45,921 bases of DNA from an uncultured Bacteroidales bacterium (GTDB lineage Bacteria; Bacteroidota; Bacteroidia; Bacteroidales; FEN-979). Made by a program: the position numbers and the translations under genes. The stretch lies in the NCBI GenBank assembly GCA_903915465.1, contig CAIWTA010000034.1, forward strand, positions 1-45,921, written 5' to 3'. Shown piece by piece: positions 1-45,921 of the stretch. How positions within the stretch are numbered: position 1 is the stretch's first letter; each line of letters begins with the position of its first letter. The notes beneath the pieces are model-generated. The model ran no database searches, was not told the DNA's origin, and saw nothing but the letters and a program-made list of their open reading frames with translations.

Positions 1-1464
1 GATCCGTCAGATGTTACGAAATGCGACAGCTATACGCTTCCGGTGTTGACTGTAGGTGATTATTATACTGGTCCGGGAAAAACCGGAACGAAACTGCTTG
101 CAGGCGCTTCCATCACCAGCACACAAACTCTCTATGTCTATGCAGAAACTGGTACTATTCCGAACTGCTGGAAAGAGAACAGCTTCCTGGTTACCATCAA
201 TCCGTTACGTTCCATCAGCGGAACTATCAAATATTACAACACGCCAAAAACACCTTTGAACAATCTTACGCTTGCCCTGAAACAAGGACCAGCAACGATT
301 GCAACGAGCCTGCCTACGGGAAGTACTGGTGCCTATGCGTTTAATAATATTTGTCCGGGCACATACACCATCGAAGTTACTATCAACAATAAATCTGTTG
401 GAGGGATCAATTCAACCGATGCTGGTGCAGTAAATTACTGGGGTGCAGCCTTTGGGGAAATTGAACATGTTAAATTCCTTGCCGGAGATGTTGCAAAGAC
501 TCTTAATTTTATCAATGCAACAGATGCTTCTAGGGTCCAACGGTACTTTGTTTACGGAACCCCGTTCGACAAAGATCCCTGGTCTTACTGGAAAAAAGGC
601 GATAAGGTTCTAAGTAACAGTAACCCGATCCCTATTCCAACATCATTTCTCGTAACGGTCACGACATCTAATATTGTCAACTTTGATCTGTACGGTATGT
701 GCACAGGTGATTTTAACGGAAGTTTCGTCCCTGGGACAGTAAAATCGGCCAGTACAACAATTCAGCTTCTTTCTGAAAATGTAAAGAAGATCGGCGCTGG
801 CCAGGAGTTCGAATTGGGTCTTCGTACTTCTTCACGGATGGAAGTCGGGGCTGTTTCTCTAATCCTGGATCTCCCGTCTGATCTGGTGGAAGTAAGCGAT
901 GTTAGCCTGATTGGAAGCAACGATAAACCAGATTTTGCAATCAACGGCAATGCGCTTACTATTGGGTGGAATTCAACAACACCGGTAAGCACAGAGGTTG
1001 CCACGGATTTAGTGGTTCTGAAACTGAAGACAACGGCTAATTTCACTGAAGGCAAAACAATCCGCCTCAGTCTTGCTTCTGACCCGCTGAATGAATTGGC
1101 AGATGGCAGTTCAACGGTGATACAGGATGTAATCCTGAATACAGATATCATAGCTAATTCTCCTGTTGGAATGACTGATCAGTCTGGTAATAATGCCCTT
1201 ACACTGATCAATTACCCCAACCCATTCACTGAATCTACAACACTACGCTATACTTTGCCGGTTGATGGATATGTTTCCATAGAAATCCATGATATGATTG
1301 GACAAGTAATAAAAACGCTGGTTGACAAAAATCAGGCCAGTGGCACTTATACGCTAAAGGTGGATGCGCGTACCATGTCGCAAGGCGTGTATACCGCAAT
1401 CCTCCGGGTACATAACGACAATGCTGAAATGGTGAAAACCATAAAATTTGTTGTAAACAAATAG
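1..1464 (+). CDS. Secreted T9SS-sorted protein, 5'-truncated by window edge; dockerin-like segment, cohesin-like domain, C-terminal type A sorting domain
   Basis: Reading frame is open from base 1 (DPSDVTKCDSYTLPVLTVGDYYTGPG...), so the GTG at 43 is probably not the true start. C-terminus LINYPNPFTESTTLRYTLPVDGYVSIEIHDMIGQVIKTLV...GVYTAILRVHNDNAEMVKTIKFVVNK is a typical T9SS sorting domain. Confidence 0.85.
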   Translation, partial: DPSDVTKCDSYTLPVLTVGDYYTGPGKTGTKLLAGASITSTQTLYVYAETGTIPNCWKENSFLVTINPLRSISGTIKYYNTPKTPLNNLTLALKQGPATIATSLPTGSTGAYAFNNICPGTYTIEVTINNKSVGGINSTDAGAVNYWGAAFGEIEHVKFLAGDVAKTLNFINATDASRVQRYFVYGTPFDKDPWSYWKKGDKVLSNSNPIPIPTSFLVTVTTSNIVNFDLYGMCTGDFNGSFVPGTVKSASTTIQLLSENVKKIGAGQEFELGLRTSSRMEVGAVSLILDLPSDLVEVSDVSLIGSNDKPDFAINGNALTIGWNSTTPVSTEVATDLVVLKLKTTANFTEGKTIRLSLASDPLNELADGSSTVIQDVILNTDIIANSPVGMTDQSGNNALTLINYPNPFTESTTLRYTLPVDGYVSIEIHDMIGQVIKTLVDKNQASGTYTLKVDARTMSQGVYTAILRVHNDNAEMVKTIKFVVNK

Positions 1465-1480
1465 AAAAATAACGTTGAAT

Positions 1481-1512
1481 GGGGGGGGCGTTTTGCTTCC
1501 CTCCCCTTCTTC
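1481..1512 (+). terminator. Candidate hairpin terminator downstream of the first CDS
   Basis: G8 (1481-1488) can pair with CCCTCCCC (1499-1506, one G-U pair) over a 10-nt loop, followed by a T-rich stretch (ttcttctgttct). Confidence 0.45.
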
Positions 1513-1713
1513 TGTTCTAAGAGAATCTCGCAAGTTAATAATTCATAAATCGTCTCTTATCAAAAAAAGACATCACCAACTCCGGTATTTGCATACTTAT
1601 CAATTCCCGCGCATGATTGATCTTTCTTGCCTGATTTTGGGTTTTAGGCTTGTAAAAAGATTTATTACACGATCATTTGATTGCTTTGTTCCGATTATTT
1701 CAAATTTTTATTG

Positions 1714-1721
1714 TATCTTTG
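1714..1721 (+). promoter_or_regulatory. Bacteroidetes -7-like element TATCTTTG upstream of the cohesin/dockerin trio
   Basis: Exact match to TAnnTTTG in AT-rich intergenic DNA; TTG upstream (1686-1688) is at slightly long spacing. Confidence 0.4.
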
Positions 1722-2119
1722 GATATGGTTTTACCGATTCGTTGAAGGCTACACCAAACCGATGTTATAATTCATGCGAATTCCATCTTCTGCGGTACAT
1801 TACTTTTCTGATCAGAATAACTAAAAAACCATTGAACCATGCCGTATCCGATGACTGGAAAACATTGTGCTGGTTTGGAGATATGTTCGCCGAAATACTT
1901 GTCATTCCTAAAAAAAACAATATTCCGGAATTCTGCGATCCGCGAATTATCAATAATAAAAACTGCCATGAATTTGTCTTGATCAATAATGAAAAAGACC
2001 AGGTGTTCAGACAATATTTGACGCCAAAAAAATAAAAACACTAATTATTCATTTCATTCTGTAAACAGATCAACATAATATAACTGAAAGATATTTTAAA
2101 AAACCTAAAATTTTATTTT

Positions 2120-5100
2120 ATGAAAAAGTGTTTACTGTTTTTGTTCGCATTGATGATGATATGCGGATATGCTATCGGGCAAACTTACCTGACCGAATCT
2201 TTTGAGGGTGCTTGGAGTGGAACTCCCGCTGCGCCTATTGGATGGACAAGTGTTGACGGAACTGGGGCTACAAATAAGCAATGGGAAAAAGCAACCTATT
2301 CCGCTGGAACCTGGACACCAACAGGTGGTGGAACTTACAAACCTGCTGGTGCGGTAGATGGAAGTTCAGTTGCTCATTATAATGATTATAGTGCAACTGC
2401 TCTTCAGGTCGATAAACTGCAGACTCCATTGATCAATTTAGGCAGTTCCACGAATCCAAGGCTTGTTTTTTATTATTCATACCCATATTCATCCTGGTCT
2501 GGATCTTTCAAAGTATATGCTTCAAATAATGGCGGCACCATATGGAATTTATTGAACACTTATAGTTTTACTGGGTCTGTCACAACATGGACCAAAATCA
2601 GTATTCCAATCCCATCTTTGTACAAAGTTTCAAATGCTATGTTTTCATTTGAAGTCACTGCTGGTTATGGAAATGCAGATTTATGGTTTGATAATGTAGT
2701 AGTTGATGAAACACCTGCTCCTCTTACTTTAACAAAAACCATTAAATCATCCGGTGGGGATTATTCTACATTTACTGCTGCTATAAATGCACTCAACGAA
2801 GCCGGAGTGGGTGCTGGCGGTGTAACATTTAATGTTGATGCAAATTTTATTTCAACTGAGGATTGCCCTACTATAACTGCAACCGGTACTTCAGGCAATC
2901 CTATTGTTTTCCAAAGATTCGGTACAGGTGCTAACCCTCTTATTAAACCTACCGGCGGCACAGGCACTTCTGACGCAGGGATTAAAATTGCAGGTGGTGA
3001 TTATATCACCTTCGACGGGATTGATATTACCATAGCAACAGGTTCCTCTGTTGAATATGGCTACTACATCTACAACGCTTCCGCCACAAACGGTGCACAA
3101 TATAATACGATCAAAAACTCCAAAATTACTTTAAACAGGACAAATACATCATCCATTGGAGTATATCAAATATATGTAACTTCTCCCACTAGTGCGGCGG
3201 GAGCTAACTCATATAACAAGTTTTATAATTTAACAATAGAAAATGCTTATAACGGAATTTATTTACTTGGATTATCAGCATATCCTGATATAAATACTGA
3301 AATAGGAACTACTGGTAGCGGACAAACAACAATTGGCGCTGCAACGGCAAATGATATAGGAAATGGCTCATCGACGACTTATGGGATTAGAGCGGCTCAA
3401 CAATCAAGCATGAAAATATTTTCCTGTGAAGTAAGAAACGTAACTGGTACTTCATCTTCTTATAATGTTTACGGCATATGGCTCGATGGATTAAAAGGAA
3501 CAAACGCAATTTATCAAAATAATGTTCATGACATAAAATGTACCAGTACATCAAATGGTTCTGTTATAACCGGTATCCGGGCAGATGTTGCTTCCGGTGT
3601 GATAGCAAACATTTATAATAATTTTGTAAGCGCTATTTCTTCCGCAAGTACAACCTCAGCAACGACTCAATACGTCAGAGGTATTGCTTGTAATGTTGGT
3701 GCGGGAGTTGGAACGGTAAATGTTTATTACAACTCCATAAGGTTAGATTGTTCTGCTAATATTTCTTGCACTGCACTTTATACCCAATCGGGGACAATGA
3801 ATGCTGTTGATAATGTTCTTGCGAATTTCTCAACAACAGGAGCAACTTCGAAAAGATATTGTTTTTATGTTTCGAGTGGAACATTAACAAAATCAAATTA
3901 CAATGACTTTTATATTATTACGAGTGGTACAGGGAATAATGTAGGTTATTATTCCTCTGCAGACAGGAATACACTAGGAGACTGGCAAACAATTACCAGT
4001 AAAGATGGAAACTCAAAAAATGTAGACCCGGTTTTTTCTACTACTACTAATTTACATTCAGCCAGCTCTGATCTGGATGGTGCAGGAGTTACCATTTCTA
4101 CTGCAAACGGAGATGCACTTGATATAACAACTGATATAGATGGAGCTACACGTAGCGCCACACCTGATATTGGCGCCGATGAGTTTACACTTTCAACCAA
4201 AGTTCTTGGAACCCTTGTCTATAACCAGGCAAGTATCGCGAATGTAAATATCGGTACAAACAATAACCCGATTCTAAGAATTGATATACCTGTTACAGGC
4301 TCAACCGGTATCCTGAATTTAAATTCATTGGTCGTTACATCTTTGAATACAAATGATGCAGATATTGCAGCAAGTGGTGTAAAACTTTACCGTACCTCAA
4401 CACCAACATTCGGCATAGTAAATCCATTGGGAACAGCACAAAGTTTTAGTGGAGGGACAGTAACTTTCGGTTCATTAGGATATGATCTTCCTTCCGGCAC
4501 CACCTATGTTTGGGTAACTTATGACATAGCCCCCGGTGCAACCCTGGGTAATACTGCGGATGCGAAAATTCTTACCAATGCAATTAATATTAATGGTTCA
4601 ACTTATCCCGCAAGCGATCAAAGTCCAACCGGCTCAAGAACTATTGCTGATGACAAGGGGCTTGCTTCTGTCACGGTTACTCAAGCATCCATTGCAAAGG
4701 CAATAAAGGGTTCTTCAAATAATGAAACCCTTTTACTCGATTTCAATGTAACAGGCTTAACGGGTACACTTCCATTAAATTCAGTGGCCGTAACTTATAC
4801 AGGTACCTCCAGTACTGATATTCCCGCCAGTGGTGTGAAGCTGTACAGAACAGCAACGAATGTTTTCTCTACATCGACTCCTTTGGGCTCCGCCGTTTCA
4901 TTATCAGGTGGAATCGCAACTTTCAGCACTCTCGCATACGATCTGCCTTCAGGTCATACTTATGTGTGGGTAGCTTTTGATGTCGCTTCCACAGCAACAA
5001 CCAATAATAAAGTAGATGCGAAAATTGCTGTAAACGGGATGAATGTCAATGGAAACACGTATAATAGTATTGAAGATAATCCTGCCGGAAACAGAAATAT

Positions 5101-8100
5101 TTTCTACACCACATATCCTTTGCCATTTAGTGAAGTATTTGCGGGTTCCACTTCTTCTCTACCAACGGATTGGTCTTATCTGACAACAGGTTTCTCCCAA
5201 AGCACAGGATCACCATATCACGGGAATAATAATACTAATGGGATTTTTAAGAATCTCTGGAGTTCTGGAACGACAGCTAATGCTATAACACCCTTGATGG
5301 GCCCTATTACAGCAACGAGCATGCTTGATTTCGATTACCGGATCGTCGATTACACAAGTTATCCTACAACAGCTACTACATTAGCAATTCTTGGAACAGG
5401 TAATATAAAAGCAGAGATTTCTACAGATGGAAACTCATTTTCACCAGCCCTGACCATAGATAACACAAATCATGTAGTTTCAACAAATTTCGTGACTAAA
5501 TCCGTTAACCTGTCTGCATATTCAGGACAAAATGTATATATCAGATTTACTGCAACATGGGGAACTTCAGGAGATTATTATGTAGATATAGATAATGTCA
5601 GTGTTTATTCACCCATAACCATGTCTTATGTATCCAGCACGACAACCCAAACAAATACGAACCCTGTTCCCAGGGGCTTAACCAATCAAGAAGTTATTGG
5701 GATTCAGGTCGTAACAAGTGGGGCATTGCTTCCTCTTTCTATCACTCAATTCAAGCTTAATCCCAACGGGACATCGCTTTTAGCAGATATTTCAAACGCC
5801 AGAATATGGTCTACCGGAACAAGCTCCACTTTTGCAACTACCCTCTTATTCGGTGGGCCTGTGGCACCAAGCGGTACTTATACGATCAGTGGCAATCAAC
5901 CACTTGCTGCCGGAACCAATTATTTCTGGCTCACTTATGATATTCCTTCTGGTGCAACACAAGGTGATTTTATTGATGCCCAATGTACACAAATAACTGT
6001 CGGGGGTTCCTTTCAAGTACCGTTGGTTGCTGATCCGGGAGGCACCAGGCAGATTTATGCACCATACGCCCCTTTGCCTTATTCACAAGACTTTGAGAGC
6101 ACATGGATAAATAAAAACGGCTTACGGGATGTACCAGGTCTCAATTGGCTCAACACTCCTGCAACCGGTAACACTTCATGGCGCCGACAGGATGATGGCG
6201 CTTCGGCAAGCTGGTCATATCTTAGTGGTATGGTCGTTCCTTCCGGAAGCTCTTATGCGGCCAACTTTCACACTTATGGGGCATCATCCGGATCAGGATA
6301 TTTCGATCTTTATGTTGATATGAGTACGGTCGGTGATAAAATTCTTACTTTCACGTACCAGAATGCAACCGGGGCAGATCAATTGGACGTCTATCTTTCA
6401 ACTAATGGTGGAACATCTTTCGGGTCTGCACTCCTTTCTCTTGTTTCCGGTTATACATGGGCTCCTCAGACCGTTGCTTTGGGATCATCAACTTCCAGCA
6501 CTTGTGTCATTCGCTTTAAAGCCACTTCCGATTATGGTGATGATGATATTGGTATTGACAATCTTAGTGTTGTTGTTGAAGAACCTATGTTCTATGTTTC
6601 CAGCACAACTACCCAAAACAATGCTGGGAATGTTGCAGTAGGTTCAAATGATCAGGAAATAATCGGTATCCAGATCGTTACTACCGGCACCTTATTGCCG
6701 ATTAATGTTTCATCTTTTACTCTTACCAACAACAGCTCATACGTGGGCGATATAACCAATGCCAGGATTTACTATACGGGAAGTTCCAGTGTCTTTGCCG
6801 CCACAAACCTTTTCGGAACACAGGCAAACCCGCCGGCAAACTATAGCATCACCGGTAACCAGCCATTGAATTCAGGCAATAACTATTTCTGGCTGGCTTA
6901 TGATATTTCAGGTAGCGCTCATATTGGTGCCTTTGCTGATGCTCAGTGCAATTTAATTACTGTAGCCGGAAATCAAACGCCCACTATTCAGGATCCTGCA
7001 GGCAGCAGGACAATCAAGGGGCCTCTGGCAGGAACTAAAACTGTGGGTGCTACAGGTGCCGATTATACTTCACTTACCGGTGCTACCGGATTATTTGCTG
7101 ATATAAATATGTTGGGTTTGGGAGGTAATTTAACGGTAGATATTATCAGTGATTTATCGGAGGATGGTACCACTGCCTTGAACCAATGGAACGAATCAGG
7201 TGCAGGCAATTACACCCTTACCATCCAACCAGGTGAAGCCGTTAATAAAACCATCTCCGGATCTTATACAAGTGGCCTTATCCGCCTGAATGGTGCAGAC
7301 TGGGTAACTATTGATGGTAGTTACAGCGGAAGTGGAAAGTATTTATCCTTCAGCAATACCAATGCCGGAACATCAAGCGCTGTGATTTGGTTATCCAGTG
7401 CTTCCGTGTCGAATGGTGCTACAAATAATACTATTAAAAACTGCTATCTTTCAGGAAATTCATCAAACACTACCCTGGCTTGTATAGTAAGCAGCAGCGG
7501 GACAACCATTGGCGGTGTTGCAGAGGCTCAGAATAATAACAACACTTACCAGAATAATGTTATAATAAAATCTTTTTATGGTATCGCTGTCGTTGGTCCA
7601 ACAGGAAATGAAACCGGTGTATTAATCACAGAAAACACAATTGGCTCTCCAACACTGACTGATATGATCGGCTTGGCTGGTATCGGCTTATATCAACAGA
7701 GTGGCGTGATTTCCAAGAACAGTATTTCCGGCGTGACCACAGCATCTACTTATACTTCATCTGGTATATTAGTAACTGGAAGTACCAGTGATATTACGAT
7801 AAAGGAAAACACGATCAGTAATATTAAAAACACCAATGCAGGCGGTTATGGCAGTAACGGGATTCAGTTGAACTCCTCCTCCTTAACAGCCAACGTTACG
7901 GTTGTAAACAATATGATTTCTGACATTGCCTCTGTTGGATATTCCCTGGCTGGTGTCGCAGATAATGGTTATGGAATTATTGCTGTGACTGGCGGCGGTT
8001 ATAACATTTTTTTCAACAGCATAAATCTAAATACCAATCAAAGCTCTTTAACCGGTCTGCCTTCTGCAATAAATATTACTTCCGGTATTACTACTGCCGG

Positions 8101-9472
8101 GTCGATTGATTTGAGGAACAACATTTTTGCAAATACACAGACATATGGAACCAACAGGTATGCCATATACTGTGCCGCTGCTGCAACAGTGTTTACTAAG
8201 ATCGACTATAATGATTACTTTACAACTGCTACCAATCTGGGTTACCTGGGAGCCATCATCCTCGATATAACAGCATGGAGAACAGCTACAGGTAAGGATG
8301 CGAAAAGTATCTCAGCCAATCCTATGTTTGTAAGTCCAACCAATCTTCATATCAATACTGCTGTGATATCTCCTGTTAATAATACTGGGATTGAGCTGGA
8401 ATCCGTTCTGACAGATATTGATGGTGACTTGAGAAACAACCCTCCGGATATAGGTGCCGATGAATTCTCAAGGTCGGGACCAAAGACAGTTGCACCAACT
8501 CTCACTGCTTGTCCGGGATCGCTGATCGTGATTCCTGTGAAGGTTAACAACTTCAATAATATCGGCACAATTTCCCTTACCCTTGATTATGACCCTGCAG
8601 TTCTCACTTTCCAGAATATGGCTTCCACAACAATCCCTTCAACTTGGGAAATCAACGATACTGCGTCAGCCGGGAGATTTATCATCGGTGGATTTGGCCC
8701 CGGGTTCTCGTTATCTGATGGAAGTGACCTTTTCAACCTGACCTTCATTTATAAAGGTGGAATCAGCTCCCTTAACTGGTATGATGGCGATGGAAGTTCC
8801 TGTGAATATTCAGACGCAACCACTCATGATGCACTGATTGATCAGCCCCAATCAGATTACTATACAAACGGCGCAGTTTCGCAGTCACCAGATGTGAAAG
8901 GCCTCTTTCTATCGCTTTTCCTTGAAGGATTATATAATGGTGGCCACACCATGAGGAAAGCGCAGAACGAATTTGGCGATCAGTTCAAAGCCGACACCGC
9001 CGATGTGATCAAAGTTGAACTACATAGCGCTACAACTTACTCTGACCCACCTGTATACTTCGTTGCTAAAGTCAGCCTTAGCACAAGTGGCGAAGCAATT
9101 GTTTGCATACCAGCAGTGTATAATGGTTCCTACTATGTAACTATCAAACATCGCAATAGTATCGAAACAACAACTGCCGCTCCTGTTTCATTTTTCGGAG
9201 CTACTATCAGTTATCCATTTAATAAGCCATCGAGAGCCTATGGCGAAAATCTTACCGTTTTCGACGATTTCGTTGCTGCAATTTACGCCGCCGATGAAAA
9301 CCAGGATGGAATTATTGACGGAACTGACCTGTCGGAGATTGCCAACCTCGTACCAACTGCTCCCAGTGGTTATATTGCACAAGATGTCAATGGTGATGGG
9401 TTGATTGACGGTACAGATTTGTCAATCACCGGCAATAATGCTGATGCCGCTATAAATGCAATGGTCCCTTAA
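2120..9472 (+). CDS. Giant secreted mosaic protein (2450 aa): choice-of-anchor-J-like segments, parallel beta-helix regions, four BNR-associated N-terminal-type domains, cohesin-like domain, C-terminal dockerin-like module
   Basis: Signal peptide MKKCLLFLFALMMICGYAIGQ; repeated YVW/FWL(T/A)YD(I/V) domains; cohesin-like IPVKVNNFNNIGTISLTLDYDPAVLTF; C-terminal DENQDGIIDGTDLS...DVNGDGLIDGTDLS. Confidence 0.9.
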   Translation: MKKCLLFLFALMMICGYAIGQTYLTESFEGAWSGTPAAPIGWTSVDGTGATNKQWEKATYSAGTWTPTGGGTYKPAGAVDGSSVAHYNDYSATALQVDKLQTPLINLGSSTNPRLVFYYSYPYSSWSGSFKVYASNNGGTIWNLLNTYSFTGSVTTWTKISIPIPSLYKVSNAMFSFEVTAGYGNADLWFDNVVVDETPAPLTLTKTIKSSGGDYSTFTAAINALNEAGVGAGGVTFNVDANFISTEDCPTITATGTSGNPIVFQRFGTGANPLIKPTGGTGTSDAGIKIAGGDYITFDGIDITIATGSSVEYGYYIYNASATNGAQYNTIKNSKITLNRTNTSSIGVYQIYVTSPTSAAGANSYNKFYNLTIENAYNGIYLLGLSAYPDINTEIGTTGSGQTTIGAATANDIGNGSSTTYGIRAAQQSSMKIFSCEVRNVTGTSSSYNVYGIWLDGLKGTNAIYQNNVHDIKCTSTSNGSVITGIRADVASGVIANIYNNFVSAISSASTTSATTQYVRGIACNVGAGVGTVNVYYNSIRLDCSANISCTALYTQSGTMNAVDNVLANFSTTGATSKRYCFYVSSGTLTKSNYNDFYIITSGTGNNVGYYSSADRNTLGDWQTITSKDGNSKNVDPVFSTTTNLHSASSDLDGAGVTISTANGDALDITTDIDGATRSATPDIGADEFTLSTKVLGTLVYNQASIANVNIGTNNNPILRIDIPVTGSTGILNLNSLVVTSLNTNDADIAASGVKLYRTSTPTFGIVNPLGTAQSFSGGTVTFGSLGYDLPSGTTYVWVTYDIAPGATLGNTADAKILTNAININGSTYPASDQSPTGSRTIADDKGLASVTVTQASIAKAIKGSSNNETLLLDFNVTGLTGTLPLNSVAVTYTGTSSTDIPASGVKLYRTATNVFSTSTPLGSAVSLSGGIATFSTLAYDLPSGHTYVWVAFDVASTATTNNKVDAKIAVNGMNVNGNTYNSIEDNPAGNRNIFYTTYPLPFSEVFAGSTSSLPTDWSYLTTGFSQSTGSPYHGNNNTNGIFKNLWSSGTTANAITPLMGPITATSMLDFDYRIVDYTSYPTTATTLAILGTGNIKAEISTDGNSFSPALTIDNTNHVVSTNFVTKSVNLSAYSGQNVYIRFTATWGTSGDYYVDIDNVSVYSPITMSYVSSTTTQTNTNPVPRGLTNQEVIGIQVVTSGALLPLSITQFKLNPNGTSLLADISNARIWSTGTSSTFATTLLFGGPVAPSGTYTISGNQPLAAGTNYFWLTYDIPSGATQGDFIDAQCTQITVGGSFQVPLVADPGGTRQIYAPYAPLPYSQDFESTWINKNGLRDVPGLNWLNTPATGNTSWRRQDDGASASWSYLSGMVVPSGSSYAANFHTYGASSGSGYFDLYVDMSTVGDKILTFTYQNATGADQLDVYLSTNGGTSFGSALLSLVSGYTWAPQTVALGSSTSSTCVIRFKATSDYGDDDIGIDNLSVVVEEPMFYVSSTTTQNNAGNVAVGSNDQEIIGIQIVTTGTLLPINVSSFTLTNNSSYVGDITNARIYYTGSSSVFAATNLFGTQANPPANYSITGNQPLNSGNNYFWLAYDISGSAHIGAFADAQCNLITVAGNQTPTIQDPAGSRTIKGPLAGTKTVGATGADYTSLTGATGLFADINMLGLGGNLTVDIISDLSEDGTTALNQWNESGAGNYTLTIQPGEAVNKTISGSYTSGLIRLNGADWVTIDGSYSGSGKYLSFSNTNAGTSSAVIWLSSASVSNGATNNTIKNCYLSGNSSNTTLACIVSSSGTTIGGVAEAQNNNNTYQNNVIIKSFYGIAVVGPTGNETGVLITENTIGSPTLTDMIGLAGIGLYQQSGVISKNSISGVTTASTYTSSGILVTGSTSDITIKENTISNIKNTNAGGYGSNGIQLNSSSLTANVTVVNNMISDIASVGYSLAGVADNGYGIIAVTGGGYNIFFNSINLNTNQSSLTGLPSAINITSGITTAGSIDLRNNIFANTQTYGTNRYAIYCAAAATVFTKIDYNDYFTTATNLGYLGAIILDITAWRTATGKDAKSISANPMFVSPTNLHINTAVISPVNNTGIELESVLTDIDGDLRNNPPDIGADEFSRSGPKTVAPTLTACPGSLIVIPVKVNNFNNIGTISLTLDYDPAVLTFQNMASTTIPSTWEINDTASAGRFIIGGFGPGFSLSDGSDLFNLTFIYKGGISSLNWYDGDGSSCEYSDATTHDALIDQPQSDYYTNGAVSQSPDVKGLFLSLFLEGLYNGGHTMRKAQNEFGDQFKADTADVIKVELHSATTYSDPPVYFVAKVSLSTSGEAIVCIPAVYNGSYYVTIKHRNSIETTTAAPVSFFGATISYPFNKPSRAYGENLTVFDDFVAAIYAADENQDGIIDGTDLSEIANLVPTAPSGYIAQDVNGDGLIDGTDLSITGNNADAAINAMVP
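8476..8884 (+). other. Cohesin-like domain in the 2450-aa protein
   Basis: SLIVIPVKVNNFNNIGTISLTLDYDPAVLTF...SSLNWYDGDGSSCEYSDATTHDALIDQPQSDYYTNGAVS; aligns by eye with the four copies in the next gene. Confidence 0.75.
9292..9469 (+). other. Dockerin type I-like module (two DxNxDGxxDxxD loops)
   Basis: DENQDGIIDGTD and DVNGDGLIDGTD calcium-loop motifs at the extreme C-terminus. Confidence 0.8.
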
Positions 9473-9480
9473 TATTAACC

Positions 9481-9509
9481 GAATCCCCTTGTCGATGACA
9501 AGGGGATTC
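9481..9509 (+). terminator. Perfect intercistronic stem-loop (13-bp stem, 3-nt loop)
   Basis: GAATCCCCTTGTC-GAT-GACAAGGGGATTC is an exact inverted repeat, 8 nt after the stop codon and 14 nt before the next start. No U-tract follows, so it may be an attenuator or RNA-processing element rather than a full terminator. Confidence 0.75.
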
Positions 9510-9523
9510 AATATCTTAAAGCT

Positions 9524-11845
9524 ATGAATATCAGATGTTTTATTTTGGGTTGCCTGCTTTTCGTGGGAAATTACTTGTATGCACAAAATGCCCCGATAAC
9601 CACTGCTCCGGCGATTGGAAATGCGGTTATCGGACAACATGTAACGACACCAATCACTGTGAAGGACTTCACTGATATTGGCACATTTTCTCTTACACTG
9701 GATTACCAAACTTCGGCTCTGACCTTCCTGAGCGCGACCTTTGATCCGGCATTTACCGGATTAACCGTAAATACTACAACTCCGGGAAAGATTATAATTA
9801 CCTGGACTGGGTCAGCCGGGATCACATTGCCCGACCAAACACAATTGCTGAATATTACCTTTACATATCTCTCCGGAATATCACTTTTAACCTGGAATAC
9901 CACAGGAACATCCTGTCAGTATAAAAAATTTGCAGGCGGTTCATATACGGTTTTAAATGATTCGCCAAAAACTTCCTATTATATTAATGGGGTAGTTGCT
10001 GCCCATTTAGCACCAAAGACCTATGCCCCCGTCATTACCAATGCTTCGCCAGGTACCATATATTTACCGATAACTGTGAAGAATTTTACCAGGATAAGTT
10101 CTCTCTACCTTATGTTTACTTATGATGTTAATACCCTGGCTTACCAGAATTCATTTACTGCAAATCCAGGATTGTCCGGTGATTTCCAGGTTGGAAACCA
10201 ACCAGGGCTATTTATTATTTCCTGGTATGGAAATCCCGGCACTTTGACGGATGGCAGCACATTGGTTACCCTGAAATTTAATTATACCAACTCTGCTGGA
10301 AATGCAAATTTCTCTGCGCTTACCTGGTATGAATGTGGCCCATGCTGTGAATATACTGATGAATCCTCAAATATTCTGTACGATTCACCTACGGGTGATT
10401 ATTATTTCAACGGCCTTGTAACCGGGCAAGTATCCCCGGTTACCTGGTTGCCCTCAATCAGCAATGCAACACCCGGAAACACAATCCCTGTCCCTGTCCA
10501 GGTGAACGGTTTCACCAACATCAGAGCTATATCCCTGACCTTTAAATACGATCCTGCAGTTCTGACGCTTCCTACAGGAGCATTTACGCCCAATCCGATT
10601 TTTGGCGGTACACTTCTGGTTAGCAATCGACTTCCCGGGCCAGATGGGAAACGTACCATTGTGATCGGCTGGAATGGGAGCCCTAAAACTTTACCAACCG
10701 GAAGCTCCATTGTGACATTTAATTTTAATTATCTTTCCGGCGCTACTCCGCTAAGATGGTGTACCGGAAGTGATTCTTGTGAGTATGCTGATGCCTTGTT
10801 TAATCCATTATGGAAGAGCCCGCCTGGCCAGTATTTTCTGGATGGGCTCATTGCTTCGCATGTTGCGCCCATAACCAAAATTGAAACGGGAGCTGGAATA
10901 ATCGGAAAATCGCTGGGAATTCCTGTAACGGTCATTAATTTTACCAATATTGGTGGCTTTACCCTGACCCTGAATTATGATCCTGGAGTAATACACTACG
11001 AAATGGCATCCCTTGCTTCCACCATTGGAGGTACATTTACATCAACCAATGCCGGACCGGGTCAGCTTATAATGCAATGGACGGGGCCACCAACTACTTT
11101 GCCTGATGGCAGTATTTTAGTCGAAATTTCCTTCACTTATCTTGGAGGAAATACTTCTCTCCAATGGTTTTGTAATGGAAATTCGTGCCTTGTTTATGAG
11201 GGTTTGACGATGCTGCCATTGTATGATCAGCCAAAAACAACATTTTATACAACTGGCTCAGTATCTCCAGGAAAGAGCTGTAACCTTTCGTTACTTCTTG
11301 AAAGCTTATATGGCGGCGGCGGTACTTTAAATAAAGCACAGGATGAACTGGGAGATCATTTCTCCGAAACTACAGCAGATGAGATCACTGTTGAATTACA
11401 CAAAGCTTCTGATTACTCTGTAATTGACTATCGAGCAATAAAAGTCATGTTAAACACTAACGGCCTGGCAACATTTGCAGTGCCAACCACATTCACAAAA
11501 CGGTGCTATTTAGCCATTAAACACCGTAACAGCATTGAAACCATAACAGCCGACTCTGTATCCTTTAGCGGAAGCACCTTCTCTTATTCATTTAATACCG
11601 CCACGAAAGCTTTTGGCTCAAATATGAAACAGATGCCCGATGGCGTTTACGTAATTTATGTAGGCGACAGCAATCAGGACGGTATTGTTGATGGTTCTGA
11701 CATTTCGGATATAGGGAACTTAGCAGACATTGGAGCCAGTGGTTACATCCCGGAAGACCTGAATGGAGATGGTTTGGTTGATGGGTCTGATATCTCCCTT
11801 TTCGGAAACAATGCTGACGCAGGTATCGGGGCTATTTATCCATAA
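9524..11845 (+). CDS. Scaffoldin-like secreted protein (773 aa): four tandem cohesin-like domains, linker module, C-terminal dockerin
   Basis: Signal peptide MNIRCFILGCLLFVGNYLYAQ; cohesin-like repeats at about 9587-10008, 10009-10430, 10431-10861 and 10862-11277; dockerin GDSNQDGIVDGSDIS...EDLNGDGLVDGSDIS at about 11663-11842. Confidence 0.88.
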   Translation: MNIRCFILGCLLFVGNYLYAQNAPITTAPAIGNAVIGQHVTTPITVKDFTDIGTFSLTLDYQTSALTFLSATFDPAFTGLTVNTTTPGKIIITWTGSAGITLPDQTQLLNITFTYLSGISLLTWNTTGTSCQYKKFAGGSYTVLNDSPKTSYYINGVVAAHLAPKTYAPVITNASPGTIYLPITVKNFTRISSLYLMFTYDVNTLAYQNSFTANPGLSGDFQVGNQPGLFIISWYGNPGTLTDGSTLVTLKFNYTNSAGNANFSALTWYECGPCCEYTDESSNILYDSPTGDYYFNGLVTGQVSPVTWLPSISNATPGNTIPVPVQVNGFTNIRAISLTFKYDPAVLTLPTGAFTPNPIFGGTLLVSNRLPGPDGKRTIVIGWNGSPKTLPTGSSIVTFNFNYLSGATPLRWCTGSDSCEYADALFNPLWKSPPGQYFLDGLIASHVAPITKIETGAGIIGKSLGIPVTVINFTNIGGFTLTLNYDPGVIHYEMASLASTIGGTFTSTNAGPGQLIMQWTGPPTTLPDGSILVEISFTYLGGNTSLQWFCNGNSCLVYEGLTMLPLYDQPKTTFYTTGSVSPGKSCNLSLLLESLYGGGGTLNKAQDELGDHFSETTADEITVELHKASDYSVIDYRAIKVMLNTNGLATFAVPTTFTKRCYLAIKHRNSIETITADSVSFSGSTFSYSFNTATKAFGSNMKQMPDGVYVIYVGDSNQDGIVDGSDISDIGNLADIGASGYIPEDLNGDGLVDGSDISLFGNNADAGIGAIYP
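11663..11842 (+). other. Dockerin type I-like module of the four-cohesin protein
   Basis: DSNQDGIVDGSD and DLNGDGLVDGSD loops at the C-terminus. Confidence 0.8.
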
Positions 11846-11878
11846 GAATATTCCTTCTTTAAATTCTATTTTGTTACT

Positions 11879-13861
11879 ATGATTATCAGGTGGTTGTTCA
11901 TAGGATTTTTGCTCATGCTTATTCATTGTCTGGAAGCACAGAATGCACCTGTTACAACTATAGCAACCGTTACCAATGCAATTCCCAGCCAGGACATCAC
12001 CGTTCCGATAACTGTTACAGGTTTTAATAACATTGGTTCAGCCACACTGACACTGGATTATGATTATTCAAAGCTGCATTTCGTTTCAGGAACTGAAAAT
12101 CCCCTTCTTTCCGGAAATTTCAACGTGGGAGATAATGACCTTGGAACTGGTATGCATCGCGTGGTGCTCGGATGGTACGGGTCGGGAACATCTTTGCCAA
12201 ACGGAACCTGGATTGTAAATTACATCTTTACTTATCTTACAGGAACCCCATCCCTGCAATGGTACGAAATGGGGCCATCTTGTGAATATACCGATGCAAA
12301 CGCCAATATTCTCAACGACATTCCTACATCTTCTTATTATATCAATGGCTTAGTATGTGGTTCTATGTCAGGGCCTGGCTTGGTAACCGGCAGTAGTTCT
12401 ATTTGCCAGGGTCAGACATCTGTTGCTTACAGCATCGCTCCTTTGCAGAATGTAACGGGATATCATTGGGCTGTTCCGCCAGGATCTTCAATTGCCAGTG
12501 GAAATAATACCAACGCAATTACGGTCGACTTCTCTCCTTCTGCCGCTTCCGGGAATGTTGCTGTAAATGGGGTAAACGAATGTGGAAATGGTACAGTTGC
12601 ATCATTGCCGGTAGCTGTCTATAACCTGCCCGTTGCAAATGCCGGTAATGATACGACCATCTTATATGGAACTTCTGCATTCCTTCACGCAGCCAATGGA
12701 GGAACCGGTTCATATATTTATTCTTGGTCTCCTGAAAATCTGCTGGTTAATCCGAATGTTCAAAATCCGCAAACTGTGCAGCTTACTTCGACTACCATTT
12801 TCCATCTTGTTGTTACAAACCAGGGATCACCCTGCACGAGCAGTGATAATATTGCCGTAGCGATTTCAGGAGGAGCACTGAGCATCAATCCTACCGCGGT
12901 TCCTGGCAATATTTGCCGTACCTCTTATGCCCAGCTTTTTGCAAATGCAGGCGGAGGCACCGGGAACTATAGCTATTCCTGGACTTGCATTCCGGCAGGA
13001 ACCCCTCCATGGACTTCCAACTTAGCCAATCCTTTAGTCAGCCCGGATTCTTCAAGTCATTATTTCCTGACCGTTACCGATGGGTTTTCTACTTCTTCCG
13101 GATCAACAAACCTTATCATCGACCAACTGCCAGCTGCTGCAATCAGCGGTGGCGATTCTCTTTGCGAAGACGGATCGATGACTATTATCCGGATTGATCT
13201 CACCGGCATTCCCCCCTGGTCATTTATTTATTCAAATGGCCTGACATCAACCACAATAAACAATCAAATCAATACTCCTTACCTGATTGTGACTTCAGAT
13301 CCGGGAATTTACACGGTGCTTTCAATTAATGACGAGAATTGTTATGGTACCACATATGGCGCTGCACCTGTCAGGGTATTCCCAATTCCGGTAGCACCGA
13401 TAATTACACAAACTGGATCTATCCTCTTCTCGAACTCATCCTCCGGAAATCAATGGTACAGAAACCTGGTCGCTATTTATGGTGCGACAAACCAAAGCTA
13501 TACTCCAACTGAAAATGGGCAATATTACGCCATTGTCACTCTGAATGGATGCAGTTCGGATTCGTCCAACAATCTCGATGTAACAATTATAAATACAGAA
13601 AATTATCTTTTCAGCAACTTTCACATTTTCCCAAACCCTGCAAAAGATATTTTGCTAATAAAAACATCCGGCCCTCCTGATGAATTCATTAATGTAAAAA
13701 TTTTTTCAAGTTATGGCAGATTCTTGAAAAATTATGAATTCACAGGTGGGCCTTTATTTAATGAATACCGTATTGATATACGAAATTTTGACGGCGGGGT
13801 TTATTTGCTCATGATTGAGAATGGCAGAAAAAACATTATTCAAAAACTTATTATCTTGTGA
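11879..13861 (+). CDS. Secreted protein (660 aa) with N-terminal cohesin-like domain, PKD/Ig-like region and T9SS C-terminal sorting domain; candidate anchoring protein
   Basis: Signal peptide MIIRWLFIGFLLMLIHCLEAQ; cohesin-like VPITVTGFNNIGSATLTLDYDYSKLHF...SLQWYEMGPSCEYTD; C-terminus FHIFPNPAKDILLIKTSG...GGVYLLMIENGRKNIIQKLIIL. Confidence 0.88.
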   Translation: MIIRWLFIGFLLMLIHCLEAQNAPVTTIATVTNAIPSQDITVPITVTGFNNIGSATLTLDYDYSKLHFVSGTENPLLSGNFNVGDNDLGTGMHRVVLGWYGSGTSLPNGTWIVNYIFTYLTGTPSLQWYEMGPSCEYTDANANILNDIPTSSYYINGLVCGSMSGPGLVTGSSSICQGQTSVAYSIAPLQNVTGYHWAVPPGSSIASGNNTNAITVDFSPSAASGNVAVNGVNECGNGTVASLPVAVYNLPVANAGNDTTILYGTSAFLHAANGGTGSYIYSWSPENLLVNPNVQNPQTVQLTSTTIFHLVVTNQGSPCTSSDNIAVAISGGALSINPTAVPGNICRTSYAQLFANAGGGTGNYSYSWTCIPAGTPPWTSNLANPLVSPDSSSHYFLTVTDGFSTSSGSTNLIIDQLPAAAISGGDSLCEDGSMTIIRIDLTGIPPWSFIYSNGLTSTTINNQINTPYLIVTSDPGIYTVLSINDENCYGTTYGAAPVRVFPIPVAPIITQTGSILFSNSSSGNQWYRNLVAIYGATNQSYTPTENGQYYAIVTLNGCSSDSSNNLDVTIINTENYLFSNFHIFPNPAKDILLIKTSGPPDEFINVKIFSSYGRFLKNYEFTGGPLFNEYRIDIRNFDGGVYLLMIENGRKNIIQKLIIL

Positions 13862-13916
13862 GAGTGGCTCTGAATAAATAGCATAATTAAAAAACTAATA
13901 AATTATTATTTTTTTC

Positions 13917-13950
13917 TTGTTTTTTTATATATTTATTTTTTCTATCTTTG
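13917..13950 (+). promoter_or_regulatory. Bacteroidetes-type promoter (TTG-N23-TATCTTTG)
   Basis: TTG at 13917-13919 and TATCTTTG at 13943-13950, in an AT-rich intergenic region 71 nt upstream of the 14021 start. Confidence 0.65.
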
Positions 13951-14020
13951 CATTGCTACAACTACACATTAAATATGAAACCTCTTTTATTTACAAAATT
14001 TAACCCTAAAACATTGTGAT

Positions 14021-15826
14021 ATGAAGAAAAATGTACTAATTTGTTCAATGATCTTTCTATTGATCGGGTTGAACACAGGATTTGCCAGAGAAATTTACCC
14101 TCAAACAGACACTGTTCGTGTATGGTCAGGATTAACAGACACAGATTGGTTTCTTGCGAGTAACTGGGAAGGGGCAATTGTCCCATCAGATAATGATGTC
14201 GTAGTAATTCCTTCGAACTTACAACGGTATCCGGTTTTGGGACCAAATGAATACGTTATCTGCAACGGTCTTACCATTAATGACGTAGGGGATTTTGATA
14301 AAATGCCTTCCGGCGGAAGAATGGTTGTTTCCGGCGATTTTTATATTGATGGATCTCTGACTATCAAGGTTGGCGGTTTTCTGGATATCACTGACGGAGG
14401 TTCGCTTACAATTACCGAGAATTTGAAAAACTCCGGCAGCATGATTATTGAAAATGGAGGATCCCTGATTACAGGAGGAACCGTCACAGGTCTTGCCAGC
14501 GTAATCCGGGAATTTCCCAATGATTTAGGATGGCATTTAATTTCTTCACCGGTGGATTACCAGGAAATCTGTAACGGTTCCTTTGCCCCTTTGCCATCAA
14601 ACTTCGCAACTACACCGGCAAATACATGGGATTTCTATAAATGGTCAGCCGATTGCCCAATAGAACCTTTACTGCGCTGGAGAAATTTAAGAAATTTGGA
14701 TTTATCAGTCAATACTGCTGATTTTGGGACTGCCCCAAAATTTGATGTTCAGAAAGGCTATCTTGCAGCATACAACCCCGGTTTCTCTACAACGAAAACT
14801 TTTTATGGAACACCCAATACAGGAGATCAAACATTTAATTTCCTTGATGTTACCAGTAATTGTTCATGGGAATTAGCCGGTAATCCATATCCTTCTGCAT
14901 TTGTCTGGGATGATGTAGCCGGAAAAGGGAATTTAATGTCTGGCTATTATTACGTTTGGAACGAGTTACGTGCAGGAAGTCCAGGATATGAAGCATATCT
15001 GGATGGAGCCTATCATTCAACCGGAGTAAATGGCAATATTCCCCCTATGCAAGGATTTTTTGTAAAAGTCGATCCTTCTAAGTCAAAACAAATTGATGTT
15101 CCTAATTCTTCCCGAATTCATGATAGTAACCATTGGTTAAAAAACACCTCTGTTACCCCGTCAAATCAGCTGATTATTACTATGGGAACAGCAACAGTTT
15201 ATGATGAGGCTTACATCATCTTTGGAACAAATGGAAGCTTAGGCAAAGATTGGTATGATGCAGAAAAAATGTTTAGTATTAACAATCAGGTTCCTCAGGT
15301 TTATACCATTGTCGATAACGACCTGAAAACACTTATCAATGCAATGCCATTTACAAATTACCCAGTGAGCATTCCAGTCGGAATCATTACTCCAAATCAA
15401 GGAACTTTTTCTTTTAAGGTTACCGGATTTGATAGTTTTACATCCTTCCCTGGGTTATCATTGGAAGATTTAAAATTGAATACTTCGCAAAATATGGTTG
15501 CAAATCCTGTTTATTCTTTCACTGCTGATGGAAATGAAGATGCCAGCCGCTTCCTTTTGCATTTTTCCGGACCAATCGGTATCAGTGAAAAGAACACCAG
15601 TACAATCAACATCTACTCCAACGAAAAAACCGTTTTCATCAACAACCCTGCTGGTTTTCACAATGCACAGGTAAGTGTAAGCAACCTGTTAGGACAGGAA
15701 ATCTTAACCCGGAAGCTGAGTGATCAGAATTTGAACCAAATTAATGTAAATGCACTGAAAGGCTATTACATTGTAAAGGTTCAGACCGAATCTTCTGTGC
15801 AAACAGCCAAGGTTTATATTAATTAA
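14021..15826 (+). CDS. Secreted T9SS-sorted protein (601 aa)
   Basis: Signal peptide; WSGLTDTDWFLASNWEGAIVPSDNDVVIP motif; GNPYPSAFVWDDV; C-terminal sorting domain ending GYYIVKVQTESSVQTAKVYIN. Confidence 0.87.
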   Translation: MKKNVLICSMIFLLIGLNTGFAREIYPQTDTVRVWSGLTDTDWFLASNWEGAIVPSDNDVVVIPSNLQRYPVLGPNEYVICNGLTINDVGDFDKMPSGGRMVVSGDFYIDGSLTIKVGGFLDITDGGSLTITENLKNSGSMIIENGGSLITGGTVTGLASVIREFPNDLGWHLISSPVDYQEICNGSFAPLPSNFATTPANTWDFYKWSADCPIEPLLRWRNLRNLDLSVNTADFGTAPKFDVQKGYLAAYNPGFSTTKTFYGTPNTGDQTFNFLDVTSNCSWELAGNPYPSAFVWDDVAGKGNLMSGYYYVWNELRAGSPGYEAYLDGAYHSTGVNGNIPPMQGFFVKVDPSKSKQIDVPNSSRIHDSNHWLKNTSVTPSNQLIITMGTATVYDEAYIIFGTNGSLGKDWYDAEKMFSINNQVPQVYTIVDNDLKTLINAMPFTNYPVSIPVGIITPNQGTFSFKVTGFDSFTSFPGLSLEDLKLNTSQNMVANPVYSFTADGNEDASRFLLHFSGPIGISEKNTSTINIYSNEKTVFINNPAGFHNAQVSVSNLLGQEILTRKLSDQNLNQINVNALKGYYIVKVQTESSVQTAKVYIN

Positions 15827-15856
15827 CAGAACTATTCATCATTAAAAATTCAGACT

Positions 15857-16102
15857 ATGAAAAAATATTTCAGACTATTAATGGTTCTGACAACGCTCTT
15901 TACCTTGGTAATGGTACTACCGGCCAGTGGACAGGCACCTCCTCCTCCTACACATGGCCAAAACGGGAATCAACCAGGTGGCGGCGCAACAGGATGTCCG
16001 CTTGATCGAACAGACGGAATTATTTTCGCGTTGGTAATTAGTCTTGGTTATGCAGGATTAATGCTTTATCAACGAGGTAAAAAGAACAGAGAAGTTTTGT
16101 AG
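15857..16102 (+). CDS. Small PID-CTERM-like protein: signal peptide, Pro/Gly-rich segment, C-terminal transmembrane helix with basic tail
   Basis: APPPPTHGQNGNQPGGGATGCPLDRTDGIIFALVISLGYAGLMLYQRGKKNREVL; same layout as the 78-aa ORF at 19704. Confidence 0.7.
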   Translation: MKKYFRLLMVLTTLFTLVMVLPASGQAPPPPTHGQNGNQPGGGATGCPLDRTDGIIFALVISLGYAGLMLYQRGKKNREVL

Positions 16103-16173
16103 ATAAACACAATTCTTTCCGGATCGAAGTAGCCAGGTAATTCTGCGCTCAGATCCAACATTAACCTTTGAAT

Positions 16174-16215
16174 AAAATCCCGGTCAGGATAATCCTGACC
16201 GGGATTTTTGTTTTT
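16174..16215 (+). terminator. Rho-independent terminator
   Basis: AAAATCCCGGTCAGGA-TAA-TCCTGACCGGGATTTT (16174-16208), perfect 16-bp stem, followed by a T-rich run (tgtttttt). Confidence 0.92.
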
Positions 16216-16472
16216 TATTCATGGGATGTTTCTCGAAAAATGAACATTATCAATCCTAAAAAAATCGTGTAACTCTTCCTATCTCAGCATCAAATTCTTC
16301 ATTATTAACAAGAATTACCTTATCCCTTCGGAAAAAATTTATTAACACCCCTGATACCTTTTCGGAAAAAGACGATTAATCAACAATTCGTGTTGCATGT
16401 GTTTGATTTGAACATAACAAATGGTCTCACCGTTCCTTTGTAATGAAATATTAGCCACTAAATACAAATACC

Positions 16473-19400
16473 ATGAAAAAATTTGCATCTCTACTTCTCC
16501 TGACCCTCGGAATGCGTTCTTTGGGATATGGAACAACTTACTATTCCCAGGGATCGGTTGCACCGGAATTGTTTGTTAGCTGGAATGACTGCCGCACCGG
16601 CGGAGGAAATTCACCGTTAAACTTTACTTCAGGGGATTTTTTTATTGTACAAAATGGCCATTCAATGACCGACGGGGCAAATTGGTCAATTTCCGGTGCG
16701 GGATCAAAATTATGGATAGAGGATGGTGGTGTTCTTACTGCAAATTTCCCGATCACCCTCGCCAAAGCAACAACTTTTCAAATTGATAATGGAGGCACAT
16801 TTATCCACAATAACACAGGTGCCCCGTCTTCCACAATCTTTAATGGAACAGAATATTTTTGCCCCAACAGTACTTTTTGGATAAAAAACTGGATAGGGAA
16901 TCTTTATGTCATTCCTTTTGGTATCACTTGGGGAAACCTGATAATCGATATTCCTTCATTAAACGGAAGCTGGAACCAGGTAGGGAATGTCGCCACTGTC
17001 AATGGAACCCTTGACATTCGTCAAACGGGTGGAAATGAAAATGAATTCCGGCTCTGTTCCAGGACTGGCATGACATACACGTTTAATATTGCAAACATCA
17101 ACGTTTCTGGCGGTATTCTAAATATCCAGGGTGGAGGAACTACTGGGCTACCTTGCATGTATACTATTGTTTCAGGAGATATTAACCTGTCGGGAGGTAA
17201 AATTGATCTTGGTACTAATGGAATTTCCACCATAAGTGTTGGTGGAAATCTGACAGTTTCTGGTAGCGGAATAATGATCAACTCCAGTGCAACAGCAAAG
17301 ATCATTTTTAACAATACCGGAGCACAAAGTGTCTGCCTAAATGCTGATGCAATGAGTACAAATCTGATCAGCGTGGATATAAATGTTGGAAGCACTATCA
17401 ATATGAACTCCATTTGGGCAATGAGTCCATTAGCAACAATAAATATTTATGGCTCATTAAATACGAACAGTTATACATTTAAAGCCAGAGCAATCAATGT
17501 TGGCGGTATTTTAAATCTTGGGACAGGAATTCTGGAACAGGTAGGCACTGCTGCAATTATTGTGGGTGGTCCTTCATTGGGAAATACAGGAACTATTAAT
17601 TGCAACGGAGTGATTAATATGGCCCCATCATCGTTTGCTTCGTTTTTAATTCAGCCTGGCGGAGTTGTCAATTTGAATGCCGGAATCATCAACATGAATC
17701 ATACAATGGCTTCATTTTTTATTGATACCGGAGGAACATTAAATTGTGGTACAGGCAAAGTTGCCAGTATTAACTCAACACTATCAACATTTATTTTGAA
17801 TCCCGGGGGAACACTGACGATCGGATCCCATGAGGGGATCAGTTTGAGCGAGACAACCGGTAATATACAGGTTGGTGGATCAAGAAACTTCCATTTTGGT
17901 GCGAATTACGGTTATACCGGAATGATACCGCAAGTCACTGGAAATGGCTTGCCCACCACAGTGAATGATTTGACTATCAACAATGAGTCAGGAGTTTCGC
18001 TGACCAATGATGTCCTTGTGAATAATACCCTTCTTTTAATCGCCGGTGCCATCGTACCCGGAGGAAAAATCTTGTCGTATAGTGAAAATGGCAACCTGGA
18101 GTACAACGGAACTTTTTATTCAACCACAGCAGATGTCGAGTTTCCGTCAATGAATGGTCCTGCGTTTCTGACCATAAATAATTGCGCTCCTTCAGGAATT
18201 GCTTTACATGCGAACCGCATATTAACCGGATCATTAACAATTGCCGATACGAAACAATTTGTTATTCCTGCCGGAATAAGTCTCACGGTAAACGGATCAG
18301 TCACATTAAACGGGAGCGATTGCCTGGAAATCATGTCCGACGGATCGTTCATCGACAGCGGAATGCAATCGGCCGGTTCAGGTACGGCCATTGTTGACCG
18401 ATATATTACTGCAAATGCCTGGCACTATATTTCATCTCCTGTACAGGAAGCGTGCACAGCAATCTTTCTTGGCGATTACATTAAACCCTATGCAGAAGGA
18501 ACTTTGGGGTTCGGCCCTTACATTGTCTCGCCCTCCGTGATGTTGAAACCCATGCAAGGTTATGCAGTGTGGCCGACAATGAACCATACTATTGTTTTCA
18601 GCGGGGGAAAGCTCAATACAGGAAACCTGGAAGCAGACGTTTCAAGAACTTATACCGGGCAAACCGGAAATAATGAGTATGATGGATGGAACCTTGTTGG
18701 AAATCCTTATCCCTGTTCGATCGACCTGGATTTACTTCATGAAACATGGGATAACGTGGAAGAAACCGCATATTTCTGGGATCAGTCATTATCTGCCAGC
18801 GGAAATTATAGTGTTTACCCGGCCAAGACCGGTTTTGGAACACATTCGCAATATGCTCCGGCAATGCAGGGATTTTTTGTCCGTTGCAATGCCTTCGCAT
18901 CTCACGAAACTCCCGGTTTCGGCATAATCCGGTTTAATATCGCATCGAAAGTGCATTCCTCCGAAATTTTCTTAAAAAAAAACAAACAAGTGTCCAACGC
19001 AATTTTCATTAAAGTTACAGGATCTGCAAATCCATTCTATGATGAATTGGTTGTCCATTTTGATTCCAACACAACAACCGGTTATGATCCAGGTTATGAT
19101 GCAAATAAATTATGGGGATTGAAGGAAGCTCCTCAAATATATACAGTTATCGGCAACAATGTGAATCTGACGGTCAACGCTTTACCTTTTGACAGTGCCA
19201 ATGTTGTAGTTCCTATGGGGTTCAAAACCGAAATTTCGGGTAATTACGAAATGACAATTGATAGTATCGGTACTTTCGGGAAAGAGGTCTCTATCATTCT
19301 TGAGGATTTAAAGCTACAGATAAGCCAGGATCTGAAGTCTGCCCCTAACTACAGATTTTATTATGAGCAGACTGATTTGCCAGAACGCTTTTTGCTTCAT

Positions 19401-19673
19401 TTCAACAATCATAAATTAGGTGTCAAGGCAGTTGAAAAATACCGATCGCTGAAAATTTACTCTTCAGGTAGTGATATTTTTATCTGCAATTTCTCTGAAA
19501 AACCAGTGAATGGAACAATTTTTCTTTACGACTTGGTTGGCCGGGAATTAGTTCATTCTTCCTTAAAAGCCGAACAGATTAACAGGATAAACACTGGCTG
19601 GAGAAGAGGGTGTTATCTCATTAAAGTAGTTTCAAACCTGGGAATTTTTACCCGGTCAGTTTATCTTAATTAA
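16473..19673 (+). CDS. Large secreted T9SS-sorted protein (1066 aa) with beta-helix-like Gly/Asn-rich region
   Basis: N-terminal signal; repetitive GGTLNCGTGK/GGILNLGTG motifs; GWNLVGNPYPCSIDLDL; C-terminal sorting domain ending GCYLIKVVSNLGIFTRSVYLN. Confidence 0.87.
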   Translation: MKKFASLLLLTLGMRSLGYGTTYYSQGSVAPELFVSWNDCRTGGGNSPLNFTSGDFFIVQNGHSMTDGANWSISGAGSKLWIEDGGVLTANFPITLAKATTFQIDNGGTFIHNNTGAPSSTIFNGTEYFCPNSTFWIKNWIGNLYVIPFGITWGNLIIDIPSLNGSWNQVGNVATVNGTLDIRQTGGNENEFRLCSRTGMTYTFNIANINVSGGILNIQGGGTTGLPCMYTIVSGDINLSGGKIDLGTNGISTISVGGNLTVSGSGIMINSSATAKIIFNNTGAQSVCLNADAMSTNLISVDINVGSTINMNSIWAMSPLATINIYGSLNTNSYTFKARAINVGGILNLGTGILEQVGTAAIIVGGPSLGNTGTINCNGVINMAPSSFASFLIQPGGVVNLNAGIINMNHTMASFFIDTGGTLNCGTGKVASINSTLSTFILNPGGTLTIGSHEGISLSETTGNIQVGGSRNFHFGANYGYTGMIPQVTGNGLPTTVNDLTINNESGVSLTNDVLVNNTLLLIAGAIVPGGKILSYSENGNLEYNGTFYSTTADVEFPSMNGPAFLTINNCAPSGIALHANRILTGSLTIADTKQFVIPAGISLTVNGSVTLNGSDCLEIMSDGSFIDSGMQSAGSGTAIVDRYITANAWHYISSPVQEACTAIFLGDYIKPYAEGTLGFGPYIVSPSVMLKPMQGYAVWPTMNHTIVFSGGKLNTGNLEADVSRTYTGQTGNNEYDGWNLVGNPYPCSIDLDLLHETWDNVEETAYFWDQSLSASGNYSVYPAKTGFGTHSQYAPAMQGFFVRCNAFASHETPGFGIIRFNIASKVHSSEIFLKKNKQVSNAIFIKVTGSANPFYDELVVHFDSNTTTGYDPGYDANKLWGLKEAPQIYTVIGNNVNLTVNALPFDSANVVVPMGFKTEISGNYEMTIDSIGTFGKEVSIILEDLKLQISQDLKSAPNYRFYYEQTDLPERFLLHFNNHKLGVKAVEKYRSLKIYSSGSDIFICNFSEKPVNGTIFLYDLVGRELVHSSLKAEQINRINTGWRRGCYLIKVVSNLGIFTRSVYLN

Positions 19674-19703
19674 TACAAATACTCATTTCCACAACAAACA
19701 AAG

Positions 19704-19940
19704 ATGAAGAAGTACTTAAAAATAATTGCTACCCTGGTAGTTTTTCATGGGATTATGGTAATGAATACTTTTGCTGATCCACCCGACATGCTAAACCCAC
19801 CGAATCCCGGAAGTTCTCCTATCGGTAATGGTAATCCCGTTGGTGCACCAATTGATGAGGGGTTGGGCTTTCTTTTGATTCTCAGTGCATGCTATGGCGC
19901 AAGGAAAATTTATTCAATAAAAAATTCACTGATAAAATGA
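19704..19940 (+). CDS. Small PID-CTERM-like protein (78 aa)
   Basis: Signal peptide, PPNPGSSPIGNGNPVGAPIDEG, then hydrophobic LGFLLILSACYGARKIYSIKN; contains a literal PID motif before the helix. Confidence 0.72.
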   Translation: MKKYLKIIATLVVFHGIMVMNTFADPPDMLNPPNPGSSPIGNGNPVGAPIDEGLGFLLILSACYGARKIYSIKNSLIK

Positions 19941-20093
19941 GGCACTTACCTGCCTGACTTACCAAATATTTTGGCTAATCTTTTTCCCAATATATTGAGA
20001 ATATTATGTATCTTTGTATGGATAAAAACCTGACAACCAATTTTGCAGTCATAATAGACACGCACAATATAATGATTTCAGGGAGCTGCACAG

Positions 20094-22124
20094 ATGTCAT
20101 TAAAGATATTCTCTATGTTACCTCTTCACACGACTCGTGTCGTCGGACGTTTTCGTTCAACGATCCTCCTGGCTTTTTTTCTTTTTGGGGTTCAGTTAAT
20201 ATTTGCTCAAATACCTACCGGATATTATACTTCGGCCGTTGGCACCGGAGCTACCTTGAAGACTGCTTTGTACAACATCATCAAGGGACATACGGTCAAG
20301 AGCTATGATTATATATGGACTGCTTATTATACCACAGATGTAAGGTCAGATGGTAAGGTATGGGACATGTATTCTGATATCCCCGGGGGAACGCCACCTT
20401 ATGAGTTTACGCTTGGATCCGGGCAATGTGGTTCCGGTGGAGTTTCTGCAGAGGGACAATGTTACAGCCGTGAACATTCCTTCCCGAAAAGCTGGTTTGG
20501 CGGAGAAGTGTCGCCGATGTACACGGATATTTTTCACATATACCCTACGGATCAATACGTCAATAACAGAAGGAGCGACAATCCTTACGGAAAAGTAAAT
20601 AGTCCAACATGGACATCTTTGAATGGAAGTAAAGTAGGGCCTTGTGTAACTCCCGGCTTTACGGGAACCGTTTTTGAGCCCCGTGATGACTTTAAAGGGG
20701 ATTTCGCACGAACTTATTTTTATATGGCAACCCGTTACGAAAATGTTATTGCTACCTGGCAAAACAATAATCCCGGGGGCGCTGCTATTCTGGATGGAAC
20801 ATCTTACCCGGTATATCAAACCTGGTATCTGAATATGCTTCTTGAATGGAATGCACAAGATCCTGTATCGCAAAAAGAGATTGACCGAAACAACGCAGTT
20901 TATGCGATTCAAAATAACCGAAATCCATTTATTGACCACCCGGAATACGCTCTAGCTATATGGGTTCCCGGCATTCCAACAACAACAACACTCGCAGCAA
21001 CAAATGTTACTGCAAGCGGAGCCACCTTAAATGGAACTGTCAATCCTAATGGAGTTGCCACGAACTATCATTTTGAATGGGGTACGACACCAGGATATGG
21101 GAATTCTACAACAACAACTTCGGCTGGATCTGGCTCCGGCAATGTCAGCGTAAATGCCGGTATCACGAGTCTGGCCTCAGGAACAATCTATCATTACCGC
21201 CTTGTTGCAGTCAACAGTAATGGGACCTCCAACGGAACCGATCTTATGTTGACAACTTTAACTCCGACATTAGCGGTTTCTCCTTCCGACCGACCTGTTC
21301 CTGCTCCTTCAGGGAACACTTCTTTTGCCGTGACATCCAACTCGAATTGGACAGCCTCAAGCAATCAAACCTGGTGTACAGTTACACCTTCAGGTTCGGG
21401 AAATGGCACTATTACTGCAACTTATTCAACGAATTCAACAATTGTGCTCCGGGTAGCCAATATAACGGTCACTGTTTCCGGCCTATCACCTATTGTAGTA
21501 ACAGTTACTCAGTCCGGATCTGCGTCTACATTATCGGTCACACCTTCCGACCGACCTGTTACAGCACTTTCAGGAAACACTTCTTTTACTGTGACATCCA
21601 ACGCGAATTGGACAGCCTCAAGTAATCAAATATGGTGTACAGTTACGCCCTCGGGGTCAGGAAACGGAACAATAACTGCAACTTATTCTATCAATTCAAC
21701 AATCGTTCAACGTGTGGCAAATGTGACTGTGACGGTTACCGGTTTGACTCCGGTTATTGTGACCGTAACACAGGCTGGCGTAGCACTGCCGCCGGAGCCG
21801 ACAAATTTTCCAACTAATTTTTCCGCTTTTAATATCATCCTCCACTGGACTGATGCAACCGGAGCCGTTGTTCCGACGGGTTATCTCGTCCGAATGAGTA
21901 GTATGGATTTCAGCGCCATTCCGATTCCTGTGGATGGAATCCCTGTCCCAACCGGTGCTTCGGATAAAAATGTCCTCAGCGGAGTGCAGGAAGCATGGTT
22001 CGGAAATCTGACACCAAATACAACATATTATTTCAAAATATTCGGTTATCAGGGATCCGGAAGCAGCATCGACTATAAAACCGATGGTGCGGTTCCCCAG
22101 GTTCAGAAAACTACGCAACCATAA
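20094..22124 (+). CDS. Secreted endonuclease I family nuclease with Fn3-like and tandem BACON-like domains
   Basis: GYYTSAVGTGATLKTALYNIIKGHT...GQCYSREHSFPKSWFGG...DIFHIYPTDQYVNNRRSDNPYG is the endonuclease I signature; followed by two nearly identical NWTASSNQxWCTVTPSGSGNGTITATYS repeats. Start codon uncertain (20094 or the next ATG at 20115). Confidence 0.85.
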   Translation: MSLKIFSMLPLHTTRVVGRFRSTILLAFFLFGVQLIFAQIPTGYYTSAVGTGATLKTALYNIIKGHTVKSYDYIWTAYYTTDVRSDGKVWDMYSDIPGGTPPYEFTLGSGQCGSGGVSAEGQCYSREHSFPKSWFGGEVSPMYTDIFHIYPTDQYVNNRRSDNPYGKVNSPTWTSLNGSKVGPCVTPGFTGTVFEPRDDFKGDFARTYFYMATRYENVIATWQNNNPGGAAILDGTSYPVYQTWYLNMLLEWNAQDPVSQKEIDRNNAVYAIQNNRNPFIDHPEYALAIWVPGIPTTTTLAATNVTASGATLNGTVNPNGVATNYHFEWGTTPGYGNSTTTTSAGSGSGNVSVNAGITSLASGTIYHYRLVAVNSNGTSNGTDLMLTTLTPTLAVSPSDRPVPAPSGNTSFAVTSNSNWTASSNQTWCTVTPSGSGNGTITATYSTNSTIVLRVANITVTVSGLSPIVVTVTQSGSASTLSVTPSDRPVTALSGNTSFTVTSNANWTASSNQIWCTVTPSGSGNGTITATYSINSTIVQRVANVTVTVTGLTPVIVTVTQAGVALPPEPTNFPTNFSAFNIILHWTDATGAVVPTGYLVRMSSMDFSAIPIPVDGIPVPTGASDKNVLSGVQEAWFGNLTPNTTYYFKIFGYQGSGSSIDYKTDGAVPQVQKTTQP

Positions 22125-22161
22125 GGGTTACAAAGGAGATTCTTCAGGGCAATTATCAGAA

Positions 22162-22977
22162 TCAGGAGAATTGGGGGATGTCTCCAATTTGTTCGTTTGT
22201 TAATCCCTCCGGGTCATATCCTGCACTTTTGCATAGCAGGAAAATTTTTGCGGATTTGGAGAGGAGATCCATTGTATCATACGCTTCAATAACAGAAATT
22301 CCGGTGGCCAGTAGTCCATGTTTCTCCCACACGACCACAGGATGAGTTTCCAATTCTTTGACGGTTGCCATTGCAATTGATTCAGTTCCCGGTAAGGAAT
22401 ATGGAACAAAACCAATCCCCTGAGGAACAAACATTTTGGTTTCAGGATGCATGCCAAAAAGCAGTTTGTTAAGTGCAACAGCAGATTTAAACTCTTTTAT
22501 TTGAGAGAGTGCAATAAATTCAGGAACATGGGCATGTACCACGACTTTCATTTCCGGATGCGATCGTTTTAACATTTCCTGGATTGCCAGATGGGTAGGA
22601 AGTTCCGAAGTAGGTATAAGTTTTTGCCTGTTTGGTAAGCCAGATCTGAATTCCGACATCCGATATCCTTTACCGGTCGCATCAATTTGTATAAAACACA
22701 ACCCTTTTTCGGGCGCTTTGGCCAGATCGCGCATACGGACTCCGGTGGCAGTGAGCATGAAAATATTCCTTGCCAGGTAAGAAAGATCCACAGATAACGG
22801 ATATACATCATAATCAGTAAAGAAATTCACTCTTTCTGGTAACAAGTCTGTAATGTTCACAGAAATATTTCCTGCATTTCGTTCAGCCCACCCCTTTTCC
22901 CAGAGGTATTGAGCGACCTCCACAACCTCTGAAATAACGTTTTTAATCTTCTCGTTCAGAAATAATCCATGACTCAT
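22162..22977 (-). CDS. rhaD: Class II aldolase, rhamnulose-1-phosphate aldolase-like
   Basis: KGWAERNAGNIS, TSELPTHLAIQ, VVHAHVPEFIALS, WEKHGLLATG...AYDTMDLLSKSAKIFL; length and motifs resemble E. coli RhaD. Confidence 0.75.
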   Translation of the reverse strand: MSHGLFLNEKIKNVISEVVEVAQYLWEKGWAERNAGNISVNITDLLPERVNFFTDYDVYPLSVDLSYLARNIFMLTATGVRMRDLAKAPEKGLCFIQIDATGKGYRMSEFRSGLPNRQKLIPTSELPTHLAIQEMLKRSHPEMKVVVHAHVPEFIALSQIKEFKSAVALNKLLFGMHPETKMFVPQGIGFVPYSLPGTESIAMATVKELETHPVVVWEKHGLLATGISVIEAYDTMDLLSKSAKIFLLCKSAGYDPEGLTNEQIGDIPQFS

Positions 22978-22996
22978 AAAATACTTCCTTTGCTTT

Positions 22997-23470
22997 TTAT
23001 CTTCTTTTATTTTTAAAGAACGTTGTTATCAAAGTTGAACATTCGTGTTGCAAAATCCCGGATTCTACTTCGGTTTTCGGATGAAGTATTTGCTGCCGGA
23101 TCAACCGGTACCCACGTTTTTTATCGTCAGCGCCATACACCAGTTTTTCAAGCTGTGCCCAGAAAATTGCGCCTGCACACATGATACAGGGTTCAAGCGT
23201 CACATAAAGTGTGCATTCATTCAGATATTTTCCTCCCAGGTGGTCTGAAGCAGCGGTAATGGCTTGCATTTCTGCATGTGCAGTAACATCAGTCAATGCT
23301 TCAGAGAGATTATGCGCACGGGCAATTATCCGGTTCTGGCAAACCACAATTGCGCCGATCGGAACCTCATTCCGTTCGAGGGCTTTCTGTGCTTCTTTGA
23401 GCGCTTCATTCATGAAATATTCGTAAGAATACCGCTCGTATCCAGGCGTTTTCGTCATCATTTTTGGCAC
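22997..23470 (-). CDS. tadA: tRNA-specific adenosine deaminase / nucleoside deaminase
   Basis: HAEMQAI and PCIMCAGA zinc-deaminase motifs. Confidence 0.88.
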   Translation of the reverse strand: MPKMMTKTPGYERYSYEYFMNEALKEAQKALERNEVPIGAIVVCQNRIIARAHNLSEALTDVTAHAEMQAITAASDHLGGKYLNECTLYVTLEPCIMCAGAIFWAQLEKLVYGADDKKRGYRLIRQQILHPKTEVESGILQHECSTLITTFFKNKRR

Positions 23471-23523
23471 ATTATCAATATCGTTCTATTACCTGCTTTT
23501 ACTTATGCAGAATTAGAATTGTG

Positions 23524-26262
23524 TTAATTTTTGATAACTTTTACCGTTTTCAATTGCTGACCATCTTCATAAAGTGTGACAAAATATATTCCATCCGGTT
23601 TTCCGGCCAGATTAACATGATCAATCCAGCTTCCATTGGAGGATTGTTTCGTCTCTTCAAATACAAATTTTCCTGCCTGATCGTATATCCTGACGGAAAT
23701 TTGTTTCTTGCCGTTTGATTTGTAGGAAATGTTCAGCAAATCATTTGTCGGGTTTGGATAGACTAAGAATTCATTTTCCGGTAATTGGTTAATTCCTAAA
23801 ACGACATCCCATATTGTGGTGAAGAATCCCCGTCCGTGAGTGGCTGCCAGAACGGTGTTGTCGGATTCCCGTAGGTTAAGCATATCGACTCTTACATTTG
23901 CCATACCATTAACTTCGGGAGCCCATGTCACTCCATCTTCGTTCAGGTTACTGGTGGTCCAGATTCCTGTTTCCGTAGCAAGCATAGCTTGTTTTGAATT
24001 TTCCGGATGAAAAATGCCCCAACGAATCGGCATGTCAGGAAGATTTCCTTCGCGATTATGCCATGATTGCCCACCATCGTATGTCACAAAAACTGAAGGA
24101 ACTCCATAATTGGAAAACGTAACAAGAAGAGTGTCTTCCGAACCATTCACATCAATGCTGGAGATATTGGCAACCGGAAAACCGGACCCTGTAATTTCTG
24201 CTGATGAGGGATTTGTCTGCGCATGCTGAATTCTGAAGAGCTGGCCAGATTGCGTTCCAAGATACAATATTGTATTTCCTGAAGGTGAGTAGGGAGACCA
24301 TTTTACTGCTGAAAAGTAGACCTGCGCCCCGGTATTGACGGGAACAAAGCCTCCATAATACCCATATGATGTGATATCATCAATTCGCAGAATATTATCA
24401 AGAAAGTTCCCGGCAAAGTCGCATGCATTGGCATAGAGGGTATTATTCTTATAGTCATAGTCGGCTGGATTGACAAACACGCCACTTTGATAAAAATCGG
24501 TAATATCATTCTGATAAGCTCCGTAATCAAAAATGATGTATTGATTATAATAAACAGACGAGATCATATAGTTCGGTTCGTCTTTATCGTAAAAACAGAA
24601 GGCGCCATCTCCTCCGCTAACCATACTATTAAGTGAGAGAGGATCGCCAACATATTGCAAACTGCCATTATCCTGCAAACCTCCGAGAAATACATTAGTA
24701 CCGTTACCCGGTTGGATGGCGCAAGTATAAAACTGAAGTGTGTTGTAATTTTTATTCCTTTCCTGGAATGTCGGGGAATCAGAAGTTGCATCGGAAGTAA
24801 AAAACACGCCTCCATCGGTGCCAAGGATTAATTCGTCCGAAGACCCCGGTTTAAACTGCATAATATGCTGATCAGCGTGAACGTATTGAGGCCCGCCTGC
24901 ATTATACATAAGACTCCAGTCACTCACCCGGTCCCACGAAATTCCGCCATCTGTTGTTTTCTGAACATCCAGTCCTCCTATATAAACATTGTCAGGATTG
25001 TTTGGATCCACTGCAATATCAAGTGCATGCCATGCGATGTTTGCAAAATTCGGCTGTCCATTGGCATCCCATGGCAAATTTTTCCGAACCCAGCTGGTAC
25101 CCTGGTTGCCTGAGCGATAAATCCGGTAACAATAAAAGTAGTTAAACCCATTGAACGAACTGGTAAACCCCTGAGCAATAAGCGCATATACTACTGCAGG
25201 ATCGGAAGGTGAACAAGCAAGAACGACGCGCCCCGGAATTGTTTTTGCGGTATCACCTATTATTTCATTCCTGAAAGTTTCATTGACTGTCCAAGAACCG
25301 GTAGTACCGGCATCAGAATAGAGTATTGTAGCTGCTCCGTGATTTTCAAGGTCAGGCATTGTTCCTACAAAAATCCTTCCGGTCGAATTCATCATAACAT
25401 CTGAAGGTGAATAGGGAACACTTTGTCCCTGGATGTCCGGCAAAACCTGTTGCCAGGTGCTTCCACCATCAGTTGAACGAAACAGCCCGTCGGATGGAAA
25501 AGCATGATGTATTCCATGATATAACCCGGAAACAACACCGGCATAGATCACGCTGTTGCCTGCTTCGTTTCGTACAACGATTTTCGTTATGTAAGCAAAA
25601 TTTAAGGTGGACGGGAGTATGCTCCAGGTTTGTCCGCCATCTGTGGATTTCCAGATACCATCTCCCATTCCAGAAGATTCCCTATACGTTTGCAAGGCAG
25701 TCTCGGGTTCTCCTGTACCCACATAAAAAGTTAACGGATTTACCGGATCGTACGTTATACAGCGGACGGATAAGCAGCTCCAGAAATCTCCTATGGCGAC
25801 CCATGAAACATTTGGGTTTGTAATATCGGTATTGTACCAAAGACCGCCGGTAACTCCTCCTGCCCATACTTTCCGGTGGTCAGGATCATTTGGATCATAC
25901 ATAAGCGCGCGTGTACGTCCTCCCATATCCGCTGGGTATCCGGTCCAATGAAGGCCGGAATTAGCTGATTTCAGCGCTTGTGCAGCTTTTGTCTGAAAAT
26001 ATGCTGCAAGAAGGCGTTGCCGGGGAATTGTTCCCGTTTCAGGATCCAGTGTTTTTAAATAATCCTGAAGAGCCGCTATTCCTGGTTGATCTACTGCACT
26101 CTCATATTTCTTAAGTGTACTTTGTGGCGACGATTTCCAGCATTTGTTTTTCAGAAAGGATTCATACCGTAGCCGCTGGAATTTGGCAGAGTGTTTGTAA
26201 GAGACTAAAGACCCAATGATAATGGCTACAATAATAATTGCAGGAATGAATACTTTTTTCAT
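23524..26262 (-). CDS. Secreted beta-propeller (BNR/VPS10-like) protein with T9SS sorting domain
   Basis: Asp-box-like repeats (STDGGQTWSIL, STDGGSTWQQV, TTDGGISWDRV, TYDGGQSWHNR); C-terminus FLVYPNPTNDLLNISYKSNG...GIYFVTLYEDGQQLKTVKVIKN. Confidence 0.87.
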   Translation of the reverse strand: MKKVFIPAIIIVAIIIGSLVSYKHSAKFQRLRYESFLKNKCWKSSPQSTLKKYESAVDQPGIAALQDYLKTLDPETGTIPRQRLLAAYFQTKAAQALKSANSGLHWTGYPADMGGRTRALMYDPNDPDHRKVWAGGVTGGLWYNTDITNPNVSWVAIGDFWSCLSVRCITYDPVNPLTFYVGTGEPETALQTYRESSGMGDGIWKSTDGGQTWSILPSTLNFAYITKIVVRNEAGNSVIYAGVVSGLYHGIHHAFPSDGLFRSTDGGSTWQQVLPDIQGQSVPYSPSDVMMNSTGRIFVGTMPDLENHGAATILYSDAGTTGSWTVNETFRNEIIGDTAKTIPGRVVLACSPSDPAVVYALIAQGFTSSFNGFNYFYCYRIYRSGNQGTSWVRKNLPWDANGQPNFANIAWHALDIAVDPNNPDNVYIGGLDVQKTTDGGISWDRVSDWSLMYNAGGPQYVHADQHIMQFKPGSSDELILGTDGGVFFTSDATSDSPTFQERNKNYNTLQFYTCAIQPGNGTNVFLGGLQDNGSLQYVGDPLSLNSMVSGGDGAFCFYDKDEPNYMISSVYYNQYIIFDYGAYQNDITDFYQSGVFVNPADYDYKNNTLYANACDFAGNFLDNILRIDDITSYGYYGGFVPVNTGAQVYFSAVKWSPYSPSGNTILYLGTQSGQLFRIQHAQTNPSSAEITGSGFPVANISSIDVNGSEDTLLVTFSNYGVPSVFVTYDGGQSWHNREGNLPDMPIRWGIFHPENSKQAMLATETGIWTTSNLNEDGVTWAPEVNGMANVRVDMLNLRESDNTVLAATHGRGFFTTIWDVVLGINQLPENEFLVYPNPTNDLLNISYKSNGKKQISVRIYDQAGKFVFEETKQSSNGSWIDHVNLAGKPDGIYFVTLYEDGQQLKTVKVIKN

Positions 26263-26300
26263 AATACCGGATTTATAGGATTATTGTTTGATGTCTCCTC

Positions 26301-27035
26301 TCACAAAGTTATGGAATTTTTCGCAGGATCTGTTTCAACAGGTTTTTCCGGTAAAGGCATAAGTTTTTTAAGCTCTTCCAGTGGGTATGCATCCCTCAGA
26401 TGATATGGTCCGATCCTGGTCCGGCATAACGCAGTGAGATGCGCCCCGGAGTTAAGCAGTTTCCCAAAATCCCTGGCCAAAGAACGAATGTATGTTCCTT
26501 TGCTGCAGGCAATCCTGAAATCCACTTCCGGCAGTCGGATGGCGGCGATTTCGAACATAGAGATATGGACCTGCCTCAGAGGAATTACCAGCTCCTGTTC
26601 ATTCCTGGCATATTTATACGCCCTTCTTCCTTTCACCTTGACAGCGGAGAAAATTGGTGGCAATTGCTCCTGCGATCCTGAGAGGTTAAGCGCAGCAACC
26701 CGGATTTCTTCTTCTGTGATATGTTCCCATGGATAACTTTGGTCGATCTCCTTTTCCAGGTCAAAAGAAGCAGTAGTCGCTCCAAGCCGGAAAGTGCCTG
26801 TATATTCTTTATCTAAGTCTTTAAATTGCTCGATCTGTTTTGTCATCCGGCCAGTGCAGACAATAAGCAGTCCGGTTGCTAAAGGGTCCAGGGTTCCTGC
26901 ATGCCCGATCTTGATTTTTTTTATCCCGAGATGTTTACGGATGTAGTTACGCACCACATTTACTACATCAAAAGATGTCCATCTATAGGGTTTATCTATC
27001 AGAAGAATTTCTCCTTTTTCAAAGTCAAAGATCAT
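26301..27035 (-). CDS. truB: tRNA pseudouridine(55) synthase
   Basis: GEILLIDKPYRWTSFDVVNVVR...KIGHAGTLDPLATGLLIVCTGRMTK; GTYIRSLARDFG. Confidence 0.95.
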   Translation of the reverse strand: MIFDFEKGEILLIDKPYRWTSFDVVNVVRNYIRKHLGIKKIKIGHAGTLDPLATGLLIVCTGRMTKQIEQFKDLDKEYTGTFRLGATTASFDLEKEIDQSYPWEHITEEEIRVAALNLSGSQEQLPPIFSAVKVKGRRAYKYARNEQELVIPLRQVHISMFEIAAIRLPEVDFRIACSKGTYIRSLARDFGKLLNSGAHLTALCRTRIGPYHLRDAYPLEELKKLMPLPEKPVETDPAKNSITL

Positions 27036-27102
27036 ACCTGATATAGAGTCTGATTAATGTTTATTTCCTGGACTTTCAAATCAAAAACAATAATATACTT
27101 TT

Positions 27103-27208
27103 GCGCTCAGGCCGCGCGGGCCTCGTCACCACACCGCAGCTGCGCCTTCCTCTATCTCACTTCGTTCGATTTCCGGCTTCGCCGGAACCGAAGAAGCCAA
27201 GGCTGCTT
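27103..27208. repeat. GC-rich palindromic island between uppP and truB
   Basis: AGGCC-GCGCG-GGCCT (27109-27123), CGCAGCTGCG (27135-27144), TTCCGGC-TTC-GCCGGAA (27171-27187) and AAGAAGCC-AA-GGCTGCTT (27191-27208, one mismatch) within 100 bp of otherwise AT-rich DNA. Confidence 0.6.
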
Positions 27209-27254
27209 ATATGGTGACTGTTCTTTCATGAAAAGATTGATGACTTCAAGAAAA

Positions 27255-28061
27255 TCAAAGGATGGTGAAATTGTTTCCAAGGGCAAGAAAAATAATGATT
27301 GCCAGGCCGACAATGATCCGGTAGTACCCGAATGCCCTGAATCCATATTTGGTAAGGTATGCAATGAAGGCTTTAATGGCAATAATAGCAACGACGAAGG
27401 CAATGAGATTACCGGTTATCAGAAACATCACATTTTGGTGCGTCAAAATTTCGGGATTATCTTTATGCGCATCCCACAAACTTTTCGCAAAAGCTCCGGC
27501 AAGCGTAGGAACTGCCAGGAAAAATGAAAATTCAGCAGCCAGTTTTCGTGTCAGCTTTTGTTGCATGCCGCCAATGATCGTAGCCGCGCTTCGGCTGAAT
27601 CCTGGAAAGATAATCGCAAGCAGTTGAAACACTCCGATGATAAGGGATTTTTTATATGACACCTCTTCCACCTTTTCTAAATTTGGATTCTTAAACCAGT
27701 TATCGACGAAAATTAGTATTATCCCGCCAAGGAACATCACAACTGCGATGAACATTGGTTTTTCAAGCACATTGTCGATGTGTTTTTTTATCAGAAGACC
27801 TACAATAGCGGCAGGAAGGAAGGCAATAAATAGTTTAAGGTAAAAACTGAATTGTTTAAAATCAATGAACTTTCTCCAATAAATCAGCAGCACCGAAATG
27901 ATGGCGCCAAATTGGATGTTTTCAATAAATAACTTGGTGAAGGGTTCTTTTTCAATGCCCAGAAAAGCAGAGGCAAGTGCCATATGGCCTGTGGAAGAAA
28001 TCGGAAGAAACTCAGTAATGCCCTCGATAATGGCAATAATGACAGCTTGGAAAAGGGACAT
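27255..28061 (-). CDS. uppP: Undecaprenyl-diphosphatase
   Basis: EGITEFLPISSTGHMALA motif, multi-pass membrane protein, FPGFSRSAATI motif. Confidence 0.95.
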   Translation of the reverse strand: MSLFQAVIIAIIEGITEFLPISSTGHMALASAFLGIEKEPFTKLFIENIQFGAIISVLLIYWRKFIDFKQFSFYLKLFIAFLPAAIVGLLIKKHIDNVLEKPMFIAVVMFLGGIILIFVDNWFKNPNLEKVEEVSYKKSLIIGVFQLLAIIFPGFSRSAATIIGGMQQKLTRKLAAEFSFFLAVPTLAGAFAKSLWDAHKDNPEILTHQNVMFLITGNLIAFVVAIIAIKAFIAYLTKYGFRAFGYYRIIVGLAIIIFLALGNNFTIL

Positions 28062-28062
28062 T

Positions 28063-28326
28063 TTATTCCTTTGGTTTCTTCATGATGGCAAAGATCTCGA
28101 TTACATAACCGGTCAGCACCAGGATGGGGGCCAGGGTAATGTGCTGAAAATCGAAAATAGCCGGGCTGAAGACATTGGGATCATTGGATCCGCCGCCAAT
28201 CATAAGTATAAAACCAACAGCAATAAAGGCTAATCCAATAAAAAGTAACCGATAATTTTCTTTCCCGAAAGCAAATTCATTGATCTTTTTCGCAACCGGA
28301 ACTTGTTTTTTAATATCTTTTTCCAT
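28063..28326 (-). CDS. DUF3098 family small membrane protein
   Basis: Two hydrophobic segments; NYRLLFIGLAFIAVGFILMIGGGSNDPNVFSPAIFDFQHITLAPILVLTGYVIEIFAIMKKP; lies between ftsX and uppP as is common in Bacteroidetes. Confidence 0.82.
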   Translation of the reverse strand: MEKDIKKQVPVAKKINEFAFGKENYRLLFIGLAFIAVGFILMIGGGSNDPNVFSPAIFDFQHITLAPILVLTGYVIEIFAIMKKPKE

Positions 28327-28373
28327 TTTTCTAAAATCAAAATCGGAACAAAATTACAGTTTATTTTTGGAAA

Positions 28374-29252
28374 TCAATGGTATAAATCATCAGTTTTCAT
28401 CCGCAGGTACTTTCTGACAGCCATCCAGGTTGAGAGCCAGGAAAGCAATACACCAAGCACAACGATGGAAACAATAAGTATGATGTACATCTCAAGGTCG
28501 GCGACCTGATAAAGTTCAGGAATTTCCTGAAATGCCAGAGACACAAGGAGAAGCAACAGGCCAAGGGCGATCAGTGAACTTATAAGTCCATTGAGAATGC
28601 CATTCCGGACATAAGGCCGGCAAATAAATGTTCGTGTGGCGCCCACCAGTTGCATGGTCCGGAGGTGAAACCGTTTCGAATACACTGAAAGCCTGATGGT
28701 ATTGTTAATCAAAGCAATGGAAATTATCAGCAGAATAATGCTGAATCCAAGAATAAACAAGCTAATCCTTTCGATGTTTTGGTTCACCATTTCTACGAGT
28801 GATTTTTGGTAAAAAACCTCCTTCACTTCAGGATTCGATAACAGCTTTTGCTCAATCTTTCCAACTTGTTCCAGGTTGGCATAATCCGCTTTGAGCCGAA
28901 GATCGATGGTGGGAAGGAGAGGATTGTAACCAAGAAACCCGATGAAATCTTCTCCCAACTCTTTCTTTAATTGAATTGCAGCTTTTTCTTTTGGAATATA
29001 TTCTGTCGATTTTACAAACTCTTCCCGGTCAAGTTTTTTCTGGAAAGCGATAATCATACCTTCTTTTACACCATCCTTCATCATGATCGAAAAGCCGATG
29101 TTTTCTTTCGCGTAGTTCGCAAGCTTCCTGGCGTTAAGTACCAACATTCCGAGCAACCCCAGCATGAACAACACCAAAGTAATACTGATTACCGTTGAGA
29201 CATAGGAGGTCCGGATTCTTCTTTTGTAGTATTTATTTCCCCGGGGTTTCAT
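28374..29252 (-). CDS. ftsX: Cell division protein FtsX-like permease
   Basis: ORF track starts at 29402, but the residues before MKPRGNKYYKRRIRTSYVSTVISITLVLFMLG are non-conserved-looking and overlap a tandem repeat, so the likely start is 29252. C-terminal LQLVGATRTFICRPYVRNGILNG motif. Confidence 0.88.
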   Translation of the reverse strand: MKPRGNKYYKRRIRTSYVSTVISITLVLFMLGLLGMLVLNARKLANYAKENIGFSIMMKDGVKEGMIIAFQKKLDREEFVKSTEYIPKEKAAIQLKKELGEDFIGFLGYNPLLPTIDLRLKADYANLEQVGKIEQKLLSNPEVKEVFYQKSLVEMVNQNIERISLFILGFSIILLIISIALINNTIRLSVYSKRFHLRTMQLVGATRTFICRPYVRNGILNGLISSLIALGLLLLLVSLAFQEIPELYQVADLEMYIILIVSIVVLGVLLSWLSTWMAVRKYLRMKTDDLYH

Positions 29253-29320
29253 AATTCCTGGATTGTGAAGCGAAAGTACATGAAAATTTTTAGTTGCTGA
29301 TATTTTTCTAATTTCGCAGA

Positions 29321-29353
29321 TGATGAGTTGGTGAGTTGATGAGTTGATGAGTT
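29321..29353. repeat. Short tandem octamer repeat (GAGTTGAT-type, about 3.6 copies)
   Basis: gat gagttggt gagttgat gagttgat gagttt in the ftsX/leuS divergent intergenic region. Confidence 0.8.
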
Positions 29354-29391
29354 TGGTTACAAAAATTTTTATTAAACACTGAGAAACGCAA

Positions 29392-32205
29392 ATGGAATAC
29401 AATTTTACCGAGATCGAGAAGAAGTGGCAGAAATATTGGGTTGACTACAAATCTTTCAAGGTTGGGATCGACTTGTCAAAACCCAAATATTATGTTCTCG
29501 ACATGTTTCCTTATCCTTCCGGGGCAGGGTTGCATGTAGGACATCCGCTGGGATATATTGCGTCAGATATCTATTCCCGGTTCAAACGGCTGAAAGGTTT
29601 TAACGTGCTTCACCCAATGGGATATGATGCCTTTGGATTGCCGGCGGAGCAATATGCGATCCAAACCGGAACTCATCCTTCTGTTACAACCGAGATTAAT
29701 ATCGCCCGGTATAGAGAACAGATGGATAAAATCGGTTTTTCTTTCGATTGGGACCGGCAGGTCAAAACTTGCGATCCGGCATATTACAAATGGACTCAAT
29801 GGACTTTTATCCAGCTTTTCAATCATTGGTTCAATCTCAAAACACACAAAGCAGAACCGGTTTCTGATCTTTTCCGGATATTTGAAACATATGGTAATAC
29901 TACTGTTTCCGCGGCTATGTCTGCTGACTGGTATAAAGCTCTCGCGAAGACCGATCCTTCATTCGGAAAGAATTGGAAAGGCATTTTTACTGCCAATGAA
30001 TGGAAAGCATATTCTGAAAAGCAGCAGCAGGCAATCCTGATGAACTACCGCCTGGCGTACCTTTCGGATGCCATGGTAAACTGGTGCCCGGAACTTGGTA
30101 CCGTTCTTGCCAACGACGAAGTCAAAGAGTGTTTTTCCGTTCGTGGAGGTCACCCGGTGGAGCGAAAACTTATGCAACAGTGGTTTCTCCGGATCACAGC
30201 ATACGGTCAGCGGTTAGTAGATGGTCTTGAAATGATCGAGTTTTCCGAATCCATGAAAGAGGTTCAGCGAAACTGGATCGGCCGCTCGGACGGTGCCGAA
30301 GTGGTTTTTCGAATTGAAGGATCACCTTATAATCTTGATATTTTCACAACCCGTCCGGACACTATTTTTGGTTCCACCTTCATGGTGATCGCTCCTGAGC
30401 ATGAATTGGCGGAAAAAATTACCACTCCCGACCGTCTGAATGCCGTGAAAGAGTACATTTCTTGGGCAAAGAAACGTTCCGAGCGGGAACGGATGGCTGA
30501 AGTAAAAAAAGTTTCAGGTGAATTTACCGGAGCATATTGTATTCACCCATTTACCGGAGAAAAATCTCCCATCTGGATTGCCGATTATGTATTGGCTGGT
30601 TACGGAACAGGCGCAATCATGGCTGTTCCCGCTCACGATAGTCGCGATTATGATTTTGCCAGATATTTTAAACTTCCTATCGTGGAAGTCGTTTCCGGTG
30701 GTGATATCTCCGAAAGTTCATATGATGCCAAAGACGGGGTGATGGTTAATTCCGGCTTTATCAACGGAATGCAGGTCAAACAGGCAATTCAGACCGTCAT
30801 TCAACAACTGGAAGAGAAAAATATCGGTCATGGTACAGTGAATTTCCGCTTGCGGGATGCTATTTTTAGTCGTCAACGATACTGGGGAGAACCATTTCCC
30901 GTCTATTTCAAAGATGGAATTCCGTATGTGATGGAAGAATCTGAATTGCCTTTATTACTCCCGGAAGTTGACAAGTTCCTGCCTACAGAAACAGGAGATC
31001 CGCCATTGGCACGTGCCAAAAACTGGAAAACAAAAGACGGATATCCCATCGAAACAAGTACTATGCCCGGTTTCGCAGGTTCAAGCGGATATTATCTCCG
31101 GTACATGGATCCGAAAAACGATACACAATATTTTTCGAAAGAGGCTAATGATTACTGGCAAAATGTTGATCTCTACATGGGCGGTTCGGAACATGCAACA
31201 GGCCACCTGATCTATTCACGTTTCTGGAATAAGTTCCTGTTTGATATCGGACTGGCCTGCACGGATGAGCCTTATAAGAAACTCATTAACCAGGGAATGA
31301 TCCAGGGCAGATCCAGCTTAGTTTATCGTGTAAAAGGAACTTCCCGGTTCGTTTCCTTTAATTTGAAAAACAATTATGAAGTTATCGACATGCATGTTGA
31401 TGTAAACATCGTAAAAGATGACCTTCTGGATCTCGAAGCATTTACAAAATGGCGCCCGGATCTTTCTGATGCCGAATTCATCCTGGAAGACGGGAAATAT
31501 GTGTGCGGTCATGAAGTTGAAAAAATGTCGAAATCCCTCCACAATGTGGTGAACCCCGATGATCTCATCGAACGCTACGGAGCAGACACATTGCGCTTGT
31601 ACGAGATGTTCCTGGGCCCACTCGAACAATCCAAACCTTGGGATACCAAGGGAATTGAAGGTGTTTTCCGCTTTATCCGCAAGTTCTGGAGATTATTCCA
31701 TAACCACGAAAATGAATTCCTGATCTCAAACGAGGACCCAACACGGGAAGAATTGAAAGTCTTGCATAAAACCATCAAGAAAGTGCAGGACGACATCGAG
31801 CGCTTCTCCTTCAATACCGCAGTTTCCAATTTCATGATTTGCGTAAACGAGCTGTCTGATCTGAAATGCAACAAAAAGGCAATCCTTGAACCACTGGTCA
31901 TACTGATTTCGCCATATGCTCCACATCTGGCAGAAGAGCTTTGGGAACAACTGGGCCATCATGAAAGCATTTTAAACGCATCATTTCCGGAATTTAATGC
32001 TTCATTTGTTGCAGAAGATACTTTTAATTACCCGGTTTCGTTTAATGGGAAGATGCGGTTTCAACTGGAACTATCACTCGCTCTTTCGATACCTGAAATT
32101 GAACAAGCCGCCCTCCAGGCGCCTGAATCAGAAAAATGGTTACAAGGGAATTCCCCGAAAAAAATAATCGTCGTCCCGAAAAAGATTATCAACATTGTCA
32201 TTTAG
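29392..32205 (+). CDS. leuS: Leucyl-tRNA synthetase
   Basis: HIGH-type [21 protein letters not shown] in [17 protein letters not shown]; editing domain [15 protein letters not shown]. Confidence 0.97.
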
Positions 32206-32302
32206 GTTGATCCCGGATTGAACGAATAAACCAAAAACCGGCACACTCTTTGCTGGAAATACCATTTCTTCTGTATTTTTAATCTTCGTAAATTCATCAC
32301 CT

Positions 32303-35300
32303 ATGAAAATCCATTCATTCTTATTCTCCTTGTTGTTCATTCCATTTGGCTTTTCACTTCAGGCATCTCCTCAAATTACCGCTTTCGAAAAGCAATGGAA
32401 AAAAGTTGATTCTCTTTCCAATATCGGGCAACCAAAATCCGCCCTTGAGATAGCTGACATGATTTACAACCAGTCAAAAAAAGAGAAGAATGATCCGCAA
32501 TTCATCAAAGCCATCATTTACAGGATGAAACTCCAGGCTGATTTCCGCGAAGAGGCACTTGCTGCAACCATCAGGGATCTGAATACGGAACTGATCAACG
32601 CGAACGAGCCTGTCAGGCAGATCCTGAATTCTCTCCTTGCGGAAGTTTACTGGAAATATTATCAGAATAACCGCTACCGTTTTGCAAACCGTACAGAAGT
32701 GTTAAATAACAAAAGCGACAGCATCCAAACCTGGGACATCAATACGCTTACCCGGGCAATCATCAGGACTTATCAGCTTTCATTAGAAAATTCCGCTTTG
32801 CTGAAATCCACCCCGATCAATACATTCGAACCAATTCTTGAAGTTCCCGGAAAGCATACAGACGCTGAACGGGCTTTTCGCCCGGCACTTTATGATTTCC
32901 TTGCCTGGAGGGCGCTGGATTATTTTATGGGCAACGCCGAACCTAAACAGATTTCTGCTGAGGCCTTCAAAATTGATGATCCTTCATATTTCCTGCAGGC
33001 AAACCAGTTCGCCGGTATAAAAATCCCTGCACCAAAAACTTCTGCATCCCTTGATTATTATGCTGTTATTCTCTTCCAAGAGCTTGCATCTTTCCATCTC
33101 ACCGACAATGATCCACGGGCATTGATTGACGAAGAATTACAGCGGTTTGATTTCTTTCATGATAAATCTACGGTTGAGAAAAAAGACAGCCTCTACCTGG
33201 AATCCTTAAAAACGCTGGAAAAGGATTTTCTGTCCTCACCTTATTCGACATATATCTCTTTTAGCATTGCGCAATTTCTCAACGAACAGGGGAAATTTTA
33301 CAACCCGCTGGAATCCGACAAGCATAAGTGGGATGTGAAATCAGCCAAAGAAATATGCGATAATACAATCCTGCATTTCCCGGACAGTGACGGGGCAAAA
33401 AATTGCAGGATTCTTCTCGATGAGATCAGACAACCTTCACTTTCGATAACCGTTGAATCTGCAGTCGTTCCGGAGAAACCATCTCTTGGGCTCATCGCAT
33501 TTAAAAATATTTCGGCTGTGTATTTCCGGCTGATCCAGGCCGATCCGGAAACATCACAAGAGAAAATTTCAGGCATGACAAGGGAAGAACAAATCTCCTT
33601 TTATTCTCATCTGCCGGTATTCAAATCTTGGTCGGCCGGATTACCTCTTGATGGCGATTTCCAGATTCACAAGATCAATGTGAAGATCCCGGAACTTCCG
33701 TCCGGATATTATGTGATCCTTTGTTCATCGGATAAAGATTTTAAGGATCCTTTGCAGGCTATCACCTGGACCGGCTTATTTGTCACACAGCTGAGCTATA
33801 TCAGCCAGCATAACGACAAAAATGGTTTAGATTTTTATATCCTTGACAGGGAATCTGGAAAACCGGTGAAGAATATTGCTGTAGAAGCTTTTCAGAAAAA
33901 TTATAATTATCAAAACAGGAAATATGAATCAAGAAAGACTGGAGATTATGTTTCGGATACCCAGGGTTTTGTCTCAATTCCGGCTATTGCTCAGGGAATC
34001 AACGCTTCTAACTGTTACCTTAAGATTCATCAGAAACAGGATTTTTTGATTACTGAGAACTTTTTCCAGTACAGTCCAAATGACCGTGTTGAAAAACCCT
34101 TTATGGTTACTTCATTCTTCACTGACCGTGCCATTTACAGGCCAGGTCAAACCATTTATTTCAAAGGAATTTTGCTCGAAAAAACAGGTGATATTAGTGT
34201 ACTAAAAAAAGAAGCAAAAACAATAGTTACGTTTCTTGATGTAAATTATCAAAAGATTGCTGAACAAAATTTCACAACCAACGAATTTGGTTCGTTCAAT
34301 GGCTCATTTGTTGCCCCTCAAGGTGTATTACTTGGACAAATGACTATTTCCAATGGTTCCGGATCAGCTTCTGTACGTGTGGAAGAATATAAACGACCAA
34401 CCTTTGAGGTAAATTTTAATCCGCTGGAAGGAAACTACCGTCTAAACGACAGCATCATGGTAACTGGGAAAGCACTGGCATTTGCAGGAAATACTATCGA
34501 TGGTGCGCGTGTTTCTTACAGGGTTGTCCGTACCAGCCGGTTCCCTTACAGGGAATGCTGGTGGTGCCCTTTTCCGGTTTCTCCCGAAGTTGAAATTGCA
34601 AATGGAATAGTAAACACTGAAGGAGATGGAACTTTCTCGTTCCGGTTCAAAGCAATTCCTGACCTGTCAATTGATAAACTCATAAAACCGGTTTTTGACT
34701 ATAAACTGTTTGCTGATGTTACTGACATAAACGGTGAAACACAATCCTCAGGTGATGTTGTCTCTGTCGGATATGCCTCTCTCCTGATCAGCATGGATGT
34801 ACCCCGGAAAATGAACCTGGCAAAAGACAGCGTTTTCAAACTCACAACCACGAATCTCAATGGCCGCAAAACTCCGGCGATTGTTACCATCCTGTTTCAA
34901 CGCCTTCATCAGCCCGACAGGTTTTTCAAAAGCAGGCAATGGGACAAGCCAGATCTGGCAGGGTTTTCAAAAGAAGAATTCTACCAACAATTTCCTTATG
35001 ATGTTTTTGGGGATGACGATAACTCTGACAAATGGGTAGTTGAAGAGACTGTTGTACAAAAGGAGATGAATTCACAGAATGATTCCCTGTTTCGTCTTTC
35101 CGTTCAAACCGGACAATCGTTAAAGCCAGGATCATACCTGATGACTTTAAAGGCGAATGATCCTTCCGGTGAAACCGTTCAGACAATTACACAGGTTACC
35201 GTTTTTGATCCTTCATCGAAGGAAGTTCCGGTGAATGTTTTGAACTGGTTTATGCCACTGAATATTTCCGGAGAACCAGGAGACAAAGCCAGGTTCCTGA

Positions 35301-38300
35301 TTGGATCAAAAGGCGAAGATGTGAACATGATCTACGAGATCAGGATCAAAGACAGCCTGTATTCGCGACAATCGCTGAAGATCAGTAACAATCAATTGTT
35401 GGTTGAGGTTCCGATTAAAGAAGAATACCGTGGAAACTTTTCGGTGAATTTCGTATTCGTCAAGTATAACCGTGCTTTCCAGAACAGCCAGACAATAACA
35501 GTTCCTTATACCAATAAAAAACTCGACATCATCTTTTCTTCTTTCAGAAGTAAACTGTATCCTGGAAATCAGGAGGAATGGAAAATCAAGATCACAAATG
35601 CTTCAAAAAAAGGAGCCGAGGCCGAATACCTTACAACGATGTATGATGCATCCCTTGATGCCTTCATCCCAAATACCTGGAATTTCTCTATTTACAAAAG
35701 TTACTTTGCACAGCCACAATGGGACACGAAGGGATCTTTCAAAATTACCGGAGGCAATTATTATCCCATTCATCCTGTCAGCCAGGATTATCTTTTCCAT
35801 GATTACGATCAGTTGAATTGGTTTGGTTTCGGATATTTCGGTAATTCCCGGTTTGGCAGAAACCTAAAATCGGGGCTTACAGATAAGACGATGATGATGA
35901 ATGAAAAAGCGGCTCCAACAGCCGCAAGCCAAAGAGATAATGCGCCAGAGGTCTCAGCAAATGTTGTTGAACCTTCGACCGCAGAGGAATCTACCGGAGA
36001 AAAAGGCCCAAGACCTGTTCCGACAAAAGAAGTTGTTCTCAAACAGTCTGCTGGAATTCAGGTTCGAAGGGATTTCCGTGAGACTGCCTTCTTTTATCCT
36101 TCACTCGTCACCGACGCAACCGGAAGCCTGGTGATAAAATTCACAGTTCCCGAATCACTTACAAAATGGAAGATCCTGGGGTTTGCTCATACGAAAACCC
36201 TTGAGTACGGCCAAATTGAAAAGGAGGCCATCACACAAAAAGACCTGATGGTTTTTCCGAATGCTCCGCGTTTTGTGCGTCAGGGAGATACAGTTATTTT
36301 TGGTGCAAAGGTGGCCAACCTCAGCAACCGCGCCCTTTCGGGAGAAGTTCAACTGGACCTTTTAGATCCGTTCACTTCAAACCCAATGAAAAATCTTGTT
36401 GCTGAATCCATTGATACGTCTTTAAAAAAAGCCTCCGGGGCAAGTTCTCCATTTACGATTCCGCTTGGTCAAAGCATTTCCCGTCAATGGAAAATCGTTA
36501 TCCCTGTTGATCCTTCATGCGGGGTCCTTCAATACAGGATCACCGCCAGGGCAGGCAACTTCAGTGATGGCGAAGAAAAGGCAATCCCGGTTCTCACGAA
36601 TCGTATGCTCGTCACCGAATCTTTTCCCCTTCCGGTGAATGGCAAAGGAACGTTTGATTTTCGTTTCGACAAACTATTGCAATTCCAACCGGGAAAGACG
36701 CTGAAAAATTATAAACTTACGCTTGAGTTTGCCTCAAATCCTGCCTGGTATGCAGTGCAGGCTTTGCCGACATTAGATGATCCCAAGTTCCCGAATGCCG
36801 ACAATATCTTTGATGCTTTTTATGCCAACAGTATTGCAGCATTTATTGCTAATTCCAATCCAAAGATCAAACAGGTTTTCGAGGTCTGGAAATCTCAAAC
36901 CCCGGATGCTCTTCTTTCTAATCTTGAAAAGAATCAGCAGTTGAAATCTGCCCTTTTACAGGAAACGCCCTGGGTGATGGAAGCAAAAGATGAAACCCAG
37001 CGGAAGCAGCGGGTTGCCTTGCTTTTTGACCTGAATACCCTGACGAATCGCCTGGATCAGAACCTGAAAAAACTACAGAAGTTGCAAAACGTAAGCGGTG
37101 CCTGGCCCTGGTTTGAAGGAATGCAGGAAAGCCGTTATATCACCCAGAATATAGTAACTGGATTCGGGCACCTTGTCCATCTGGGAGTGAAAAACATCCG
37201 GGACGACAGAAATACCTGGAACATGGTCATAAAAGCGATACAATACCTTGATGGAGAAATGGTTAAGGACTACGAATACATCCGAAAACATTATCCTGAC
37301 AAGATGGGAGAAAATCACCTTGGATCCATACAGATCCAATACCTGTATGCGAGGAGCTATTTTATCAAAGAACTTCCGGCATCTTCTTCTGTTAATGAGA
37401 AATCATTTTCTGAAGCTTTTGAATATTTCAGGAAACAAGCCGAAAATTACTGGCTCAAGAATGATCTCTATCTCCAGGGAATGATCGGACTTGCGCTAAA
37501 TCGCTTTGGGAGTGAAGACATTCCTGGAATGATACTCAAATCATTCTCCGAAAAGGCGCTTCATTCGCCGGAAATGGGAATGTACTGGGCCGTTAACACC
37601 GGATACGAATGGTACCAGGCACCTGTTGAATCACAAGCCTTGATGATAGAGGCATTCGATGAGATCATATCGGACCAGAAATCGGTTGATGAAATGAAGA
37701 TCTGGCTGCTGAAGCAAAAGCAAACTCAGGACTGGAAAACCGTGAAGGCTACTGTAGAAGCCTGTTATGCGCTCCTGCTAAGAGGTACAGATTTATTAGC
37801 CGATTCGCCTGACGTTAAGATCAGCCTTGGAAAGAACCAGATCGACTCAAAACAGCTCCAGGATACGAAAACGGAAGCAGGTACCGGGTATTTCCAGGTT
37901 AGCTGGGATGGGAATGAAATTTGCCCGGAAATGGGAAAAATAACCATTTCAAAATCAAATGAAGGAATCGCCTGGGGCGCTTTGTATTGGCAGTACTTTG
38001 AGGAAATGGATAAGATCACACCGCATCAGACACCATTGAAAATCGAAAAGAAGCTGTTTTTAGAGAAAAACTCTTCTTCCGGTCCGATCCTGAAAGAAAT
38101 TGCAACTTCCTTAAATGGCGCAGCTTTTACAGGAGGGCTTCAGCCGCTGAAAACCGGTGATAAACTCAAAGTCCGGATCATCCTTTCCGTCGACAGAAAT
38201 CTTGAATATGTGCACATGAAAGATATGCGGGCATCTGCTTTTGAACCATTTCTGACTTCATCAGCAGGAGAAGGAAACGGATCGCTTTCCGGTTATCGGT

Positions 38301-38509
38301 ACCAGGGTGGATTGGGCTATTACCAAAGCACCACAGATGCAGCTACGAATTTCTTTTTCGATTACCTGCCTAAAGGAACCTGGGTTTTCGAATACCCGCT
38401 GGTAGTTAATGCTACCGGGAATTACTCGAACGGGATTACAACCATCCAGTGTTTGTATGCCCCGGAATTTGGAGCACATTCGGAAGGAATCCGGGTGAAT
38501 ATCAAGTAA
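32303..38509 (+). CDS. Alpha-2-macroglobulin family protein (2068 aa)
   Basis: FFTDRAIYRPGQTIYFKGILLEK (MG2-like), RRDFRETAFFYPSLVTDATGSLVIKFTVPESLTKWKILGFAHT, alpha-helical TED-like region; thioester CxEQ not found. Confidence 0.9.
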   Translation: MKIHSFLFSLLFIPFGFSLQASPQITAFEKQWKKVDSLSNIGQPKSALEIADMIYNQSKKEKNDPQFIKAIIYRMKLQADFREEALAATIRDLNTELINANEPVRQILNSLLAEVYWKYYQNNRYRFANRTEVLNNKSDSIQTWDINTLTRAIIRTYQLSLENSALLKSTPINTFEPILEVPGKHTDAERAFRPALYDFLAWRALDYFMGNAEPKQISAEAFKIDDPSYFLQANQFAGIKIPAPKTSASLDYYAVILFQELASFHLTDNDPRALIDEELQRFDFFHDKSTVEKKDSLYLESLKTLEKDFLSSPYSTYISFSIAQFLNEQGKFYNPLESDKHKWDVKSAKEICDNTILHFPDSDGAKNCRILLDEIRQPSLSITVESAVVPEKPSLGLIAFKNISAVYFRLIQADPETSQEKISGMTREEQISFYSHLPVFKSWSAGLPLDGDFQIHKINVKIPELPSGYYVILCSSDKDFKDPLQAITWTGLFVTQLSYISQHNDKNGLDFYILDRESGKPVKNIAVEAFQKNYNYQNRKYESRKTGDYVSDTQGFVSIPAIAQGINASNCYLKIHQKQDFLITENFFQYSPNDRVEKPFMVTSFFTDRAIYRPGQTIYFKGILLEKTGDISVLKKEAKTIVTFLDVNYQKIAEQNFTTNEFGSFNGSFVAPQGVLLGQMTISNGSGSASVRVEEYKRPTFEVNFNPLEGNYRLNDSIMVTGKALAFAGNTIDGARVSYRVVRTSRFPYRECWWCPFPVSPEVEIANGIVNTEGDGTFSFRFKAIPDLSIDKLIKPVFDYKLFADVTDINGETQSSGDVVSVGYASLLISMDVPRKMNLAKDSVFKLTTTNLNGRKTPAIVTILFQRLHQPDRFFKSRQWDKPDLAGFSKEEFYQQFPYDVFGDDDNSDKWVVEETVVQKEMNSQNDSLFRLSVQTGQSLKPGSYLMTLKANDPSGETVQTITQVTVFDPSSKEVPVNVLNWFMPLNISGEPGDKARFLIGSKGEDVNMIYEIRIKDSLYSRQSLKISNNQLLVEVPIKEEYRGNFSVNFVFVKYNRAFQNSQTITVPYTNKKLDIIFSSFRSKLYPGNQEEWKIKITNASKKGAEAEYLTTMYDASLDAFIPNTWNFSIYKSYFAQPQWDTKGSFKITGGNYYPIHPVSQDYLFHDYDQLNWFGFGYFGNSRFGRNLKSGLTDKTMMMNEKAAPTAASQRDNAPEVSANVVEPSTAEESTGEKGPRPVPTKEVVLKQSAGIQVRRDFRETAFFYPSLVTDATGSLVIKFTVPESLTKWKILGFAHTKTLEYGQIEKEAITQKDLMVFPNAPRFVRQGDTVIFGAKVANLSNRALSGEVQLDLLDPFTSNPMKNLVAESIDTSLKKASGASSPFTIPLGQSISRQWKIVIPVDPSCGVLQYRITARAGNFSDGEEKAIPVLTNRMLVTESFPLPVNGKGTFDFRFDKLLQFQPGKTLKNYKLTLEFASNPAWYAVQALPTLDDPKFPNADNIFDAFYANSIAAFIANSNPKIKQVFEVWKSQTPDALLSNLEKNQQLKSALLQETPWVMEAKDETQRKQRVALLFDLNTLTNRLDQNLKKLQKLQNVSGAWPWFEGMQESRYITQNIVTGFGHLVHLGVKNIRDDRNTWNMVIKAIQYLDGEMVKDYEYIRKHYPDKMGENHLGSIQIQYLYARSYFIKELPASSSVNEKSFSEAFEYFRKQAENYWLKNDLYLQGMIGLALNRFGSEDIPGMILKSFSEKALHSPEMGMYWAVNTGYEWYQAPVESQALMIEAFDEIISDQKSVDEMKIWLLKQKQTQDWKTVKATVEACYALLLRGTDLLADSPDVKISLGKNQIDSKQLQDTKTEAGTGYFQVSWDGNEICPEMGKITISKSNEGIAWGALYWQYFEEMDKITPHQTPLKIEKKLFLEKNSSSGPILKEIATSLNGAAFTGGLQPLKTGDKLKVRIILSVDRNLEYVHMKDMRASAFEPFLTSSAGEGNGSLSGYRYQGGLGYYQSTTDAATNFFFDYLPKGTWVFEYPLVVNATGNYSNGITTIQCLYAPEFGAHSEGIRVNIK

Positions 38510-38777
38510 GAAGACGGGTAATTCATTATTTGCTGTGATGGTTGAATCTCATCGCTATGGAAAATACTTTTCATTTGTGTTGCTAAAATTATATCTTTAA
38601 ATATGGATATAATTAGTTACTAAGTATCTGACACCCTATTATATGATTTGAATGATCAACGAAAATCATGAACCCATTTGTCGGTTATTCAATTTAAAAT
38701 ATATCGATACTCCTTTCTGAGAAATTCTGCCGCACTTGCGAGCCGAATACAGTATAACGGTTGTTTTCAACAGGCGA

Positions 38778-38808
38778 TTGACTTTAAGCGGTTTATTATG
38801 TATGTTTG
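38778..38808 (+). promoter_or_regulatory. Bacteroidetes-type promoter TTG-N20-TATGTTTG
   Basis: TTG at 38778-38780 and TATGTTTG at 38801-38808, about 118 nt upstream of the 38927 start. Confidence 0.7.
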
Positions 38809-38926
38809 TACATTATAATATGTTATTATCCTTTACGTCTTAGTATATGGTCAAGAACTATATGCTCCTGATATTAATCCAAGACAACCTGTCTTCCAAT
38901 GAAAAACCAAACTTAAATCAGATGTT

Positions 38927-41107
38927 ATGAAAACACTTCTATGGAATCTTTTTGTTGCGATAGCAATACTGCTTGCAACAGGATTAAGCACTTACGCACA
39001 GGTTTCCGTCAATACAGATGGAAGCGATCCCGACAACTCCGCCATGCTGGATGTGAAATCTGCAAACAAAGGTGTGCTGATCCCGCGGATTGCCCTTACC
39101 GGAACTTTGGATGCCACAACCATTGCATCGCCGGCAATAAGCTTACTGATCTATAATACAGCTACGGCCGGAACATCCCCCAACAATGTGGCCCCTGGTT
39201 ATTATTACTGGAGTGGCACTGCCTGGACCCGGTTGAGCGTTTTTACAGGGGGTTCAGGAACGACAAATTATGTTCCCAAATGGGCCTCAACAAGCGCACT
39301 TGGCAATTCTCTTCTTTTTGATAACGGGAGCAATGTCGGAATCGGCACAGCAACGCCCGGGGCAAAGCTGGATGTAGCCGGCCGTATATGGCAAACAAAT
39401 ACCGGACAATCGGTTTTTCTCGGGGAAGGTGCAGGAGCGTCTGATGACCTTTACTACGGTCGGAACGTTTTTGTCGGCTACCAGGCAGGGTGGTCAAATA
39501 CAACTGGTTCGAATAACACAGCAATTGGATTCAGATCACTTTATTTCAACAAAAGCGAGTACGGTAACACGGCAATTGGACAATGGTCGCTTGCCAACCA
39601 TACAACGGGGACTTATAACACGGCAACTGGATATGACGCGCTTATTTCCGACACTTCCGGTTATAATAACACGGCACATGGAGCTTTTGCACTTGGCAAC
39701 AACACATCTGGGTATGATAACACGGCATATGGAAAAAACGCGCTTGGTAGTAACATTACAGGTACGGACAATACTGCGATTGGTTTTTTCGCCGACGTAG
39801 CTTCCGATACGCTGGTGAACGCAACGGCCATCGGGGCTTATGCACAGGCAGGTTCCGACAACAGCCTGGTACTGGGAGGAATTAGCGGAATTAACGGGGC
39901 AACTGCATCGGTCAATGTCGGTATCGGCACAACAACCCCTTCTGCAAAGCTTGATGTCATTGGTGCCGTAAAAATCACCGATGGAACCCAGGGCGCAAAC
40001 AAAGTGCTTACCTCTGATGCCAATGGACTTGCAGTCTGGCAGGCTCCGGCAGCTCCTCCAGCCGCCTGGCTGCTTGCAGGTAATGCCGGAACCGTCGCCG
40101 GTACGAACTTCATCGGTACGACAGATAATATTTCATTTGACATCCGCACCAGTAATCTTCTGAAGACCCGTATCACGACAAAAGGAGCGATAGAAACATA
40201 CAATACAGGGCATTCCGTTTTTCTCGGTGAAAGCGCAGGGGCCGTTGATGATCTTTCAGATAACAGGAATGTATTTATTGGTTATCAGTCGGGACATCTG
40301 AACACTTCAGGTAATTGGAATACGGCGGGGGGATATCAGTCGCTTTATACCAATACTACAGGTTATAATAATACGGCAATTGGATATAGTTCCCTTTATT
40401 TGAACTCAACGGGGTATTATAATACGGCAACCGGAATCAAGGCGCTTTATACCAACAATGCAGGAAGTTATAACATTGCAGATGGAGAAAATGCGCTTTA
40501 TTCCAATACAACCGGTATTGCAAATACGGCAATCGGATTTAATGCGCTTTATACCAACACAAACGGTTCTTACAACATTGGGATTGGTTTTCAGGCTGAT
40601 GTTGCTTCTAATTCCCTGGGTAATGCAATAGCCATCGGATCCAATGCAATTGTGTCGGCCAGCAACCAGGTCAGGTTGGGAGATGGGAATATTACCACCC
40701 TGTACTGCATGGGTGCATATGCAGGAACTGTAGGAACCACCAACAGGGACCTCTATGCCGATAATACCGGAAAGATAGGGTACATAGCATCTTCTGCCAG
40801 GTATAAGGATAACATAGCGGATATGGAAAACGTGAATTGGCTTTACAAACTCAGGCCGGTCAACTTCATTTACAAAACCGATGACAGCCATCTGAAACAG
40901 TATGGTCTCATTGCTGAAGAGGTGGAAAAGGTAAAACCTGAGTTTGTTAGTTATAATAGTGAAGGCAGACCTGAAACGGTTTCCTATTCATCCATGATCT
41001 CCCCCCTGATCAAAGCATTGCAGGAACAGAACGTGATGATCGAAAGTCAGCAGAAACAAATTGATGAACTGAAATTAATGGTCAGGGAGCTGATCAGCCG
41101 AAAATAA
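38927..41107 (+). CDS. Secreted repeat protein with C-terminal peptidase S74 intramolecular chaperone domain
   Basis: Signal peptide; two blocks of six 17-aa YadA-head-like repeats (TGYNNTAIGYSSLYLNS type); C-terminal SSARYKDNIADMENVNWLYKLRPVNFIYKTDD...YGLIAEEVEKVKPEFV and coiled-coil tail. Confidence 0.9.
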   Translation: MKTLLWNLFVAIAILLATGLSTYAQVSVNTDGSDPDNSAMLDVKSANKGVLIPRIALTGTLDATTIASPAISLLIYNTATAGTSPNNVAPGYYYWSGTAWTRLSVFTGGSGTTNYVPKWASTSALGNSLLFDNGSNVGIGTATPGAKLDVAGRIWQTNTGQSVFLGEGAGASDDLYYGRNVFVGYQAGWSNTTGSNNTAIGFRSLYFNKSEYGNTAIGQWSLANHTTGTYNTATGYDALISDTSGYNNTAHGAFALGNNTSGYDNTAYGKNALGSNITGTDNTAIGFFADVASDTLVNATAIGAYAQAGSDNSLVLGGISGINGATASVNVGIGTTTPSAKLDVIGAVKITDGTQGANKVLTSDANGLAVWQAPAAPPAAWLLAGNAGTVAGTNFIGTTDNISFDIRTSNLLKTRITTKGAIETYNTGHSVFLGESAGAVDDLSDNRNVFIGYQSGHLNTSGNWNTAGGYQSLYTNTTGYNNTAIGYSSLYLNSTGYYNTATGIKALYTNNAGSYNIADGENALYSNTTGIANTAIGFNALYTNTNGSYNIGIGFQADVASNSLGNAIAIGSNAIVSASNQVRLGDGNITTLYCMGAYAGTVGTTNRDLYADNTGKIGYIASSARYKDNIADMENVNWLYKLRPVNFIYKTDDSHLKQYGLIAEEVEKVKPEFVSYNSEGRPETVSYSSMISPLIKALQEQNVMIESQQKQIDELKLMVRELISRK

Positions 41108-41422
41108 ATTTACCATTTTTATAATCTGTACAATTTTATCATGTTTAATGGGGAATGTAGTTTATCACCTTAATCAACTTTGACAGGAAAAGGTGATACA
41201 TGGAAATGACTTTTTTTGGCTTCTTTGATTTGTAATGAACTACCCCGCAGCAAGCAACGGGGAATTGACCCATAAAAATATTAAAGACTGTAATATTCCA
41301 GCACATCAATAAAAGACTAAGCCTAAATGACTGATCATTCATTGGGCGTATAACACCTGTCATAGGTCTTATGCCATCTTTTTCGTAATTTCGCTGCATC
41401 ATCAAAACAAAACTCTGGTAAG

Positions 41423-43168
41423 ATGCTTAGAACACATACATGCGGCGAGCTGACAATCCAAAATGCCGGGCAGGAAGTGAACCTCTGCGGTTGGGTACAA
41501 CGATCGAGGGATATGGGTGGATTGACCTTTGTGGATCTGCGCGATCGCTATGGGATCACACAATTAGTTTTTAACATGGAGGTGAATCCGGTGCTCTGCC
41601 TGGAAGCCCGTAAACTTGGCCGGGAATTCGTCATTTCCGCAAAAGGACTCGTGGCAGAAAGAAGCAATAAAAACCCTAAATTGCCTACAGGAGAAATTGA
41701 AATCAACATGACCTCCTTTGAGATCCTGAATGCCTCTAAAATACCGCCATTCACTATTGAAGATAATACTGACGGTGGAGAAGAGCTGCGGATGAAATAC
41801 CGTTACCTTGATCTTCGCCGGAATATAAACCGGAAGAATCTTGAGCTCCGCCACAAAATGGCCATTGCAACACGCAATTACATGAACGACCAGGGTTTCA
41901 TTGAAATCGAAACACCCGTCCTTATCAAATCAACCCCTGAAGGTGCCCGCGATTTTGTAGTTCCTTCAAGGATGAATCCCAATCAGTTCTACGCTTTGCC
42001 ACAATCCCCGCAAACCTTCAAGCAACTGCTGATGATTGCCGGGTTTGACCGTTATTTCCAGCTTGTAAAATGCTTCCGCGACGAAGACCTTCGTGCCGAC
42101 CGCCAGCCTGAATTTACTCAGATTGATTGTGAAATGTCGTTCATTACACAGGAAGATATCCTGAACACCTTTGAAAACCTGGCAAAACACCTGTTCAAGG
42201 TTGTGAAAGACCTGGAAATAGGAAACTTCCCCAGGATTTCATACGACCTTGCAATGCAGGAATATGGTTCCGACAAACCCGACATCAGGTTCGGAATGAA
42301 ATTGTTTGAACTCAATGATCTTGTAAAAGGCAAAGGATTTAAGGTATTTGATGAAGCCGGATTGGTTGTTGGCTTGAATGCCGAAGGTTGTGCAGAATAT
42401 ACCCGCAAGCAGTTAGACGACCTCACCGAATGGGTAAAACGCCCGCAGATCGGTGCAAGCGGATTGGTGTATATTCGCTGCAACATGGATGGTACCGTAA
42501 AATCATCTGTCGATAAATTTTATTCATCTTCAGATCTGACATCTATCCTTGAAACATTCAATGCAAAACCCGGCGACCTTGTCCTCGTGCTGGCAGGAAA
42601 GAAAGAGTCTACCCAAAAAGCGGCCGGAGAATTACGGTTGGAGATGGGACGTCGCCTGGGATTGATGGATCCGGCAGTTTTCAAACCGCTATGGGTGATC
42701 AATTTCCCATTGCTCGAATTTGATGAAGAAACAAACCGCTACTATGCAAAGCATCATCCTTTCACGTCTCCCGTTCCTGAAGATATTCAGCTTCTTGAAA
42801 GCAACCCCGGAGCTGTCAGGGCAAATGCCTACGACCTTGTCATAAATGGTGTGGAAATTGGCGGTGGATCGATCCGTATCCACAACAAAGAACTTCAGAA
42901 GAAAATGTTTCAGATATTAAGCTTCACGGAAGAAGATGCCCAGGAACAGTTCGGATTCCTTATGACTGCTTTTGAATATGGTGCCCCACCCCACGGAGGT
43001 ATTGCTTTCGGGTTCGACCGCTGGTGCACTATTTTCGGGGGAGGTGAATCGATCCGCGATTTCATGGCATTCCCGAAAAATAATTCCGGCAGGGATGTAA
43101 TGATCGATACTCCGGCAAAGATCAGCACCGTTCAGCTAAAAGAATTAAATATCAAGCTGGTGAACTAA
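41423..43168 (+). CDS. aspS: Aspartyl-tRNA synthetase (bacterial type)
   Basis: [79 protein letters not shown]. Confidence 0.97.
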
Positions 43169-43179
43169 TCCACCATCAA

Positions 43180-43554
43180 CTATTCCTTTATCTCCTTTTC
43201 AAACTGATCCCGATCCTCTTTCGAAAGAGAAGGACAGCTAAGCATAGCTTTGCGAAGCTCATGCGCAAACTTCTTGTTGAAATCCTTGTTTTTTGTTTTT
43301 TCGCCATATTTATCCCCGAATTCCTTGTAGAGAATCGTCATTTCCGTCTGAAGCTTTTTGGCTTCCAGCTGCAATTTCTGAGTTCCAACGCTGTCTCGCG
43401 GATCTATCGCCCTGAGTTTATTCATAATTTCAATATTGCGGCACATGGCATCGCCAATTTCTACGGCATCTTTCTTAATTTCATTATTTCCACAACCCGA
43501 AAAAAGAATAATTCCGCAAATAACAAGCGGCAGAAACATTTTAATTCTGTTCAT
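43180..43554 (-). CDS. Small predicted lipoprotein
   Basis: MNRIKMFLPLVICGIILFSGCGNNE has a lipobox (FSGC). The ORF-track start at 43638 is probably too far upstream. Confidence 0.65.
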   Translation of the reverse strand: MNRIKMFLPLVICGIILFSGCGNNEIKKDAVEIGDAMCRNIEIMNKLRAIDPRDSVGTQKLQLEAKKLQTEMTILYKEFGDKYGEKTKNKDFNKKFAHELRKAMLSCPSLSKEDRDQFEKEIKE

Positions 43555-43650
43555 GATGATCTGTTTTGGTTTGAAGTATTTTTCGCAAATATAAAGGATA
43601 TTTGTAAAAAACTGAACTTCCGCGGTTCGCTTCCTCACTTGCGAAATCCC

Positions 43651-43658
43651 TATCTTTG
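43651..43658 (+). promoter_or_regulatory. -7 element TATCTTTG immediately upstream of the U32 gene
   Basis: Exact TAnnTTTG, 8 nt before the ATG at 43667. Confidence 0.6.
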
Positions 43659-43666
43659 CACCCGCA

Positions 43667-44917
43667 ATGAAGAAATCCGGAACAAAGATTGAAATTACTG
43701 CTCCTGTCGGGTCGTTTGAATCCCTTATGGCCGCTATCCATGCTGGTACAGATTCGGTCTATTTTGGTGTTGGTGTTCTCAATATGCGGGCAAGATCTTC
43801 TGTCAATTTTAACTTACGCGACCTTGTAAAGATTTCACGGATTTGTCAAAAAAATGATGTCCGGACATATTTGACACTGAACACCGTCATTTACGATAAA
43901 GAGATGCTTCAGATGAAGCAAACCGTTGATTCTGCAAAGAAGAACAAGATCTCCGCTATTATTGCATCTGATCAGGCCGTCATTCAGTATGCCAATTCTA
44001 TTGGAATGCCCGTTCACATGAGCACACAGGCAAATATCTCCAATACAGCCGCCGTAAAGTATTATTCAGCATTTGCCGATGTAATGGTAACCGCCCGTGA
44101 ATTGTCGCTGAAACAGGTAACCCAAATAATAAAGACTGTAACAAAGGAGAAGATAACCGGGCCTTCCGGACAACCTGTAAAAATCGAAATCTTTGCGCAT
44201 GGTGCTTTGTGCATGGCCATTAGTGGAAAATGCTACCTAAGCCTTGATAATTGCAATGCTTCCGCCAACCGTGGTGCATGTTACCAACTTTGTCGCAGAC
44301 CATACAAGGTGACCGACCTTGACGGTGCGGTTGAACTGATCGTTGATAACGAATACATTATGTCGCCGAAAGATCTTTGTACCATCGGATTCCTTGACAA
44401 GATCCTGAAAACCGGCGTCTCTATCCTGAAAATCGAAGGCCGCGGCCGTAGCCCGGAATATGTGAAAACCGTTGTTTCTTGCTACCGCGAAGCGGTGGAT
44501 GCAATCCGGGACGATTCTTATTCACAGGAGAAAGTTGAAGAATGGATGAAACGATTAGAAACCGTCTATAATCGTGGTTTCTGGGATGGTTATTACCAGG
44601 GACAAACATTGGGCGATTGGGCAATTCAGCACGGTTCAGCTGCTACACAACACAAGGAATATATCGGAAAGATTACAAACTATTTCACTCAATTGAAAAT
44701 CGCTGAGATCAAAATGGAATCCGGCATGCTCGCAGCCGGAGACCCAATTCTTATAATTGGGCCTACAACCGGCGTGAAAGAATTGAATGTCCCGGAGATC
44801 CGTGTTGATCTGAAAACAGTGAAAAAAACCAAGAAAGGTGACGCCTGTTCAATTCCTGTTTATAACCTCGTCAGGCGAGGTGATAAAGTCTATAAAATCA
44901 TTTATGACACGCTGTAA
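43667..44917 (+). CDS. U32 peptidase family protein (YegQ/TrhP-like)
   Basis: EITAPVGSFESLMAAIHAGTDSVYFGVGVLNMRA; HGALCMAISGKCYLS...NRGACYQLCRRPY cysteine motif. Confidence 0.92.
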   Translation: MKKSGTKIEITAPVGSFESLMAAIHAGTDSVYFGVGVLNMRARSSVNFNLRDLVKISRICQKNDVRTYLTLNTVIYDKEMLQMKQTVDSAKKNKISAIIASDQAVIQYANSIGMPVHMSTQANISNTAAVKYYSAFADVMVTARELSLKQVTQIIKTVTKEKITGPSGQPVKIEIFAHGALCMAISGKCYLSLDNCNASANRGACYQLCRRPYKVTDLDGAVELIVDNEYIMSPKDLCTIGFLDKILKTGVSILKIEGRGRSPEYVKTVVSCYREAVDAIRDDSYSQEKVEEWMKRLETVYNRGFWDGYYQGQTLGDWAIQHGSAATQHKEYIGKITNYFTQLKIAEIKMESGMLAAGDPILIIGPTTGVKELNVPEIRVDLKTVKKTKKGDACSIPVYNLVRRGDKVYKIIYDTL

Positions 44918-45755
44918 TCTTCATACTCATACATGTTTCAGCGATGGTTCTGATCTGCCGGAAAATTATTGTGAAGAAGCCATCCGCCAAGGATTCGATA
45001 CACTCGGATTCTCAGATCATGGCCCTGTTTCCTTCGAAAATACTTTTGCTATAAGAAATGGAAAACTAGGAGAATACGTCAATTCTATTCTGCACCTAAA
45101 GGAAAAATATTCTTCCCGGAAACTTTCCTTGACGGTTCTTCTCGGATTAGAAATCGATTATATCCCCGGAATTTCCAAGCCATTCGACAATTACCGGAAA
45201 GAATTTCCTTTTAATTACCTGATTGGATCTGTTCATCTCGTGAAAAATCAAGATTCAGGAAAGCTTTGGTTTATTGACGGTCCGGATATTTCAATTTATG
45301 ATACAGGTTTGAAAGACGTCTTTAATGGGGATATTCAGCAAGCCGTAACAGCCTATTACCGGCAAATTCAATTTATGGTTCTTGACCAAAAACCGGATAT
45401 CATTGGGCATATGGATAAAATTAAAATGTACAACAAGGGGCGTTTCTTTTCGGAAAACGATCCATGGTACATCAACCTGATCGACGAAACCCTTGATATA
45501 ATAAGCGATACAGCATGTGTGGTGGAGGTAAACACCCGTGGATTGTACAAAAAACGCTCGGAGACTTTTTTCCCGGGCCCGGAAATCATGAAAAAGCTGA
45601 AAAAATTGAATATCCCGGTTACGTTGGTTTCTGATGCACATAAACCCAACGAATTGTCGCTGGGTTTTGTGGAAGCTTTAAAAACATTGAAAATGCTGGG
45701 ATTTGAAAAAACTGTAACCAGAAGTGCTGATGATTGGAAGGAAATACAGGTATAA
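44904..45755 (+). CDS. PHP-domain histidinol-phosphatase-like protein
   Basis: NLHTHTCFSDGSDLPENYCEEAIRQGFDTLGFSDHGP; LLGLEIDYIPG; IIGHMDKIKMYNKG; VSDAHKP. Likely start at 44904 rather than the ORF-track 44838. Confidence 0.87.
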   Translation: MTRCNLHTHTCFSDGSDLPENYCEEAIRQGFDTLGFSDHGPVSFENTFAIRNGKLGEYVNSILHLKEKYSSRKLSLTVLLGLEIDYIPGISKPFDNYRKEFPFNYLIGSVHLVKNQDSGKLWFIDGPDISIYDTGLKDVFNGDIQQAVTAYYRQIQFMVLDQKPDIIGHMDKIKMYNKGRFFSENDPWYINLIDETLDIISDTACVVEVNTRGLYKKRSETFFPGPEIMKKLKKLNIPVTLVSDAHKPNELSLGFVEALKTLKMLGFEKTVTRSADDWKEIQV

Positions 45756-45758
45756 ACC

Positions 45759-45921
45759 TATCCTGTATACCGCATATTATAATGTTCAATACCGGCTTCA
45801 AGAAATTTTTCCCCCTCTTTCGCAAATCCGTTACGTTCATAAAAACGAACCGCTTTAACTTGTGAGTGAAGGTAGATTGGCTTCATGAGAGGAAGAACAT
45901 CTATCAGGACTTCTAAAAGAA
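45759..45921 (-). CDS. GNAT family N-acetyltransferase, C-terminal fragment running off the window
   Basis: Reverse-strand translation LLEVLIDVLPLMKPIYLHSQVKAVRFYERNGFAKEGEKFLEAGIEHYNMRYTG* (stop at 45759-45761) has the AVRFYERNGF motif of GNAT acetyltransferases (ElaA-like). Absent from the supplied ORF track because no start lies inside the window. Confidence 0.8.

Follow-up and report, generated by a model that had tools for sequence, protein, structure and literature searches.

A cohesin and dockerin gene cluster of an uncultured Bacteroidales bacterium is probably the scaffold of a T9SS-anchored surface-display network

The window analysed here, a stretch of 45,921 nucleotides from an uncultured Bacteroidales bacterium, carries a cluster of cohesin and dockerin genes that is probably the scaffold of a surface-display network built on two separate cohesin-dockerin pairs, both anchored through the T9SS. 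Module identities, predicted folds, gene layout, and the co-occurrence and co-variation of the partners are documented below, and from these we infer that the partners bind, that calcium is needed for it and that the proteins lie at the surface. In the proposed arrangement the plug would be an X module followed by a dockerin (XDoc), carried by genes 1 and 2 and by about 29 other secreted proteins without a T9SS sorting domain (CTD). It would dock, in a calcium-dependent manner, on CohL, a domain that neither Pfam nor NCBIfam contains; CohL on T9SS-sorted anchors would be the surface socket for XDoc proteins, and CohL placed beside XDoc in adaptor proteins could lengthen the chain. The classical cohesins of genes 1 to 3 would bind the degenerate Cna-B/dockerin (CnaDoc) of T9SS proteins of the gene 0 type, encoded just upstream. 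Since gene 2 joins four cohesins to an XDoc, its product would bridge both systems. The cargo would consist of adhesins or binding proteins rather than cellulases.

All genes described here lie on the + strand. Gene 1 (2120..9472) encodes a 2450-aa adhesin-like cargo protein with a signal peptide, choice_anch_J, BNR_assoc_N repeats, one cohesin (aa 2116-2261, 8465..8902) found by the genome scan and a local profile, and an XDoc (8900..9469, dockerin portion 9290-9469) recognized by PF00404 and the genome profile. Gene 2 (9524..11845) encodes a scaffoldin-like protein of 773 aa without CTD, in which four tandem cohesins (9575..11287; PF00963 x4, 1.3e-21) precede an XDoc (11276..11842) whose dockerin portion, at about 11663-11842, has two Ca-type loops. 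The cohesin coordinates (9575-10018, 9995-10438, 10418-10873 and 10850-11287) are profile envelopes and overlap slightly. A paralogue of identical layout was found on contig C327. Gene 3 (11879..13861) encodes a T9SS-anchored protein of 660 aa without dockerin, composed of a cohesin (11930-12379; PF00963, 9.7e-6), a PKD-like domain (12374-12613; PF19408, 4.7e-21), an Ig-like stretch and a CTD (13610-13858; PF18962, 1.2e-11; TIGR04183, 3.1e-7). A first-pass annotation, made from the letters alone, had described three co-directional genes separated by 51 and 33 nt, with 1, 4 and 1 cohesins, dockerin-like ends without CTD on the first two and a sorting domain on the third only; all of this was borne out, and the shared end of genes 1 and 2 proved to be one 189-aa XDoc.

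Two further genes complete the locus. Gene 0 (1..1464), whose 5' end lies beyond the contig, is T9SS-anchored (PF18962, 5.3e-8) and comprises the CnaDoc (181-735, from the CnaDoc alignment), a cohesin-like stretch spotted by eye (about 736-1190) and a CTD (1192-1461). The cluster begins upstream of gene 1, since gene 0, which ends at 1464, is part of a conserved cassette. Downstream of gene 3, a T9SS gene (14021..15826, 601 aa, TIGR04183) encodes a protein that is homologous to the CohL-CTD anchor on contig C157 but lacks its CohL domain; it shares 33% identity over 597 columns with the C-terminal ~540 aa of that anchor (4e-80). The products of gene 0, gene 3 and the gene at 14021 each end exactly with a type A CTD, and the genome encodes the translocon (SprA match, 6e-167), which places these three proteins among the T9SS-sorted ones.

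The cohesin, X and dockerin modules were confirmed as genuine by sequence profiles and structural models. The gene 1 cohesin was missed in the protein Pfam scan, exceeded the cut-off when the genome was scanned (5.2e-7) and matched the local profile at 1.7e-51. A 15-sequence cohesin profile matched solved cohesins (3l8q at 3.2e-6; 1g1k, 2vn5 and 4ums at about 1e-4), and the classical cohesins of genes 1 to 3 belong to PF00963 by curated cut-off and cohesin fold. The dockerins were recognized less directly: that of gene 1 scored just below the PF00404 threshold as protein (21.9 versus 22.9 bits) and passed it in the DNA scan (27 bits), and that of gene 2 gave no Pfam call at the usual thresholds and was identified by homology over 189 aa. 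Positions 130-176 of the XDoc family profile match solved dockerins (6kg9, 0.0012; 2vn6, 0.0015), and two DxNxDGxxDxxD-type loops are kept in nearly all XDoc copies of the genome, with the paired calcium loops about 30 aa apart that define type I dockerins (PF00404). AlphaFold2 modelled the fourth gene 2 cohesin with its XDoc at a pLDDT of 85.6 (cohesin >90, X module about 90, dockerin about 40-66). The best PDB match of this model by Foldseek, along the whole chain, was the Coh9-X-DocII segment of CipA (4fl4_L, 3.0e-12); the next matches were cohesins, mostly with target TM of 0.6-0.8, including 2xdh and 2jh2. A beta-rich X module N-terminal to the dockerin, as in X-dockerin dyads, is present.

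The scan of the genome for further dockerin proteins, suggested with the first-pass annotation, yielded 31 XDoc copies and 3 fragments. Pfam families matched by 27 XDoc proteins include BACON, MAM, fn3, BNR/sortilin, PKD, CUB and FG-GAP repeats, together with single peptidase and sulfotransferase-like matches, and the cargo is mostly adhesin-like.

The presumed receptor of this tag, CohL, has no recognizable relative in sequence. Isolated CohL gave no Pfam match at E<=10, its part of the proteins gave no NCBIfam match, a sequence search of the PDB gave no match, and hhalign detected no sequence relation to cohesins (0.3%). It is not matched by the PF00963 profile, and the likeness is in fold only: in the AlphaFold2 model of a natural CohL-XDoc fusion the CohL part is mostly above 90 pLDDT (the dockerin part is of low confidence), and the top Foldseek matches are CipA Coh9-X-DocII (1.2e-5) and many cohesins. 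One such fusion, of 390 aa, occurs in L314. CohL is therefore predicted to adopt the fold of cohesins while sharing no sequence similarity with them. As a rule, the C-terminus of CohL proteins is a CTD; in this genome CohL is located at the N-terminus of the T9SS-sorted anchors C157 and C165, and C261 is probably a further CohL anchor. No CohL was found in the window.

Co-variation of the partners was evaluated for 27 adjacent pairs by the mirror-tree approach and checked against the X module as a control, by subsampling to matched lengths, with a single pair from each genome and after divergent pairs were removed. Divergence of CohL correlated with that of the dockerin (rho 0.54, 0/2000 permutations) and much less with that of the X module of the same protein (rho 0.15, 180/2000 permutations). 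After five divergent pairs were dropped the signal weakened, with 0.18 for CohL-dockerin versus 0.15 for the X-module control. The signal is owed largely to divergent subtypes.

The second pair would join the classical cohesins to CnaDoc. CnaDoc was found in 23/31 genomes with cohesins and in 0/30 without (p=2.6e-10), a co-occurrence that may mirror linkage rather than binding, because CnaDoc and cohesins often share one operon or polypeptide. Every genome with at least 3 cohesin matches has CnaDoc and all CnaDoc-positive genomes have cohesins; divergence of the cohesin and of its CnaDoc dockerin correlates at rho 0.57. A gene of the gene 0 type lies upstream of the cohesin genes in about a dozen clusters of relatives, and the conserved cassette runs from gene 0 type to multi-cohesin gene to cohesin-CTD gene, which makes gene 0 a candidate for anchoring the classical cohesins. 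The dockerin of CnaDoc is degenerate; 2 CnaDoc versus 15 cohesins were found in this genome.

A simpler reading, with one specificity, would be a cellulosome-like tree in which the gene 3 cohesin takes the gene 2 dockerin and the gene 2 cohesins take gene 1 and other XDoc proteins. The folds are real, all the parts adjoin in one operon-like run, and cohesin-XDoc fusions occur in other genomes too (L300, L329, L333, L344). The distribution of the modules makes it nevertheless unlikely. Within the family, classical cohesins are no more frequent in genomes with XDoc than in the others (8/11 versus 19/26, p=1), over 61 genomes the two are independent (p=0.18), and in one genome with 16 XDoc no classical cohesin was detected. 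Moreover, relatives that have no XDoc at all keep the gene 2/gene 3 pair, with a different C-terminus on the multi-cohesin protein, and in L333 and L344 the gene behind the cohesin-XDoc gene encodes a CohL-CTD protein. Docking of XDoc on classical cohesins is unsupported by this presence/absence test. CohL, on the other hand, was detected in 11/11 XDoc genomes and 0/50 other relatives (n=61, p=2.4e-12) and, at class level (395 genomes), in 6/6 with complete XDoc versus 0/389 others (p=2e-13); since the genomes are related these Fisher p-values overstate independence, and since the CohL profile was seeded from XDoc-adjacent genes, remote CohL in XDoc-free genomes could escape it. The sole genome of the class with X modules minus the dockerin has no CohL. 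CohL is also encoded in the next gene (<=100 nt) behind 28/42 XDoc genes versus 1/156 other genes; the genes behind XDoc genes that lack CohL are mixed, with no common domain by inspection. Because XDoc is independent of classical cohesins and perfectly matched to CohL, the surface receptor for the tails of genes 1 and 2 is more likely to be a CohL-CTD protein from another locus of the genome. The first-pass annotation was right about a scaffoldin-like multi-cohesin X-dockerin protein and a T9SS-anchored cohesin protein, and capture of the gene 2 dockerin by the gene 3 cohesin is no longer the preferred wiring.

Another reading is that XDoc serves the export machinery as a signal for secretion or sorting, or as a fold cap, with CohL as a co-secreted partner or chaperone and no permanent receptor. 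This would agree with its position at the exact C-terminus in 29/31 copies, its absence from CTD proteins (a CTD in 0 of about 150 distinct XDoc proteins) and the stand-alone CohL proteins of 202-211 aa that follow XDoc genes in several genomes. We consider it quite improbable, given that XDoc is internal in C171 and C163, that its second half is a paired-loop dockerin, that CohL has a predicted cohesin fold and that a CTD or an XDoc is part of most complete CohL proteins. The lowest probability of the readings considered goes to the suggestion that the cohesin-like domains are mere beta-sandwich adhesin repeats without partners and the dockerin-like tails unrelated calcium-binding caps; against it stand the perfect co-occurrence and adjacency of CohL and XDoc, their dockerin-specific co-variation and the CnaDoc/cohesin cassette.

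We tentatively raise the possibility, doubtful as it is, that CohL-CTD proteins collect XDoc proteins in the periplasm and ferry them through the T9SS translocon, the bond serving as both export ticket and anchor. If true, dozens of proteins that lack a sorting domain would be exported and anchored by a non-covalent dockerin-cohesin bond, through a cohesin class unrelated in sequence to known types.

Gene 2 resembles CipA of C. thermocellum in having tandem cohesins, an X module and a C-terminal dockerin in that order. In CipA, type I cohesins are combined with an X-dockerin that docks on an anchor of another class, type II (SdbA/OlpB), so that two cohesin classes serve display and anchoring, and the bridging by gene 2 would be alike. 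The type II anchors of the clostridial cellulosome are attached to the S-layer, whereas here the T9SS CTD takes that place, and the receptor CohL lacks sequence similarity to classical cohesins. The cargo differs as well. The first-pass annotation had spoken of a cellulosome-like assembly; however, no glycoside hydrolase or other dockerin-bearing plant-polysaccharide enzyme appears among the matches listed for the 27 XDoc proteins (25 of 36 Pfam families), no scaffoldin with a carbohydrate-binding module was seen, gene 2 consisting of cohesins and XDoc only, and a cellulosome was rejected on the cargo. Cohesins and dockerins outside cellulose degradation are known from the Clostridium perfringens GH84 cohesin and the Archaeoglobus cohesin 2xdh, which are single enzymes or orphan modules, in contrast to the tag described here, which is spread over the genome on dozens of proteins and has dedicated anchors. 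In Ca. Stygibacter (Cloacimonadota) a cellulosome-like complex was inferred from MAGs, likewise with dockerin proteins, a multi-cohesin protein and a T9SS-type C-terminal domain (PMC8542988). That scaffoldin has its own CTD, repeated classical cohesins and CBM2/3, with GH18, GH57 and peptidases as cargo (PMC8542988); in the present genome the CTD is missing from the multi-cohesin protein, and the dockerins have a new receptor domain as their putative partner. Literature searches for a T9SS dockerin system in Bacteroidota gave no match, and a rumen study of Bacteroidetes found no cohesins or dockerins, in line with other Bacteroidetes genomes (PMC5831590).

CohL would be a class of cohesin-fold receptor invisible to sequence profiles, and dockerin systems lacking a visible cohesin may therefore be widespread and overlooked. 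The system offers defined partners for studying the route of proteins without a CTD to the cell surface of Bacteroidota, and CohL-XDoc is a candidate for a new orthogonal pair of binding modules in protein engineering. In this one family of uncultured Bacteroidota, single genomes contain as many as about 30 cohesins and 31 X-dockerins, arranged around T9SS anchors.

The first-pass annotation holds for the genes at 2120-9472, 9524-11845 and 11879-13861 (genes 1, 2 and 3, all on the forward strand): three genes, separated by 51 and 33 nt, with the module counts given there. The four cohesins of gene 2 and the single one of gene 3 each pass Pfam directly, and that of gene 1 was detected by a DNA scan and a local profile; the cohesin profile matches solved clostridial cohesins at the sequence level. 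Genes 1 and 2 share a homologous 189-aa tail (XDoc), in which about 129 aa of X module precede a dockerin with two calcium-type loops; this dockerin half in turn matches solved dockerins by sequence. Among the three genes only gene 3 has a T9SS sorting domain, as had been claimed. The AlphaFold2 model of the fourth cohesin of gene 2 with its tail (pLDDT 85.6, low only at the dockerin end) gave a whole-length Foldseek match to CipA Coh9-X-DocII (3e-12), the next matches being cohesins with target TM-scores mostly of 0.6-0.8. On these results the modules are not the unrelated Ig-like domains that had been considered as a possible refutation, and the classical parts are filed as cohesin and dockerin family members.

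The source genome (4.07 Mb, 98.95% complete) contains 15 classical cohesins across 9 ORFs, and the genome scan for further dockerin proteins found 31 near-full XDoc tails and three fragments. Eight of the tails form a tandem array on contig C3 (about 19000-55300, L057-L059; proteins of 1245-1687 aa). XDoc is the exact C-terminus in 29 of the 31 copies; the other two proteins, on contigs C171 (L064) and C163 (L070), run on for about 300 aa or more past it. No T9SS sorting domain was seen in any of the roughly 150 distinct XDoc proteins of the source genome and its relatives, in contrast to their neighbours; the source genome also encodes the translocon protein SprA. Pfam matches in 27 XDoc proteins include BACON, MAM, fn3, BNR/sortilin, PKD, CUB and FG-GAP, with single peptidase M14, trypsin-like and arylsulfotransferase-like proteins, and no glycoside hydrolase was among the 25 of 36 Pfam families listed. 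This adhesin-like cargo does not fit the earlier description as cellulosome-like; the system is a putative display of adhesin-like proteins and not a cellulosome as usually defined.

The gene-3 cohesin had been proposed to capture the gene-2 dockerin. If cohesins of this type were the XDoc receptors the two should co-occur, which was not observed: among 37 family genomes, which are related, the cohesin-positive share is 8/11 with XDoc and 19/26 without it (p=1). One of them carries 16 XDoc but neither profile finds a cohesin there, and XDoc is also numerous in several class members that have few cohesins or none. A domain of about 180 aa (CohL), without a match in Pfam or NCBIfam, recurs at the N-terminus of proteins encoded behind XDoc genes. 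It occurs in the next gene within 100 nt behind 28 of 42 XDoc genes, against 1 of 156 other genes. Genome searches, with seeds taken from XDoc neighbourhoods and p-values inflated by kinship, found CohL in 11/11 XDoc genomes against 0/50 others among relatives, and in 6/6 against 0/389 in the class. In a class genome, G337, the X modules are without dockerin (a protein on contig C78, L221, ends in one) and CohL is also missing, possibly a natural loss of the XDoc/CohL pair.

Most complete CohL proteins have a C-terminal T9SS domain; in others XDoc is at the end (12 ORFs) or CohL is the whole protein. In the C3 array, four of the eight proteins also have CohL ahead of XDoc. For a natural CohL-XDoc fusion of 390 aa (L314), AlphaFold2 predicted CohL as a confident beta-sandwich. 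In Foldseek the fusion matched CipA Coh9-X-DocII best among PDB entries (1.2e-5 to 5e-5), and cohesins made up most of the top 28 matches (target TM-scores about 0.45-0.55). As profile-profile comparison with classical cohesins found nothing, CohL appears to be a cohesin-like fold missed by sequence searches, and is filed as cohesin-like by its predicted fold only. Across 27 adjacent pairs, CohL divergence followed that of the dockerin half (rho 0.54, 0/2000 permutations) and not that of the adjoining X half in the same protein (rho 0.15, 180/2000), also with one pair per genome (0.57 against 0.11). With five divergent pairs removed the values were 0.18 and 0.15, and the signal rests on divergent subtypes.

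The classical cohesins belong to another arrangement. About 12 clusters of relatives share one gene order: first a T9SS protein combining a Cna-B domain with a degenerate dockerin, next a cohesin gene lacking a T9SS domain, and last a cohesin-T9SS protein. This order recurs in the window, where the gene ending at 1464 is followed by genes 1-2 and gene 3. The gene ending at 1464 starts within the repeat VGDYYTGPGKTGTKLLAGAS, which also ends contig C232 (L050), where a gene opens with a signal peptide and cohesin; the two may be parts of a single gene that the assembly broke apart. XDoc is an exchangeable tail, since in XDoc-free relatives a truncated beta-solenoid closes the multi-cohesin protein instead. 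Abrupt ends at a conserved point, after one or two solenoid turns (VTGNLIIP or LTVNGSLTLE type), are seen in multi-cohesin and some CohL proteins that carry neither T9SS domain nor XDoc (L192-L201, L220 and L274; e.g. L194:2300-4786); they may represent an additional kind of C-terminal assembly or sorting module.

The Cna-B/dockerin module was found in 23/31 cohesin genomes against 0/30 cohesin-free ones (genomes related), including every genome with at least three cohesin matches. The last cohesin of the next gene co-varies more strongly with the dockerin part of this module (rho 0.57, p<0.001) than with the Cna-B part (rho 0.35). Candidate binding in this pair is less certain than for CohL-XDoc, given the physical linkage of its parts.

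We infer, for all binding concerned, that gene 2 could bridge the two systems, its four cohesins facing the dockerins of anchors like that ending at 1464 and its single XDoc facing CohL anchors. Directly behind a cohesin-XDoc gene, L333 and L344 both have a CohL-T9SS gene; L344 has a Cna-B/dockerin T9SS gene in front as well, so that all parts adjoin in one gene run. T9SS-anchored cohesin complexes have been proposed for Cloacimonadota (PMC8542988), and one paper gives the usual view that Bacteroidetes genomes are without cohesins and dockerins (PMC5831590); no description of such a system for Bacteroidota was found in the literature searched.

Behind gene 3, the gene at 14021-15826 (forward strand) encodes a CohL-less homologue of the CohL anchor on contig C157. 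The 726-aa protein encoded at 38927-41107 ends in an endosialidase-type chaperone (Peptidase_S74, 3.9e-9), and its gene is flanked by alpha-2-macroglobulin-like and class II (Asp/Lys/Asn-type) tRNA synthetase genes.
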